In this document: piece after piece, positions 1 through 64,000 of the stretch
How the letters are laid out: each line of letters opens with the position of its first letter
Numbering within the stretch: position 1 is the stretch's first letter
Assembly (NCBI GenBank): GCA_020161575.1
Contig: JAIUNR010000005.1
Location: forward strand, 124,001 to 188,000
Length of the DNA stretch: 64,000 bases
DNA from: Pseudomonadota bacterium
Lineage (GTDB): Bacteria > Pseudomonadota > Alphaproteobacteria > Rhizobiales > Beijerinckiaceae
Reading direction: 5' to 3'
Position numbers and translations under genes: made by a program
The notes under the pieces: generated by a model
Told to the model about the DNA's origin: nothing
The model's input: only the letters and a program-made list of their open reading frames with translations
Databases searched by the model: none

Positions 1-2
1 AA

Positions 3-632
3 GCGCTTCGTCGACCTCCCGGCTGGCGCGGCGTTGTGTTTCGTGAAGCCTCCTACGCCTATGACCCCAGATTTGAACACCTTTCAGGTCGCGTGTGCCT
101 ATCCGGCTATTTTCATTCCGCGCGCTATTTCGATCCGGTAGCAGCAGAGGTACGCAGGGCGTTTGATCTCGCCCAGATTGCTTCCGAGAAAGCGCGGGCA
201 TTCGCAAGAACATTACCCCCTCATGCTCTCGCCGTGCATGCGCGGATCGGCGACTTCAAGGATGAAGCTTTCAGCGCCACTCATGGCACACTTGCTGCAC
301 GCTATTACCGCGACGCCATTGCCCTTGCCCGAGCCGCGCGCCCGGTCGAGGAGATATTCCTGTTCACGGATACGCCGGATGCCGCGCAGGCCATGATCCC
401 CGATGACGTATCATATCGACTTGTAAAAGGGTTCAGCGCAGCTGACGATCTCTTCCTGATGAGCAGTGCAGCTCACCATATCATCGCCAATTCCACGTTT
501 TCCTGGTGGAGTGCCTGGATGGCTCCTCAACTGGGCAGCCTCGTGATCGCACCGCGGGCGTGGTTAACGCCGCAAGCCCTCAAGAAGACCTATATCGGTG
601 ATCTATATCCCGAGGGTTGGGTTATGCTCTAG
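3..632 (+). CDS. Alpha-1,2-fucosyltransferase-like protein (GT11), 5' end outside the window
   Basis: The reading frame is open from the first bases of the window, so the gene begins upstream; only about 209 C-terminal codons are visible. Two blocks identify family GT11: a VHARIGDF segment in the place of the HxRRGD donor-binding motif, and NSTFSWWSAWMAPQ near the C-terminus, the family's most conserved stretch. Members transfer fucose from GDP-fucose to surface glycans. The second arginine of HxRRGD is isoleucine here; the first is kept. It is the first of several glycan genes, so a role in O-antigen or exopolysaccharide decoration is inferred. The acceptor cannot be told. A leftward gene faces it from 660. 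Confidence 0.85.
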   Translation, partial: ALRRPPGWRGVVFREASYAYDPRFEHLSGRVCLSGYFHSARYFDPVAAEVRRAFDLAQIASEKARAFARTLPPHALAVHARIGDFKDEAFSATHGTLAARYYRDAIALARAARPVEEIFLFTDTPDAAQAMIPDDVSYRLVKGFSAADDLFLMSSAAHHIIANSTFSWWSAWMAPQLGSLVIAPRAWLTPQALKKTYIGDLYPEGWVML

Positions 633-659
633 GCTTGTTTTTTGCGTATTTTCTTTCGA

Positions 660-1457
660 TCAGCCGGTGCCAGCTTTATCGGAAAATGCTCTGGATCGCG
701 CCCTGCTCTTCATGAGATGAAGCCGGCGCGCGATGCCGTCACGCCAGCGGATCGCACGGCCGTCGAGGTGCTGCACGGTGCGCGGCCAGCCAAGCGGGCC
801 ATAGAGATGGCCGCCACCCACAAAGCGGCAAAGCCCCCCTTCGAGCCCGATTTCCTGCCCTTTCGGTCCTGCAATGATTGGGTAGACGACCTCCCGATAG
901 TAATCGACACGAATGATCTGCGGGTTGTTGGAGCGTCCATTGACCCGGCACATCGGGACATTCGACGCACGCGCTTCGTCGAGGAAGAGGTCGTAGCCTT
1001 GCGCGATATTCCTGCGCTTGTTGAAACGCAGGAAATCGATATCGCCCGCCCGCATGGCGGCGACCATCTCGGAAATCGAATGCGGGATGTTCTTTTTCAG
1101 GAAAACGAAATCGTGTTCGAGCTGCATCGCGTAGTCGCATTCGCTCATGACGATGGAGCGCGCGAAACTGTCGATCAACCCTTCGCTCTCGACGATCTCG
1201 ACGCTCAGCCCCTGCGTTCCCGCACGGATGGCCTCGATCCAGGCCGGAAAATTCGCGCGATGCGGCTTGGGATCGCAGAAAACCCGGATGATGGTCTCGC
1301 GCGCACCGCGTTCGCCATCAAAGCACGCGAGATAGGAGGCGATCGCCTCGGGCACGAGGCAATCCGCCGCATCGCGCGAGGCGACATTCGAGAAGACGTT
1401 GAGGTTGATCCTCGCGATCTGCTCCTGTGGCTCAATCATCGGCCCCAGCCCCTTCAT
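660..1457 (-). CDS. Putative glycosyltransferase (GT-A-like), unassigned family
   Basis: This is a 265-residue soluble protein without a signal peptide. I do not recognise a named family with certainty. The pattern fits a nucleotide-sugar transferase of GT-A type: an N-terminal beta-strand segment (LNVFSNVASR), a middle acidic motif QLEHDFVFL about where a DxD-like metal site would sit, and a C-terminal aromatic/Gly segment (GGGHLYGPLGWPRT). It lies among glycan genes on both strands, which supports a role in surface polysaccharide assembly. The ATG at 1457 gives MKGLGPM; a second ATG six codons in (MIEPQEQ) is an alternative start. Function beyond sugar transfer is not assigned. Confidence 0.6.
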   Translation of the reverse strand: MKGLGPMIEPQEQIARINLNVFSNVASRDAADCLVPEAIASYLACFDGERGARETIIRVFCDPKPHRANFPAWIEAIRAGTQGLSVEIVESEGLIDSFARSIVMSECDYAMQLEHDFVFLKKNIPHSISEMVAAMRAGDIDFLRFNKRRNIAQGYDLFLDEARASNVPMCRVNGRSNNPQIIRVDYYREVVYPIIAGPKGQEIGLEGGLCRFVGGGHLYGPLGWPRTVQHLDGRAIRWRDGIARRLHLMKSRARSRAFSDKAGTG

Positions 1458-1543
1458 GCCTTGCGCATTTCCCCTTGGCGGAAATTGGTCTATGAGACCC
1501 GCGAATGGCCCGGCCTCGCCGGGATCTGGTTTTTGGGTTTCCG

Positions 1544-2494
1544 ATGTCTCTCCGTCAAGCGCTGATTTCCGGGGCGGTCCGGTTCTATTCGCGCCGCCTC
1601 AACCCGAACTGGCGGCGCCGCCTCAGCGCGCTGGCGCTGCCGCTTTGGCCGAAGGGCGCGCGCGATACCCTGCCGATGCATGTAAAGGCGCCGGGCTGGC
1701 GCGTGATCACCGGCGACACGTTCATCGAACCGGCCACCGGGCGCCTGCTGCGCGGCGCGAGGCTGATCCCGCAGGACCCGCCCTGGACCGCGCAAGGCAG
1801 CGGCGCGCCCGATCTGACGGCCCGGTTCGGCGGCAAGATCATCCCGCGTGAACCGACGCTGGTGCTCTATTCCGGCGATGACCACGGCATCGGCGCCTTC
1901 GCCGCGGAGCTTCTGCCGCGCTTCCTCGCGCTCGATCCGCTCGGCGTGCCGCAGGACATGCTGCTGGTGGTGGCCTACGGCATGGCAAGGCGGAGCTTTT
2001 TCCAGGATGCGATCCGCGACGGCGCCTTTCGTCCGCGCCCGGTGGAGGTCTCGCGCCCCGGCAGCTTCATCCGGGCGCAGGAAGTGCATGAAATCGCAAC
2101 GCCTGCCCTCGATGCCGGGGTCGCCACAGCTATCGGCGCGCTGATGGCGCGGCTTTACCCCGCCACGCCGCGCGAGCCTGCTCCCGTTCTTCTGTGCGAA
2201 GGGGGCCCCGCGCGCATGGCGCGGCTGCGCGAAAGGCTCGCCCGGACCGATCTGGCCGGGCTGGCGCAAGGAGCGATCCCGCTCGATCCGGCCGCGATGC
2301 GCCTGCCCGAACTCATCGCGCGCCTCGATGCTGCCCCGCTGGTCATTGCGCCCGATAGCGGTGAAGCCGGCGCCCTGCTGCTGGCGCGGCCACGCGCGCG
2401 TGAACTCGTCGAGATCCGCCTCGACGCGAAAGCGAATCCGCGCGCCAAGGTGGTCGCGGCACTGACCGGGGCACGCTACCGCCCGATTGGCTGA
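1544..2494 (+). CDS. GT61-family (DUF563) glycosyltransferase-like protein
   Basis: The protein has 316 residues from ATG 1544; an in-frame ATG at 1505 would add 13. The middle segment (LYSGDDHGIGAFAAELLPRF, then a VPQDMLLVV block) resembles the GT61 region that normally reads 'NYGHWLLDELPR'. The C-terminal part (LDPAAMRLPELIARLDAAPL followed by VIAPDSGEAGALLLARP) matches the GT61 'ALSFEEQI...VIVGPHGAGLANLLF' pattern. The usual H in PHGAG is replaced here (PDSGE), so catalytic competence is uncertain. Such enzymes add sugars to capsular or O-antigen glycans. It points the same way as the FkbM methyltransferase 45 bp downstream and probably shares a transcript. Both ends of the family match are by eye. 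Confidence 0.6.
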   Translation: MSLRQALISGAVRFYSRRLNPNWRRRLSALALPLWPKGARDTLPMHVKAPGWRVITGDTFIEPATGRLLRGARLIPQDPPWTAQGSGAPDLTARFGGKIIPREPTLVLYSGDDHGIGAFAAELLPRFLALDPLGVPQDMLLVVAYGMARRSFFQDAIRDGAFRPRPVEVSRPGSFIRAQEVHEIATPALDAGVATAIGALMARLYPATPREPAPVLLCEGGPARMARLRERLARTDLAGLAQGAIPLDPAAMRLPELIARLDAAPLVIAPDSGEAGALLLARPRARELVEIRLDAKANPRAKVVAALTGARYRPIG

Positions 2495-2539
2495 AAATCA
2501 CGGAGTTGGCTCAACTCCCCTCAAGGACAGGAAAAACAC

Positions 2540-3295
2540 GTGCTCGATATCGATGTTTGCGGCGCGGCATTCAAGACCGTGGGGGACGAAGCCTTCTGGC
2601 ACCGCGTCAATTCAGGCCATTGGGAACCGGCGACTTTCCGCGCGATCGCACGCCATCTTTCGCCGGAGACGACCTTTCTTGATTTCGGCACCTGGATCGG
2701 CCCGATCACGCTTTTCGCCGCCAACCGCGTGAAAAAGGTCTATTCCTTCGAGCCCGATCCCGAGGCTGCGCGGCGCCTCAAGGCGAATCTTGCCCTCAAT
2801 CCGGCGCTGGCGGCGAAAATCGAGGTCATTGAAAAGGCGGTCTGGCCTGAGAGCGGAACCATCCGCCTCGGCGCCAAGAGCGCTGCCGGCGATTCGATGA
2901 CCAGCGTCCATCATGTGAAGGCGCAGACAAGCTGGGAGATTCCCACCATCACCCCGGCTGAAATCGAGGCCTTGCTGCCGCCCGAAGGCCCGGTTTTCCT
3001 CAAGATCGACACGGAGGGCGCGGAATACGATATCGTGCCCCAGCTCACGCGGTTGATCTCACGCCCCGGCCTGACTGCGCTGGTTTCCTTCCATCCCCGC
3101 TTCGCGGCAGGCGGGCACCCGCGCTTCCACAAGACCTTTGCCATGACACAGAAGGTTTTCGCGCCTTTCGCCGGGTTCAAGGTCCATCGCGTGCATCACA
3201 ACACGATCCGCCGCGCGCCTCTGGTCGAGGCGCTCACGGGGATGAAAGCCGCATGGTTTGAGGCGAAGACGAGCTATCTCTTCACGCGCGATTGA
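2540..3295 (+). CDS. FkbM-family SAM-dependent methyltransferase
   Basis: This 251-residue class I methyltransferase has a GTG start at 2540 preceded by an AAGGA ribosome site at 2523-2527. SAM-binding motif I is FLDFGTWIG (46-54), the acidic loop after beta-2 is SFEPD (69-73), and the FkbM signature FLKIDTEGAEYD follows near residue 155. Members O-methylate sugars or polyketides. Beside glycosyltransferases and an exporter, O-methylation of a surface-glycan sugar is the likely job (inference). Its stop codon abuts the stop of the leftward gene at 3296 with no gap, so the two transcripts converge. Confidence 0.85.
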   Translation: MLDIDVCGAAFKTVGDEAFWHRVNSGHWEPATFRAIARHLSPETTFLDFGTWIGPITLFAANRVKKVYSFEPDPEAARRLKANLALNPALAAKIEVIEKAVWPESGTIRLGAKSAAGDSMTSVHHVKAQTSWEIPTITPAEIEALLPPEGPVFLKIDTEGAEYDIVPQLTRLISRPGLTALVSFHPRFAAGGHPRFHKTFAMTQKVFAPFAGFKVHRVHHNTIRRAPLVEALTGMKAAWFEAKTSYLFTRD

Positions 3296-4024
3296 TCAGG
3301 CGGGTTTGCGGAAGACATAGCAGCCACAGCCATAGCGCTGCTTTGCGACCCTCGCCGGGTCAGCATTGAGCACCAAGGTGGCGCCGTCCCGTTTGTCCGT
3401 GATCAGCGCGAATTCCTCCAGCTCAAGGCCAGGGAAAAGCGAGAGCACCGCGTCATGGCCATAGATGCGATGGGCGTTGAAGTGGATCGCCGGCTTTCCG
3501 ACTGGGGTAACGAACAGCAGCCGCCCACCGGGCGCGAGCACGCGCGAGAGTTCCGCGCAAGCCTTGGCGTCGCCTAGAGGGTCCAGTCTGTCCCCATAAC
3601 GGCCGAGCCCGACATGCTCGATCACATGCATGCAAGAGAGAGAGGCGATCGAAGCGGATTCAAAGGGTAAATTCAGTAGATCCGCCGCGCCGACTTCCGC
3701 GCCTGGAAGTGACAGCTCGGGTGGGCGGTAATCGTAATGAACCATGGGAATGAAGGCCGAGACATTGCCGACAAAATAGAGCGACGAACCAACGTCCACA
3801 TGCTTGTCTGGCCGCGTGCGTGCCAGAACGCGCGCGGCCCATGCCGTATGATAGACATAATGCGTGTCAAAGCCCGTTGTTGCCGTTGCGTCTTCCGACA
3901 TCGGACGAAGTTTGCCGAGGGAGGGCATTGGAATCCCCAAAGCACGTGCTTCAGCTCGAAAGCGGAAGAGATCGCGAAGATAAGCAGGGCTCAATAAAGC
4001 CTTGATGAGATCTTTACCCTTCAC
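3296..4024 (-). CDS. DUF268-type class I SAM-dependent methyltransferase
   Basis: The product has 242 residues. A Rossmann-like methyltransferase core is visible: HVDVGSSLYFVGNVSAF (motif I), YDYRPPEL (second strand), CMHVIEHVGLGRYGDRLDP (the highly conserved DUF268 block), and LSRVLAPGGRLLFVTPVG (post-II/motif III). DUF268 members occur in glycan and O-antigen loci. It starts with GTG at 4024, which overlaps the stop of the upstream exporter gene (GTGA overlap), so the two are translationally coupled. A role in modifying the glycan or glycolipid moved by that exporter is inferred. The substrate is unknown. Confidence 0.75.
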   Translation of the reverse strand: MKGKDLIKALLSPAYLRDLFRFRAEARALGIPMPSLGKLRPMSEDATATTGFDTHYVYHTAWAARVLARTRPDKHVDVGSSLYFVGNVSAFIPMVHYDYRPPELSLPGAEVGAADLLNLPFESASIASLSCMHVIEHVGLGRYGDRLDPLGDAKACAELSRVLAPGGRLLFVTPVGKPAIHFNAHRIYGHDAVLSLFPGLELEEFALITDKRDGATLVLNADPARVAKQRYGCGCYVFRKPA

Positions 4025-5778
4025 GATGCGTTGCCCCCGTTCTGAAGCCTGAATAGCCCGGCATAGACCCCGTTCCGCGCCATCAGGGTCGCATGGTCGC
4101 CGCTCTCGGCAACCAGCCCGCGATCAAGCACCACGATGCGATCGGCGCCGGTCACGCTCGCGAGGCGATGCGCGACGAGGATGGTCGTGCGCCCCGCGGC
4201 GAGTTCGGCCAAGGTCGTACGGATCGCCTCCTCCGAGGCGGCGTCGAGCGCGGCGGTCGGCTCGTCGAGCAGCAGGATGGGCGCATCGCGCAGGAAGGCG
4301 CGGGCGATGGCGATGCGGCTGCGCTGCCCGCCCGAGAGCCGTCCCGCGAGTTCACCGACCGGCGTATCGTAGCCCTGCGGCAGCGCCGTGATGAAATCAT
4401 GCGCGTGAGCGGCCTTCGCGGCTGCGATGATCGCCGCCTCCTGCGCATTGGCGGCGCCGATCGCGATATTCTCGCGGATCGAACCGTCGAACAGGAAGGC
4501 ATCCTGCCCGACATAGGCGATCTTCTCGCGCAGGCTCGCCGGATCGAGCGCGGCGAGATCCTGCCCATCGACCGAAATCCGCCCGGAATTCAGCGGCCAG
4601 AAGCCGAGAATGAGGCTGAGCATGGTCGATTTCCCGGAGCCGGACGGCCCCACAAGCGCCGTGACCTTGCCGGCGGGGAAATCGAGATCGAGACTATCGA
4701 GAAGAGGCGTGTCGTTCTCGTAACCGAAGGATGCCTTCTCAAAGCGGATGGCACCGCCCTTGGGATCATAGGTGTCGCCCCGTGCCGTGTTCGCGGGCAC
4801 GGCCTCATCGATCATCTCATAGAAAAGGCCGAGCCCGACGAGATGCTGCTCCACCTGCAAGCGCGCGCTGGCGAGCCGCCGCGCGGGATCATAGGCCAGC
4901 AGCAGCGCGGTGATGAAGGAGAAGAATTCGCCCGGCGTCGCGCCATGGCCGATCACGCGCCAGCCGCCATAGAGGATCACCAGCGCGACGGCGATGCCGG
5001 CCAGCGTCTCGACGATCGGCTGGGTGCGCGACATCAGAACGGCGGCGCGGTCGGCGTTCTTCTGCTGCTCCTCGATAACGCCGGCAAGGCGCGTGCCGAG
5101 CCTGTCCTCGGCACCGAACGCCTTGACGACACGGATGCCCTGAATGATCTGGCGCAGCTGGTCCGCCAGCGTGACGCCGATGGAGACCTGCCGCTTCTGC
5201 ACCTTGCGGATGCGCATGCCCAGCCCGGCGACGAAAATCGCCGCGACCGGCAGCACCAGCAGCACGAAACCGGAGACCAGCGGGTCCTGCACCACCATCA
5301 CGGCGATGAGGCCGATGAGGGTCAGCACGTCGCGCCCGACGACGGTGACCAGCACCTGAAGCACCTGCCGCGCGGATTCGGCGGAAAGCACCTGCTTCTG
5401 CACCACCTCGCTGGAAGTGCGCGACAGGACCACCGGCAACGGCTGGGAAAGCAGCGCCGCAACCAACCGCTTCTGGCCTTCCGCCACGATGGCATTGCCG
5501 ATCCGCGCGAGGATCACGCCCTGCCCGTAGGCCGCGAGACCGCGCGCGACATAAATGACGAAAACCGCGCCGGCGACGAAGAACAGCGCATCGCGGCTTT
5601 TCGCGATGAAGACCTCGTTGATGACATCCTTCATCAGCCAGGCGGTCGCGGCGGTGGTCGCCGACACCACGCCGAGCAGCACGAAGGCCAGCGCATAAAG
5701 CCCGACATAACGGCTGCCGGTCTCGCCCACGAGACGCTTGAGATCGCCCCAGCGGCTGCGCTCAACGGGCGCGTTCAT
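4021..5778 (-). CDS. ABC exporter, MsbA-like (fused membrane and ATPase domains)
   Basis: This 585-residue half-transporter has an N-terminal six-helix ABC_membrane domain (about 20-310) followed by the ATPase domain. Walker A is VGPSGSGKST, the signature is LSGGQRSRIAIARA, and Walker B is ILLLDEPTAALD, followed by the AHRLAS switch histidine. It should work as an inner-membrane homodimer. The overall form is that of lipid A/glycolipid flippase MsbA and related exporters. Its coupling to a DUF268 methyltransferase and nearby glycosyltransferases suggests export of a glycolipid or polysaccharide intermediate. Many alphaproteobacteria have several MsbA-like copies, so the essential lipid A role is not claimed. 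Confidence 0.85.
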   Translation of the reverse strand: MNAPVERSRWGDLKRLVGETGSRYVGLYALAFVLLGVVSATTAATAWLMKDVINEVFIAKSRDALFFVAGAVFVIYVARGLAAYGQGVILARIGNAIVAEGQKRLVAALLSQPLPVVLSRTSSEVVQKQVLSAESARQVLQVLVTVVGRDVLTLIGLIAVMVVQDPLVSGFVLLVLPVAAIFVAGLGMRIRKVQKRQVSIGVTLADQLRQIIQGIRVVKAFGAEDRLGTRLAGVIEEQQKNADRAAVLMSRTQPIVETLAGIAVALVILYGGWRVIGHGATPGEFFSFITALLLAYDPARRLASARLQVEQHLVGLGLFYEMIDEAVPANTARGDTYDPKGGAIRFEKASFGYENDTPLLDSLDLDFPAGKVTALVGPSGSGKSTMLSLILGFWPLNSGRISVDGQDLAALDPASLREKIAYVGQDAFLFDGSIRENIAIGAANAQEAAIIAAAKAAHAHDFITALPQGYDTPVGELAGRLSGGQRSRIAIARAFLRDAPILLLDEPTAALDAASEEAIRTTLAELAAGRTTILVAHRLASVTGADRIVVLDRGLVAESGDHATLMARNGVYAGLFRLQNGGNAS

Positions 5779-5801
5779 GCGCCTTGGCTCTGCCGCGCCA
5801 T

Positions 5802-5896
5802 CATGACGAGGAAGGGCCCAAGCCCCGACGCGGCAATCCAGCCGCGTAGGCGGCCTGAAGCTGGGTTGCTTCGCCGCGTCGCTCCTCGCAATGACG
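5802..5896. repeat. Intergenic imperfect palindrome, 'TCATTGCGAGGAG' type
   Basis: A GC-rich imperfect palindrome of about 95 bp fills most of the gap between aspS and the exporter gene. One end reads CATGACGAGGAAGG; the other reads CTCGCAATGACG. Internal arms are GCAATCCAG and CTGGGTTGC. This layout is a familiar dispersed intergenic repeat of alphaproteobacterial genomes. It could fold in RNA and may slow or end transcription after aspS, but there is no T-run. Confidence 0.6.
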
Positions 5897-5915
5897 GAGA
5901 AAAAGACGCCATTCC

Positions 5916-7691
5916 TCAGCCCTTCTCAGGCAGATTCACCCGCAGATGCAATTCGCGCAGCTGCTTGTTGGTCGCCTCGGCCGGCGCGCCCATGAGGATA
6001 TCCTCGGCGCGCTGGTTCATCGGGAAGAGCGCGACCTCGCGCAGGTTCTGCTCGCCGGCGAGCAGCATGATGATGCGATCGACGCCCGCCGCCATGCCGC
6101 CATGGGGCGGCGCGCCATATTGAAAGGCGCGGAACATGCCGCCGAAGCGCTCAACCACCGTTTCCTCGCTGTAGCCGGCGAGTTCGAAGGCTTTCACCAT
6201 GGCTTCCGGCTTGTGATTGCGGATGCCGCCCGAGGCCAATTCATAGCCGTTGCAGGCGAGATCATACTGGAACGCCTTGAGGCTGAGTGGGTCCTGCGAA
6301 TTGAGCGCTTCCAGCCCGCCCTGCGGCATCGAGAAGGGGTTGTGGCAGAAATCGATCTTCTTCTCGTCCTCGTTCCATTCGTAGAACGGGAAATCGGTGA
6401 TCCAGGCGAATTCGTAGCGCTCCTTGTCGGTGAGGTTCAGATCCTCACCCACCTTGAGGCGCGCGGCACCGGCGAATTTGACGAATTTCTCGGGGTTTCC
6501 AGCCACGAAGAAGGCGGCATCGCCATCCTTGAGGCCAAGCTGCGCGCGGATCGCCTCGACCCGCTCCGGGCCGATATTGTTGGCGATCGGCCCCTGCCCG
6601 GCGCCGTCCTTCAGCATGAGATAGCCCAAACCCGGCTGGCCCTCGCCCTGCGCCCAGGAATTCATGCGGTCGCAGAAGGCGCGGCTGCCGCCGCCGGCGG
6701 CGGGGATCGCCCAGACACGGTTCTTCTCATCCTCGAGAATGCGCGCGAAAACCTTGAAGCCCGAACCCCGGAAATGCTCCGAGACATCCTGCATCACGAT
6801 CGGGTTGCGAAGGTCCGGCTTGTCGGAGCCGTATTTCGCCATCGACTCGGCATAGGGAATGCGTCGCCAGGGAGACGGTGTGACCGGCTTGCCGTTGGCG
6901 AATTCCTCGAACACACCACGGATCACCGGCTCCATCGCGGCGAAAACATCCTCCTGCTCCACGAAGCTCATTTCGATATCGAGCTGGTAGAACTCGCCGG
7001 GCAAGCGATCGGCGCGCGGGTCTTCGTCGCGGAAGCACGGGGCAATCTGGAAATACCGATCGAAGCCGGCCATCATCAGCAATTGCTTATATTGCTGCGG
7101 CGCCTGCGGCAGCGCGTAGAAGGTGCCGGGATGGATGCGGCTCGGCACGAGGAAGTCGCGCGCGCCCTCGGGCGAGGAAGCCGTGAGGATGGGCGTCGAG
7201 AATTCGTTGAAACCGCCCGCCTTCATGCGCTGGCGCATGGAATCGATGACCTTGACGCGCAGCATGATGTTGTTGTGCAGCCGCTCGCGGCGAAGGTCGA
7301 GGAAGCGGTATTTGAGGCGGGTTTCCTCGGGGAAATCGGTATCGCCGAAGACCTGGAGCGGCAGTTCCGCCGCCTGCCCGAGCACTTCGAGATCGGTCAC
7401 GAACATCTCGATCGCGCCGGTGGGAAGATTCGCGTTCTCGGTGCCGGCGGGGCGCTGGCGCACCTTGCCATCGACACGGATCACCCATTCCGAACGCACC
7501 TTCTCGGCGTCGCGGAAGGCGGGGCTGTCGGGATCGACCACGATCTGCGTCATGCCGTAATGGTCGCGCAGATCGATGAAGAGCACGCCGCCGTGATCGC
7601 GAATGCGGTGGCACCAGCCGGAAAGCCGCGCTTCGGAGCCGATATGCTCCGCGCGCAGGGCGCCGCAGGTATGGGAACGGTAGCGATGCAT
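5916..7691 (-). CDS. aspS: Aspartyl-tRNA synthetase
   Basis: The enzyme charges tRNA-Asp with aspartate. The start chosen is ATG 7691 ([10 protein letters not shown]), giving 591 residues, the normal bacterial length; upstream in-frame codons have no family match. Domains in order: N-terminal OB-fold anticodon-binding domain (1-110, ending with the [20 protein letters not shown] junction), class II catalytic core with motif 2 ([10 protein letters not shown]) and motif 3 ([13 protein letters not shown]), and the bacterial GAD insertion in the middle of the core. It is divergent from rnd, a neighbourhood common in Rhizobiales. Whether it also mischarges tRNA-Asn is not decidable here. Confidence 0.97.
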
Positions 7692-7828
7692 GGCGGTCAC
7701 TTCTCTCGCGATGTCTTTCAACAAACAAGCAAGGCGGCGCCGGATTCGCTCCGCGCCGCGTCTCGCGGCGGACTTGAGCTTTCCCCGGACCGGATTGTCA
7801 AGCGATGATGGAGGATGCCGGGGCAAGA

Positions 7829-7863
7829 AAGCCGTCGACAGGGGGGGACAAACGGCTTTTTTT
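7829..7863 (+). terminator. Terminator-like hairpin in the rnd leader
   Basis: AAGCCGT at 7829-7835 pairs perfectly with ACGGCTT at 7852-7858, enclosing a G-rich loop, and runs straight into seven T residues (7857-7863). It sits 18 bp before the rnd start codon and points the same way as rnd. It could be an attenuator or could stop stray transcription from the divergent region. No competing fold was worked out. Confidence 0.5.
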
Positions 7864-7881
7864 CAGCTAGATGCGCGATCT

Positions 7882-9075
7882 ATGCCCAATGCCGTGAACC
7901 TGCCCGTCCCCGCCCTGACAACCTCCTCCGATGCGCTCGCCGAGGCCTGCGCCCGGCTCGCCACGCATGACTTCGTGACGATTGACACGGAATTCATGCG
8001 CGAGACCACCTATTACCCCAAGCTCTGCCTTATCCAGATGGCAAGCTCGGAAGAGATCGTACTGGTCGATCCGCAGGCGGAGGGCATTGATCTCACGCCG
8101 TTTTTCGCGCTGATGGCCGATGAGAAAGTCACCAAGGTCTTTCACGCCGCGCGGCAGGATCTCGAAATCATCTGGCAGAAGGGCCGCGTGATTCCCGCGC
8201 CCCTCTTCGACAGCCAGGTCGCGGCGATGGTCTGCGGTTTCGGCGAACAGGTTTCCTACGAAAGCCTCGCCTCCTCGCTCGCGGGTGCGAAGATCGACAA
8301 ATCCTCGCGCTTCACGGATTGGTCCCGCCGCCCGCTGACGGAGGCGCAGCTCGCCTATGCCGCCGCTGACGTGACGCATCTGCGCATTGTCTACCGGAAG
8401 CTGATCGCGCGCATGGAAAAGAACGACCGTTTCGCCTGGGTGGCGGATGAGATGGCGATCCTCACCAACCCCAAAACCTACGAGATGGACCCGGATGAAG
8501 CCTGGCAGCGCGTCAAGGCGCGCATCCGCAAGCCGGTCGAACGGGCGATTCTCATCGAACTCGCGGCCTGGCGCGAACGCGAGGCGCAGTCACGCGATGT
8601 CCCGCGCGGGCGCATCCTCAAGGATGACGGGTTGGCCGAAATCGCCGTTGCGCAACCGAAATCAGCCGAGGATCTCGGCCGCCTGCGCTCCATCCCGAAC
8701 GGATTCGAGCGCTCACGCGCGGGGGTGGAGATCCTCGAGGCCGTGGCGCGCGGCCGCGCGCGCGACCCCGCGACAATCCCCGCTTTCGTGGAGGAACGCT
8801 CCGGCGGCAATGGCGCGTTGACGCAATTGCTCAAGGTTCTGCTGCAATCCGTGGCGGAGCGTAACCAGGTCGCCCCGCGCCTCATCGCCTCTTCCGAGGA
8901 TATCGACCGCCTGGCCGGCAACCCGGAAGCCGGGAGCCCGCTCAGGAGCGGCTGGCGCCACGAGATCTACGGCGCGCTGGCGCTCAAGCTCATCGCCGGC
9001 GAGGTGACGCTGGGGCTGGAAAAAGGCCGGGTCGTCGCGGTGCCGCGCACGCACGGCAATCACGAAGGGGAATAA
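7882..9075 (+). CDS. rnd: Ribonuclease D
   Basis: This 397-residue 3'-5' exoribonuclease trims the 3' ends of tRNA precursors. The DEDDy catalytic motifs are visible: DTEFMRE (Exo I), FHAARQDLEI (Exo II), and YAAADVTHL (Exo III with the tyrosine). A helicase-and-RNase-D C-terminal (HRDC) region follows (about 205-290), as in the family. The start at ATG 7882 is chosen because it lies just before the conserved core and after a terminator-like hairpin; the frame is open further upstream but that part is not protein-like. Its end is 2 bp from the end of the converging chemoreceptor gene. Confidence 0.93.
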   Translation: MPNAVNLPVPALTTSSDALAEACARLATHDFVTIDTEFMRETTYYPKLCLIQMASSEEIVLVDPQAEGIDLTPFFALMADEKVTKVFHAARQDLEIIWQKGRVIPAPLFDSQVAAMVCGFGEQVSYESLASSLAGAKIDKSSRFTDWSRRPLTEAQLAYAAADVTHLRIVYRKLIARMEKNDRFAWVADEMAILTNPKTYEMDPDEAWQRVKARIRKPVERAILIELAAWREREAQSRDVPRGRILKDDGLAEIAVAQPKSAEDLGRLRSIPNGFERSRAGVEILEAVARGRARDPATIPAFVEERSGGNGALTQLLKVLLQSVAERNQVAPRLIASSEDIDRLAGNPEAGSPLRSGWRHEIYGALALKLIAGEVTLGLEKGRVVAVPRTHGNHEGE

Positions 9076-9077
9076 CT

Positions 9078-10820
9078 TCACGCTGCCATGCGCGTGAGGA
9101 AATCCTCGACCTCGCGCACCAGCCCGTCTGTCGCCTGCGTGAATTCGCGCGAGAGCCGGTCGAGCGCGTCCGCCGCACCGGCTGATTCCGTGATCGCGCG
9201 TTGCACATCGTCGTAACCGGCTCGGATCACATCCGACCGCTGGGCGGCCATATCGGCGTTGCCGGCAATTCCGCGCGTCACCTGCTCCTGCTCGGTGACC
9301 GCCGATGCGATGACAAGGGTGGTCTCGTTGATGGAGCCGAGGCCCTTCCCGATATCCTGAGTGGCATTCGTCACCTGAAGCGACACATTCTCGATCCCCT
9401 TGACCAGATCGGCGATTTCAGCCGCCGCTCTGGATGTCCCGCCCGAAAGTTCCTTCACTTCCGAAGCAACGACAGCGAAGCCTTTGCCAGCCTCACCGGC
9501 GCGGGCAGCTTCGATCGTGGCGTTGAGCGCAAGCAGGTTCGTCTGCGAGGCGACCGAGGAAATAAGCGACACGGCATTGGCAATACGATCCACGGTCGAG
9601 GTCAGTTCAGCGGCAACCGCACCGGCATGTTCGCCTGTTTCGGTTGCGCGGCGCACGACCATGGCGGCGTCGTTCGAGCGAGTCGCGATCTCCGCGATGG
9701 AGGCCGCGAACTGGCTCGTTGCGGTCGCGACTTCCGAGATCGCATTCGCAGCAAGTGAGGCAGCCTCACGGCCTTCGCCCACCCGCTGTTGGGCATGGGA
9801 TGTCGCGGAGCGGATCACCGCCGAGGTCGCCATGACCTGATCGGAACCACTCCGCAGGCGCTCGAGCGCAGCGCGGACAGAAACACGGAACTGCTCCACC
9901 ATTCCATCCATCTCGCTCTTGCGCATGGCGAGGCGCGCGGCATTCTCAGCCTGCTGGCGCTCCTGATCGCGCTGGCTGGCAACCGCCTCCCGAAATCCAT
10001 CCACGGCTCGGGCGATCATGCCGATCCTGTCGCCGCGATCCGTATGGGGAATGGATGTGTTCGTACCGCCTGACGCCAATGCCACCGTTGCATCCGCAAC
10101 ACGCACGAGCGGCGCGAGAAGGCGTACGGTTGCAAGCCAGAGCAGCCCGGCGGCCGCACTGATGGTGATGAGGATGCCGATCTCGAGCTGGAAAAGCAGT
10201 CGGGCAGATTCCGCGGAAAGATCCGATAGCTTGCCGATACCGATGTAGAGAATCCCTGAAACTGCTCCATCCGCGTCGATCAGAGGGAGATATCCGGTTT
10301 GATGTGCTTCGCCGAGGATGGTCGCCGGGCCACGATAGGCACGCTTGGCCATCATGACCGGATAGACTGCTCCGCCCTGTCCCAGATAGGTGCCGACAGC
10401 GCGCGAGCCATCGGCTTTCTTCACGGTGGTCGCGACGCGGATGAAGTCCTTCTTGTCTTCCTGCCAGCGAAAGATGGTCGCAGTTCCACCATTGGTATAA
10501 GTGACGGAATCCACGATCCGGTTCAGCTCTTCCTCGCTGATTGCCTCGGAAGGCTGCTTCGTCATGGCAAGCCGCTCGGGTTCTCCCGCGGCATCCGGCT
10601 CAATCCGGTAGCCTCCTTGCGCGGAGGTCGCATCAATGAAGAGGCGGCTGGCGACGCGGAGCGAAGCATGGGTGCGTCGTTCGATATCGGTCGCGATCTG
10701 GGCTGATAGCCGGGTGTAACTCAGCCAACCGACGGCGAGAACCGCCGCCAGAAGCAATGCCAGCATGGTTGCAACCAGGCGAGCCTGAAGCGAATCGCCG
10801 CGCGCAAGGATATTATTCAT
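9078..10820 (-). CDS. Methyl-accepting chemotaxis protein with a Cache-type sensor
   Basis: This 580-residue inner-membrane chemoreceptor has TM1 at about 15-34 and a periplasmic sensor at 35-209. The sensor contains [17 protein letters not shown] and a [20 protein letters not shown] segment typical of Cache_3/Cache_2 single-Cache domains. TM2 (210-234), HAMP (about 235-290) and the cytoplasmic signalling domain follow. The signalling tip has [20 protein letters not shown], which binds CheA/CheW. Cache domains of this form often sense small organic acids; the ligand here is unknown. It lies downstream of ppx in the same direction, with a palindrome between. There is no che operon nearby. Confidence 0.93.
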
Positions 10821-10870
10821 AGAATTTGCTCCGGAATTCGCTTTGCGGAGACAATCTTTTTCCGAGAAAA

Positions 10871-10887
10871 GTTAGATAAGTTCTAAC
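10871..10887. promoter_or_regulatory. Perfect 6-bp palindrome between ppx and the chemoreceptor gene
   Basis: GTTAGA and TCTAAC are separated by TAAGT. The element touches the ppx stop codon and lies 51 bp upstream of the chemoreceptor start. It may be an operator for the receptor gene or a weak hairpin after ppx; there is no T-run. Confidence 0.35.
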
Positions 10888-12405
10888 CTACGCGCCGGAT
10901 ATCGAGATTTCAAAGCCGGACCCAAGCATTTTCGCGGTCTGGCGCAGCCTTCCGACCAATCTTTCGTTGGAGAGGTTGGCAAAGGCGGCGGGAAGAAACT
11001 GAGTTAATTTTCCTGCAGCCATAAGTAGAGGCGCGCGTGAAAGAACACCCGGCTGCCCGGCGGAGATGTTGAAGGCAACCCGGATGACGCATCCGAGCAT
11101 CCGCGCCTGATCAATCTCACGCAGGGTCAGCAGGGCTCGCAATGGAGGCTGGACATTCTCGCTAAGCCCCTCGTAACGCGCATGCAGGACGGAAGCGAGG
11201 AAAGCGCGCTCGCGATGATCCACCGCAGGCAAAGCGGCATAGGCGACCATCCGGGCCGCCTCCTCGGCGCGGTAATCGGGATTGGCGCGCCAGGCTACTT
11301 CGGAAACGAGGCAGGCGGCATGCCGGATGCGCCGTTCCGCCGGCGTTTCATCCGGGAAAGCGCTCTGCATGAAATCATCGAGCCAGCCGATCAGCTCGTC
11401 GGCATGGGCGGGCGCACGGGCGTGAAGGTCGCTCAGGGCGCGTGCGGCGGCGATCAGGGCATCCTGCTGCTGCACCGCCCCCGGCAATTGCGAGAACAGC
11501 ACGCCTTCCCGCACGCCGCTGGTGCAGACGACGAGCCGGGCGGCGCCGGTCCGCTGGATCAGCTCGCCCAGAACCAGCGCGCCGTAAACCAGCAAAGGCT
11601 TGCGCTCGCGCGAGATCTCGCCGATTGCGGGCAATTGGTCGAGATCGACCCGTTGAAGATCCGCGCAGAAGTCCGCGAGCGCGCGGGCATTGGCGGTGTA
11701 GCCATGCAGCACGTTGAGCGGATAGTTCGATTTCGCCATATGCAGCCGCGCGATGGCACGCCATGTGCCCCCGATGATGAAGATATCGCGTCCCCGCGCC
11801 CTGGCGAGATCGGGCACCCCGGCAAGCGTTTCAGCGACGATCTTCGCCGCTTTCTTGAGGCTCTTGCCCGAAGTATCCCTCAGGGTCAGTCCGCCCAGCT
11901 CGACGCTGACCCCCTGCCCGACCTCGCCATCCGCGATATCGATCAGTTCAAGGCTACCCCCGCCAAGATCCCCGGCAAGGCCGTTCGGGCGGTAAAGGCC
12001 GGAAATCACGCCGAGCGCGGCGAGACGCGCTTCCTCGGTGCCGCTGAGCACGGAGACGGGCTCGCCGAGGATTTCCTCTACCTCGGCGATGAAATCCGGG
12101 CCGTTGCGTGCCTTGCGGACCGCCGCCGTCGCCAGGACGAAAATGCGTTCCACCCGCATCAGGTCGCACAGGACGCGGAAACGCTTGAGCGCATCGCGCG
12201 CCTGAACCAGACCATCCGGCGGAAGCAGACCCGTGACCGCCACATCGCGACCAAGGCCGCAAAGGCTCTTCTCGTTGAACATCGAGACCGGCGCACGGCC
12301 AAGGCGGTCATAGGCAACGAGGCGGACGGAATTCGAGCCGATATCGATGACGGCGACCGGCCTGTGCGCAACCGTCGCCACCGGGGAAGCTGAAAATCCG
12401 GGCAT
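10888..12405 (-). CDS. ppx: Exopolyphosphatase / Ppx-GppA phosphatase
   Basis: The product (505 residues from ATG 12405; a TTG two codons earlier is possible) hydrolyses terminal phosphates from polyphosphate or ppGpp-type substrates. The ASKHA fold shows AVIDIGSNSVRLVAYD (phosphate-1 loop) at about 20, the VLATAAVRKARNG segment, and GLAGDLGGGSLELI (phosphate-2 loop). A C-terminal helical, HD-like region follows from about 310. It sits 33 bp downstream of ppk in the same direction, so synthesis and breakdown of polyphosphate are probably co-transcribed. Ppx versus GppA cannot be separated by eye; the ppk link favours Ppx. Confidence 0.92.
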   Translation of the reverse strand: MPGFSASPVATVAHRPVAVIDIGSNSVRLVAYDRLGRAPVSMFNEKSLCGLGRDVAVTGLLPPDGLVQARDALKRFRVLCDLMRVERIFVLATAAVRKARNGPDFIAEVEEILGEPVSVLSGTEEARLAALGVISGLYRPNGLAGDLGGGSLELIDIADGEVGQGVSVELGGLTLRDTSGKSLKKAAKIVAETLAGVPDLARARGRDIFIIGGTWRAIARLHMAKSNYPLNVLHGYTANARALADFCADLQRVDLDQLPAIGEISRERKPLLVYGALVLGELIQRTGAARLVVCTSGVREGVLFSQLPGAVQQQDALIAAARALSDLHARAPAHADELIGWLDDFMQSAFPDETPAERRIRHAACLVSEVAWRANPDYRAEEAARMVAYAALPAVDHRERAFLASVLHARYEGLSENVQPPLRALLTLREIDQARMLGCVIRVAFNISAGQPGVLSRAPLLMAAGKLTQFLPAAFANLSNERLVGRLRQTAKMLGSGFEISISGA

Positions 12406-12438
12406 GATCAAGCGGGTCCAGCTCGGAACGGAAGGCCG

Positions 12439-14610
12439 TCAGCGCCCGCCGGGCGCTTTTTTCTTGGTGAGCGGCCGGGGCCGCGAGAGCTTGAGCGATG
12501 TGCCACGACCGGAAAGACTCGGATTCGTCATGAAGTAGCGATGCGCGTTGAAGGGCTCATCGCCTTCCTCCGGCGTTATGCGCAAAGACGAGCCATCGGG
12601 CAAGACCCGCCAGCTCTGTTGGTTGTCGAGAAGATTGGCCTGCATGATCTGGCCCAGCACCTGCTCGTGCACCGTGGGGTTCATGATCGGGCACAGGCTT
12701 TCCACCCGCCGGTCGAGATTGCGCGGCATGAGATCGGCGGAGGAGATATAGACCACCGCCTTCTGGTGCGGCAGGCCATGCCCGTTGCCGAAGGCATAGA
12801 TACGGGCATGTTCGAGAAAACGCCCGACGATGGATTTGACGCGGATATTGTCCGAAAAACCCGGAATGCCCGGCCTGAGGCAACAGATGCCGCGCACCAC
12901 CAGATCGATCTGCACCCCGGCCTGACTGGCGCGATAAAGCGCATCGATGATGACCGGATCGACGAGCGAATTGCATTTGCACCAGATCACGGCCGGGCGC
13001 CCGGCCCTCGCGTGCTCGATCTCGGCGTCGATATGCTCGATCAGCTTCTTCTTGAGCGTGACCGGAGAGACCGCCATGCGCTCGAGCGCAGCGGGTTCGG
13101 CATAGCCGGTAATGAAATTGAATATCCGCGCGACATCGCGCCCGATCACCGGATCGGCGGTGAAGTAGGACAGGTCGGTGTAGATCTTGGCCGTGATCGG
13201 GTGGTAATTGCCGGTGCCGACATGGCAGTAGGTGCGCAATTCACCGCCCTCGCGCCGCACCACAAGGCTGAGCTTGGCATGGGTCTTGAGCTCGATGAAG
13301 CCGTAGACCACCTGCACCCCGGCGCGCTCGAGGTCGCGCGCCCAGCGGATATTGGCCTCCTCGTCGAAGCGCGCCTTGAGTTCCACCAGCGCGGTGACGC
13401 TCTTGCCTGCTTCCGCCGCTTCCGACAGCGCCTGCACGATCGGGCTGTTGGCCGAGGTGCGATACAGCGTCTGCTTGATCGCGACGACGGCCGGGTCGCG
13501 CGCGGCCTGCTCGAGGAAGTTCACCACCACGTCGAAGGCTTCGTAAGGATGGTGGACCACCAGATCCTTCTGGCGAATCGCCGCGAAGCAATCGCCCCCA
13601 TGCTCGCGCACCCGCTCGGGAAAGCGCGGGGCATAGGGCACGAATTTGAGATCGGGTCGATCAACCGAGACAAGCTGCGACAGATCGTTGAGCGCGATCA
13701 TGCCGTCGACGACAAAAACCTCGCGCGGCTTGACGCGCAGTTCCGCTGCAACGAAAGCGCGCAGATCCTCCGGCATCGCCGCTTCCAGTTCGAGGCGGAT
13801 CACCACGCCGCGCTTGCGCGCCTTCAGCATGGTCTCGAAGGTGCGGACCAGATCCTCCGCCTCCTCCATGATCTCGATATCGCTGTCGCGGATCACGCGG
13901 AAGGCGCCGATACCCTTGAGCGCATAGCCCGGAAACAGCGTGGGGATGAACAGCGTCATCGCCTGATCGAGCAGGATGAAACGCGCGCGCCCCTTTGCAT
14001 CGGGCAGCCGGATGAAGCGTTCGAGCTTCTGGGGCATGCGGATCAACGCCCGCAATGCGCGTCCGTCGCTCTGGCGGGCGAGGCTGAGCGCGAGCGAAAA
14101 GCCCAGATTGGGAATGAAGGGGAAAGGATGCGCGGGATCGATCGCGAGCGGGGTCAGCGTCGGGAAGATCGATGCGAGAAAGTGATCGCGCAGGAAATTC
14201 TCATCCGATTCAGAAAGATCGATGGGCGCGACGACGACGATCCTCTCCGCTTCAAGCGCCACGCGCAGCTTGCGCCAGCGATCTTGCTGGTCAGCGGTCA
14301 GGGCTTCGACTTCCTCGGTGATCAGGTCCAGCGCCTGCTCGGGCGTCAGCCCGTCATCGGAAGGCGTCAGCACGCCGGCAATCATCTGCTCGATAAGGCC
14401 CGAGACGCGGACCATGAAGAATTCGTCGAGATTATTCGCCGAGATCGAGAGAAAGCGCAGTTGCTCAAGCAGCGGGTGGCCGGAATTTCCCGCCTCCTCC
14501 ATGACGCGGCGGTTGAATTGCAGCCAGGACAATTCGCGATTGATGAATCGGGAAGGGTGTTCGGCGAGTTCGGCCGGTTTCAGTCCACTCACATCCTGCG
14601 AAATCGCCAT
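12439..14610 (-). CDS. ppk: Polyphosphate kinase 1
   Basis: The enzyme reversibly polymerises ATP gamma-phosphate into polyphosphate. The start ATG 14610 (MAISQDV) gives 723 residues, the family length. Seen in order: the N domain with [19 protein letters not shown] (21-40), the helical H domain, and two phospholipase-D-like C domains. THAKLSLV (His 444) matches the phosphohistidine segment of PPK1, followed by [10 protein letters not shown] (461-470). The second domain carries [20 protein letters not shown] Pho box lies 71 bp upstream, so PhoB control under phosphate starvation is likely. ppx follows as the next gene. Confidence 0.96.
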
Positions 14611-14680
14611 GGTCTTCGTTTCGTCCCGTTCATGCGTTGTCCGGGCGTGATTCCGCCCTTCCGTCTCATGACCGGAGTTT

Positions 14681-14698
14681 ATGACAGATCGGCGACAG
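14681..14698 (-). promoter_or_regulatory. Pho box upstream of ppk
   Basis: Read on the minus strand the site is CTGTCGC-CGAT-CTGTCAT: two 7-base repeats of the PhoB consensus CTGTCAT separated by the canonical 4 bases. The second repeat is perfect; the first differs in its last two bases. It lies between the lolD stop and the ppk start, pointing toward ppk. PhoB binding is inferred from the motif. Confidence 0.65.
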
Positions 14699-14716
14699 GG
14701 CCAGCGAAACTTGCGC

Positions 14717-15400
14717 TCAGGGCAGCGCGACGACACGCCCTTCACGCAGGGTGATGCGACGATCCATCCGCGCCGCCAGCTCAAGGTTGTGCGTCGCGAC
14801 GAGTGCGGCGAGACCAGATTGCTTCACCAGCGCCGAGAGGGTCGCGAAAACATGCTCGCCGGTCGTGGGGTCGAGATTGCCGGTCGGTTCATCCGCCAAC
14901 AGCAGGCGGGGCGTGTTCGCCACCGCACGCGCGATCGCGACGCGCTGCTGTTCGCCACCAGACAACTCTCCCGGCCGATGTTCGATGCGGTGGCCGAGCC
15001 CGAGAAAACCAAGGATGTCACGCGCGCGCGCCTCCGCTTCCGCGACGGGAAGCCCCGCGATTCGCTGCGGCAGCACGACATTCTCGAGCGCGGAGAATTC
15101 CGGCAGCAGATGGTGGAACTGGTAGACGAACCCGATCTCGGATCGCCGCAAGCGGGTGCGCGCGCCGTCATCAAGCCCCGCGGTCGCGGTATCTCCGATG
15201 AAGACTTCGCCCTGATCTGCATGTTCGAGCAGGCCCGCGATATGCAGCAGCGTCGATTTGCCGGCGCCAGAGGGCGCGACAAGCGCGACCATCTCGCCCG
15301 GCATGATCTCGAGATCCGCGCCCGCGAGCACGCGCACGACATTCTCGCCCTGGATATAGGCGCGGCAGACATTGGCGATGAGAAGCGCGGGCGTGGCCAT
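14717..15400 (-). CDS. lolD: Lipoprotein-releasing system ATP-binding protein
   Basis: This 227-residue ABC ATPase powers release of outer-membrane lipoproteins from the inner membrane to LolA. Start ATG 15400 ([11 protein letters not shown]) fits the family N-terminus; the frame runs further upstream but into lolC. Walker A is [13 protein letters not shown], the LolD-type Q-loop is [18 protein letters not shown], the signature is [15 protein letters not shown], and Walker B is [12 protein letters not shown]. It follows lolC by 74 bp in the same direction. In many relatives dnaE follows lolD; here the next gene is ppk. Confidence 0.95.
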
Positions 15401-15474
15401 CAGCCTTCTATCCTCGCATAAGTTCGGGCGCGCTTTGGCGCCTCGGAAGAACGAGTGCAAAAACCGCGCATGGT

Positions 15475-16728
15475 TCACTCCCCTCGCAAGGCTTCGACGG
15501 GATCGAGCTTCGCCGCGCGCCAGGCGGGATAAAGCGTCGCGAGGAGCGAGAGCGTCAGCGCCATCACCACGATTGCGACCACCTCGCTCGGGCGCACATC
15601 CGAGGGAAGGCGCGAGAGGAAATAAAGCTCAGGCGGAAAGATCTGGGCGCCGGAAAGCCACGAAACAGCCTGACGCAGGCTTTCCACGTTATTCGCGATC
15701 AGAAGCCCGAGCAGAAAGCCGACGAAAGTGCCACCGACACCGATCGCAGCGCCGGTAATCACGAAAATCGACAGGATGGAGCCGCGCGTCGCGCCCATCG
15801 TCCGAAGAATGGCGATGCCGCGCGCCTTGTCCTTCACCAGCATGGTGAGGCCGGAAATGATGTTGAGCGCCGCCACCAGCACGATCATGGTGAGGATGAG
15901 GAACATCACGTTGCGTTCCACCTCCAGCGCGCCGAAGAAGGTGCGGTTGCGGAAGCGCCAATCGGTCAGCGCATGGGGCATGCCCACGGCTTCGCGGATC
16001 TTCGGCAGGACATCATCCATGCGATCGGGGCTGTCGACGAAGACCTCGATCATCGCCGCCTGCCCTTCGCTGTCGAAATAGAGCTGCGCCTCGGCGAGCG
16101 GCATGAAGACGAAGCTCGCATCGAATTCGCTCATCCCCACTTCGAAGATCGCGCCGATCTCATAGGATTTCTGGCGCGGCGCGGAGCCGAACGGCGTCGA
16201 AGGCCCCTTGGGTGAGAGCAGTTTGATCTTGTCGCCGATCCCCACGCCGAGAAAGCCGGCAAGCCGGCGGCCGACGGCGATCTTCTCCGAACCGTCAAAG
16301 CCATTGAGCGTGCCATCGACGATGTTTTTCGCAACGGAAGTGAAGCGCTTGAGATCCGCCTCGCGCACACCGCGCACCAGCGCGCCGCTCGTGGCGTTCT
16401 GCGAGGCGGAGAGCACCTGTCCTTCAACGATCGGCGCCGCCAGCGTCACCCCCTTCACCCTGGCGACACGCGCCGCGATATTCTCGTAATCGGAGAGCGC
16501 CTCTCCATAGGGCTGGATGAAGGCATGGCCGTTCACGCCGAGGATCTTGCTCATCAGCTCCTGCCGGAAGCCGTTCATAACCGCCATCACGACAATCAGC
16601 GTCGCGACGCCAAGCATAATGCCGACAAACGAGAAGCCGGCGATCACCGAAATGAACCCGTCGCGGCGCCGCGCGCGCAGATAGCGCCACGCGACCAGCC
16701 ATTCGAAGGAGGAGAACAGGAAGCCCAT
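15475..16728 (-). CDS. lolC: Lipoprotein-releasing system permease LolC/LolE
   Basis: This 417-residue inner-membrane permease has the MacB/LolC plan: one N-terminal membrane helix (about 24-50, [20 protein letters not shown]), a large periplasmic domain (about 55-265), and three C-terminal helices (about 273-300, 318-345, 375-400). The FtsX-like C-terminal region includes [20 protein letters not shown], the cytoplasmic coupling segment. Alphaproteobacteria usually have a single LolC/E-type subunit acting as a homodimer. It begins 14 bp after proS, so the two are probably co-transcribed. Confidence 0.93.
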
Positions 16729-16742
16729 TGCACGCAGGCCCT

Positions 16743-18065
16743 TCAGCCCGCGATCCGCTCGACCGCCTCGGCGGGGGTGAGCGTCATCCGCTCGCCGGTC
16801 GCGCGGCGCTTCAGCTCGACCTTGCCATCAGCCAGCCCCTTGGGGCCGACAATGATTTGCCAGGGCAGGCCGATAAGATCCGCCGTCGCGAATTTTCCGC
16901 CGGGGCGTTCATCCGTGTCATCAATCAGCGCGTCGAGGCCGCGGGTGCGGAGTGCCTCGAAAATCTCACCCGAAACGCGATCCGTCGCGCTGTCGCCCGG
17001 CTTGAGGTTGAGGATCGCGGCATCGAAGGGCGCGATCGCGTCGGGCCAGATGATGCCGGCCTCGTCATGGCTCGCCTCGATGACGGCGGGAACCAGCCGG
17101 CTCGGGCCGATCCCGTAAGAGCCCATATGAACCGGCCTTTCGACACCGTCCGGCCCCGCGACGACGGCCTTCATCGGCTCGGAATATTTCGTGCCGAAAT
17201 AGAAGATGTGGCCGACCTCGATGCCGCGCGCGGAGACGCGCGAAGCCTCGGGGATCGCGTCGAAACCCGCCTGATCGTGCATTTCCTCGGTCGCAGCATA
17301 GAGCGAGGTCCATTTCGAAACGATAGTGGAAAGCCCCTCAACCGAATCAAAATCGGTATCCGCGCCCGGCACGGGGAAATCGAGATAATCCTTGTGGCAG
17401 AAGACCTGGCTCTCGCCGGTCGAGGCAAGGATGATGAATTCGTGACTCAGATCGCCGCCGATCGGCCCGGTATCGGCCCGCATCGGGATCGATTTGAGGC
17501 CCAGCCGGTCGAAGGTGCGCAGATAGGCGACGAACATGCGGTTATAGGCATGACGCGCGCTTTCCTTGTCCAGATCGAAGGAATAGGCGTCTTTCATGAG
17601 GAACTCGCGCGAACGCATCGTGCCGAAGCGCGGGCGCACCTCATCGCGGAATTTCCATTGCAGATGATAGAGATTGAGCGGCAACGCCTTGTAGGAACGC
17701 ACGTAGCCGCGGAAGATCTCGGTGATCATCTCCTCGTTGGTCGGCCCGTAGAGCATCTCGCGATCGGCGCGATCGGTGATGCGCAGCATCTCCTTGCCAT
17801 AAGCGTCGTAGCGCCCCGATTCGCGCCAGAGATCGGCGGACTGGATCGTCGGCATGAGCAGTTCGACCGCGCCCGACCGATTCTGCTCCTCGCGGATCAC
17901 CGCGCAGATCTTGTTGAGCACGCGCAGGCCGAGCGGAAGCCAGGCATAGATGCCGGCGGATTCCTGCCGGATCAGCCCCGCGCGAAGCGCCAGCCGATGC
18001 GAGACAATCTCCGCCTCGCGCGGGGTCTCTTTCAGAATGGGCAGGAAATAGCGGGACAGGCGCAT
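16743..18065 (-). CDS. proS: Prolyl-tRNA synthetase, short alphaproteobacterial type without editing insert
   Basis: This class II synthetase charges tRNA-Pro. ATG 18065 ([15 protein letters not shown]) is preceded by GGAG at a proper distance and gives 440 residues, the length of the short type; the frame is open further upstream but unlike the family. Motif 2 is [17 protein letters not shown] and motif 3 is [15 protein letters not shown]. The catalytic core runs directly between these without the 180-residue INS editing domain of the E. coli enzyme. A C-terminal anticodon-binding domain follows (about 345-435). It heads the proS-lolC-lolD unit. Confidence 0.96.
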
Positions 18066-18317
18066 GGTCGCTCCGATAGCGGCAGGATTCGTCTCCCCCG
18101 CTTCTGTCACAAATCCCCCCGGTTGCAAATGCAGGGAAGGTTCGCGGCGGGTAAAATCCAGCACGCGCATCACGGCGCGATTATGACCGCTCGCATGGAT
18201 CGGCAAAACATTCAAATTTTAGAATGTTGCACTGCATGAAGACACACAAAAAAGCCTCAATTAGAACCATCCCCGGCAGGCGGAGCACCGGGCCGCGCAA
18301 GCGGCAGGACAAGCAAA

Positions 18318-18377
18318 ATGAACATGCTCCTCAGGGTGGCGTTCTCTTGGACGTTTATTCCGGCCGTCCAAAAATGA
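18318..18377 (+). CDS. Candidate 19-residue leader peptide
   Basis: A short frame from ATG 18318 encodes MNMLLRVAFSWTFIPAVQK and stops at 18375-18377. Its last third overlaps a 7-bp hairpin (TTGGACG at 18347-18353 with CGTCCAA at 18365-18371). The stop codon overlaps the ATG of a minimal frame, ATG AAG AAG TAA (18374-18385). A terminator-like hairpin follows 16 bp after the leader stop and the aminotransferase gene starts at 18443. This order suggests translation-dependent control. No strong ribosome site is visible before it, so the peptide is a hypothesis. The region from 18066 to 18317 shows no other gene; it should hold the proS and aminotransferase promoters. Confidence 0.4.
   Translation: MNMLLRVAFSWTFIPAVQK
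18347..18371 (+). promoter_or_regulatory. Hairpin overlapping the end of the leader peptide frame
   Basis: The arms TTGGACG and CGTCCAA are perfect complements around an 11-nt loop. The hairpin ends inside the last codons of the candidate leader peptide, so a translating ribosome would melt it. It precedes the terminator-like hairpin by 21 nt. Confidence 0.45.
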
Positions 18378-18392
18378 AGAAGTAAAGTTTCA

Positions 18393-18417
18393 AGCAGGGC
18401 CGAGGTCCTGCTTTTTT
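18393..18417 (+). terminator. Intrinsic terminator-like hairpin before the aminotransferase gene
   Basis: AGCAGG (18393-18398) pairs with CCTGCT (18407-18412) around an 8-nt loop and is followed by six T residues (18412-18417). It lies 25 bp upstream of the aminotransferase start in the sense direction, so it is placed as an attenuator. There is no rightward gene upstream that would need an end here. Confidence 0.55.
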
Positions 18418-18442
18418 CTTTGCTGCCTCCCGAGGAGTTTCC

Positions 18443-19624
18443 ATGAAATCCGACAGCCTTGACCTTGCGCGCGCACGGGCCGAAACACCAGCTGTGCGAA
18501 ATGTACTTCATTTCAACAATGCTGGCTCGGCGTTGATGCCGGATCCCGTCCACCAGGCTGTGCTCGGGCATCTCCAGCGCGAAGCCGAGATCGGCGGGTA
18601 TGAGGCCCATGACGAGGCGATCCCGCGTCTCGAAGCGATGTATGCCTCGCTCGCGCGCCTCGTTAACGCCGCACCGGACGAAATCGCCTTCGTCGAGAAC
18701 GCGACCCGCGCCTGGGACATGGCGTTCTACTCGCTGCCCTTGAAAGCCGGCGACCGCATCCTTACGGCGGAAGCGGAATATGCGAGCAATGTCATCGCCT
18801 ATCTTCAGGCCGCCAAGCATCGCGGCGTGATTCTCGATGTCGTACCCAGCGATCCCGAGGGGGCGATCGATGTCGCGGCGCTCGAACGGATGATCGACGC
18901 CAACGTCAAGCTGATCGCGATAACGCATGTCCCGAGCCAGGGCGGGCTGATCAATCCGGCGGAGGAAGTCGGCCGGATCGCACGAAAGCACGGCATCCCC
19001 TATCTGCTCGATGCCTGCCAGTCCGTGGGGCAATTGCCGCTCGATGTCGAAGCACTCGGCTGCGACATGCTCTCCGCGACGGGGCGGAAATTCCTGCGCG
19101 GCCCACGCGGCACCGGGTTTCTCTATGTACGCCGCGCGCTGGTCGAGAAGCTCGAACCCGTCTTCCTTGATCTTCATGCCGCCACCTGGATCTCCGAGCG
19201 TGAATACACGATCGCTCCCGATGCGAAGCGTTTCGAGAATTGGGAGAGCTTCGTCGCAGGCAGGCTCGGCCTCGGCGCGGCGGCGGATTACGCCATGGGC
19301 TTCGGCCTGGAGGCAATCGCGGCGCACAACCGGCACCTCGCGGCGCAGCTACGCGCAGGCCTCGAGGATATTCCGGGCATTAAGGTGCATGATCGCGGGC
19401 GCGAGAAAAGCGCCATCGTCACCTTCGGCCATCCTCATCTCGACGCGGAGACGATCAAGCAGCGCCTGCGCGCGCAGGGCATCCATACCTCGACATCATC
19501 GCCCGATTACGCGCGTTTCGATCTCGGCCGGCGCAAGCTGCCGCCGATCGTGCGCGCTTCGCCGCATTATTATAATGACGAATCCGAGATCGAACGCTTC
19601 CTGGGCGCAATCCGCGCCCTCTGA
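18443..19624 (+). CDS. Class V PLP-dependent aminotransferase / cysteine desulfurase-like enzyme
   Basis: This 393-residue fold-type I PLP enzyme starts at ATG 18443 behind GAGGAG. Visible family marks are FNNAGSALMPDPV (N-terminal substrate loop), AYAS-like AEYASNVIAYLQ, ITHVPSQGGLINP, PYLLDACQSVGQLPLDV (aspartate that binds the pyridine nitrogen), and SATGRKFLRGPRGTGFLYV, whose lysine should form the Schiff base. No desulfurase-type catalytic cysteine loop was recognised, so a cysteine desulfurase role is doubtful; aminotransferase, lyase or epimerase activity is possible. It interrupts the usual DUF1467-proS order on the opposite strand and has an unusual leader. The substrate is not known. 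Confidence 0.85.
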   Translation: MKSDSLDLARARAETPAVRNVLHFNNAGSALMPDPVHQAVLGHLQREAEIGGYEAHDEAIPRLEAMYASLARLVNAAPDEIAFVENATRAWDMAFYSLPLKAGDRILTAEAEYASNVIAYLQAAKHRGVILDVVPSDPEGAIDVAALERMIDANVKLIAITHVPSQGGLINPAEEVGRIARKHGIPYLLDACQSVGQLPLDVEALGCDMLSATGRKFLRGPRGTGFLYVRRALVEKLEPVFLDLHAATWISEREYTIAPDAKRFENWESFVAGRLGLGAAADYAMGFGLEAIAAHNRHLAAQLRAGLEDIPGIKVHDRGREKSAIVTFGHPHLDAETIKQRLRAQGIHTSTSSPDYARFDLGRRKLPPIVRASPHYYNDESEIERFLGAIRAL

Positions 19625-19628
19625 TCCG

Positions 19629-19856
19629 TCACAGGAGCGGGAGCAGGAAAAGCCAGAAAACCACGAAGGTGGCAGCGGCAACCAGCGAGTTGATCAGCAT
19701 GATCAAACCGATCCGCGCAATGGCCGGCGCGCCGGGATCGGAGCCGGGCGAAACCTCGCCCGCCTCGCGCTGCGAGCGCACGCCAAAGGGCAGGACGGCG
19801 AAAAGCGTCGTCCACCAGATCACGAAATAGATCGCGACCGCACTGCCGATTCCCAT
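19629..19856 (-). CDS. DUF1467 family small membrane protein
   Basis: This 75-residue protein has two predicted membrane helices (about 4-24 and 50-72) separated by a polar loop containing PFGVRSQREAGEV and PGAPA, the DUF1467 signature. The function is unknown. It is nearly always found between methylmalonyl-CoA epimerase and proS in Rhizobiales, as the last gene of the nuo-birA-rnj-mce series. Its start lies 1 bp after the mce stop, which indicates translational coupling. It converges with the aminotransferase gene, 4 bp away. Confidence 0.88.
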   Translation of the reverse strand: MGIGSAVAIYFVIWWTTLFAVLPFGVRSQREAGEVSPGSDPGAPAIARIGLIMLINSLVAAATFVVFWLFLLPLL

Positions 19857-19857
19857 C

Positions 19858-20262
19858 TCAGACCTGCTCTAGTTCGGTCAACGTGCCGAGAAAATCCTTG
19901 GGATGCAGGAAAAGCACGGGCTTGCCATGCGCGCCGGTTTTCGGGTTGCCATCCCCCAGAACACGCGCGCCCGCCGCGACCAGGGCATCGCGCGCGGCGA
20001 GAATGTCCTTCACCTCGTAGCAGAGGTGATGCATGCCGCCATCCGGGTTCTTCTCAAGGAATTTGGCGATCGGCGAAGCCTCGCCGAGGGGTTCGAGAAA
20101 CTCGATCTTGGTATTGTCGAGCTCGACAAAAACCACCCGCACCCCGTGCTCGGGCAGATCCTGCGGCGAGGAAACCTTCGCGCCGAGCGCAAAGCGATAA
20201 GTTTCGGATGCCTTGGCGGCATCCTTCACCGCAATTGCCACGTGGTTGAGCCGACCGATCAT
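19858..20262 (-). CDS. mce: Methylmalonyl-CoA epimerase
   Basis: This 134-residue vicinal-oxygen-chelate protein interconverts (2S)- and (2R)-methylmalonyl-CoA in propionyl-CoA breakdown. Metal ligands sit in LNHVAIAV (His 7), GGMHHLCYEV (the middle histidine) and FLGTLTELEQV (the C-terminal glutamate). The length is typical. It follows RNase J by 10 bp and is coupled to DUF1467. No mutase or carboxylase gene is in the window. Confidence 0.93.
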   Translation of the reverse strand: MIGRLNHVAIAVKDAAKASETYRFALGAKVSSPQDLPEHGVRVVFVELDNTKIEFLEPLGEASPIAKFLEKNPDGGMHHLCYEVKDILAARDALVAAGARVLGDGNPKTGAHGKPVLFLHPKDFLGTLTELEQV

Positions 20263-20272
20263 CGCGTGCCCC

Positions 20273-21937
20273 TCAAACCTCGATCACCATCACCTTGGCG
20301 ATGGGCTTCTTACCCCAGATCTCCGATATCCCGGCGCGGATGCCGCGTTCGATGGCGACCCGCAACGCCTCGGCGTCGCGACGCTTGGCTTTGGGGAGGC
20401 TGGAATAAATCTCGTCGATGATATCGCGGACATGTTCGAGAATCGGCTCTCCCTCATCATCGACAGCCGGAAGTCCAACGATCTCGACGCCTATATCGCC
20501 CGCGATATGGCCCTTGTCGTCGAGCGCGATCGCAACCGAAACCATGCCGGCGAAGGCAAGCTTGCGCCGTTCCTTGAGCGCGGGGTCCACCTCGGGGACA
20601 ATTAGCGATCCATCCTTGAACAGGCGCCCATGCGAGGTTTGCCCGGAAATCACCGCCGCGCCGGGCGCGAGCGTCACGAGATCACCGTTGAAGGCGCGGA
20701 TCACTTGCTTGACGCCCATTTTCGTCGCGAAATCGCGATGGAGCGAGAGATGCAATGCCTCACCATGCGCGGGAATGGCGATTTGCGGGCGAGTCCATTC
20801 ATACATGCGCCGTAGCTCATCCTTGCGCGGATGGCCGGAGACATGGACCAGCCCATCGCGGTCGGTGACCAGCTCGACACCCATTTTGGCGAGATTATTC
20901 ACGATCCTGCCGATCGCCTTCTCGTTGCCGGGAATGGCACGCGAGGAAAAGATCACGGTATCGCCCTGGGAAAGCGTGACTTCCGGGTGTTCACCCTCCG
21001 CGACACGCGCCAGCGCCGCGCGGTTCTCGCCCTGCGAACCCGTGAGCAGGAGCACGCATTTGTCGCGGGCGAGACTCTTGAAGCGTTCGGGTGAGCGGAA
21101 TTGCGGCAGGCCCTCCAGCATACCCAGCTCGCCAGCGACATCCGCCACGCGGTCCATCGCACGGCCGACCATAATGACCTCGCGGCCCGCTTCCGCCGCG
21201 GCTTCCGCCACGGCGCGAATCCGCGCGACATTGGAGGCGAAGGTAGTGACCGCCACCCTGCCCTTCGCGGCCAGGATGATCTGGCGCAGGCTCTCGCGAA
21301 CCTCGGTTTCAGACGGCGAGATCCCCTCGCGCGTGACATTGGTGCTGTCGCAGATCAGGGCAAGCACACCCTCGTCGCCGATCTCGCGCAGGCGGTTCTC
21401 ATCCGTCGGCAGGCCGGAAACCGGCGTCTCGTCGATCTTCCAGTCCCCGGTATGGACGACGAGCCCCGCCGGCGTGCGGATCGCGAGCGCCATGCTCTCC
21501 GGGATCGAATGCGCGACGGGAATCGTCTCGATATCGAAAGGCCCGAGCGTCAGCCGGCTTGCCTGCGCGATGACGCGGACGGGAATTTTCGGCGCGCCCG
21601 GCTCCGAAAGCCGCCGCGCCTCCAGCAGGTTCGCGGCGAAGGGCGTCATGTAGACCGGCGCGCCGAGGCGTGGCCAGAGATCCGCCAGCGCGCCGAAATG
21701 ATCCTCATGCGCGTGTGTGATCAGGATGCCGAGAAGGCGCGATTTCTCCGCCTCGATAAAGGCCGTATCGGGCATGATGAGATCGACGCCCGGCAGATCC
21801 TCGCCCGCGAAGGCGACGCCGCAATCGACCATCAGCCATTGGCGCTTTTTCGCCGGCCCGAAGCCGTAAAGCGCCATGTTCATCCCGATTTCGCCCAAGC
21901 CCCCGAGGGCGGCGAAGACAAGCTCGTTTTCTTTCAT
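20273..21937 (-). CDS. rnj: Ribonuclease J
   Basis: This 554-residue endo/5'-3' exoribonuclease acts in mRNA decay and rRNA maturation, in bacteria that commonly also have RNase E. The metallo-beta-lactamase core shows GILITHAHEDHFGAL (HxHxDH zinc site) and VVHTGDWKIDETPV. The beta-CASP part includes CDSTNVTREGISPSE and VHVSGHPRKDELRRM, and a C-terminal domain follows (about 460-554). It overlaps the birA stop by 4 bp (ATGA), so translation is coupled. Confidence 0.95.
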   Translation of the reverse strand: MKENELVFAALGGLGEIGMNMALYGFGPAKKRQWLMVDCGVAFAGEDLPGVDLIMPDTAFIEAEKSRLLGILITHAHEDHFGALADLWPRLGAPVYMTPFAANLLEARRLSEPGAPKIPVRVIAQASRLTLGPFDIETIPVAHSIPESMALAIRTPAGLVVHTGDWKIDETPVSGLPTDENRLREIGDEGVLALICDSTNVTREGISPSETEVRESLRQIILAAKGRVAVTTFASNVARIRAVAEAAAEAGREVIMVGRAMDRVADVAGELGMLEGLPQFRSPERFKSLARDKCVLLLTGSQGENRAALARVAEGEHPEVTLSQGDTVIFSSRAIPGNEKAIGRIVNNLAKMGVELVTDRDGLVHVSGHPRKDELRRMYEWTRPQIAIPAHGEALHLSLHRDFATKMGVKQVIRAFNGDLVTLAPGAAVISGQTSHGRLFKDGSLIVPEVDPALKERRKLAFAGMVSVAIALDDKGHIAGDIGVEIVGLPAVDDEGEPILEHVRDIIDEIYSSLPKAKRRDAEALRVAIERGIRAGISEIWGKKPIAKVMVIEV

Positions 21938-22731
21938 GCGAGCGTCCTTATCGCGGCTTCGGGCGAAAGCCCAGCGTCAAGCGTGAAAACATCGCCCGCA
22001 AGCACGGTCTCAAGGCCGGAATCCGTCTCGACGAGCAGGCAGCCCGCCTCATCCATGCCGGCGAAACGCCCCTCGATCGTGCCGCCCGGCGGCTTGACCG
22101 AAAGCCTCGTGCCCAAAGGCAGGGCATGGGACAGCCAAAGCCGGCGGATCTCGCCAAATCCCCTGCCCTCGTCAAAAAGCGCGAGATTATGCGCGAAACG
22201 CGCGGAGAGGCGCTCGAACACGCGTGCAGGAGTCAGGCTCTCGTCGAAGAGGTGCAGGGCCGTCACCGGCCTGTCGAGCCCCTCGGGCTTATGCGCGATG
22301 TTGGTGCCCATGCCGATCGCGATCCCTGTCCCCCCGCCGACGAGGTTCGTGCCTTCGAGCAGGATGCCGGTGCATTTCGCACCGTCGATCAGGCAATCAT
22401 TCGGCCATTTGAGGTGAAGGCGTCCGCGTAGAACCGGGATCAGCGAGAGAAACGCTTCCGCATGGCTCAGACCCGTGACGAAGCCGAGCAACGGCGCCTT
22501 GTCCGGCGGACACGGCGCCACAAGCGCGAGGCTCGCGTAGAGATTGCCCTTCGGCGAGGACCAGCTCCGCCCCTGCCGGCCGCGCCCCGCGCTCTGCTCG
22601 TCCGCGACGATCCAGAGGCGGTCGGCCCCGGCCTTCAAAGCCGCGAGCGCCGCCTCGTTGGTCGATTCCGCCCGCGTGACATGCAGGAGCTTGAAGCCGG
22701 CATTTTCGGCCTCGGTCGAAAGCACCGGCAT
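21934..22731 (-). CDS. birA: Biotin-[acetyl-CoA-carboxylase] ligase
   Basis: This 265-residue enzyme attaches biotin to carboxyl carrier proteins. The catalytic loop is SAGRGRQGRSW; LHLKWPNDCLIDGAKCTGIL contains the conserved KWPND and the biotin-binding lysine region. A small C-terminal SH3-like domain follows (about 215-260). There is no N-terminal winged-helix domain, so it is a monofunctional ligase and not a repressor. It starts directly after the nuoN stop with no gap. This nuoN-birA link is standard in Rhizobiales. Confidence 0.95.
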   Translation of the reverse strand: MPVLSTEAENAGFKLLHVTRAESTNEAALAALKAGADRLWIVADEQSAGRGRQGRSWSSPKGNLYASLALVAPCPPDKAPLLGFVTGLSHAEAFLSLIPVLRGRLHLKWPNDCLIDGAKCTGILLEGTNLVGGGTGIAIGMGTNIAHKPEGLDRPVTALHLFDESLTPARVFERLSARFAHNLALFDEGRGFGEIRRLWLSHALPLGTRLSVKPPGGTIEGRFAGMDEAGCLLVETDSGLETVLAGDVFTLDAGLSPEAAIRTLA

Positions 22732-24171
22732 TCAGAACAGCGACTTCGCGGCCGAGGCGGCGATGGTACGGACAGGGTTCGCCACGATCGCGAAGAGAAG
22801 AATGAAGGCCGTCATCGCCCACATCACGGCGCGGATTTCCGGCGCGGCGCGACCGAAAGCCGGCGCGGGCGCGTCGAAATACATCACCTTGATGATGCGC
22901 AGGTAATAGAAGGCCGAAACCACGCTCGCGAGAATGCCGATCACGGCCAAGGCGAAGAGCTTCGCCTCGATCGCTGCCGCGAAGACATAGAACTTGCCGA
23001 AGAAGCCTCCGAGCGGCGGGATGCCGATCAGCGAGAACATCAGCGTGGCCATCACGAAAGCGAGGCCGGGATTGTTGCGCGCCGCGCCCGCGAGATCCGA
23101 AATCGTCTCGAAGCGCTGCCCGCCCTGCTGCATGGCGAGGATCACCGCGAAAACACCGAGCGTCATGGCCAGATACACCGCCATGAAGATCACGACACCT
23201 TCCACACCGGCCAGCGTACCGGAAGCGAGTCCCACCAGCGCGTAACCCATATTGGCGATGGAGGAATAAGCCATCAGCCGCTTGATGTTGTTCTGCCCGA
23301 TGGCCGCGAAGGCCCCGAGGCCCATCGAGGCGATGGCGGCGAAAACGAGGATCGGCTGCCAATCCTTCACGATCGGCAGGAAAGCATCGACCAGGATGCG
23401 CGTCGTCATCGCGATCGCCGCCATTTTCGGCGCGGTGGCAAAGAAGGCCGCGACCGGGGTCGGCGCGCCTTCATAGACATCCGGCGTCCACATATGGAAC
23501 GGCACCACGCTCATCTTGAAGGCAAGGCCCGCAATGATGAAAACGAGGCCGAACATCACGCCCGTACCATGCGCGCCGGCCACCGCCTTGGCGATGGTCG
23601 GGTAGGTGACCGAGCCGGTAAATCCGTAGACGAGGCTCATCCCGTAAAGCAGCATGCCCGAGGAGAGCGCGCCGAGAACGAAATATTTCAGGCCCGCCTC
23701 GGCGCTTTTCTCGTTGTCGCGATGGATCGAGGCAACGACATAGAGCGCGAGGGATTGCAGCTCGACACCGAGATAGAGCGAGATCAGCTCGTTCGCGGAA
23801 CACATCATCATCATGCCGATCGTCGAGAGCAGGATGAGGATCGTGTATTCAAACCGCGCGATCTTCTCTTCAGAGAGGAAACGCGACGACAGGATGATCG
23901 CACCGATGGCGCCGATCAGCGTCAGGCCTTTCATGACACGCGCGAAGGCATCGACCACGAAGGCATCGTTGAAGGTGGAAACGCGCCCCTGCCCCTCGGC
24001 CAGCAGGAAACCGGCCACGACCAGCGCGACAATCGCGATCAGGTCGATCAGCTTCTTGGCGCCGTCGCCCCTGAAGGCGCCGATCAGCACCAGAACAAGC
24101 GCGGTTGCCGCAAGCAGGATTTCCGGCAGGGCCGGGCCGAAAGCGGGAATGGGGGAAACGACCGAGTTCAT
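22732..24171 (-). CDS. nuoN: NADH-quinone oxidoreductase subunit N
   Basis: This 479-residue antiporter-like membrane subunit of complex I has about 14 helices. Visible marks are LISLYLGVELQSLALYVV (conserved glutamate), KYFVLGALSSGMLLYGMSL, and FKMSVVPFHMWTPDVYEGAP (channel lysine). It takes part in proton pumping next to NuoM. It is the last nuo gene, 12 bp after nuoM. Confidence 0.96.
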   Translation of the reverse strand: MNSVVSPIPAFGPALPEILLAATALVLVLIGAFRGDGAKKLIDLIAIVALVVAGFLLAEGQGRVSTFNDAFVVDAFARVMKGLTLIGAIGAIILSSRFLSEEKIARFEYTILILLSTIGMMMMCSANELISLYLGVELQSLALYVVASIHRDNEKSAEAGLKYFVLGALSSGMLLYGMSLVYGFTGSVTYPTIAKAVAGAHGTGVMFGLVFIIAGLAFKMSVVPFHMWTPDVYEGAPTPVAAFFATAPKMAAIAMTTRILVDAFLPIVKDWQPILVFAAIASMGLGAFAAIGQNNIKRLMAYSSIANMGYALVGLASGTLAGVEGVVIFMAVYLAMTLGVFAVILAMQQGGQRFETISDLAGAARNNPGLAFVMATLMFSLIGIPPLGGFFGKFYVFAAAIEAKLFALAVIGILASVVSAFYYLRIIKVMYFDAPAPAFGRAAPEIRAVMWAMTAFILLFAIVANPVRTIAASAAKSLF

Positions 24172-24183
24172 ATCTTTCCCCCG

Positions 24184-25683
24184 TCAGTTCAGAACCGCGA
24201 GCTTGCCGCCGAGCCCGGCTTTGACAAGCCCGAGCATCGCATCGACGGAAGCCTGCGACATGGAAAGGATCGTGTTGGGCTGGACACCGAAATAGATGAC
24301 CAGCAGGGCGAGCGGCAACAACAACGCAAGTTCACGCCGGTCGAGATCCGGGATTGACTCAAGTTCGTGCTTCTCAAGCTTGCCGTAGACCACGCGGGCA
24401 AAGAGCCAAAGCGCGTAGCAGGCCGAGAAGATCACACCCGTCGTCGCAAGGAACGCGATCCAGGTATTCGCCTTGTAGGCCCCGAGCAGCGTGAGGAATT
24501 CCCCGACGAAGCCCGAGGTTCCGGGCAACCCGACATTGGCCATGGTGAAGAGCAGGAAGACCACCCCGTAAAGCGGCATCCGGTTCACGAGGCCGCCATA
24601 GGCCGCGATCTGGCGCGTATGCATCCGGTCGTAGACGATGCCGACGCACAGGAAGAGCGCGCCGGAGACAAGCCCGTGGCTCACCATCTGGAAAACCGCG
24701 CCCTGCACGCCCTGCGCGTTGAGCGTGAACAGCCCCATCGTCACGAAGCCCATATGGGCGACCGAGGAATAGGCGATCAGCTTCTTGATATCCTCCTGCA
24801 TCATCGCGACGAGGGAGGTGTAGATGATCGCCACCACCGAAAGCGCGAAGACGAGATTGGCGAAATAGAGGCTCGCCTCGGGAAACATCGGTAGCGAGAA
24901 GCGGATGAAGCCGTAGCCCCCCATTTTCAGCAGGATGCCGGCGAGGATCACCGAACCCGCGGTCGGGGCTTCAACGTGCGCATCCGGCAGCCAGGTATGG
25001 ACGGGCCACATCGGCATCTTCACCGCGAAGGACGCGAAGAAGGCAAGCCACAGCCAATATTGCATTCCGCTCGGGAATTTAAAGGCGAGCAGCTTGATGA
25101 TGTCGGTCGTTTCGGCGGTCCAGTACATCGCCATGATGGCGAGCAGCATCAGCACCGAGCCAACGAGCGTGTAGAGGAAGAACTTGAAGCTCGCGTAGAT
25201 GCGTCGCGCCCCGCCCCAGATGCCGATGATCAGGAACATCGGAATCAGGCCCATCTCGAAGAAGACATAGAACAGCACGAGATCGAGCCCGGCGAAGACG
25301 CCGATCATCGACGTCTCGAGCAGCAGGAACAGCGCGTAATATTCACGCGCGCGCTCGCGGATCGAATGGAAGGACGCCGCGATGCAGAAGGGCATCAGGA
25401 AGGTCGTGAGGATCACGAAGGGCATCGAGATGCCGTCCACGCCAAGCTGGTAGACGATCTGCTCGCCGAGCCAGGGCATACGCTCGACAAGCTGGAAACC
25501 CGGCTTGGCGGAATCGAAGCGCGCCAGCGCCACAAGGCTCAGCACGAAAGTCGCGATCGTGGTCCAGAACGCCGCCCAGCGCGCATTGCGACTGCCCGCC
25601 TCATCGCCCTTCTGGAGAAGGACGAAAGCCGCGCCGACAAGCGGCAGGACCAGAAGTCCCGTGAGAATGCCGAAGCCGAACAT
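24184..25683 (-). CDS. nuoM: NADH-quinone oxidoreductase subunit M
   Basis: This 499-residue antiporter-like complex I subunit starts at ATG 25683, overlapping the nuoL stop by one base (TGATG). The frame is open further upstream inside nuoL, but that part is not NuoM-like. Seen: [20 protein letters not shown] (essential glutamate), [20 protein letters not shown] (conserved lysine), and [16 protein letters not shown]. It forms the middle proton channel of the membrane arm. Confidence 0.96.
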
Positions 25684-27767
25684 CAATGCGCCCCCCCTGC
25701 GAAGAGATACCAGGTGACGAAGCCGGCGACCCCGAGGAGCATCGCGAAGGCATAGTGATAGACATAGCCGGTCTGGAGCTTGACGACCCGGCCGGTGATG
25801 CGCAGCACGGCGGCGGAAATACCGTCCGGCCCGAACCCGTCGATCAGCCAGCCATCGCCCTTCTTCCACAGGAAGTGCCCCAGCGCGCGCGCCGGTCGGA
25901 CGAAGATCGCGTCATACAGCTCATCAAAGTACCATTTGTTGAGCAGGAAGCGGTAGAGCGCGGGGTGCCTCTCGGCGATCTGCCCCGGAATGGACGGCCA
26001 TTTGATGTAGAAGAGCCAGGCCAGGACGAAACCCGCCACCATCATCACGAAAGGCGTCCACGGCACCCAGGCCGGGAGCTTGGCATGGTCGTGCATGTCG
26101 TGCAGCGTGTGGTTGGCCGCGCCGGTGAAGAGCGCGTTCTTCCAGAACGGGCCGTTGGCATCCGAAAGGAAGGCATGGACCAGCGGGAAGCCCGCGAGGA
26201 TCGCGCCCGCCGCCAGAAGGCCGAGCGGAACCAGCATCACCAGCGGGCTTTCATGCGCGTGATCATAGGTGTGATGATCGGCGCGCGTCTTGCCCGCGAA
26301 GGTCATGAACCACAGACGCCACGAATAGAACGAGGTCATGAAGGCCGCAAGCACGGTCGCGGCGAAGGCGAAGACATGCCCAGGCGTATGCGCGACATAG
26401 GCCGCCTCGATGATCGCGTCCTTCGAGTAGAAGCCCGCCGTGAACGGGAACCCGGTCAGCGCAATGGTGCCGATCAGCATCATCGTGGCCGTGAAGGGGA
26501 TCTTCTTCATCAGCCCGCCCATCTTACGGATATCCTGCTCGTGATGCATCGCGTGGATGACCGAACCGGCGCCGAGGAACAGCAAGGCCTTGAAGAAGGC
26601 ATGCGTGAAAAGGTGGTAGATGCCCGCCTGATAGACGCCGGCGCCGAGCGCGACGAACATATAGCCGAGCTGCGAGCAGGTGGAATAGGCGATGACGCGC
26701 TTGATGTCGTTCTGAACGAGGCCGACGGTCGCGGCGAAGAAGGCCGTGATCGCGCCGATGATCAGCACCACGCTCTGAGCGAAAGGCGCCGCCTCGAAGA
26801 TCGGCGAGAGCCGCGCGACCATGAAGACGCCTGCGGTCACCATCGTCGCGGCATGGATGAGCGCGGAAACCGGGGTCGGCCCCTCCATCGCGTCCGGCAG
26901 CCAGGTATGGAGCAGGAACTGCGCGCTCTTGCCCATCGCGCCCATGAAAAGCAGGCAGGCAGCAAGTTCCAGCGCCGGCACCTGATAGCCGAGGAAGGAA
27001 ACGATCGTTTTCTGGTGGCCCGCGACACCCGCGAAAACCGGATCGAAATTCACAGCGCCGAACAGCCAGAAGACAAGGAAAATGCCCAGGGCGAAGCCGA
27101 AATCGCCAACGCGGTTGACGATGAACGCCTTCATCGCGGCATCATTCGCGCTCTTCTTCTTGAACCAGAAGCCGATGAGCAGATAGGAGGCAAGACCCAC
27201 GCCTTCCCAGCCGAAGAACATCTGGACCAGATTGTCCGATGTCACCAGCATCAGCATTGCGAAGGTGAAGAGCGAGAGATAGGCCATGAAGCGCGGTCGC
27301 GCCGGGTCTTCATGCATGTAGCCGATGGAGTAGAGGTGGACGAGGCAGGAGACGCTCGTCACGACCACCAGCATCACCGCCGTCAGCGTATCGACACGCA
27401 GTGCCCAATCCGCCTCGAAAGCGCCGACATGGATCCAGTCCGCCACGAGAATGCGCATCGGCGCGCCGGAACCGAGCGCGACCTGCGCGAAGACCACCCA
27501 GGAGAGCGCGCAGGCAATGCCCAGAAAGCCCGTGGTCACGACTTCCGCGAAACGCGAGATGCCTTCCGAATGCGGCGAAGCTTCCGGCGCATGATGGTCG
27601 TCATGGCCGTGATCGGCATGGCCATGGGCCGCGCCGGCATGCGTGGAATGGTCGGCATTGCCGAAGGCGAGCACCTCCTTCTGGGAGGCCGCCTTATGCG
27701 CCAGAAGGCTCGCGATGCCGGCGATGATGAAGCCGAGCAGCGGCAGGAAAACGATTGCCTGTGCCAT
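25683..27767 (-). CDS. nuoL: NADH-quinone oxidoreductase subunit L
   Basis: This 694-residue distal proton-pumping subunit of complex I has a long C-terminal extension that includes the lateral helix. [19 protein letters not shown] holds the key glutamate; [20 protein letters not shown] and [19 protein letters not shown] hold lysine and histidine channel residues. The N-terminal loop has a histidine-rich stretch (about 40-66, with repeated HxDH), longer than usual and possibly metal-binding by chance. It overlaps nuoM by one base. A palindromic repeat lies between it and nuoK. Confidence 0.96.
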
Positions 27768-27786
27768 GGATCAGCCCTCCCGCTCG

Positions 27787-27833
27787 CGCATGATCATTTC
27801 CGAAAACCGGAAACCACTTTTCGGGATCATGCG
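27787..27833. repeat. Intergenic palindrome between nuoK and nuoL, 'GCATGATC' type
   Basis: Outer arms CGCATGATC and GATCATGCG are perfect 9-bp complements; inner arms CCGAAAA and TTTTCGG are also perfect. Elements with this pairing (AAAGTGGTTTCC core, GATCATGC ends) are common between genes in Rhizobiales. It lies in the only sizeable gap in the nuoJ-nuoM stretch (67 bp) and would form a hairpin in the nuo mRNA. Confidence 0.75.
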
Positions 27834-27834
27834 T

Positions 27835-28143
27835 TCAGCCCTTCATCACGTTGATGTCTTCGACCGCGATCGTGCCGCGGTTGCGGAAATAGACGACGAG
27901 GATCGCCAGCCCGATCGCGGCTTCCGCCGCCGCGACGGTGAGCACCAGCAGCGCAAAAATCTGGCCGGTGATATCCCCCAGATGAGTGGAGAAGGCGACG
28001 AGGTTGATGTTCACCGCCAGCAGGATCAGCTCGATCGACATGAGGATGACGATCACGTTCTTACGATTCACGAAGATGCCGAAACAGCCGAGCGTGAACA
28101 GCATCGCGGCGACGACGAGATAATGCGCGAGCCCGATCACCAT
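27835..28143 (-). CDS. nuoK: NADH-quinone oxidoreductase subunit K
   Basis: This 102-residue, three-helix membrane subunit is homologous to Mrp[21 protein letters not shown] carries the conserved glutamate of helix 2; [20 protein letters not shown] carries the second one. It starts 1 bp after the nuoJ stop, so it is translationally coupled. Confidence 0.96.
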
Positions 28144-28144
28144 G

Positions 28145-28804
28145 TCACACCCCCTGCCCGGAAGCGTCCTTGCGCTTCACACCTTCATTCGTCACGCCCT
28201 GCCCCTGCGCGACCGAGACCATCGTGATCGCGCTCGCCTTCGTGCGGGCGTTCTGCGCCATCACATCCTGCCGGCGCACGCCCGGCCGCTCGCGCAAGGT
28301 GAGCACGATCGCGCCGATCATCGCCACCAGCAGGATCAACCCGGCCGCCTGGAAGAAATAGACATATTCCGTGTAGAGCACGCGCCCGAGTGCACGTGCG
28401 TTCATCGCATCGACCGGCATTTTCGCCGCCGCCTTGTGCATCGAGAGCGCTTCTGGCGCCAATTGCCAGGTCCCGACCACGAGGGCGATCTCGACGAAGA
28501 AGATGGCCGCGATCACCGCGCCAATCGGCAGGTATTGCAGGAAGCCCTGCCGGAGTTCCGCGAAATCCACGTCGAGCATCATCACGACGAACAGGAACAG
28601 AACCGCCACCGCGCCGACATAGACGATGACAAGCAGCATCGCCAGGAATTCAGCGCCCATCAGCAGCATCAGCCCCGCCGCGTTGACGAAAGCGAGGATG
28701 AGAAAGAGCACCGCGTGAACCGGGTTGCGGGCCGAAACCACCATCATGGCGGAGCCGACCAGCATGCCCGAGAAAAGGTAGAAAAAGAGGGTGGCGACGT
28801 TCAT
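28145..28804 (-). CDS. nuoJ: NADH-quinone oxidoreductase subunit J
   Basis: This 219-residue, five-helix membrane subunit starts at ATG 28804, behind GGGGAG in the 10-bp gap after nuoI. Conserved segments are [20 protein letters not shown] and [20 protein letters not shown], the latter containing the helix-3 pi-bulge that moves during turnover. The tail after about residue 170 is polar and has no known role. Confidence 0.95.
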
Positions 28805-28814
28805 TTTTCTCCCC

Positions 28815-29306
28815 TCAGCGATACGGCGCGTCGATCGCGATATTGCGTGCGATCTCGCGTTCCCAGCGCGCGCCGTTGGCCAGCAGCTTTTCCTTGTCGT
28901 AGAAAAGCTCCTCGCGCGTTTCGGTCGCGAATTCGAAATTCGGCCCCTCGACGATCGCATCGACCGGGCAGGCTTCCTGACAGAAGCCGCAATAGATGCA
29001 CTTGGTCATGTCGATGTCGTAGCGGGTGGTGCGCCGCGTGCCGTCATTGCGCCGCGGGCCAGCTTCGATCGTAATCGCCTGCGCGGGGCAGATCGCCTCG
29101 CAGAGCTTGCAGGCGATACAGCGTTCCTCGCCGTTCGGATAGCGGCGCAGCGCGTGCTCGCCGCGAAAGCGCGGGGAAAGCCGCCCCTTCTCGAACGGGT
29201 AGTTGATCGTCGGTTTCGGCTTGAAGAAATACCGCATGGCGAGAAAGAACGCCGAGACGAATTCCTTGAGGAGAAGGCCCTTGGCGGCCTGTGCGATCAC
29301 GCTCAT
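28815..29306 (-). CDS. nuoI: NADH-quinone oxidoreductase subunit I
   Basis: This 163-residue TYKY-type subunit carries two [4Fe-4S] clusters (N6a, N6b). The motifs are [12 protein letters not shown] and [12 protein letters not shown], each followed by the far-cluster cysteine-proline. It links the peripheral arm to the quinone site. An N-terminal amphipathic helix ([13 protein letters not shown]) fits membrane contact. The 10-bp gap after nuoH fits operon transcription. Confidence 0.97.
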
Positions 29307-29316
29307 TTCCTTCTCC

Positions 29317-30501
29317 TTACCGATACCAGCCGGTGAGCTGGAGCACGCCCGCCACGATGACCACCGCCGCGAGGCTCAAGGGCAGGAACACCTTCCAGCC
29401 GAGCCGCATGAGCTGATCGTAGCGGTAGCGCGGCACCATCGCCTTCACCATCGCGAACATGAAGAAGACGAAGCTCACCTTGGCGATGAACCACACCACG
29501 CCAGGCACCCAAGTGAAGGGCGCGATGCTGAGCGGCGGCGTCCATCCCCCCAGGAAGAGGATCGTGGTGAGCGCGCACATGGTCATGATCGCCACGTATT
29601 CGCCCAGCATGAACAACAGATACGGCGTCGAGGAATATTCGCTCATGAAGCCCGCGACGAGTTCGGATTCCGCTTCCGGCAGATCGAAAGGCGGGCGGTT
29701 GGTTTCCGCCAGAGCCGAGATGAAGAAAATCACGAACATCGGGAAAAGCGGGATGAAGAACCAGTTCAGCATCGTAAACCAGGGCATGCCCAACGCGGCG
29801 GCAATGCCGCCCTTGTCCTGCGCATTCACGATATCCGTGAGGTTGAGCGACCCCACCACCATCAGCACCGTGATGATCACGAAGCCGATGGAAACCTCGT
29901 AGGACACCATCTGCGCCGCCGAACGCAGCGCGCCCAGGAACGGGTATTTCGAATTCGAGGCCCAGCCGCCGATGATCACGCCGTAAACGCCGAGCGAGGA
30001 AATCGCGAAGACATAGAGTATGCCGACATTGATATCCGCGATCGCCCACCCCTCGGCCACGGGCATCACGGCCCAGGCGGAGAGCGCGAGCACGCAGGTC
30101 AGCAGCGGCGCGAGCAGGAACAGGATCTTGTCGGCGCCCGAGGGGATGACCGGCTCCTTGAGCACGAATTTCAGCAGATCCGCGAAGCTCTGGAGCAGGC
30201 CGAACGGACCGACCACGTTGGGGCCGCGCCGGAGCTGCACCGCCGCCCAGATCTTGCGATCCGCCAGCAGGAAGAACGCGATGATGACAAGCAGCGCCAC
30301 CAGCAGCACCAGGCTCTTGATCACGATGATCAGCGTGGGCACGAACCAGCTTGTCTGCGTCCAGAGGTAATGCACGCCCCAGAGCGCGCCATAGGCCGCC
30401 CCGAGCGCGACGACCAGCGCAATCGCCATCATCGTGAGCGGAAACCAGCTTGTCTTGCGCACGGGACGCTCGGGAGGGGAATTCGGTGTGATATCGACCA
30501 T
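29317..30501 (-). CDS. nuoH: NADH-quinone oxidoreductase subunit H
   Basis: This 394-residue, eight-helix subunit forms much of the quinone-binding chamber. The start ATG 30501 (MVDITPNSP) has a GGGGGAAA ribosome site. Conserved pieces are [20 protein letters not shown] (ERKxxGxxQxRxGPN region, glutamate replaced by aspartate as seen in several relatives) and [20 protein letters not shown]. The N-terminus is about 45 residues longer than in E. coli, with an extra charged stretch before helix 1. Confidence 0.95.
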
Positions 30502-30511
30502 GATTTCCCCC

Positions 30512-32575
30512 TTATTCCGCCGCGACCTGCGCCGAACCCGCCGCAAGCGCGGCGCATTCCGCCATCACTTTCGAGGCACGCGCAACCGGATTGGTGAGAT
30601 GGAAGGCGGAAACGGCATTCGCGAACGGCGCCTTCTCCGTCTTGCCCTTCAGCTTGGCCAAAGCCTCGATATCCGCCGCCTTGCCTGCGGCAATCGTGTC
30701 GAGCGCGGCAAAATGCGGGAATTCGGCATAAAGCGCGGCACGGAGCTGGCCGAGGTTGTCATAGGGCAGCTTCTTGCCCAGAGCTTCGGACAGGGCGCGC
30801 AGAATGGCCCAATCCTCGCGGGCATCGCCCGGCGGGAAGCTGGCACGGTTGGTCATCTGCACGCGCCCTTCCGTGTTGACGTAGGTCGCGCTCTTTTCGG
30901 TATAGGCCGCGCCGGGCAGGACGATATCGGCGCGATGCGCGCCCTTGTCGCCGTGGGTGCCCTGATAGATGACGAAGGCGCCGACAGGGATATCGATCTC
31001 GTCCGCGCCGAGGTTGAAGATCACGTCCATCGCGCCAGGCTGGAGCATCGCGCCGGTATCGGCACCGCCTTCGCCCGGCACGAAGCCGAGATCGAGCGCG
31101 CCGACAAAAGCGGCCTCGGTATGCAGGATGTTGAAGCCGTTCCAGCCATCCTTGATGACGCCGATCGCGGCAGCGGCCTTCGCCGCCATCGCGAGCACTG
31201 CTGCGCCATCGGGCCGGTTGATCGCCCCCTGCCCGATGATGAACATCGGCTTCTGCGCCTTGGACGGCGCGTGATCGACGAATTTCTCGAGACTTTCCGG
31301 GCCCGCGCCGAGATAGGTGACGGGATAGGAAAGGTCGGCCTGCTGGCCGATCAGCCCGATGGTCGCCTTGCCCGTGAGATGGCGCTTGCGGATGCGTGAA
31401 TTCAGCACCGCCGCTTCCCGACGCGGATTGGCGCCGATGATCATGATCGCATCGGCTTCCTCGATCCCTGCAATCGTGGAATTGAAGAGGTAGCTCGCGC
31501 GCCCGTGCTTCGGATGAAGCGGCGAGCCGGGATAGCGACAATCGAGATTGGCCGAACCCAGGGCAGCCATCAGCCCCTTGAGCGCGAACATCTCCTCCAC
31601 GCCGGCGAGCTGGCCGGCAAGCGCGCCGATCTTCTCCGGCTTCGCCGCCTTCACTTTCGCAGCGATCGCCGAAAAAGCCTCGGCCCAGCTCGCGGGGCGC
31701 AGCTTGCCGTTCTCGCGGATATAGGGGCGATCAAGGCGCTGCGTGCGCAGGCCGTCCCAGATGAAGCGGGTCTTGTCCGAGATCCATTCCTCGTTCACCG
31801 CCTCGTTGAGGCGCGGCATGATGCGCATCACCTCGCGGCCGCGCGTATCGACGCGGATCGCCGAGCCGACGGCATCCATCACATCGACGCTCTCGGTCTT
31901 CTGGAGTTCCCACGGGCGCGCGGAGAAGGCATAGGGCTTCGAGGTCAGCGCGCCGACCGGGCAGAGATCAATCACATTGCCCTGCATCTCGGAGGTCATC
32001 GCCTTTTCGAGATAGGTGGTGATCTCGGCATCCTCGCCGCGGCCCAGAAGGCCAAGCTCGGTGATGCCGGCGACTTCGGTGGTGAAGCGGACGCAGCGCG
32101 TGCAATGGATGCAGCGCGTCATCACGGTTTTCACCAGCGGGCCGATATACTTGTCTTCCACCGCGCGCTTGTTCTCGGCATAGCGCGAGGAATCCATGCC
32201 ATAGGCGATGGCCTGATCCTGAAGATCGCATTCGCCGCCCTGATCGCAGATCGGGCAATCGAGCGGGTGGTTGATGAGCATGAACTCCATCACCCCCTCG
32301 CGCGCCTTCTTCACCATCGGCGATTTGGTGAAGATCTGCGGCAATTCGCCGTTCGGGCCGGGGCGCACGTCGCGCACGTTCATCGCGCAGCTCGCCTGAG
32401 GCTTGGGCGGACCGCCCTTCACCTCGACAAGGCACATGCGGCAATTGCCGGCGATCGAGAGCCGCTCGTGGAAGCAGAAACGCGGCACTTCCATGCCGGC
32501 CGCCTCCGCTGCCTGAAGCAGCGTGTAATGCGGCGGCACATCGACTTCGACATCATCGACGAGGATCTTGGTCAT
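30512..32575 (-). CDS. nuoG: NADH-quinone oxidoreductase subunit G
   Basis: This 687-residue 75-kDa-type subunit begins with a [2Fe-2S] ferredoxin domain ([16 protein letters not shown]1b). The His-Cys3 cluster N5 region ([18 protein letters not shown]) and a [4Fe-4S] site ([11 protein letters not shown]4) follow. The remainder is a molybdopterin-oxidoreductase-like fold without a cofactor site. The length is that of the alphaproteobacterial/mitochondrial form, shorter than E. coli NuoG. It is 5 bp from nuoF. Confidence 0.96.
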
Positions 32576-32580
32576 GTCTG

Positions 32581-33882
32581 TTACTCCGCCGCCACGCGAA
32601 TGGGGTCCGAATGCGGGTTCGCCGAATATTGGTCGATCTTCGCCTCGATCTCATGGCGGAAATGCCGGATCAGGCCCTGGATCGGCCAGGCCGCCGCATC
32701 GCCGAGCGCACAGATCGTATGGCCCTCGATGCGGGTGGAAACATCGAGCAGCATGTCGATCTCACGCTTCTGGGCGCGGCCCTCGGCCATGCGCGCCATG
32801 ACGCGCGCCATCCAGCCCGTGCCCTCGCGGCACGGCGTGCATTGGCCGCAGCTCTCATGCTTGTAGAAATGCGCGATGCGGGCGATGGCGCGGACGATAT
32901 CCGTCGATTTATCCATCACGATCACCGCCGCCGTGCCGAGGCCGGAGCGCAGGCCGCGCAGCGTGTCGAAATCCATATAGGCGTCCGCGATCTGCTCCGC
33001 CGGCACCAGCGGCACCGAGGAGCCGCCGGGAATGACACATTTCAGATTGTCCCAGCCGCCGCGGATACCGCCGCAATGCTTGTCGATCAGCTCGCGGAAG
33101 GTGATGCCCATTGCCTCTTCGACGTTGCAGGGCGTGTTCACATGGCCGGAGACGCAGAAAAGCTTGGTGCCGACATTGTTCGGCCGGCCTAGCCCCGCGA
33201 ACCAACCCGCGCCCCGGCGCAGGATGGTGCCCGCGACCGCGATGGATTCGACGTTGTTTACCGTCGTGGGGCAGCCGTAAAGGCCCATATTGGCCGGGAA
33301 TGGCGGTTTGAGGCGCGGCTGGCCCTTCTTGCCCTCGAGACTTTCGAGCAGAGCCGTCTCCTCGCCGCAGATATAAGCGCCAGCGCCGTGATGAACGTAG
33401 AAATCGAACGGATAGCCGTTTTTGTTGTCCTTGCCGATGAGTTTCGCCTCATAAGCCTCGTCCACGGCCTTCTGGAGCGCGATCCGCTCCGCGATGAACT
33501 CGCCGCGGATATAGATATAGGCCGCGTGCGCGCCCATCGCGAAGCTCGCGAGCATCGCGCCCTCGATCAGCAGATGCGGATCATGGCGCAGGATCTCGCG
33601 ATCCTTGCACGTGCCGGGTTCGGATTCGTCCCCGTTGATGACGAGGTAATGCGGCCTTCCGTCATTCACCTTGGGCATGAAGGACCATTTCATGCCGGTG
33701 GGGAAGCCCGCGCCGCCGCGCCCGCGCAGGCCGGAGGCTTTCATCTCGTCGATGATCCAGTCCCGCCCCATTTCGAGCAGCAGCTTGGTGCCATCCCAAT
33801 TGCCGCGCTTGAGCGCGCCCTTCAGGCCCGGGTCCTGCCGCCCGTAGAGATTGGTGAAGATGCGATCGCGATCCTGAAGCAT
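32581..33882 (-). CDS. nuoF: NADH-quinone oxidoreductase subunit F
   Basis: This 433-residue 51-kDa-type subunit binds NADH, FMN and cluster N3. The glycine-rich loop [17 protein letters not shown] binds [19 protein letters not shown] and [15 protein letters not shown] follow; [16 protein letters not shown] holds three of the N3 cysteines, with the fourth in [13 protein letters not shown]. It starts 4 bp after the stop of an inserted lipoprotein gene that separates it from nuoE. Confidence 0.97.
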
Positions 33883-33886
33883 TCCG

Positions 33887-34444
33887 CTAGATCCGGTTCG
33901 GGTTGGAAAGGATGATCTTGGTTCTGGCGCCCGCGCGCGTCTGCGCTTCGGTCACCAGGGTGAAATCGGCGTTCCAGGCGGGGCCGTCGTAATCGATTCG
34001 GGTGAAGAGCACCCATTTCGCCGCCGGCAGATCGTCGAAGGTGAAGCGTCCCTGCATATCGCATTGCGTCTTGCGGACAACGCTGTCATGGATTCCATCG
34101 AGATTGGCGCCCGGCGCGATCCGGTCGCCCCGGCGATAGACTGCCACGATCTCGCGGAAATACGCGCTATCCGGCAGCAGATAGACATAAGAGCCGGAGC
34201 AGCGCGCAAGCAGGCCGTTCGGGCGGCGCAGGAACCCTTCCCCGCTGATCGACCCGTCGCCCTTCCCGGACCAGGCCTTGTGGTCGGGCGCGCTGAAGGA
34301 AACCTTCTTCTCGACGCTTTCGCCGCAAGCCGAAAGCAGCAATCCGGCGGAGATGGCGGTCACGGCGGCACGCGCGACAGCGAGCGTCGGCGCAACCTTC
34401 GCCGCCCTCCCCGCCTCGCTGCCCGCCGGAATGCCGAACCGCAT
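33887..34444 (-). CDS. Predicted lipoprotein encoded inside the nuo operon
   Basis: This 185-residue protein starts at ATG 34444 with AAGGA six bases upstream. A long basic n-region, a hydrophobic stretch and the lipobox LLSAC (Cys about 40) predict a lipoprotein. The mature part is soluble. It contains [19 protein letters not shown] and a late segment [20 protein letters not shown] that recalls a carboxypeptidase-regulatory (transthyretin-like) beta-sandwich. I do not recognise a named family. It sits 9 bp after nuoE and 4 bp before nuoF, so it must be co-transcribed with complex I. A role in complex I is only a guess; it may simply be a passenger. Confidence 0.75.
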
Positions 34445-34453
34445 GATCAATCC

Positions 34454-35611
34454 TTACTTCGTCGGCTTTTCGCCGAGCGGGCTGTCCGGCCGCCAGCCGG
34501 TCATCAGTTTTTTGGCCTGCCCGATCCAGTCGTCGCGCTGGGCGCGCCCCTTGAACCCTTCGAGATTCTGATCAACCCAGGCGAGATTCTGATCGTTCCA
34601 TCCCGCGATCTGATCGAAGTGATGGATACCCATCTTGCGCAGCATGCCGGCCAGCTTGGGGCCGACCCCCCAGATCAGCTCGAGGTCGTCGCCCTTCCCC
34701 GAGCGGGGTTGCGCCAGAAGCTCAGGCTTGTGCTCATCGCCGACGGGCGCCGCCTCGGCATTGCCTGCCGCCGATCCCTTGGCCTTGACGATCTTGCCGC
34801 CAGCCGCCGGCGTATCCTGCCGCGCATTGCTCTGCTCGCGAGCGGGGCGGGCCGGCGCAGCGGCTGCCGCGCTGACGGGTGCACTCGCGGGGATTGCGGC
34901 CTGCGGGGCGGCTTTCGCCTTGGCGGCCTCTTCCTTCGCCTTTTTATCGGCTGCGGCGCGCGCCTCGAAATCCTTCTTCCAGCTTCCGACTGCCGAGCCA
35001 TCATAGAGCCCCGGCTCAAGCAGCGTCTTGATCGCATCCTTGGGTTCGGATTTCAGGCGCCCGTTCTGCGGGCCAATCTTCACGGGTTTTCCCGCCGCGA
35101 GATCATCCATGAGCGCATTGAGGCTCTCGGGCGTGAGATCCTCGAAATAATCGTCGTTGATCTGCACCATCGGCGCATTGCAGCAGGCACCGAGGCATTC
35201 CACCTCAAGCCAGGAGAACTTGCCGTCCGCCGTGACATGACCGGGTTCGCCGATGCGCTTTTTCAGCACCTTCTTGAGATCCTCGGCGCCCATGCAATGG
35301 CAGGGCACGGTGCCACAGAGCTGGATGTAATGCGTGCCAACCGGTTCGAGGTTGAACATCGTGTAGAAGCTCGCGACCTCCATCACCCGGATATTGGGCA
35401 TGGAAAGCACTTCGGCCACATGCTCGATCGCGGCGCGCGGCAGCCAGCCCCCGGCCTGCTTCTGCGCCTGCCAGAGCAGAGGAATCACGGCAGAGGCCTG
35501 CCGCCCTTCCGGGTATTTGGAGACCTGCTCCTTCACGAAAGCCTGGTTCGCCTTATCGAAGGCGAAAGAGGCCGGCTGGACAGTCTCGGGAGCAAGGCGG
35601 CGGACGGACAT
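34454..35611 (-). CDS. nuoE: NADH-quinone oxidoreductase subunit E with C-terminal extension
   Basis: Residues 1-200 are the 24-kDa thioredoxin-like subunit with the N1a [2Fe-2S] ligands in QLCGTVPCHCMGAE and LGACCNAPMVQINDDYFE. An Ala/Lys/Pro-rich linker follows (about 225-305). The last 80 residues form a helix-hairpin-helix-like domain (LELIWGVGPKLAGMLRKMGI, then HFDQIAGW). At 385 residues it is more than twice the E. coli length. Similar tails are known in rhizobial NuoE; their role is unknown. The electron-entry module (E, F, G) is complete, but split by the lipoprotein gene. Confidence 0.94.
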   Translation of the reverse strand: MSVRRLAPETVQPASFAFDKANQAFVKEQVSKYPEGRQASAVIPLLWQAQKQAGGWLPRAAIEHVAEVLSMPNIRVMEVASFYTMFNLEPVGTHYIQLCGTVPCHCMGAEDLKKVLKKRIGEPGHVTADGKFSWLEVECLGACCNAPMVQINDDYFEDLTPESLNALMDDLAAGKPVKIGPQNGRLKSEPKDAIKTLLEPGLYDGSAVGSWKKDFEARAAADKKAKEEAAKAKAAPQAAIPASAPVSAAAAAPARPAREQSNARQDTPAAGGKIVKAKGSAAGNAEAAPVGDEHKPELLAQPRSGKGDDLELIWGVGPKLAGMLRKMGIHHFDQIAGWNDQNLAWVDQNLEGFKGRAQRDDWIGQAKKLMTGWRPDSPLGEKPTK

Positions 35612-35812
35612 GGTTCTTCCTCGGACGCGGCGTGAAGCGGCGGAACGAATGCTCGGGTCTTACCACCCTTACCGCTTGGGGCAAGACTGGAAATGCTAAA
35701 AACTGGGCGCTTCGGCCACGGCTTTGGGATGATCCACAAAAGCGGTGAGCGAATTGATACAGATCAGGCTAAATTCGCCGTTCTGGCGCAAAGCGGCGGT
35801 CAGGAAACAGGG

Positions 35813-36148
35813 CTAGAAACACACGCTGTCGCGCTTGAGCTGCCGATTCGCATCGCGCGATATCCGCATCAAACAGGTGCGCACTTCACCCGAACGCTGG
35901 ACGATGACGACGAAATCCGTGCCCTTGTCGGAAGTGCGCTCCATGCCCTTCACCTCGAACCCCTGCCGGACCAGCATGTCGAGGCTGACGACCGGCGGGT
36001 TCGGCGCCGGAACGCCAGGCGCCGGAACACCAGGCGAAGGAGCGCCCGGCGGCGCCTGGCTCGGCGGCGGGCGAATGAACGGGTCCGGCGTCTGGGCGTG
36101 AGCGCCGGACATCATCACAAAGAGAACAGAGAGGGCGAGCCCCCTCAC
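35813..36148 (-). CDS. Small secreted proline-rich protein between nuoD and nuoE
   Basis: This 111-residue protein starts at a GTG (36148) that overlaps the nuoD stop (GTGA), so it is translationally coupled to nuoD. Residues 1-19 form a signal peptide ending in GAHAQ. A Pro/Ala/Gly repeat region follows ([20 protein letters not shown]), then a small domain with [20 protein letters not shown] and a terminal pair of cysteines ([14 protein letters not shown]). I do not recognise a family. It is probably periplasmic. The 201 bp between its stop and nuoE contain no clear gene, though the frame stays open for 38 codons after the TAG. Confidence 0.7.
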
Positions 36149-37338
36149 CGATCCACTTCCCCGAACACGATATCGAGCGAACCGAGAATCGCCGAGACAT
36201 CGGCGAGCATGTAGCCCTTGCACAGGAAATCCATCGCCGAGAGATGGGCGAAGCCCGGTGCGCGAAGCTTGCAGCGATAGGGCTTGTTGGTGCCATCCGC
36301 CACGAGATAGACGCCGAACTCGCCCTTGGGCGCTTCCACCGCGGCATAAACCTCGCCGGCGGGCACATGGTACCCCTCGGTATAGAGCTTGAAATGGTGG
36401 ATCAGCGCTTCCATCGAACGCTTCATCTCGCCGCGCTTCGGCGGCACGATCTTGCCGTCCCTGGCCGAGATCGGCGTCTTGCCGTCCGGCCCGCGCAATT
36501 TGGCGATGCATTGCTTCATGATGCGCACGGATTGGCGCATCTCCTCGACGCGGATGCAATATCGGTCGAAATTGTCGCCGTTCCTGCCGATCGGAATGTC
36601 GAATTCAAGCTCGCTGTAGCATTCATAGGGCATGGAGCGACGAAGATCCCAGGCCGCGCCCGAGCCGCGCACCATCACGCCCGAAAAACCCCAGGCCCAG
36701 GCATCGTCGAGATTGACAATGCCGATATCGACATTGCGCTGCTTGAAGATGCGGTTATCGGTCAGCAGCCCTTCGAGATCGTCGACCAGCTTCAGGAACG
36801 GATCGCAGAACGCCTCGATATCGTCGATGAGGTCCGAGGGCAGGTCCTGATGCACGCCGCCCGGTCGCACATAGGCGGCATGGAGGCGGGCGCCGGAAGC
36901 GCGCTCATAGAAGATCATGAGCTTCTCGCGCTCCTCGAAGCCCCAGAGCGGCGGGGTGAGCGCGCCGACATCGAGCGCCTGCGTCGTGATGTTGAGGAGG
37001 TGGTTGAGGATGCGCCCGATCTCGGAATAGAGCACGCGGATGAGCTGGCCACGCTTGGGCACCGTGATGCCCAGCAGCTTCTCGACCGCCAGCGCATAGG
37101 CATGCTCCTGGTTCATCGGCGCGACGTAATCGAGCCGGTCGAAATAGGGCAAAGCCTGCAGATAGGTCTTGTGCTCGATCAGCTTCTCGGTGCCGCGATG
37201 GAGAAGCCCGATATGCGGATCGGTGCGGGTGACGATCTCGCCGTCGAGTTCGAGCACGAGGCGCAAAACGCCATGCGCCGCAGGATGCTGCGGCCCGAAA
37301 TTGATCGTGAAATTGCGCTGGTTCGGTTGTTCGGTCAT
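36145..37338 (-). CDS. nuoD: NADH-quinone oxidoreductase subunit D
   Basis: This 397-residue 49-kDa-type subunit is related to the large subunit of NiFe hydrogenases and forms the quinone pocket with NuoB. Conserved parts are [20 protein letters not shown] (quinone-binding histidine in the loop), [32 protein letters not shown], and the C-terminal FGEVDR. It is a stand-alone D, not fused to C as in E. coli. Its ribosome site (AAGG) lies just downstream of the left repeat of the inserted four-helix-bundle element. Confidence 0.97.
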
Positions 37339-37351
37339 GGCGCTTCGCCTT

Positions 37352-37383
37352 GCGAATAGTGAGTAGCGAATGGCGAATAGGGA
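37352..37383 (+). repeat. Left 32-nt inverted repeat of the four-helix-bundle element
   Basis: It begins GCGAATAG and ends GGCGAATAGGGA and contains three copies of GCGAAT. It lies 13 bp upstream of the nuoD start codon. Confidence 0.7.
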
Positions 37384-37390
37384 AAGAGTT

Positions 37391-37798
37391 TCATTTTTCC
37401 CCCTTCGAGCGAGTAAGCAACGCGCGAATCAAGGAACGGATCATCCGGCCAAGACTATCGCAGCGATCTAGTGTTTCGTTTTCCGTGGTCGCAGGTAGAA
37501 AACCGACCCTTGCCGCAAGAATGAGGTGTGTTTCCAGCTCCTTGAGCGAACCCTGCGCAACGCGCAGGAACTGGATGAACACAGCGCTTGTCTCCCGCCC
37601 GTGGCCTTCGGCGATGTTGGCCGGAATGGACACCGCAGAACGTCTGATCTGGGAGACCAGCCCATACATTTCCTCCTTCGGAAATGAAGCGGTTACCCGA
37701 TAAACCTGCTCAGCCAGAACCATTGCTTCCTGCCATACCCTGAGATCGCGATAGGATTCGATCCGCTGGTCCGCCAATCCCGGCTCCCTATTCGCCAC
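37391..37798 (-). CDS. Four-helix-bundle protein (23S rRNA intervening-sequence / S23 type)
   Basis: This 135-residue protein has clear family marks: [38 protein letters not shown], the EGHGRE turn, and [20 protein letters not shown]. It starts at GTG 37798, which lies inside the right inverted repeat and is directly preceded by an in-frame TGA. Relatives are found in intervening sequences of 23S rRNA genes, as free-standing genes, and as the Avd accessory protein of diversity-generating retroelements. Its cellular role is not established. No reverse transcriptase or rRNA gene is nearby. It must be co-transcribed with nuoC and nuoD. Confidence 0.9.
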
Positions 37799-37816
37799 TC
37801 ACCATTCGCTATTCGC
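37785..37816 (-). repeat. Right 32-nt inverted repeat of the four-helix-bundle element
   Basis: On the minus strand it begins GCGAATAG and ends GGCGAATAGGGA, like the left copy. It supplies the GTG start and the first codons (GTG GCG AAT AGG) of the four-helix-bundle gene and ends 1 bp before the nuoC stop codon. Confidence 0.7.
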
Positions 37817-37817
37817 C

Positions 37818-38417
37818 CTACTTCGCCTTCTCGTCGCCCGGCAGCACGTAATCCGTGCCTTCCCAAGGCGAGAGGAAATCGAAATTACGGAATTCCTGGT
37901 TGAGCTTCACCGGCTCGTAGACGACGCGCTTTTCCTGATCGTCGTAACGCACCTCGACAAACCCGGTGAGCGGGAAATCCTTGCGGAGCGGATGCCCTTG
38001 GAAGCCATAATCGGTCAGCAGGCGGCGCAGATCGGGATGGCCGGTAAAGGCGACGCCGTACATGTCGTAGGCCTCGCGCTCGTACCAGTTGGCGCCGGGA
38101 AACACATCCACCGCCGAGGGAACCGGCGTCGCCTCGTCCACCTGAACTTTCACGCGGATGCGGCGTACATGACGCGGCGACATCAGGTGATAGACGATAT
38201 CGAAGCGCTTCTCACGCTCGGGATAATCCGCGCCGCAAATGTCGATGAAGCTGAGGAAGGCGCAATCGGGATTGTCGCGCAGATAGGTCAGGACCTCGAC
38301 AATCGCCTCGCTCTCGGCATGGAGCGTCAGCTCGCCATTGGCGATGACATGGCCGGTGACCTTGCCGGGGAGCGCCTTTTCGACATGCGCCGCGAGAATT
38401 TGCAGTGTTTCGGACAT
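37818..38417 (-). CDS. nuoC: NADH-quinone oxidoreductase subunit C
   Basis: This 199-residue 30-kDa-type subunit sits in the connecting module of complex I. Conserved parts are [40 protein letters not shown] (the family signature) and [20 protein letters not shown]. It is a separate gene, as usual in alphaproteobacteria. Its stop codon abuts the right repeat of the inserted element. Confidence 0.97.
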
Positions 38418-38433
38418 CGCGTCCCTCTCCGCT

Positions 38434-38519
38434 CGTCATGCCCGCCCTCGGGGCGGGTATCCATGACTTCACTACCTGCCTTCAAGGCGTGGATGGCCGG
38501 GCCGGACCCAGCCATGACG
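38434..38519. repeat. Intergenic imperfect palindrome between nuoB and nuoC
   Basis: The ends CGTCATG (38434-38440) and CATGACG (38513-38519) are perfect complements. Inside are GCCCGCCCTCGGGGCGGG with TATCCATGA, and GCGTGGATGGCCGGGCCGG. This is the dispersed 'CGTCATGGCCGG...CCATCCACG' type of alphaproteobacterial intergenic repeat. It lies within the 142-bp gap between nuoC and nuoB and may form hairpins in the mRNA. Confidence 0.65.
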
Positions 38520-38559
38520 GCCGGAACCCTGTGACGAACGGCTCGCCACCCACAAAAAC

Positions 38560-39138
38560 CTACCGTTCGATCGTGCCGGTGCGGCGGATCTTCTTCTGAA
38601 GCAGCAGCACGCCGTAAAGCAGGGCCTCCGCCGTCGGCGGGCAGCCCGGCACATAGATGTCCACCGGCACCACGCGGTCGCAGCCGCGCACCACCGAGTA
38701 GCTGTAATGGTAATAGCCGCCGCCATTGGCGCAGGAGCCCATGGAAATCACGTAGCGCGGCTCCGGCATCTGGTCGTAGACCTTGCGGAGCGCGGGCGCC
38801 ATCTTGTTGGTGAGCGTGCCGGCGACGATCATCACGTCCGACTGGCGGGGCGAGCCGCGCGGCGCGAAGCCGAAGCGCTCGACATCGTAGCGCGGCATCG
38901 AGACCTGGATCATCTCGACCGCGCAACAGGCGAGGCCGAAGGTCATCCACATCAGCGAGCCGGTGCGCGCCCAGGTGATGAGATCATCGACCGTGGTGGT
39001 GAGGAAGCCGCGATCGGCGAGTTCGTTGTTGATCTCGACGAAGAAAGGATCCGTCGCGCCGACAGGCTTGCCGGTATTGGGATCAAGAATGCCCTTGGGG
39101 GCGGGCGCGACAAGCGTGTTGGAATGAAGCGTATTCAT
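38560..39138 (-). CDS. nuoB: NADH-quinone oxidoreductase subunit B
   Basis: This 192-residue PSST-type subunit holds cluster N2, the last iron-sulfur centre before quinone. Ligands are in [25 protein letters not shown] and [18 protein letters not shown] 39138 (MNTLHSNTL) is chosen because GGAG lies 7 bp upstream; ATG 39153 (MAEKTMNT), overlapping the nuoA stop, is possible. The N-terminal tail of about 40 residues is usual for the group. Confidence 0.96.
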
Positions 39139-39152
39139 GGTCTTCTCCGCCA

Positions 39153-39518
39153 TCAATCCCATTCGAGGGCGCCCTTGCGCCACTCATAGACGAACCCGAT
39201 CGTCAGCACGCCGAGGAACACCACCATCGACCAGAAACCGAAAGCGCCGATCTCCTTGAGCGCGACAGCCCAGGGAAACAGGAAGGCCACTTCGAGATCG
39301 AAGATGATGAACAGGATCGCGACCAGATAGAAGCGCACATCGAACTTCATGCGCGCATCATCGAAGGCGTTGAAGCCGCATTCATAGGCCGACAATTTCT
39401 CCGGGTCCGGATTCTTGTAGGCGAGCGCGAAGGGCGCCACCATCAGCGCGAGCCCGATGACGAGGCTCAGCCCGATGAACAGCACCAGCGGAAGATAGTC
39501 GATGAGGAGCGTCTGCAT
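39153..39518 (-). CDS. nuoA: NADH-quinone oxidoreductase subunit A
   Basis: This 121-residue, three-helix membrane subunit is the first gene of the nuo operon. Marks are [20 protein letters not shown] (flexible loop with the conserved cysteine near the quinone site) and [21 protein letters not shown] strong GGAGGAA ribosome site precedes ATG 39518. The upstream 180 bp contain a candidate promoter and a 6-bp inverted repeat, GCCACA/TGTGGC, at 39607-39623. Confidence 0.96.
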
Positions 39519-39696
39519 GGTTCCTCCGATTAATCGAGCCGCGCGCGCCGCGCAAGCGACGAGGCGCGAGCATACACCCTTTTGCCGAGATTTCCGGCAC
39601 AGCTACGCCACATTCCTTGTGGCATGGTTACGTTAAGGGCAGAAGCGCTGCCTGCGACGCTCCCTCCGGCATCCCCGGCGCGAATTTCTGCCGCCG

Positions 39697-39705
39697 ATTA
39701 TAGCA
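39697..39705 (-). promoter_or_regulatory. Candidate extended -10 promoter of the nuo operon
   Basis: On the minus strand TGCTATAAT is a perfect extended -10 element. It lies 179 bp upstream of nuoA; no good -35 box is visible at 17 bp, which extended -10 promoters can do without. Initiation near 39690 would leave a leader of about 170 nt containing the GCCACA/TGTGGC inverted repeat. Confidence 0.45.
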
Positions 39706-39728
39706 CGCAAACCGCCGATTCGCGCGCC

Positions 39729-40601
39729 TCACCGCGCCTTGCGGCTCAGCGCCACGGTCGCGATGATCGCCAGGCAGAAGACCATCGAGAGAAGCGTCAG
39801 ATCCTCGCCGAGAATCGGCACCGCGAAGATCATCGAAAGAAAGGGCTGCGCAAGCTGGATCTGGCTCACCCGCATCGCACCGCCGAGCGCCAGCCCGCGA
39901 TACCATGCGAAAAAGCCGAGCCACATGGAAAACAGCGCGACATAGGCAAAGCCGAGCCAGGCGATCGGCGCCACCGGCGCCGTTGGCGCGATCCACCAGG
40001 CGGCGGGGGCCATGATCGGCAGGAAGAAGACGAGAATCCAGCAGATCACGTGCTCGGCCTTCATCTCGCGCGAAAGGCGCGCACCAAGCGCATAGCTCGC
40101 GCTGGCGGATAGCACCGCAAGCAGGAGGAGCCCATCTGCGGGGCTGAACCCGCCCTCCCCGCCAGAAAGCCATGCGTAGAGCACGATCAGCGCGAAACCG
40201 AACACCGCTAACGCCCAGAAGCGGAAAGAAGCGCGCTGCCCCAGCCAAAGCGCCGCGAAGGCCGCTGTGGCGAGCGGCAACGCGCCGGTGACGACAGAAG
40301 CGTGGATCGCATCGACATGTTTCACGCCGAGGGCAAGAAAGAGCGGAAATCCGATGACGTTGCCCAGCCCTGTCACCACCAGCCAGAAGGCTTGCTCGCG
40401 CGTCGGAAGCGGCGCGCGCGTCACGGCGAGATAGACCACCGAGCACAACCCCGCGACCGCGGCGCGGCCAAGGGTGACGAAAAGGGGAGAAAGGCCGCCT
40501 GCCCCACCGCCACTGATGGCAAGCTTGGTCATTGGCAAGGTAACGGCAAAGATCAGCACGCCCAGCGCGCCGAGCAGATAACCTTTGGTCGAATCGGACA
40601 T
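39729..40601 (-). CDS. DMT-superfamily (EamA) transporter
   Basis: This 290-residue inner-membrane protein has ten predicted helices in two EamA repeats (about 5-140 and 150-285). ATG 40601 (MSDSTKGYLLG) follows a GGGGG ribosome site. Marks are PMTKLAISGGG in helix 1 and AQPFLSMIFAVPILGED near the end, typical of EamA proteins. Members export amino acids, nucleobases or drugs; the substrate is unknown. It lies upstream of nuoA in the same direction but with a 210-bp gap, so it is probably a separate unit. Confidence 0.88.
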   Translation of the reverse strand: MSDSTKGYLLGALGVLIFAVTLPMTKLAISGGGAGGLSPLFVTLGRAAVAGLCSVVYLAVTRAPLPTREQAFWLVVTGLGNVIGFPLFLALGVKHVDAIHASVVTGALPLATAAFAALWLGQRASFRFWALAVFGFALIVLYAWLSGGEGGFSPADGLLLLAVLSASASYALGARLSREMKAEHVICWILVFFLPIMAPAAWWIAPTAPVAPIAWLGFAYVALFSMWLGFFAWYRGLALGGAMRVSQIQLAQPFLSMIFAVPILGEDLTLLSMVFCLAIIATVALSRKAR

Positions 40602-40672
40602 GATGCCCCCGGTGAGCTGACACAATATAATGGTGTGGCAGCCCCCTTTTCCTGGAAGGGGCAGAGAGAAGA

Positions 40673-40749
40673 TGGCGCGGGCGACGGGGCTCGAACCCGC
40701 GACCTCCGGCGTGACAGGCCGGCACTCTAACCGACTGAGCTACGCCCGC
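40673..40749 (-). tRNA. tRNA-Asp (GTC)
   Basis: A full cloverleaf on the minus strand: acceptor GCGGGCG with CGCCCGC, D arm GCTCAGTCGGTTAGAGT, anticodon stem CCGGC/GCCGG with loop CTGTCAC (anticodon GTC), and T arm GCGGGTTCGAGCCCCGT. The 3' CCA is encoded. Length 77 nt. Confidence 0.98.
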
Positions 40750-40932
40750 ATCCACTTCGCCGCCGGGGAGTTCCTTGTGGGTCGTCTCCGGCGAGGCGGC
40801 ACGGTTACGCGAACGGTGCCTTGCCTGTCAAGCGCCTTCGAAAACTTCTTTTGCACATTGCGTGGATTATCGCGTGCGAGACGTTTTTCGGCGCAATCGG
40901 AGCAGGAATACCGCCCGCCCCTAAGAATTTTA

Positions 40933-41643
40933 TCACAGCGACGGCGTGCCCAACCGATATTTGCGGACCTCAGCGGCGGAGAGAATCCTGATCTTGTCGT
41001 GCGGGGTCGATTCGGCAAGGCTGATCAGCTCCTGCGAGCCGCCGACGCGGGCCACATAGGAGCGCAACGTCCCGATTTCCTGGTCTCCAGCGAAATAGCG
41101 CAGCCCGATCGGGCCACCACCGGAGGGATCGCGCATCATGCTTTGCGCCGACATGCGGTGGACCCCAAGCCGGGCACCATCCGGCACCACCCGCTTCTTC
41201 GCGCCCATCAGCGCGTAGACGCAGGCTGATGCGCATTGCCCTGGCACAACCCCCAGCCGCCCCATGGCACGGCTGGTCGCCCGCCGCCGCGGCGCGGTTT
41301 CGGCGAGGCTCGGCCGCCCGACGACAACGGCGGCTCCGGCATGGTGGAGCAGATCGCCAAGCTTGAGCGCGCTCTCGACATTGCCGCCGGGTGAATTCAT
41401 GAAAACGACGGCGTGCAGGCCGGGGCGCTGCAATTCCTGTCTCAGGAACTGCGCGAAACGCGCCGGCGCATCAGCGGTGATCTCGCCTTCCGCGATGACC
41501 GCGCGGGGGCAATTTGCCGCCTCGCAGATTGCCGAAACGGGAATCGTGGCGAATTCCATCGCCGCAACAGGCGCAAAAACGCCCGGAATCAAAAACCCGC
41601 CGGATACCAACGCCATCCGGGCGGCACGCAAAACTGAACGCAT
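40933..41643 (-). CDS. Exported ClpP-fold (COG3904-like) protein, copy 1
   Basis: This 236-residue protein has a signal peptide (about 1-29, ending near APVAA). The mature part resembles the ClpP/crotonase-like periplasmic group: FMNSPGGNVESALKLGDLL (oxyanion loop), CASACVYALMGAKKRV (serine at the nucleophile position between alanine and alanine), and GARLGVHRMSA (histidine). It ends with the conserved TPHDKIRILSAAEVRKYRLG. Function is unknown; proteolysis has not been shown for this group to my knowledge. A paralogue lies at 42999-43691. The 183 bp upstream of its stop, to tRNA-Asp, hold nothing recognised. Confidence 0.75.
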   Translation of the reverse strand: MRSVLRAARMALVSGGFLIPGVFAPVAAMEFATIPVSAICEAANCPRAVIAEGEITADAPARFAQFLRQELQRPGLHAVVFMNSPGGNVESALKLGDLLHHAGAAVVVGRPSLAETAPRRRATSRAMGRLGVVPGQCASACVYALMGAKKRVVPDGARLGVHRMSAQSMMRDPSGGGPIGLRYFAGDQEIGTLRSYVARVGGSQELISLAESTPHDKIRILSAAEVRKYRLGTPSL

Positions 41644-41722
41644 CAAAAAACCCCAACCCTACGCACTGCTCGAAAGACAGCATCGTGATGGTGAACGAAC
41701 GAGGTTGAGGAAAGGTTCACAC

Positions 41723-41752
41723 AAAAAGGCGGACGCCCTGCGGGCATCCGCC
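41723..41752 (-). terminator. Intrinsic terminator after the Pro/Ala-rich exported protein gene
   Basis: The arms GGCGGACGCCC and GGGCATCCGCC pair with one C/A mismatch around a TGC loop. On the minus strand the stem is followed by TTTTTG. It ends the transcript from 41776-42342. Confidence 0.75.
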
Positions 41753-41775
41753 ACGATAGTACGCTGGTCGCTATC

Positions 41776-42342
41776 TCAGTCCTTCAAGGCGCGGATCGCA
41801 GCGATGGATTCCGTCGAGTAGTCGGAGCAAGCCTTCTTCTTGTCGCGGGAGATATCCGCCACGATCTTGTTCCACATCAGATCGTGAACCTGCTCATTCT
41901 CCCCTGAAGCCGCTTCGGCGGCATCGACAGCCTTCTGCAGCCTCTCATCCTCGTCATCCGAAATATCCAGCTCGCATAGATGCGCGGTCGCGGCGACCAC
42001 GTAAAGGAAACCCAGTTGCTCGAGCTTGCTCGGCCCCTCGGGGGCTTTCGGAGCCGGTGCGGCCTGTTGCGGAGCCACGGGAGGTGGTGCCGCCGGCGGT
42101 GTCACGGGTGCCGCCGGTTCCGGTGCGACGGGGGGCGGAGCAGCTGGTGGCTGTGCAGCGGGCACCGCAGCGGGCGTATCCGCTGGGGCTGTCGGCGCAG
42201 TGGAAGGCGATGCCGCCGGGGCGGCTGAAGGTGCCGCGTTCTCAGCAGGTGGCGAGGCAGGCATCGGCTGTTGGGCAAGCGTGAAAGAAGCAAGGAGCAG
42301 GCTCGAAAGCGCCGTCGCCGGGATCAGGCTTTTCCTAAACAT
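41776..42342 (-). CDS. Exported Pro/Ala-rich protein of unknown function
   Basis: This 188-residue protein has a signal peptide (1-23, cleavage after TLA). Residues 24-105 are a low-complexity Ala/Pro region (many PAAP, APPP units) that probably spans the periplasm or wall. The C-terminal 80 residues form a small helical domain with two cysteines: FLYVVAATAHLCELDISDDE and VADISRDKKKACSDYSTESI. I do not recognise a family. It has its own terminator. It belongs to a run of small exported proteins on the same strand. Confidence 0.7.
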   Translation of the reverse strand: MFRKSLIPATALSSLLLASFTLAQQPMPASPPAENAAPSAAPAASPSTAPTAPADTPAAVPAAQPPAAPPPVAPEPAAPVTPPAAPPPVAPQQAAPAPKAPEGPSKLEQLGFLYVVAATAHLCELDISDDEDERLQKAVDAAEAASGENEQVHDLMWNKIVADISRDKKKACSDYSTESIAAIRALKD

Positions 42343-42360
42343 GGGATCTGTCTCCAGCTT

Positions 42361-42729
42361 TCATTCTTCGTCGCATTCAGCAGCGACAACCTTGCAGGCC
42401 TCGTTGCCGCAATTCGCCAGTGCGATACGTCGGGCGGCCCCTTTGGTCACGCCTTCTCCCGTACCCCAGCGGTTCCCCGAAACAGCATAGGCTCCACAGG
42501 TCTCGAAAGCGATCACCACCTTGCAGCTCTTGTTCTTGGCCCTGCATTGCTTGAGCGCGCCGCTATTGGCCTCCTTTTCGGTATTCGCGCCAACGACATA
42601 GCCATAGCCGACATCGTCCGCGCTCCGCCCCTTGCCGTCGTCGACCGCGATCGCGCCCCAGGCCATGACGTGAGTCGGCGCCAGCGCGATGGTGGCGGCG
42701 AGCAAAAACCCCCGCAGTTGCAATTTCAT
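42361..42729 (-). CDS. DUF4189 domain exported protein
   Basis: This 122-residue protein has a signal peptide (1-23, ending VMA). The mature part matches DUF4189: WGAIAVDDGKGRSADDVGYG, spaced cysteines in ALKQCRAKNKSCKVVIAFET and CGAYAV, then a C-terminal ALANCGNEACKVVAAEC. The paired cysteines suggest disulfides in the periplasm. Function unknown. It lies 18 bp upstream of the Pro/Ala-rich gene and may be co-transcribed with it. Confidence 0.85.
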   Translation of the reverse strand: MKLQLRGFLLAATIALAPTHVMAWGAIAVDDGKGRSADDVGYGYVVGANTEKEANSGALKQCRAKNKSCKVVIAFETCGAYAVSGNRWGTGEGVTKGAARRIALANCGNEACKVVAAECDEE

Positions 42730-42845
42730 GTTTCCCCCAAGACGTCCCTGAAAATTCCGGCGCGATGATTCGCCACTGCACGCAGTGTGACGAAGAGAGA
42801 AGAGCCGGTAAAGGATGAGGATTGTTCAGCGCAAGCGCATGCAAA

Positions 42846-42921
42846 TGGTGGGCGGTGAGAGACTCGAACTCCCGACATCCTCGGTGTAAACGAGGCGCTC
42901 TACCAACTGAGCTAACCGCCC
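42846..42921 (-). tRNA. tRNA-Val (TAC)
   Basis: A cloverleaf on the minus strand: acceptor GGGCGGT with ACCGCCC, anticodon stem CCTCG/CGAGG with loop TTTACAC (anticodon TAC), and T arm CGGGAGTTCGAGTCTCT. The 3' CCA is encoded. Length 76 nt. Confidence 0.98.
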
Positions 42922-42998
42922 TCGCCCGTTCGGACGAAACCGCGAGAGGCTAAACACGTTTCTTTCCCGATTGGCAAGCCCGGGATCGCGCGGCGCGT

Positions 42999-43691
42999 TC
43001 AGCGCGCGCCGCCCGATGGCTGCGCGAGACGATAGCGCTTCATTTCCTCCGGCGTGAGCCAGCGAATCGTCTCCGAGGGCGTATCGTCGATGACCTTGGA
43101 GAGTTGCGGATCGACCCCCATCGTCCTGAAGAACTGGACATGCTGCTCGACATTCGCGGCATGGTCGACGGTCCCGGACACATTCTTTCTGGTCGCCGGG
43201 TCCAGCACGGCGCGCCCGGTATGCGAGCGATGCACCCCGACGCGGCTCCCCGGCACGAAAAAGCGTGAGGTACCGCCGGCAAGAACCAGAACACAGGCCG
43301 AGGCGCAGGTCGCCGGCGCGAGCCCGGAATTCGCGGTCACCACATTGCCGGTCGGCCGCGCCACGATGACCTTCATCTTCAGCTTCCGCAGGAGGATGCC
43401 GAGGATAGCACCATCCCCGCGAAATCCGCCGGGCGATTCGATCAGCACCGTCGAGGAGAGCCTGTGGCTCGCATTCGCGTCCTTCAGGAACGAAATGAAC
43501 TGCAGATATTCATTCTGCCCGATGGTGCCGGAAACCACGATCACCTTCGGGCAAGGGCCCTTGCAATTGGGAAGATCGGCGTCGATCAGACGGTAGGAAA
43601 GGGCTGAAGCCGTGGTGGAGGCTGCGCATAACGCCAGCGCCGCAAGCCCCGCCCTCGTCCTGCCGGCAAGCCATGTCTCAGCACGCTTCAT
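42999..43691 (-). CDS. Exported ClpP-fold (COG3904-like) protein, copy 2
   Basis: This 230-residue protein has an N-terminal signal peptide (about 1-30). It shares the layout of the 40933-41643 protein: IESPGGFRGDGAILGILLRK, CASACVLVLAGGTSRFFVPG, SRVGVHRSHTG, and a conserved tail SETIRWLTPEEMKRYRLAQP. The serine and histidine of the ClpP-like pair are kept. The two copies are diverged and lie about 2 kb apart on the same strand, separated by two unrelated exported proteins and tRNA-Val. The role is unknown. Confidence 0.75.
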   Translation of the reverse strand: MKRAETWLAGRTRAGLAALALCAASTTASALSYRLIDADLPNCKGPCPKVIVVSGTIGQNEYLQFISFLKDANASHRLSSTVLIESPGGFRGDGAILGILLRKLKMKVIVARPTGNVVTANSGLAPATCASACVLVLAGGTSRFFVPGSRVGVHRSHTGRAVLDPATRKNVSGTVDHAANVEQHVQFFRTMGVDPQLSKVIDDTPSETIRWLTPEEMKRYRLAQPSGGAR

Positions 43692-43734
43692 GCATCCCTC
43701 CCCGCTCTTTTCGTCATCCTGACATGCGGGGTGA

Positions 43735-43759
43735 AAAAGAAAAGCGGCGAAAGGCCGCT
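43735..43759 (-). terminator. Intrinsic terminator downstream of tRNA-Leu (CAA)
   Basis: AGCGGC and GCCGCT form a 6-bp stem; on the minus strand it is followed by TTTTCTTTTT. It lies 57 bp beyond the 3' end of the tRNA gene and would also insulate the gene at 42999-43691. Confidence 0.7.
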
Positions 43760-43815
43760 ATACCCACCCACGCGGCGCGGGCTTCTTTAAACGGGAATCA
43801 ACACGGAAAGGAAAA

Positions 43816-43902
43816 TGGTGCGGCTGGAGGGAATCGAACCCACACTCTGTTGAAAGAACTCGGTTTTGAGCCGAGCGCGTCTACCAGTTCCGCCACAGCC
43901 GC
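43816..43902 (-). tRNA. tRNA-Leu (CAA)
   Basis: A class II tRNA with a long variable arm on the minus strand. Acceptor GCGGCTG with its complement, anticodon stem CTCGG/CCGAG with loop CTCAAAA (anticodon CAA), and T arm with GGTTCGAT-type loop. The 3' CCA is encoded. Length 87 nt. Confidence 0.97.
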
Positions 43903-43952
43903 AGCGCACCCGCGTGTAGAGGTTTTTGCCCGGCTTGTCACGTGGCTTGTGC

Positions 43953-43986
43953 CAAAAACAAAAGCGCCCCGCCAGGCGGGGCGCTT
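43953..43986 (-). terminator. Intrinsic terminator of lon
   Basis: AAGCGCCCCGCC and GGCGGGGCGCTT form a perfect 12-bp stem around one base, followed on the minus strand by TTTGTTTTT. It lies 22 bp after the lon stop codon. Confidence 0.9.
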
Positions 43987-44008
43987 CGTTCATGCGTGAG
44001 CCTGCGCG

Positions 44009-46450
44009 TCAATGCGCGCGGGCCGCGAGCGCATCCTCGTCATCGGCCGGTTTGGGAGAAGCGGCCTTGTCCTCCTCCTCCCAGGTAATCGGCTCCGGCT
44101 CGCGCAGCAGCGCGTGGCGGATCACCTCATCCATGCGCGAAACGGGAACGATTTCGAGCCCGTTCTTCACATTGGCCGGAATATCGGCGAGATCCTTCAC
44201 GTTGTCTTCCGGGATGAGGACCTTCTTGATCCCCCCGCGCAGCGCGGCGAGCAGCTTCTCCTTGAGACCGCCGATCGGCAGCACGCGGCCGCGCAAGGTG
44301 ACCTCGCCCGTCATCGCGATATCGCGGCGCACGGGAATGCCCGTCATCACCGAGACGATGGCGGTGGCCATCGCGATACCGGCGGAAGGGCCGTCCTTCG
44401 GCGTCGCGCCTTCCGGCACGTGGACATGGATGTCGCGCGTATCGAAGAGCGGCGGCTTGATGCCGAAATCAAGCGCGCGCGAGCGGACATAAGAGGCCGC
44501 CGCCGAGATCGATTCCTTCATCACGTCCTTGAGGTTGCCGGTGACCGTCATCTTGCCCTTGCCGGGCATCATGACGCCTTCGATCGTGAGCAATTCGCCG
44601 CCGACCTCGGTCCAGGCTAGGCCGGTCACGCCGCCCACCTGATCCTCCGTCTCGGCCATGCCGTAGCGGTATTTCGCCGGGCCGAGATATTCCTCGACCT
44701 TGGCCTCGTCGATCACGATCGCCTTCACCGGCTTGTCGGTGCCCGCGGAAAGCAGGATTTCCTTCACCGCCTTGCGCACGAGGTTCGAGATCTCACGCTC
44801 GAGATTGCGCACACCGCTCTCGCGGGTATAGCGCCGCACCAGGAACTGGAGCGCCTCGGGCGTGATCGACCATTCCTTGTCGTCCAGCCCGTGCTTCTTA
44901 AGCGAGTTGGGGATGAGATGCTTCTTCGCGATCTCGGCCTTCTCGTCCTCGGTGTAGCCGGCGATACGGATGATCTCCATGCGGTCCATGAGCGGGCCGG
45001 GAATATTCAGCGTGTTCGCCGTGGTCACGAACATCACGTTCGACAGGTCGTAATCGACCTCGAGGTAATGATCGTTGAAGGTGGTGTTCTGCTCGGGATC
45101 GAGCACTTCGAGCAGCGCCGAGGACGGATCGCCCCTGAAATCCATGCCCATCTTGTCGATCTCGTCGAGCAGGAAGAGCGGGTTCGAGGTTTTCGTCTTG
45201 CGCAGGGACTGGATGATCTTGCCCGGCATCGAGCCGATATAGGTGCGCCGGTGCCCGCGGATCTCGGCTTCGTCACGCACGCCGCCAAGCGACATGCGGA
45301 CGAATTCGCGCCCCGTGGACTTCGCGATCGATTTTCCGAGCGAGGTCTTGCCCACGCCCGGCGGGCCGACAAGGCACAGGATCGGTCCGGTGAGCTTGTT
45401 GGCGCGGCTCTGGACGGCGAGATACTCGACGATGCGGTCCTTGACCTTGTCGAGCCCGTAATGATCGGCGTCGAGGATCTCCTGCGCGAGGCGCAGATCC
45501 TTCTTCACCTTGGATTTCTTGCCCCAGGGCAGCGAGATCATCCAATCAAGATAGTTGCGCACGACCGTCGCCTCGGCCGACATGGGCGACATCTGGCGCA
45601 GCTTGCGCAATTCGTGATTGGCCTTGTCCCGTGCTTCCTTCGAAAGCTTGGTCCGTGCGATCTTGTCCTCGAGTTCGGCCAATTCGTCCTTGCCGTCCTC
45701 GTCGCCGAGTTCCTTCTGGATCGCCTTGATCTGCTCGTTGAGGTAATATTCGCGCTGGGTCTTCTCCATCTGCCGCTTGACGCGGGTACGGATGCGCTTT
45801 TCAACCTGAAGCACCGAAATCTCGCTCTCCATCAGCCCCAGCACCTTTTCGAGGCGCTTGGCGACCTTCGGCATTTCGAGTACGGCCTGCTTGTCCGCGA
45901 TCTTCACCGCGAGATGGGAAGCGACCGTATCGGCGAGCTTGGCGTAATCCTCAATTCCGGCAATGGTCGAGACCACATCCGGCGAGACCTTCTTGTTGAG
46001 CTTGGCATAGCCCTCGAATTCGCTGGCCACGGAACGCGCGAGCGCCTCCGTCTCGACGGCCTCGCCGTAATCCTCGGCGATGACCTCGATCTCGGCCTCA
46101 AGGAAGCTGTCATTCTCGACCGGCTTGAGGCGCTTGGCACGGCTCACGCCCTCGACAAGCACCTTCACGGTATTGTCGGGCAGCTTGAGAAGCTGGAGGA
46201 CGGTGGCGAGCGCGCCGACCTCGTAGATCTGCCCGGCGGTCGGATCATCCTCGGTGGCGTTGAACTGCGTCGCGAGCAGGATGTGCCGGTCGCTCTTCAT
46301 CACCTCTTCGAGCGCGCGGATTGATTTCTCGCGCCCCACGAAAAGCGGAACGATCATATGCGGGAAGACCACGATATCCCGAAGCGGAAGGACGGGAACC
46401 ACTTCCCGCGAACCGGGGATTGGGGCAGGACGCTTCTTGTCAGCGCTCAT
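44009..46450 (-). CDS. lon: ATP-dependent protease La (Lon)
   Basis: This 813-residue cytosolic AAA+ protease degrades misfolded and regulatory proteins. Order: N-terminal substrate-binding LON domain (about 15-210), coiled-coil region, AAA+ domain with Walker A ([16 protein letters not shown]) and Walker B ([12 protein letters not shown]), and C-terminal protease domain. The protease domain has the catalytic serine in [17 protein letters not shown] and the catalytic lysine in [20 protein letters not shown]. It follows clpX by 319 bp and has a candidate heat-shock promoter. In many relatives hupB follows lon; here a terminator and tRNA-Leu do. Confidence 0.97.
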
Positions 46451-46633
46451 AGCGGTATCCTTTTCGTGAGCCGCCCCTTGTCACCTCCGAAAGGCCGGAA
46501 GATGTCATCAACGGGCACGGCTCCGGCTTGCGCCGGAAATTGTTGCCACCTGCCCTTTCAGGCATCCCCCCTGATCCCCAGGCGAGAACTTGGGCCCTTG
46601 CGGCACCCGATAGGTAGCGGTTCGAACATGAAC

Positions 46634-46660
46634 GTGGGGTTGATTCGCCCCCCTTGCAAG
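46634..46660 (-). promoter_or_regulatory. Candidate sigma-32 (heat-shock) promoter of lon
   Basis: On the minus strand CTTGCAA and CCCCAC are separated by 14 bases, close to the alphaproteobacterial RpoH pattern CTTGAAA-N(11-16)-CCCCAT. It would start lon transcription about 170 bp before the ATG. The rest of the 319-bp gap (46451-46769) between lon and clpX shows no gene or terminator that I can support. Confidence 0.4.
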
Positions 46661-46769
46661 AGGGTTAGAACAAGGAATCACAACACCCACGGCGAAGACG
46701 GCGTGACGCATCGACGCGAAAGCTCGCGGCGGGAAACTCGCGCAAAACAGGATGGGAACGGGCGGCGCG

Positions 46770-48032
46770 TTACGCGCTCGCCTCGAGTTCTTCCTTGCGT
46801 TCACCATAGATATAGAGCGGCTTGGCCTTGCCTTCGATGACCTCGGCGCCGACCACGACCTGTTCCACGCCATCAAGGCCGGGCAGATCGAACATCGTGT
46901 CGAGGAGCGTGCCCTCCATGATCGAGCGCAGGCCGCGCGCGCCGGTCCTGCGTTCGATCGCCTTGCGCGCGACAACGGATAGGGCGTCATCGTTGAAGGT
47001 CAGCTCGACATCCTCCATCTCGAAGAGGCGCTGATACTGCTTGACCAGCGCGTTCTTCGGCTCGGTGAGGATCCGCTTGAGCGCCTCCTCGTCGAGGTCT
47101 TCCAGCGTCGCGATCACCGGCAGACGGCCGATGAATTCCGGGATCAGACCGAATTTCAGCAGATCCTCCGGCTCGACCTGGCGGAAAACCTCGCCGACGC
47201 GGCGGTCATCCGGGGCCTCGACCTTGGCGCCGAAGCCAATGGACGTGCCCTTGCCGCGCGAGGAGATGATCTTCTCGAGGCCGGCAAAGGCGCCGCCGCA
47301 GATGAAGAGGATGTTGGTCGTATCCACCTGCAGGAATTCCTGCTGGGGATGCTTGCGCCCCCCCTGCGGGGGCACGGAGGCGACCGTGCCTTCCATGATC
47401 TTGAGCAACGCCTGCTGCACGCCCTCGCCCGACACGTCGCGGGTGATCGAGGGATTGTCCGATTTGCGGGAAATCTTGTCGATCTCGTCGATATAGACGA
47501 TGCCGCGCTGCGCGCGCTCGACATTGTAATCCGCCGCCTGAAGTAGCTTCAGGATGATGTTCTCGACATCCTCGCCGACATAACCGGCTTCCGTCAGCGT
47601 GGTCGCATCGGCCATGGTGAAGGGCACGTCGAGGATGCGGGCCAGCGTCTGGGCGAGATAGGTCTTGCCGCAGCCGGTCGGGCCGACAAGCAGGATGTTC
47701 GATTTCGCCAGTTCGATATCGTTGTGCTTGGTCGCGTGGTTGAGGCGCTTGTAATGGTTGTGCACCGCCACCGCCAGTACGCGCTTGGCGTAGAACTGCC
47801 CGATGACGTAATCGTCGAGGATCTTGGCGATTTCCTTCGGGGTCGGCACGCCGTCCTTCGCCTTGACGAGCGTTTTCGACTCCTCACGGATGATATCCAT
47901 GCAGAGTTCGACGCATTCGTCACAGATGAATACGGTGGGGCCGGCAATGAGCTTGCGGACCTCATGCTGGCTCTTGCCGCAGAAGGAGCAGTAAAGCGTG
48001 CTCCTCGAATCGCCACTTGCGGTCTTGCTCAT
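46770..48032 (-). CDS. clpX: ClpXP ATPase subunit ClpX
   Basis: This 420-residue AAA+ unfoldase feeds substrates to ClpP. The N-terminal zinc-binding domain has [11 protein letters not shown] and [10 protein letters not shown] (four cysteines). The AAA+ core has Walker A ([17 protein letters not shown]), Walker B ([13 protein letters not shown]), the pore loop GYVGEDVEN and an IGF-type ClpP-binding loop ([10 protein letters not shown]). It starts at ATG 48032 behind GGAGG. clpP lies 283 bp upstream on the same strand. That gap has a CTTGAAA box at 48204-48210 but no convincing -10. Confidence 0.97.
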
Positions 48033-48315
48033 CGACTACCTCCTATCCGGGAAAATACGGGCGCCTTCGCGCCACGATGCCCGGCCGGCGCCCCATGAGG
48101 CGCCACGCATTCCAACATTATCGAGGGTCGGCCCCAAAGGAAACGTTAATCCGACACCCGGCAAAATACACACTCAAGGCAAAGGTAAAGACTTGTCGTC
48201 GCCTTTCAAGGGCAACCCTGCAAGTTGCGCGCCGGGCGGATTTGTTCCGATCCGACCGATGCCCGCCCCGTGACGCCTCGAATCGGCACAACCTCCGCGC
48301 GAGAAAAGCGCCGGC

Positions 48316-48951
48316 TCACAGCGGCTTGGGCGCATCCGGCTCCTCGGCCCGTTTGTTAACGACCTGATCGATCAGGCCAAATTCCTTGGCCATCTGCGCG
48401 GTCATGAAGTTGTCGCGCTCGAGCGCATTATGGATCACCTCGTAATCCTGTCCGGTATGCTGGACATAGATCTCATTGAGGCGCTTCTTGAGGCTCTCGA
48501 CCTCGCGGGCATGGATGAGGATGTCCGTCGCCTGCCCCTGGAAGCCGCCGGAAGGCTGATGCACCATGACACGCGCGTTCGGCAGCGCGAAGCGCTGGCC
48601 CTTCTCGCCCGCGGTGAGGAGAAGCGAGCCCATCGACGCGGCCTGACCGATACACAGGGTCGTGACCGGGCAACGGATGAACTGCATCGTATCATAAATC
48701 GAAAGGCCCGATGTCACCACGCCGCCCGGCGAGTTGATGTAGAGCGAGATTTCCTTCTTCGGGTTTTCCGCCTCGAGGAACAGCAGCTGCGCCACAATGA
48801 GGCTCGCCATCGTGTCCTCGACCGGCCCGCTCAGGAAGATGATGCGCTCGCGCAGAAGGCGGGAGAAGATATCGAAGGCCCGTTCGCCGCGGCTCGACTG
48901 CTCGATGACCATCGGCACGAGCGAATTATAGGTTTCAATCGGATCTCTCAT
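48316..48951 (-). CDS. clpP: ATP-dependent Clp protease proteolytic subunit
   Basis: This serine protease forms double heptamers with ClpX or ClpA. The catalytic triad is visible (numbering from the GTG three bases upstream): Ser 107 in [11 protein letters not shown], His 132 in [11 protein letters not shown], Asp 181 in ALERDNFM. The start ATG 48951 lies 5 bases after GAGG; the adjacent GTG at 48954 is an alternative. The normal order tig-clpP is interrupted by a BenE transporter gene. The 140 bp upstream contain a CTTGAAG box (49071-49077) but no clear promoter. Confidence 0.97.
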
Positions 48952-49094
48952 CACGGCCTCGGTTTTTGGGGCGGCGATACCCGCCGCGTCCTTTGGGGCG
49001 ACGAAATCTCGCCGCGCCTTGAATGTCTGGTCCTTCAGATAGAGATTGTTGCCTCACCTGAAAAGAGTGCCTTCAAGAGCTATCGCGAAGAGGT

Positions 49095-50312
49095 TCACGA
49101 AACCTTTTTGTCACCGTCGCCACGTCCGAGCCGGAATCCCTCGCGCGCCCCCCAGCCGAGAACCAGCCCCCAGAAGGCACCGTTGATTCCGATGAAGGAG
49201 AGCCCTGAAGCGGTGACGAAAAAGGTCAGCAGCGCCGGCAGGCGCTCTTCCTCATCCTCGGTCGCGCTCTTGATCGCGCCGCCGAAGGCACCGATCAGCG
49301 CCAACCCCGCCGCCGCCTCGATCAGGATCGGCGATGCGTTGAGCACCAGCATCGCCGCCATCGCGGCCAGCAGGGTCAGGCAGATATAGCCGATCCCGGC
49401 GACCACTGCCGCCGTGTAACGCCGCGCCGGATCGGGATGCGCGTCCTTGCCGGCGCAGAGCGCGGCCGTGATCGCCGCGAAATTCACCGGCGGGGCGCCG
49501 AACGGCGCGATGAGGGCGGAAAGCAGTCCGGTCACGGCAAGCCCCTCCCGCATGGAGGGGCGATAGCCGAAGGTCGAAAGCACGGCGAGACCCGTGATGT
49601 TCTGCGACGCCATCGTCACGATGAAGAGCGGCAGCGCGATCGAGAGCAGCGCCTCGAAGGTGAAAACCGGCATGACGAAGACCGGGTGGGGCAAGACGTA
49701 GCCGCCCGCCCCGCCGCTCTGCATGACAATGGCGCCCAGCGCGATGGCAACAGCCGCCGGCACCGCCCAAAGCCGGGCAATACGCATCATCACCAGCCAT
49801 ACCCCGAGAATCAGCAAGGCCGTATAAGGCGCCTCACGGATCGCGACGAAGGGCGCCAGTGCAAGCTTGAGGAGGATACCGGCGAGCATCGCATTGGCGA
49901 TCGCCTTGGGAATGGCCGAGACGAAGCGCGAGAGCGGCTCCCAGAAGGCCGCGACGACGATGAGCAGACCCGCCACCATCATCGCCCCCACCGCCGCGGG
50001 GAAGCCGCCGGCGGGCGGGTGAACGGCCAGCAGAAGCGCGAGGCCGGGCGTCGTCCAGGCGACGGAGACAGGCATTCGGCTGCGCAGGCTGAGGAATATC
50101 GCCGCAATCCCCTTGGCCAGCCCCACGAACACCAGCGCGGAGGTCACCTCCCCCACCCCCGCGCCGACCGCCGCCAGCGCCTTGATCAGAACCGCGACGG
50201 AGCTTGCATAGCCGACAAGCGCGACCACAACCCCCTGAAGGGCGGATTGCGTGGAAAGATCGTCGAGAAAACGGCGCGGCGAAGAGCCGGTCGCGGGCAA
50301 GTCAGCCGACAT
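49095..50312 (-). CDS. Benzoate/H+ symporter family (BenE) transporter
   Basis: This 405-residue inner-membrane protein has about 11-12 helices and the BenE pattern: PVSVAWTTPGLALLLAVHPP (helix 3 region), PKAIANAMLAGILLKLALAP, TMASQNITGLAVLSTFGYRP, and FGAPPVNFAAITAALCAGKD. Members carry benzoate or related weak acids with protons; the true substrate here is unknown. It sits between tig and clpP, an unusual place. The tig terminator upstream suggests it has its own promoter or depends on readthrough. Confidence 0.88.
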   Translation of the reverse strand: MSADLPATGSSPRRFLDDLSTQSALQGVVVALVGYASSVAVLIKALAAVGAGVGEVTSALVFVGLAKGIAAIFLSLRSRMPVSVAWTTPGLALLLAVHPPAGGFPAAVGAMMVAGLLIVVAAFWEPLSRFVSAIPKAIANAMLAGILLKLALAPFVAIREAPYTALLILGVWLVMMRIARLWAVPAAVAIALGAIVMQSGGAGGYVLPHPVFVMPVFTFEALLSIALPLFIVTMASQNITGLAVLSTFGYRPSMREGLAVTGLLSALIAPFGAPPVNFAAITAALCAGKDAHPDPARRYTAAVVAGIGYICLTLLAAMAAMLVLNASPILIEAAAGLALIGAFGGAIKSATEDEEERLPALLTFFVTASGLSFIGINGAFWGLVLGWGAREGFRLGRGDGDKKVS

Positions 50313-50330
50313 GAGCAGAACCCGGAACTG

Positions 50331-50362
50331 AAAAAGGAAAGGCCGCCCATCTTGGGGCGGCC
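50331..50362 (-). terminator. Intrinsic terminator of tig
   Basis: GGCCGCCC and GGGCGGCC form a perfect 8-bp stem around a 6-nt loop; the minus strand continues TTTCCTTTTT. It lies about 30 bp after the tig stop and just before the BenE start. Confidence 0.85.
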
Positions 50363-50391
50363 TCTACCGGATTGCAATCGACGCGAAGGCG

Positions 50392-51777
50392 TTATTCAGC
50401 CTTTTTGGCCTTCGCCTTCTTGGGCTTCTCGGCCGGGGTTGCGTCCTCATCGGCGAAGAGTTCCTCGCGCGTCACCGTCTTCTCGGTCAGCTTGAGACCA
50501 GAGATGAGGTGGTCGACGACCTTCTCCTCGAAGAGCGGCGCGCGGATATCGGCCAGCGCCTCGGGGTTCTTGCGGTAATAGTCGAAGACCTGCCGCTCCT
50601 GCCCCGGGAACTGGCGCGCGCGCAGCAGGATGGCGTCGGTGATTTCCTTGTCCTCGATCTTGACATCGATCTTCTGGCCGATCTCGGCCAGAACGAGGCC
50701 AAGGCGCACCCGGCGTGCCGCGATCTTGCGATATTCCTCGCGGCGGGCTTCTTCCTCGCCCTCGCCGAAGGTCTCGCCGGCGCGCTGCATGTCGGAGGTG
50801 AGCTGGCGCCAGATGACCGCGAACTCGTCCTCGAGCATGGTCGGGGGGAGATCGAAGCTGTAGAGCCCGTCGAGGCCGTCGAGAAGCTGGCGCTTCACCT
50901 TCTGGCGCGACTGCTCCTTGAGCTCCTCCTCGAGCGAATCCTGCACCGCCTTGCGCAGGCCGGCAACATCCTCGAGGCCGAACTTCTTGGCGAGATCATC
51001 GTTGATCTCAAGCTCGCCGGGGGCCTGGACGGCCTTCACGGTGACGGCGAATTCGGCGTTCTTGCCGGCGAGATGCGCGGCCTGATACTCTGCCGGGAAG
51101 GTGACATTGACGGTCTTCTTGTCGCCGGTCTTGGCGCCGACAAGCTGCTCCTCGAAGCCGGGAATGAACTGGCCCGAACCCAGGACCAGATCAACATCGC
51201 CGCCCGTGCCGCCCTCGAAGGCGACGCCGTCCAGCGTGCCAACGAAATCGATCGTCAGCTTGTCGCCATCCTTGGCCTTTTCCTTCTCGCCACGCGGCGC
51301 GAAGCTGCGGTTGGCCGAAGCCATGCGCTCGATCGCCTCGTCGATATCCTTCTGCGGCACCTCGGCAACCGGGCGCACAACCTTGATGTCGGAATGATCG
51401 ACGATGTCGATCTTCGGGAGAAATTCGACATCAACCGTGAAATCGAGGTCTGCCTCGCCGGCGAGAACCTTCTCGATCACGACCTGATCCTCGGTGAAAT
51501 TCACCTTGGGCTCGGCGGCGAGACGCGTCTTGCTCTCTTCGGCGATCTTCTTGTTCGCCTCATTGACCGCGCTCTGCACCACCTCGGCCATGATCGACTT
51601 GCCATAAAGGCGCTTGAGATGCGGGGTCGGCACCTTGCCGGGACGGAAGCCGTTGAGATTGACGCGACCGCGCAGCGTCTCGAGCTCGCCCTCGAAGCGG
51701 GTAGCCAGATCCGCCTTCGCAAGAACCACCTTGAACTGACGCTTGAGCCCTTCGGCGAGGGTTTCGGTAACCTGCAT
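50392..51777 (-). CDS. tig: Trigger factor
   Basis: This 461-residue ribosome-bound chaperone and prolyl isomerase starts at ATG 51777 (MQVTETLAEGLK). The N-terminal ribosome-binding domain has the signature GFRPGKVP. The FKBP-like domain follows (about 160-245, DKLTIDFVGTLDGVAFEGG). A helical C-terminal chaperone domain fills the rest, with a Lys/Ala-rich tail. A tRNA-Leu lies upstream on the same strand. Confidence 0.96.
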   Translation of the reverse strand: MQVTETLAEGLKRQFKVVLAKADLATRFEGELETLRGRVNLNGFRPGKVPTPHLKRLYGKSIMAEVVQSAVNEANKKIAEESKTRLAAEPKVNFTEDQVVIEKVLAGEADLDFTVDVEFLPKIDIVDHSDIKVVRPVAEVPQKDIDEAIERMASANRSFAPRGEKEKAKDGDKLTIDFVGTLDGVAFEGGTGGDVDLVLGSGQFIPGFEEQLVGAKTGDKKTVNVTFPAEYQAAHLAGKNAEFAVTVKAVQAPGELEINDDLAKKFGLEDVAGLRKAVQDSLEEELKEQSRQKVKRQLLDGLDGLYSFDLPPTMLEDEFAVIWRQLTSDMQRAGETFGEGEEEARREEYRKIAARRVRLGLVLAEIGQKIDVKIEDKEITDAILLRARQFPGQERQVFDYYRKNPEALADIRAPLFEEKVVDHLISGLKLTEKTVTREELFADEDATPAEKPKKAKAKKAE

Positions 51778-51917
51778 GTTCAACCTTGATGTCCGTGCCG
51801 GATAGCCCGGCATTCCGTTAATTGGCTCGCGCCAGTGTCAAAATTCTGGCCCCGGAAGGCCGGCTCGTTCCGCCTCTCCCAGACGGGATCTCCCCCGCAT
51901 GGAAGCAAACGCTGTGC

Positions 51918-52002
51918 TGGTGCGGGCGAAGGGAGTCGAACCCCCACGACTTTCGTCACCGGAACCTAAATCCGGCGCGTCTACCAGTTCCGCCACGCCC
52001 GC
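51918..52002 (-). tRNA. tRNA-Leu (TAG)
   Basis: A class II tRNA on the minus strand with acceptor GCGGGCG/CGCCCGC, anticodon stem CCGGA/TCCGG with loop TTTAGGT (anticodon TAG), a long variable arm, and encoded CCA. Length 85 nt. Confidence 0.97.
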
Positions 52003-52228
52003 CTGACGTCGGCACGCTGCCATGCCGGTCGCGCAAGCAGGAAATACGGCTTACGCCATCCCAGGCTCGCGGGGCGCGTCTATATCACGGTTTTTCAGGT
52101 TCGCAGCAAAAATTTGCGCTTTTGTCCGCGCTTCCGGGGAAGCCATGCCGTATCGTCACACGTCCTCCCCTTGACGCGCCCGCGGCAACACCCGACAACC
52201 CGCCCCGATGAAGATAGAGAAGCGAAAA

Positions 52229-53698
52229 ATGCGCGAGAGCCAGCCGTTTTCCTCCGCAGCCCACGCCCGGACGTCCGCGTTGACGCGCCGGGAGGCCCTT
52301 GCGGGCGGCATGGGGTTCAGCGCCATTCTGCTCGCATTGCCAGCTCTGGCCCAGCCGCGCGCACCCGGCCAGGGGATGGTGCTGAAGCTGCGCGCCGAGG
52401 CGATCACGGCCAAGCTGGGCGATTCGGCGGTTGAAAGCCGGCTCTTCCGCCTTGTCGCGCCGGAGATGAAGCACGAAAGCCCGGCCTCCTTTCCGGTTTT
52501 CCGCTTCCGCGAGGGCGAGGCTTTCTCGCTTGAGATCGAGAACCAGCTCGCCCAGCCGGTTTCCTTTCATATCCGCGGGCTGCGCGGCCCCAGCAGCGAG
52601 GATGGCGTCGCGGGATTGACGGGCGCGCCGATCGCGCCGGGCGCGAAGGGCCTTGTCCGCTGCGATGCGCGCCAGAGCGGCACCTTCATCCTCCAGCCCG
52701 CCTTCGCCGATCACGTGCCGGAGCAGGTGGCGCGCGGGCTCTGCGCCGCCGTGATCATCGAGGAAAAGTCACCGCCGGCCTTCGACGAGGATCTGGTCCT
52801 CGCGGTGGGCGACTGGCGGGTCAACGAGGCGGGTGCACTGGCCGAGGAGTTCCTCGCCCTGCCCGATGCCGCGCGTGTGGGCCGGCTCGGCAACCGGCTG
52901 AGCGCGAATTACGCGCCGGCACCGCTCGAACGCCGAGTAAAGCCCGGCGCGCGCCTGCGCATCCGCATGATCAACGTCTCGAACGCACGCATGATCCCCA
53001 TTCGCATCGATGGGTTCGCCGCGGAGGTCTATGCGATCGATTCCACCCCCTGCCAGCCTTTCGACCCCCTGAAGCGCACGGTGGTCCTCGCGCCCGCCTC
53101 CCGGATCGAGATGGCGCTACAGGCGCCGGGGGAGGCGGGAAAATCCGGCGCGATCGAGGCGAAGCTCGCAAGCAATCTGCCGATCATGAGACTGACGACG
53201 CACGGCGAATCCATGCCGGCGCGGACAAAACCGGCACCCCTGCCCGATCCGGGCCTGCCGCCGGCGATCCGGCTTCAGGACGCGGTGCGCGCCGACATGG
53301 TGATCACCGGCGGGGTCGGCCTCGATCCCGCGGAGGCGGAACCAGGAAAACTCGCCGCGCGTTTCCCAGATCCGCGTCGCATCTACCAGATCAACGGCCG
53401 CAACGACGGCTTTGCCGGCAAGCCGCTGGCGAGCCTCAAGCGCGGGCGTGTCTTCGTGCTCGCGCTGCACAACAAGACCGCCTGGCCGCAGGTCATCGCG
53501 GTGCATGGCCATGCCTTCCGGCTGCTCCACCCGTTCGACGATGGCTGGGAGCCGTATTTTCTCGACAACCTCTATCTTGCGCCCAACACGGTTTCGCGCA
53601 TCGCGCTGATCGCCGACAATCCCGGCAAATGGGCCATCCGCGCCTCGATCGCAGAGCATTTCGCCGCCGGTGTCGCGAGCTGGTTCGAGGTGACTTGA
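52229..53698 (+). CDS. Tat-exported multicopper-oxidase-fold protein with lost copper ligands
   Basis: The protein has 489 residues from ATG 52229 (behind GAGAAG; an ATG at 52208 would add seven). A twin-arginine signal (LTRREALAGG, then a hydrophobic stretch ending ALAQP) predicts folded export. Three cupredoxin domains can be followed. The copper motifs are mostly gone: HWHG is FHIRG (about 113-117), the second HxH is FILQP, HPxHLHGH is reduced to VHGH (about 425-428), and the HCHxxxH motif is RASIAEH (471-477). This recalls FtsP/SufI, a copper-free member that acts in cell division. Whether it is an FtsP homologue or a distinct degenerate oxidase cannot be settled. Confidence 0.8.
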   Translation: MRESQPFSSAAHARTSALTRREALAGGMGFSAILLALPALAQPRAPGQGMVLKLRAEAITAKLGDSAVESRLFRLVAPEMKHESPASFPVFRFREGEAFSLEIENQLAQPVSFHIRGLRGPSSEDGVAGLTGAPIAPGAKGLVRCDARQSGTFILQPAFADHVPEQVARGLCAAVIIEEKSPPAFDEDLVLAVGDWRVNEAGALAEEFLALPDAARVGRLGNRLSANYAPAPLERRVKPGARLRIRMINVSNARMIPIRIDGFAAEVYAIDSTPCQPFDPLKRTVVLAPASRIEMALQAPGEAGKSGAIEAKLASNLPIMRLTTHGESMPARTKPAPLPDPGLPPAIRLQDAVRADMVITGGVGLDPAEAEPGKLAARFPDPRRIYQINGRNDGFAGKPLASLKRGRVFVLALHNKTAWPQVIAVHGHAFRLLHPFDDGWEPYFLDNLYLAPNTVSRIALIADNPGKWAIRASIAEHFAAGVASWFEVT

Positions 53699-53733
53699 GA
53701 AGCCGTGCAGCCGGCGTCAGAAAGTTCGCAGAC

Positions 53734-53759
53734 TGCACAAAAAAGCAGCAACATGCTGC
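53734..53759 (+). promoter_or_regulatory. Possible operator upstream of glnB
   Basis: TGCACAAAAAAGCAGCA (53734-53750) is a loose match to the NtrC site pattern TGCAC-N7-GTGCA. It is followed by a palindrome, GCAGCA-ACA-TGCTGC (53745-53759). Both lie about 135-155 bp before glnB, where nitrogen control would be expected. Weak evidence. Confidence 0.25.
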
Positions 53760-53841
53760 ATTGCGGCGCGGGGCGGTTTCTTTCGCCGCGGCGCATGTGC
53801 GAAAATGCCGCCGGCTATTGACGCATTTGGTCTTTTCGTGA

Positions 53842-54228
<387 letters not shown>

Positions 54229-54251
54229 CCGCCGGAGGCCTTCGTCGATTC

Positions 54252-54266
54252 TGGCACGAAGGCTGC
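54252..54266 (+). promoter_or_regulatory. Candidate sigma-54 promoter of glnA
   Basis: TGGCAC-GAAGG-CTGC matches the RpoN consensus TGGCAC-N5-TTGC with one difference and the exact -24/-12 spacing. It lies between glnB and glnA, about 120 bp before the glnA start. Nitrogen-responsive transcription of glnA separate from glnB is inferred. Confidence 0.55.
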
Positions 54267-54388
54267 TAGAGCCTTTTGCAAGCGGCAGGCTTCGCCCGCC
54301 GGATAAACCTCAAACCACCCGGCCAGCCGCAAGGCCGGCCTCCGCCTGAAACACCACCAGCGTGATACGCCATAAGGGACGCTAAGAC

Positions 54389-55798
54389 ATGAAAACGCCG
54401 AAGGATGTTCTGAAGTTCATCAAGGAAAATGACGTGAAATACGTCGATTTCCGCTTCACCGACCCGCGTGGCAAGTGGCAGCACTGGACCTTCGATGTCA
54501 CCATCGTCGATGAGGAAGCGCTGGAAGAAGGCGTGATGTTCGACGGCTCCTCGATCGCCGGCTGGAAGGCGATCAACGAGAGCGACATGCTGCTGATGCC
54601 CGATTGCAGCTCGGCCTTCCTCGATCCGTTCTTCGCCGCCTCCACCCTCGTCATCAATTGCGACGTGCTCGAGCCGGCCACCGGCGAGCCCTACGCGCGC
54701 TGCCCGCGCGGCATCGCCAAGCGCGCCGAGATGTTCATGAATTCCTCGGGCGTGGGCGATGTCGCCTATTTCGGCCCGGAAGCGGAATTCTTCATCTTCG
54801 ACGACGTGAAGTTCAAGTCCGATCCCTACAATACCGGCTTCAAGCTCGACGCCGTGGAGCTGCCGACCAATGGCGACGCCGATTACGAAGGCGGCAATAT
54901 GGGTCACCGCATTCCGATGAAGGGCGGCTATTTCCCGGTTCCCCCGCAGGATATGTCACAGGACATGCGCGGCGAGATGCTCGCGGCCATGGCGGCGATG
55001 GGCGTCTCGGTCGAGAAGCATCACCATGAGGTCGCCTCGGCCCAGCACGAACTCGGCATGAAGTTCAACACGCTGGTCACCACCTGCGACCATATGCAGA
55101 TCTATAAATACGCGATCCACAACGTGGCCCAGAGCTACGGCAAGACCGCGACCTTCATGCCCAAGCCCGTCTATGGCGATAACGGCTCGGGCATGCACGT
55201 GCACCAGTCGATCTGGAAGGGCGGAAAGCCGGTTTTCGCGGGCGACAAATATGCCGGCCTCTCGCAGACCTGCCTCTACTATATCGGCGGCATCATCAAG
55301 CATGCCAAGGCGCTCAACGCCTTCACCAACCCCTCCACGAACTCCTACAAGCGCCTCGTGCCGGGCTATGAGGCGCCGGTGCTGCTCGCCTATTCGGCGC
55401 GCAACCGCTCGGCTTCCTGCCGTATTCCGTGGACGAATTCGCCCAAGGCCAAGCGCGTCGAAGTGCGCTTCCCTGATCCGATGGCCAACCCCTATCTCGC
55501 CTTCGCGGCGATGCTGATGGCGGGCCTCGACGGCATCGCCAACAAAATCGATCCGGGCCAGGCGATGGACAAGGATCTCTACGATCTGCCGCCGAAGGAA
55601 CTCAAGAAGATCCCGACCGTCTGCGGTTCCCTGCGCGAAGCGCTCGCCTCGCTCGACAAGGATCGCGCCTTCCTCAAGGCTGGCGGCGTCTTTACCGACG
55701 ATTTCATCGACAGCTTCATCGAGCTGAAGATGCAGGAAGTGATGCGCTTCGAGATGACCCCGCATCCGGTCGAATTCTCGATGTATTACAGCCTCTAA
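54389..55798 (+). CDS. glnA: Glutamine synthetase type I
   Basis: This 469-residue dodecameric enzyme makes glutamine from glutamate, ammonium and ATP. N-terminal beta-grasp domain: [20 protein letters not shown]. Catalytic domain: [32 protein letters not shown] (metal site) and the [10 protein letters not shown]-type segment [16 protein letters not shown]. The adenylylation tyrosine lies in [17 protein letters not shown], so it is the GlnE-regulated beta form. An intrinsic terminator follows the stop. Confidence 0.98.
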
Positions 55799-55827
55799 TC
55801 CAGGCTTTTTCACACGATGAATCAGGA

Positions 55828-55851
55828 AGGGCGCCTTGCGGCGCCCTTTTT
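55828..55851 (+). terminator. Intrinsic terminator of glnA
   Basis: AGGGCGCC and GGCGCCCT form a perfect 8-bp stem around TTGC, followed by TTTTT. It lies 30 bp after the glnA stop. Confidence 0.92.
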
Positions 55852-55867
55852 CGTTCGTCAGAGCCAA

Positions 55868-55891
55868 TAAAAAAGGCGCCGTGAGGCGCCT
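55868..55891 (-). terminator. Intrinsic terminator of the leftward small membrane protein gene
   Basis: AGGCGCC and GGCGCCT form a 7-bp stem around GTGA; the minus strand continues TTTTTTATT. It faces the glnA terminator and ends the transcript from 55910-56134. Confidence 0.88.
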
Positions 55892-55909
55892 GCGGGAGTG
55901 ATCGGCAAC

Positions 55910-56134
55910 TCAGACCGCGCTGCGCCAGCCACCGAACGTGGCGACAACCTGCGTCCAGCCGAAATGATGCGCGAGCACAGCAACTCCGCCGCCAACGGTC
56001 AGCATCAGAGCCATGAACCGTCCCGGCCGTGCCGGCGGCGTATAGCGCACCTCGAAATCCGCTTCCTCGAAGCCGAAAGCAGAGCCCGTGGCATGCGCAC
56101 AATTTTCGAGGCTCTTCATACGCGGCGACACCAT
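55910..56134 (-). CDS. Small single-pass membrane protein of unknown function
   Basis: This 74-residue protein has a polar N-terminal half with FGFEEADFEVRY and PPARPGRF, and one predicted membrane helix (about 40-58, FMALMLTVGGGVAVLAHHF). No family is recognised. A terminator follows its stop, which supports a real transcript. It is divergent from the PhoX-like gene across 194 bp that show no clear operator. Confidence 0.55.
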   Translation of the reverse strand: MVSPRMKSLENCAHATGSAFGFEEADFEVRYTPPARPGRFMALMLTVGGGVAVLAHHFGWTQVVATFGGWRSAV

Positions 56135-56328
56135 CAGTCCTCTCCCTCGACCAGTTCAGTTTTTGATATCCCGACTATGCGACATCATGGTGAAGGCCAG
56201 CTTAACGGGGGCTTCAGGTGAACAGGAATGCCGCCGGTATCCACGCGGAAAACACCCGGCAATCGTCTGTTGCGCGAATGCGGAATAGCTGACTAGATTG
56301 CCGACGAAATAAAAAAGGAGGGACGTGC

Positions 56329-58338
56329 ATGTCGAGTTCAAAACAAGGGCATACGGAAGCGGCACCGGCAGAATGGTTCGATGATGACGAGCTTCCCACG
56401 AGCGCAACCGCCAGCGGGACGATCGGCGACGTGATCGCCGCCAGGCTCGCCCGGCGCGATCTCATCAAGGGCGCGCTCGCAAGCTCGGTGCTCGCCGTCG
56501 CGCTGCCGGAAGGGTTCATGGCCGCGCAGCCGGCGAAAGCACAAGGAGCGCCGCAGGGCGCGGCCTCTGCCTTCTCCTTCAAGGAAGTGCCGGCGAAAGT
56601 GACCGGCGATCATGAGGTCGCCGAAGGTTATGACGCCGACATCCTTATCCGCTGGGGCGACCCGGTCCTGCCCGGCGCTGCCGATTTCCAGCCGCGGCAG
56701 CAGAGCAAGGCGAGCCAGGCCAAGCAATTTGGCTACAACAACGATTTCCTTGGCTATTTTCCGATCGATGGCAGCAAGCGCGGCCTGCTCGCGGTGAACC
56801 ACGAATACACCTCCACCGAGCTGCTCTTTTCCGGCCTGAAGAGCGTCGCGGAGGCGCGCAACGCCGCAACAAAGCAGCTCACGAAGGAAACATCGGAAGT
56901 CGAGATGATGGCCCATGGCGGATCCGTCATCGAGGTCGAACGCGGCGGCGACGGAAAATGGAAGGTGGTGCCGAATTCGCGCTATGCGCGGCGCATCACA
57001 GCCGAAACGCCAATGGAGATCACAGGCCCGGCGGCCGGCCACGAGCGGATGAAAACCAATGCCGATCCCTCGGGCAAGCTCGTGCTGGGAATGCTCAACA
57101 ATTGCGCCGGCGGCACCACGCCCTGGGGCACCTGGGTGACCTGCGAGGAGAACATCAACTACTACTTCCTCGGCCCCCTGCCTGAAGGACACCGCGAGAG
57201 CGCGAACTGGAAGCGCTATGGCCTGCCGGGCAGACGCTACGCCTGGGGCAATTACTTCGACCGCTTCAAGGTCGAGAAAGAACCGAACGAGGTCAACCGC
57301 TTCGGCTGGATCGTCGAGATCGATCCCTTCGACCCGAATTCGACCCCGAAGAAGCGGACCGCGCTTGGTCGTTTCAAGCACGAGGGCGCAGCGGGAATCA
57401 TCAACCCTGCCGGTGGCCAATACGTGCTCTATTCCGGCGATGATCAGATCGAGGATTACTGCTACCGCTTCGTCACCAAGGGCAAGGTCGATACGGCCAA
57501 TCGCGCGGCCAATCGCGATCTGCTCGACGAAGGCGTGCTCTCGGTGGCGAGATTCGACGCAGATGGCACGATGCGCTGGCTCCCGCTTGTCTTCGGACAA
57601 GGGCCGCTCACGCCCGCCAACGGCTTCCAAAGCCAGGCCGATGTGCTCATCGAGACACGGCGTGCGGCCGATCTTCTCGGGGCGACCAAGCTCGACCGGC
57701 CGGAGGATGTCGAGGCCAATCCGGTGACCGGCAAGATCTACGTGATGCTGACGAAGAACGCGACCCGCAAGGCGGACAAGCTCGACGCGGCCAATCCGCG
57801 CCCGGCCAATGTCCATGGCCATATCCTTGAACTCACGCCGCCCGGCGGGGATCAGGCGGCAGATGTGTTCAAATGGGAAATCCTCGTCAAATGCGGCGAT
57901 CCGTCGGTGGCGGCTGTCGGCGCGACCTTCAACCCGATGACTTCCAAGGATGGCTGGTTTTCCAACCCGGACAATTGCGCCTTCGACGCCATGGGGCGCC
58001 TCTGGGTGACGACCGACGGCAACGCCGACGATTTCAACGGCCGCGCCGATGGCGTATGGGCGGTGGATACGGAAGGCGCGGCACGCGGCACCTCCAAGCA
58101 TTTCTATCGCACGCCGGCGGGCGCCGAGATGTGCGGCCCCTGCTTCACGCCGGACATGGAGACCTTCTTCGTCGCGGTTCAGCACCCCGGCGAGGATGGC
58201 AAGGAATGGCTGGCCTGGGGCCGGGACTCCACCTTCGACGATCCCTCCACCCGTTGGCCCGATTTCAAGGACGGCGTGCCGCCCCGCCCATCGATCGTCG
58301 CCATCACCCGTAAGGGCGGCGGCAAGATCGGCGTATAA
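56329..58338 (+). CDS. PhoX-family (DUF839) exported phosphatase-like protein
   Basis: This 669-residue protein has a twin-arginine signal (LARRDLIKGALASSVLAVAL, about 42-61) after a longer than usual N-terminus. The PhoX/DUF839 core includes GLLAVNHEYTSTELLF, LNNCAGGTTPWGTWVTCEEN (calcium/iron active-site block), RFGWIVEIDPFDPNSTPKKR, and FNPMTSKDGWFSNPDNCAFD. Members are calcium- and iron-dependent alkaline phosphatases active in the periplasm. No Pho box is visible upstream, so a phosphate-starvation role is not supported by regulation. An AGGAGG ribosome site precedes ATG 56329. Confidence 0.88.
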   Translation: MSSSKQGHTEAAPAEWFDDDELPTSATASGTIGDVIAARLARRDLIKGALASSVLAVALPEGFMAAQPAKAQGAPQGAASAFSFKEVPAKVTGDHEVAEGYDADILIRWGDPVLPGAADFQPRQQSKASQAKQFGYNNDFLGYFPIDGSKRGLLAVNHEYTSTELLFSGLKSVAEARNAATKQLTKETSEVEMMAHGGSVIEVERGGDGKWKVVPNSRYARRITAETPMEITGPAAGHERMKTNADPSGKLVLGMLNNCAGGTTPWGTWVTCEENINYYFLGPLPEGHRESANWKRYGLPGRRYAWGNYFDRFKVEKEPNEVNRFGWIVEIDPFDPNSTPKKRTALGRFKHEGAAGIINPAGGQYVLYSGDDQIEDYCYRFVTKGKVDTANRAANRDLLDEGVLSVARFDADGTMRWLPLVFGQGPLTPANGFQSQADVLIETRRAADLLGATKLDRPEDVEANPVTGKIYVMLTKNATRKADKLDAANPRPANVHGHILELTPPGGDQAADVFKWEILVKCGDPSVAAVGATFNPMTSKDGWFSNPDNCAFDAMGRLWVTTDGNADDFNGRADGVWAVDTEGAARGTSKHFYRTPAGAEMCGPCFTPDMETFFVAVQHPGEDGKEWLAWGRDSTFDDPSTRWPDFKDGVPPRPSIVAITRKGGGKIGV

Positions 58339-58360
58339 TCAAGGCCGTTGCTGACCGGAC

Positions 58361-58397
58361 GGAAGGCGGCGCGGAGCAATCCCGCCGCCTTCCTTCG
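58361..58397 (+). terminator. Hairpin terminator after the PhoX-like gene
   Basis: GGAAGGCGGCG and CGCCGCCTTCC form a perfect 11-bp stem around an 11-nt loop. The following TTCGTTTC is only moderately T-rich, so termination may be partial. Confidence 0.65.
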
Positions 58398-58464
58398 TTT
58401 CAGCGCCAGCCCTGCTCGATCCACAGCCATTGATCCGCGAGACGCCATCCGCCACATTCCCGGC

Positions 58465-59262
58465 ATGGGATTCGTGAACAGCCTACTCGACCGCTTCGGC
58501 CATTGGATCGCGCGACGCATTACAGATGTCGCAACTCATTACGAGCCGTATGCCGCCAGCCGGCCCGATTTCGTCGCCCGCGTCATCCAGCCCGGCGATA
58601 TCCTGCTGATCGAGGGCGGACGCACCAAGATCACGGCCTCGATCAAGTATCTCACGCAATCGACCTGGAGCCATGCGGCGCTTTTCATCGGCGACGCCCA
58701 TGGCGGCAAGGATTCCGAGGGGCGCGCGCTGAACCTCGTCGAGGCGGAGCTGGGCTACGGCATCATCGCCTCCCCGCTCGAGAAATACGCGAGCTACAAT
58801 ACCCGCATCTGCCGCCCCGTGGGGCTCACGCCGGAAGACCGCGACAAGGTGATCGCCTATGCCGTCGCGCGGATCGGCGGACACTATGACCTCAAGAACG
58901 TGATCGACCTGCTGCGCTTCCTGCTCCCCAATCCGCCGATTCCGCAGCGCTTCCGGCGGCGCCTGCTCGCGCTCGGCTCCGGCGAACCGACGCGCGCGAT
59001 CTGCTCGACACTGATCGCCGCCGCTTTCGAATCCGTGCGCTATCCCATCCTGCCGATGATCGAGCAGAGTTCGGAGGTGGATGGCATGGGCCGCGCGCGG
59101 CGGCGCGAGGTGCTGCATATCCGCCATTCCTCCCTCTTCACGCCGCGCGATTTCGATGTCTCGCCCTTTTTCCGCATCGTGAAACCGACGATCGAACTGG
59201 GTTTCGACTACAAGGCCATGGAGTGGAGCGATACCGGCGGCACGGCGGAAAAGGTCCGATAA
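58465..59262 (+). CDS. YiiX/YaeF-type permuted papain-like (NlpC/P60-related) protein
   Basis: This 265-residue protein starts at ATG 58465 (MGFVNSLLDR). The permuted papain-like fold is suggested by IQPGDILLIEGGRTKITASI, STWSHAALFIGD (histidine), NLVEAELGYGI, and EPTRAICSTLIAAAFESVRY (catalytic cysteine). Members may cleave amide or lipid bonds; the substrate is unknown. No signal peptide is evident, so it may be cytoplasmic. It lies between the PhoX-like gene and parE, all rightward, but separated by a hairpin. Confidence 0.8.
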   Translation: MGFVNSLLDRFGHWIARRITDVATHYEPYAASRPDFVARVIQPGDILLIEGGRTKITASIKYLTQSTWSHAALFIGDAHGGKDSEGRALNLVEAELGYGIIASPLEKYASYNTRICRPVGLTPEDRDKVIAYAVARIGGHYDLKNVIDLLRFLLPNPPIPQRFRRRLLALGSGEPTRAICSTLIAAAFESVRYPILPMIEQSSEVDGMGRARRREVLHIRHSSLFTPRDFDVSPFFRIVKPTIELGFDYKAMEWSDTGGTAEKVR

Positions 59263-59390
59263 TCCCGCGCTTTCCCGCCGGGCTTGGGGAGAAGCCGATC
59301 CTCGCCCTTCCCTCGGCGCAAGCTGTGGCATAGTGAGGGGTGGCGAATCACGTTTCGTTCCCGTCGGACATTCGCGCAGCAGGAACCTTC

Positions 59391-61535
59391 ATGACCTCGA
59401 AACAATCCCCCGCGCAGGATCTCTTCGGCGAGCTTGAGAAAGCAGCGCGGGACATGGCGCGTCAAAGCGGGGTCGAGACGCCGAAATCCACCCCGCCGCG
59501 CGCCGCGAACGAGGCTCAGCCGCCGGCGCCCACGCCTACCACCGGCAGCGCGGGCGGCAGTGGCAAGGCACCCTCCCCCCCGCCCCCGCCCCCCGGTGGC
59601 TCCGGCGGGTATGACGGCTCCGCGATCGAGGTTCTCGAAGGGCTTGAGCCCGTGCGCCGCCGTCCCGGCATGTATATCGGCGGCACGGACGAGAAAGCGC
59701 TTCACCATCTCTTCGCCGAGGTGCTCGACAATTCGATGGACGAGGCGGTAGCCGGACACGCGACCTTCATCGATATCGAACTCGATGCCGAAGGCTTCCT
59801 CTGCGTGACCGATAACGGGCGCGGCATTCCGGTCGATCCCCATCCGAAATTTCCCGGCAAATCCTCGCTCGAAATCGTGATGTGCACGCTGCATGCCGGC
59901 GGCAAGTTCGACAGCAAGGTCTACGAGACCTCGGGAGGCCTGCACGGGGTGGGCATCTCGGTGGTCAACGCGCTCTCCGAATTCGTCGAGGTCGAGGTCG
60001 CGCGCGAGCAGCAGCTCTACCGGATGCGGTTCTCCCGCGGCATCCCGCAAGGGGCACTCGAACATCTGGGCGCAATCCGCAACCGGCGCGGCACCAAGGT
60101 GAGATTCAGGCCCGATCCCGAAATCTTCAAGGCTGGCGCGCATTTCTCGCCTGCGCGGCTTTTCCGCATGGCGCGTTCGAAGGCCTATCTTTTCGGCGGC
60201 GTCGAGATCCGCTGGTCCTGCGCACCGGGCCTGCTGCCGGCGGGCGGCGATACGCCTGAAAAGGCGGTTCTGCGCTTCCCCGGCGGCCTCAAGGATTATC
60301 TCGCCCGCGAGATCGAGGGCAAGACGCTGGTGGTGGACGACATGTTCGCCGGCAAGCTCGACAAGCAGGGTCATGGTGCCTGCGAATGGGCGATCGCCTG
60401 GTACGCCCATGACGATGGCGCCGTCTCCTCCTATTGCAACACGATCCCCACCGGCGACGGCGGCACGCATGAAAGCGGCCTGCGCGTCGCGCTGCTGCGC
60501 GGCCTCAAGGATCATGCCGAACGCATCGGCCAGGCCAAGCGCGCCGCGCAGATCACGACCGACGACATCATGACCGGCGCGGCGGTGATGCTCTCGGTCT
60601 TCATCCGAGAGCCGGAATTCGTCGGCCAGACCAAGGATAAACTGGCGACGGTGGAGGCAAGCCGCATTGTCGATGCCGCCGTGCGTGACGCTTTCGACCA
60701 TTGGCTCGCCGGCAACCCAGCCATGGCCGGCAAATTGTTCGATTTCGTCGTCGAACGCGCTGAAGATCGCCTGCGCCGCCGCGCCGAGAAGGACGTGCAA
60801 CGCAAAACCGCCGTGCGCAAGCTGCGCCTGCCCGGCAAGCTCGCCGATTGCTCCTCCTCCAATCTGGCTGAAACGGAACTCTTCATCGTCGAGGGCGATT
60901 CGGCGGGCGGTTCCGCCAAGCAGGGGCGTGACCGCGCGACGCAGGCGATCCTGCCTTTGCGCGGCAAGATCCTCAACGTCGCCAATGCCGGGCGCGACAA
61001 GCTCGCCGCCAACCAGCAGATCGCCGATCTCGTCCTCGCCTTGGGCTGCGGTTCCGGCAGCCAGTATCGCGCGGAGGATCTACGCTACGGCAAGGTCATC
61101 ATCATGACCGACGCGGATGTCGACGGCGCGCATATCGCCTCGCTGCTGATCACGTTCTTCTACCGCCAGATGCCGAAGCTGATCGATGCCGGCCATCTCT
61201 ATCTCGCGGTGCCGCCGCTCTTCGTCATCAAGCATGGCGGAAAATCCACCTATGCCCGTGACGAAGCGGAACGCGACCGTCTGCTCGCCACGCAGTTCAA
61301 GGGCAAGAAGCCGGAAATCGGCCGGTTCAAGGGCCTCGGCGAGATGATGGCGAGCCAGCTCAAGGAAACCACGATGGACCCGAAGAAGCGGCTGCTGCTT
61401 CAGGTTCGCGTGGTCGCCGACGAGAGAAGCGAAACCGAGGATTCGGTGGAACGCCTGATGGGCAACAAGCCCGAGGCGCGCTTCGCCTTCATCCAGGAGC
61501 GCGCGGCCTTCGCCGATGAGTTGATCGACGTGTGA
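59391..61535 (+). CDS. parE: DNA topoisomerase IV subunit B
   Basis: This 714-residue subunit decatenates chromosomes with ParC. The start is ATG 59391 behind AGGAA. Residues 1-75 are a low-complexity Pro/Gly/Ala extension containing a run of eight prolines, beyond the usual ParE N-terminus. The GHKL ATPase follows (MYIGGTDEKALHHLFAEVLD; TDNGRGIPVD; SGGLHGVGISVVNALS), then the Toprim domain with EGDSAGGSAKQGRDR and TDADVDGAHIA. The KQGRDRxxQAILPLRGKILN block separates it from GyrB. parC is not in the window. Confidence 0.95.
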   Translation: MTSKQSPAQDLFGELEKAARDMARQSGVETPKSTPPRAANEAQPPAPTPTTGSAGGSGKAPSPPPPPPGGSGGYDGSAIEVLEGLEPVRRRPGMYIGGTDEKALHHLFAEVLDNSMDEAVAGHATFIDIELDAEGFLCVTDNGRGIPVDPHPKFPGKSSLEIVMCTLHAGGKFDSKVYETSGGLHGVGISVVNALSEFVEVEVAREQQLYRMRFSRGIPQGALEHLGAIRNRRGTKVRFRPDPEIFKAGAHFSPARLFRMARSKAYLFGGVEIRWSCAPGLLPAGGDTPEKAVLRFPGGLKDYLAREIEGKTLVVDDMFAGKLDKQGHGACEWAIAWYAHDDGAVSSYCNTIPTGDGGTHESGLRVALLRGLKDHAERIGQAKRAAQITTDDIMTGAAVMLSVFIREPEFVGQTKDKLATVEASRIVDAAVRDAFDHWLAGNPAMAGKLFDFVVERAEDRLRRRAEKDVQRKTAVRKLRLPGKLADCSSSNLAETELFIVEGDSAGGSAKQGRDRATQAILPLRGKILNVANAGRDKLAANQQIADLVLALGCGSGSQYRAEDLRYGKVIIMTDADVDGAHIASLLITFFYRQMPKLIDAGHLYLAVPPLFVIKHGGKSTYARDEAERDRLLATQFKGKKPEIGRFKGLGEMMASQLKETTMDPKKRLLLQVRVVADERSETEDSVERLMGNKPEARFAFIQERAAFADELIDV

Positions 61536-61743
61536 GGCCCTGACGCGCGATGCGGAAATCCGCTCGCGCGGGAATGCGCGTCGTCGCGCCACAACGCCAT
61601 GATCAGAGAACCAGCAAGCCCCCGCCGCCAGCTCAAGGCGGGGCGGTCTCAGTAGTAGCCATTCAATCTTAAGCGTTTTTTTAGCGTGTTCAGGTAGCTA
61701 ACGGTGACCCGAGAAGAGGGACTTAGGAAAGAATTCCAAGCCA

Positions 61744-63456
61744 ATGAAAACAATTTCAGCACGCCTTGTTTCTGCGCTTGTCGCGCTTTTCCTTTGTACT
61801 CTTGCGCTGGCGGCCATCTCGATCAGCACACAATGGGCGCAGGAGACCGCGCTCGAAAAACTAAATGCCGAAGTCATTGTCCCCTTGCGTGACCTGAAAA
61901 CCATTTCAGATCGCTATTCCTCAGACATTATCGACACCGCCCACAAGGCGAGAAGCGGCGCTGTTCCCTTCGATCGCGCCCAGAGCAATGTGCGGGACGG
62001 CCTGTCCGAGATCGATTCGATCTGGTCGCGCGTGGCGAAGGCGAACCATGGCGAGCAAGAAAGAAACGTCATCCGCGAGATCGAGAGCGCCCTCGGTGAC
62101 GCGCGGCGTGCCGGCGAGAAGCTGGGCCAGATCCTTGGCGCCAAAGATCAGGCACGGCTCGACAGCTTCGTCACGAAGGAAATGTATGGCGCAATCGACC
62201 CCGCGACACAGCGGGTGGATGCGCTCGCGGCGATCAAACTCGAAAATGGCCGGTTAATCATCAAAAACACCCATGAGGTCGAACAGAATTCGTTGAAGCT
62301 GCTGATGCTGGTGAGCCTCGTGGCGATCATGCTTTGCATCGGCGCGATTTCCTTCGTTGTCACGAAAGTCATCCGCCCGCTCAAACGCTCGATCGCGACC
62401 ATGAGCGCGCTGGCGGCCAGCACGGTGGCTTCTTCACAAAACGGCGAGGAGCGGCTCTTGCAGCTCAACGCCATTTCGATTGACGGCGCGGAGCGCAAGG
62501 ATGAACTGGGCGAAATGGCGCGTACGCTCGTCACGTTCAAGGAAGCGGGGATCGAGCGTCAGCGGCTGCGCATCGAAAGTGAGGCCGATCTGGCCGGGCG
62601 CCACAATCGCGCCGATCAGATCGAGGCCGCCATTACCGATTTCGAACGCGCCGCAATGTCGATCGTTGCCAGCGTCGCCACATCCTCTACCGAGCTTGAA
62701 GCTTCCGCGAGAACCATGATGGACATCGCCTCCACCGCGAGCGAGCAATCCACCATGGTTGCCGCCGCCTCCTACGAGGCTGCCGTGACCGTTCGCAGCC
62801 TCGCCGAGACCGGCGACCAGCTCGCCAGTTCCATCGACGAGATCGGACGGCAGGCCGAGCAATCCTCGGGCTATGCCTCCAAGGCCGCCGAGAAGGCACA
62901 GCGCGCCGAGGAAACCGTCGCACGCCTGACGCGCGCCGGCTCTTCCATCGTCGAGGTGATCGACCTCATCAAATCCGTCGCCAGCCAGACAAACCTCCTC
63001 GCGCTCAACGCCACGATCGAAGCTGCCCGCGCCGGCGAGGCCGGCAGGGGATTCGCGGTCGTTGCGGCGGAAGTCAAGGAACTCGCCGGACAGACCTCAC
63101 GCGCCACGGATGTGATCGCTGAACATGTCGGTGCCATCCAGCAGGCATCGCAGGAGGCAACGGGCTCGATGGACGAGATCAAGCGGATGATCGAGGAGAT
63201 CAATCAGGTCGCTTCCTCGATCGCTGTCGCCGTCACCGAGCAGAGCATGGCTACCAAGGGCATCGCGGACAACGTCCAGCAGGTCGCGCAGGGCACGACC
63301 AACGCTTCCGAAGGAATCGCCGTGGTCAGCGAGGCAGCAACCAATACCGGGGTCGCGGCCGATCACGTCCTGAGCGCCTCGGCGGAACTGGCGCGCCAGA
63401 GCCAGGCCATGCGCGACAACGTTGATCTTTTCCTCGAGCGCGTCCGCCGCGCCTGA
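61744..63456 (+). CDS. Methyl-accepting chemotaxis protein with a four-helix-bundle sensor
   Basis: This 570-residue inner-membrane chemoreceptor has TM1 at about 8-28, a helical periplasmic 4HB-type sensor (30-183), TM2 at about 184-208, a HAMP domain (about 209-290), and a cytoplasmic signalling domain. The tip sequence [20 protein letters not shown] is nearly identical to that of the receptor at 9078-10820, although the sensors differ. The ligand is unknown. The 208-bp gap after parE has no terminator with a T-run and no clear promoter. Confidence 0.93.
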   Translation: MKTISARLVSALVALFLCTLALAAISISTQWAQETALEKLNAEVIVPLRDLKTISDRYSSDIIDTAHKARSGAVPFDRAQSNVRDGLSEIDSIWSRVAKANHGEQERNVIREIESALGDARRAGEKLGQILGAKDQARLDSFVTKEMYGAIDPATQRVDALAAIKLENGRLIIKNTHEVEQNSLKLLMLVSLVAIMLCIGAISFVVTKVIRPLKRSIATMSALAASTVASSQNGEERLLQLNAISIDGAERKDELGEMARTLVTFKEAGIERQRLRIESEADLAGRHNRADQIEAAITDFERAAMSIVASVATSSTELEASARTMMDIASTASEQSTMVAAASYEAAVTVRSLAETGDQLASSIDEIGRQAEQSSGYASKAAEKAQRAEETVARLTRAGSSIVEVIDLIKSVASQTNLLALNATIEAARAGEAGRGFAVVAAEVKELAGQTSRATDVIAEHVGAIQQASQEATGSMDEIKRMIEEINQVASSIAVAVTEQSMATKGIADNVQQVAQGTTNASEGIAVVSEAATNTGVAADHVLSASAELARQSQAMRDNVDLFLERVRRA

Positions 63457-63458
63457 AC

Positions 63459-63484
63459 GAAAAAGGCGGGCTTTGGCCCGCCTT
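63459..63484. terminator. Bidirectional terminator between the chemoreceptor and the LTXXQ gene
   Basis: AAGGCGGG and CCCGCCTT form a perfect 8-bp stem around CTTTGG. The minus strand continues TTTTTCG, a good T-run for the leftward gene; the plus side (TTCCC) is weaker. Confidence 0.8.
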
Positions 63485-63487
63485 CCC

Positions 63488-64000
63488 TCAGCGCCGGGGC
63501 TGGCCGGGCGCCCCTTCCTGCATCATCGGGCCACGACGATGCCGGCGATCGGCCAGCTCATCCACGCGCTGCTTCTGCTTGTCGTCCAGCGCGGCGTAAA
63601 AGCTTCGGACGGCGCCCGTATTCTTTTCCGCCGCATCCGCAGCCTTGCGCAGCATCTTCGCCATCCGCTCGAAGCGCTCAGGCGCGGGCGCGCCCTGTTC
63701 CACGAAGTTGTTGCAAGCTTCGTCGCGCAACTCCTTGAGCGCCGGGACAATCGCCGTGGCGAGTTTGTCGAGTTCGGCATTCTGCGCCGATGTCAGATCG
63801 AGATCGGCCTTGAGGAAGGCGCGGGCGACACCCTCGTAGCGCAATGGGTTGCGCTCGCACATGCGCTGCATGCGGGCGGCATCCTGTGCTCCGTGCATAA
63901 CGCGGCCATGCCAGCCGTAGCCACCGCCGAGCACAGGTCCGTACCCGCTCCGTGACCAATCGGCGATAGCGACACCCGCGCCGATAGTCAGGATGGCGCC
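63488..64000 (-). CDS. LTXXQ-type (Spy/CpxP-like) periplasmic protein, 5' end outside the window
   Basis: The frame is open to the window edge (about 170 codons visible), so the true start is beyond 64000; a GTG at 63934 is internal. The visible N-terminal residues (ILTIGAGVAIADW) look like part of a signal or membrane segment. The rest is helical with ADLDLTSAQNAELDKLATAI, an LTxxQ repeat of the Spy/CpxP family, and ALDDKQKQRVDELADRRHRR, a second imperfect one. Such proteins are small periplasmic chaperones or metal-stress proteins. A terminator follows the stop. Confidence 0.75.
   Translation of the reverse strand, partial: GAILTIGAGVAIADWSRSGYGPVLGGGYGWHGRVMHGAQDAARMQRMCERNPLRYEGVARAFLKADLDLTSAQNAELDKLATAIVPALKELRDEACNNFVEQGAPAPERFERMAKMLRKAADAAEKNTGAVRSFYAALDDKQKQRVDELADRRHRRGPMMQEGAPGQPRR

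Follow-up and report, generated by a model that had tools for sequence, protein, structure and literature searches.

The stretch of 64,000 nucleotides analyzed here (the window) carries an arm-bounded unit at the junction of nuoC and nuoD, where it makes up 465 bp of the 479-bp spacer (Table 1). As the initial annotation had described, the unit fits the junction exactly: it begins 1 nt past the nuoC stop codon and finishes 13 nt ahead of the nuoD ATG, and the neighboring genes match the NCBIfam models of NADH-quinone oxidoreductase subunits C (E = 5.3e-104) and D (E = 2.6e-185). The inverted 32-nt arms are spaced by 401 nt and match at 27 of 32 positions (84% complementary); reading of the letters confirmed the earlier statement that all five mismatches are transitions. 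Each arm is composed of about four tandem heptamers of the (GCGAATR)n type (GCGAATR/GTGAGTR), the two sets being in opposite orientation and the last heptamer merging into GGGA. Written as heptamers, the arm reads GCGAATA GTGAGTA GCGAATG GCGAATA GGGA and is thus no unique 32-mer. Its first 29 nt had one match in the window at three or fewer mismatches and none in 100 shuffles. The array scores of 8.0 and 9.0 (threshold, 7.0) likewise place inverted, matching heptamers on the two sides of the enclosed gene. Furthermore, a 9-bp direct repeat, AAGGCGAAG, lies beside both ends of the unit and could have kept the nuoD ribosome site intact.

Table 1. Features of the S23 unit and its neighbors in the window
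Feature	Position	Strand	Basis or remark
Whole unit, outer array end to outer array end	37352..37816	-	465 bp; arm pairing and array-to-array homology of three related units
Upstream array (S23 sense), GCGAATA GCGAATG GTGAGTG GCGAATA GGGA, facing inward	37785..37816	-	Letters, arm pairing
Downstream array, same heptamer type inverted	37352..37383	+	Arm pairing
S23/four-helix-bundle gene, 128 aa, likely TTG start at 37777	37391..37777	-	PF05635, TIGR02436, model
nuoC, host gene upstream	37818..38417	-	Stop codon 37820-37818; NCBIfam
nuoD, host gene downstream	36145..37338	-	NCBIfam
AAGGCGAAG, possible nuoD ribosome site, direct copy of nuoC end	37343..37351	-	Candidate target duplication
AAGGCGAAG copy, nuoC 3' end	37821..37829	-	Candidate target duplication

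The enclosed gene belongs to the S23 family (PF05635, E = 1.2e-39; TIGR02436, E = 1.1e-37). It is, as claimed before, the sole open reading frame (ORF) in the unit with a family match, and a transposase gene is absent from the unit. The gene had been thought to start at a GTG within the repeat. A GTG at 37798 does lie inside the arm after an in-frame TGA, and the ORF can be extended to it; nonetheless, judging from the starts of homologues, translation likely begins at the TTG just outside the arm, after the array-closing AGGGAG. Positions 36000 to 39000 gave no Rfam match at the gathering score, and the unit lies at the nuoC–nuoD junction, not inside a 23S rRNA gene. We assign the window element to the S23 intervening-sequence kind, here placed within an operon and not in rRNA.

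We know of no function for S23 proteins, which are widespread. A model of the window protein, built from a 52-row alignment, has four helices and a mean pLDDT of 96.2. Using Foldseek, the model was matched to the Xanthomonas S23 structure 2gsc with TM scores of 0.81 to 0.86 (2gsc_B, 40% identity, TM 0.85) and to the Avd 4dwl chains with TM scores of 0.74 to 0.76 (E = 0.012 to 0.067; best, 4dwl_D, TM 0.76, E = 0.012). The matches to Avd 4dwl and the Avd-like chains of a retroelement complex (TM 0.71 to 0.76, E = 0.012 to 0.33) are less sure than those to 2gsc, and the Avd families NF033474 and bAvd PF22296 gave weak sequence matches below their curated cut-offs. The S23 protein is Avd-fold and probably pentameric. 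Residues W15, P33, E36, Q43, S50, N54, A56, E57, G58, R61, G76, E80, and T83 were invariant in 52 diverse S23 proteins; several are polar and map to helices 2 and 3, where they might form a binding or active surface. The median dN/dS was 0.067 (0.025 to 0.228) over 54 pairs, with three further pairs giving 0 and standing outside the median; these 57 pairs, which are >75% identical and not independent, come from 25 hand-chosen loci. The underlying alignments reach upstream into the array, which gives "internal stop" marks, and stop-bearing codons were skipped. Judged by these codon comparisons, the S23 gene is under purifying selection.

Of 17 genomes in the genus (among them G003 and G009, 83% and 78% complete), only that of the window matched PF05635 in profile searches, with a single copy; in wider samples, PF05635 was present in 22 of 199 genomes from the family and 43 of 397 from the order. 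Since there is one S23 copy in the window genome, recent copying is not seen there. Fifteen of the 17 genomes yielded nuoC, giving 15 readable nuoC–nuoD junctions: six are empty (10 to 16 bp), eight hold other inserts (334 to 978 bp), and one, that of the window, holds the S23 unit. By genome comparison, the unit is a newcomer in the genus, present in the window species alone among the genomes seen. A search of plasmids for S23 returned 43 records, mostly from cyanobacteria and all at <60% identity.

The junction itself looks like a general acceptor site in the genus (window positions 37339 to 37817, with other inserts at L033, L036, L039, L040, L041, L044, L045, and L046). By eye, several of the eight other inserts contain small ORFs, and those of L039, L044, and L046 are alike. 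That this other cargo is the same kind of unit was rejected: none of 11 non-S23 nuoC–nuoD inserts of >100 bp, eight from the genus and three from a second genus, had heptamer arrays.

To survey S23 flanks more widely, we pooled 134 loci: 48 from the genome search, 6 from plasmids, and 80 obtained by scanning named genomes, the last being the best 80 of 581 confirmed loci (from at least 592 pattern matches) and no random sample; L068 to L074 (second copies, fragments, or loci with no tblastn match) were left out. In the 100-nt flanks, self-identity peaked at lags of 7, 14, and 21, reaching 0.395 and 0.408 at lag 7 versus 0.23 to 0.30 at the other lags up to 13; within the S23 gene and further upstream, no lag-7 peak was found. 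An array was called significant when its best lag-7 segment exceeded the 99th percentile of single-base shuffles. Such arrays were present upstream of 102 loci, downstream of 101, and on both sides of 89, compared with 0 to 16 loci per side at control lags of 5, 6, 8, 9, and 10 under the same threshold. Of the 48 genome-search loci, 40 had arrays on both sides, as did 4 of the 6 loci from plasmids and 45 of the 80 from the scan (the best 80 of 581), the last group spanning 14 named phyla. The remaining 45 of the 134 loci were without a significant array on one or both sides, and the single archaeal locus had one upstream only. The 89 loci with both arrays yielded 46 distinct consensus heptamers, which share a loose A-G-N-[GC]-A-N-T pattern (3.42 bits versus 2.2 [SD, 0.19; largest, 2.62] in 50 phase-permuted sets). 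Arm similarity was 0.846 within one element but 0.577 between elements.

The heptamer sequence varies with the S23 protein. S23 identity correlated with heptamer similarity across the 89 loci (Mantel r = 0.473; SD, 0.061; largest of 1,000 permutations, 0.204) and among the 41 nuoC–nuoD loci only (r = 0.318; largest permuted, 0.213), whereas nuoD identity in the latter correlated neither with the heptamers (r = −0.089) nor with S23 (0.00); these Mantel values may be inflated by relatedness among rows. As far as such comparisons of sequence tell, the heptamers follow the S23 protein and not the host nuoD, and gene and ends travel together. It is mainly this co-variation, to which shared ancestry of whole units contributes, that leads us to infer that S23 recognizes the heptamers. 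The element is, in our estimation, probably a small mobile unit whose S23 protein would recognize its heptamer ends and which an enzyme encoded elsewhere would move. The unit consists of an S23 (Avd-fold) gene flanked by two arrays of a lineage-specific heptamer, both facing inward. A ring of S23 would bind the cognate heptamers at both ends, either as DNA or as an RNA stem formed by the arms, and hold the ends together, and host enzymes would then copy or move the unit so held. Units that lose the S23 gene could persist as short heptamer palindromes.

The terminal inverted repeats, the short gene-less derivatives, and the Avd fold would also suit a non-autonomous element that carries S23 as a passenger and depends on a resident reverse transcriptase or transposase acting in trans. 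However, neither reverse transcriptase (RVT_1) nor Y1 transposase (Y1_Tnp, PF01797) had a match in the window genome, and among 33 S23 genomes examined (of 62 found in the family and order searches), RVT_1 was not found in 22 and Y1_Tnp was not found in 26; as an obligatory partner, either enzyme was rejected for most of these 33 genomes. Moreover, a passenger is not expected to co-vary with the ends. Target duplication, the check proposed in the initial annotation, gave the 9-bp candidate at the window site and nothing general: across the 89 loci, the flanks shared a longest direct repeat of 4.51 on average versus 4.22 when permuted (SD, 0.10; largest of 200, 4.53), a slight excess with no fixed duplication. 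We consider a passenger role for S23 unlikely. With respect to gene-less derivatives, L247 and L262, two short forms, retain the right end together with bases aligning to the end of the S23 gene (L249 aligns less clearly), and, from these alignments, they might have arisen as internal deletions of S23 units. The earlier label of a non-autonomous unit may or may not apply to the S23 units, whose gene co-varies with the ends; short S23-less units are better candidates for non-autonomous forms.

Fifty of the 134 S23 loci lie at nuoC–nuoD, comprising 37 of 48 from the genome search, 0 of 6 from plasmids, and 13 of 80 from the scan (the best 80 of 581). Their hosts are Hyphomicrobiales, or unnamed ranks in the order of the window genome, plus one Parvularculaceae assembly. 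In 40 of 42 nuoC–nuoD elements with both arrays, the left array begins −22 to +14 nt from the end of the nuoC stop codon, which overlaps the array in 18 of the 42 and abuts it in 4. The S23 tree has low resolution, with 69 of 130 inner branches open on 127 columns, so we relied on distances and one congeneric pair. Over 49 loci, distances correlated at r = 0.03 for S23 and nuoD (permutation SD, 0.10), 0.25 for S23 and nuoC, and 0.53 for nuoC and nuoD; despite the overall lack of correlation, close pairs agree in S23 and nuoD. In the congeneric pair L196/L090 and L197/L101, both at nuoC–nuoD, NuoD is 99.2% identical, whereas S23 is 64.7% identical and the heptamers are of the GGCAATG type in the former and the GCGAATA type in the latter. 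These comparisons indicate that the unit arrives independently and repeatedly at the nuoC stop codon; it also sits at other junctions, mostly between genes that run in one direction.

Recurrent occupation of one site could also come about if the unit were immobile and donor nuoC-S23-nuoD segments recombined through the nuo flanks, which are conserved; the S23–nuoC correlation and the other inserts at 8 of 15 genus junctions agree with this. Yet the flanks of the L196 and L197 junctions, taken as 60 nt per side, are 95% identical between these two loci and only 68 to 85% identical to the loci with the nearest S23. Exchange through nuo flanks, furthermore, cannot give array-bounded homology at an unrelated junction, and L229, at nuoC–nuoD, is 72 to 74% identical to L119, L237, and L254, the three units aligned from such a junction, from array to array and no further. 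All four are hosted by a Mesorhizobium-like genus, and the S23 frame of L229 is apparently broken. Flank recombination is, on this evidence, distinctly unlikely. The presence of the unit in 1 of 17 genus genomes, the empty junctions, the homology ending at the arrays, and the incongruence of S23 and nuoD support the earlier proposal of a mobile unit bounded by its repeats.

The second junction, whose neighbors we take to encode a circularly permuted ATP-grasp protein and an alpha-E protein, was followed in the 30 nearest of 141 matching genomes, including that of L119, with S23 presence judged from insert lengths and sequence matches. S23 was present in 10 genomes, at least one heptamer array in 29, and both arrays in 23. 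Because all 10 S23 units have both arrays, 13 of the 20 S23-less occupants have both as well, and the S23-less occupants represent several heptamer classes. Thus, occupant and heptamer class change among close relatives while the neighbors stay.

The orientation of the units was evaluated outside nuoC–nuoD. Among 39 loci with GC of <0.56, 33 had both neighbors called, and the unit was sense between two co-directional genes in 26, antisense in 3, and between opposite-direction neighbors in 4; one of the three antisense cases, L067, is in rRNA, where the ORFs called are no genes. The sense bias was weaker in the 45 high-GC loci, of which 24 were sense and 2 antisense, while 14 were mixed and 5 incomplete; the neighbors of all these loci were called by a crude ORF rule that is less reliable at high GC. 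Departing from the sense bias, the S23 unit of a Nostoc plasmid (L103) lies antisense between two ribonucleotide reductase subunit genes. A type I-D CRISPR operon on an Anabaena plasmid (L104) includes an S23 gene with heptamer arrays, placed between cas6 and cas4. At L097, the S23 gene is directly upstream of what, from its translation, is presumably nuoL, a possible second entry into the complex I operon.

Read inward, the arms stop all three frames on both sides in 28 of 89 units versus 3 of 89 read outward, and permuting positions within the heptamer gave an inward expectation of 11.3 (SD, 2.8; largest, 20 in 300); in the other 61 units, all-frame stops on both sides were absent. As 7 is not a multiple of 3, tandem stop-bearing heptamers put stops in every frame, and the inward stops suit a unit able to close off neatly the reading frame it invades. 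With its stop codons, an inward array could take over from the stop of the invaded gene, leaving the following gene with a ribosome site, so that insertion would be nearly harmless; given its sense placement inside operons, the unit would need no promoter. The view that it is tolerated in an essential operon fits these observations.

The arms might alternatively act as an RNA device, a stem kept for regulation at which the mRNA is processed into nuoABC and nuoD-N transcripts. In the predicted fold of RNA across the junction, the arms are paired (z = −2.40; 2 of 100 shuffles equally low), the units show a sense bias, and RNase III is reported to excise the Coxiella 23S insert (PMC4990558). However, in a separate sample of 51 nuoC–nuoD junctions (15 from the genus and 36 from the Mesorhizobium-like genus), the S23 unit was missing at 14 and 30 junctions, respectively, and such rapid turnover suits a selfish unit better; a conserved regulatory role is improbable. 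For the mobile unit, too, the arm stem in mRNA may be cut by RNase III, as in 23S rRNA.

A further possibility is that slippage at permissive junctions produced the heptamers as microsatellites of the host and that S23 falls into them by chance. Array lengths do vary, slippage probably changes heptamer copy number, and S23-less arrays exist in the window genome, where (GCGAATR)3-like arrays had 24 overlapping matches at two or fewer mismatches, 5 of them in the unit, and the reversed pattern had 0; among the other 16 genus genomes, they occurred in quantity only in G004 (13 matches, no S23), with one match in each of two more. Against this, the arrays are inverted and matched between arms, and their sequence follows S23. 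Arrays were found at 0 of the 44 junctions without S23 in the sample of 51, whereas both were found at 6 of the 7 with S23, and a long-standing microsatellite at nuoC–nuoD was rejected on the basis of the 44. We regard a chance association of S23 with microsatellites as highly improbable. By eye, a heptamer palindrome occupies what looks like the same, apparently convergent junction in G004 and the window genome, two species of the genus (L188, 1490 to 1605; L020, 1490 to 1595). At L009 (1360 to 1570, around G000:C1:157003-157123), a run of 17 perfect heptamers is accompanied by a degenerate inverted partner but not by S23 and possibly represents a gene-less remnant.

That the gene descended vertically from a Hyphomicrobiales ancestor as a normal member of the operon, with frequent loss, is scarcely credible: the same junction is used in 50 of 134 loci and the nuoC–nuoD label clusters on the S23 tree (6 changes versus about 40 when shuffled), but S23 and nuoD distances are uncorrelated, congeners differ in S23 and heptamers, and the 16 other genus genomes show no PF05635, for which reasons vertical inheritance of the junction occupant was rejected. 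Because the position is not kept by descent, the suggestion that the unit is domesticated is unsupported. The pattern that the initial annotation had set against mobility, with all relatives sharing the gene and repeats nowhere else, is not what these genomes present.

S23 units also occur inside 23S rRNA, as determined with Rfam for the three tested (L067, L073, and L106); L067, L070, and L073 are copies of the same insert within one genome. Both ends of L067 are made up of heptamers (GTGACCA, GTTATCA, and GTGAACA among them), and L106 has a significant array downstream (10.5) and one below threshold upstream (5.5). According to PMC4990558, Coxiella, Leptospira, and Brucella have 23S intervening sequences with an S23 ORF, it is unclear how intervening sequences in rRNA arose, and the Coxiella insert, whose S23 is probably not made in vivo, has tandem GACAGAT heptamers ahead of the ORF. 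The rRNA and operon inserts thus look like one kind of unit. The window unit resembles the 23S intervening sequences in its PF05635-type gene between complementary, stem-capable ends and in its tandem heptamers (reported for Coxiella, and seen on both sides of L067 and one side of L106) but differs in lying between protein genes of an operon and in having inverted arrays whose sequence follows S23. We found no description of S23 with heptamer arrays outside rRNA, or of repeated arrival at nuoC–nuoD, in the open-access literature.

Other known systems share single traits with these units. The Avd protein of diversity-generating retroelements is a four-helix bundle of the same fold (4dwl_D), but the window unit has no reverse transcriptase and its genome has no RVT_1 match. 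Miniature inverted-repeat elements (MITEs) and insertion sequences (IS) resemble the window unit in terminal inverted repeats and small size, and related units include short gene-less forms; S23 units differ in being without a transposase, in end arrays that are degenerate and vary between elements, and in showing no general target duplication. REP/REPIN palindromes are partnered by the RAYT (Y1) transposase. Like S23 units, they are intergenic palindromes with solo forms, whereas S23 units are heptamer periodic and Y1_Tnp is unmatched in the window genome and in 26 of 33 S23 genomes. STRR, the short heptanucleotide repeats of cyanobacteria, and the TAACTGA repeats of Beggiatoaceae are 7-nt, tandem, and intergenic, as are the heptamers of S23 units, but are described as direct repeats. 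The TAACTGA repeats are direct 7-nt repeats with one inverted set in that genome (PMC4679880, as far as the source was accessible); reversed and rotated, TAACTGA becomes AGTTATC, partly like the AGN[GC]ANT pattern. They may be relatives of the S23 heptamers, although the wording of the accessible part of PMC4679880 makes no mention of S23, four-helix proteins, or intervening sequences.

Comparison across loci supports a broader view, which we hold to be about evenly balanced between true and false: bacteria may harbor a cross-phylum class of mobile units in which an S23/Avd-fold protein and its cognate inverted heptamers constitute the whole element, with no known transposase. Such units would home to operon junctions, the 23S rRNA form would be the intervening sequence, and orphan palindromes would be the gene-less remains. 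The co-variation of S23 and heptamers gives the S23 protein a direct, testable partner, links the 23S inserts with those in protein operons, and suggests how DNA might be moved without a recognizable transposase.
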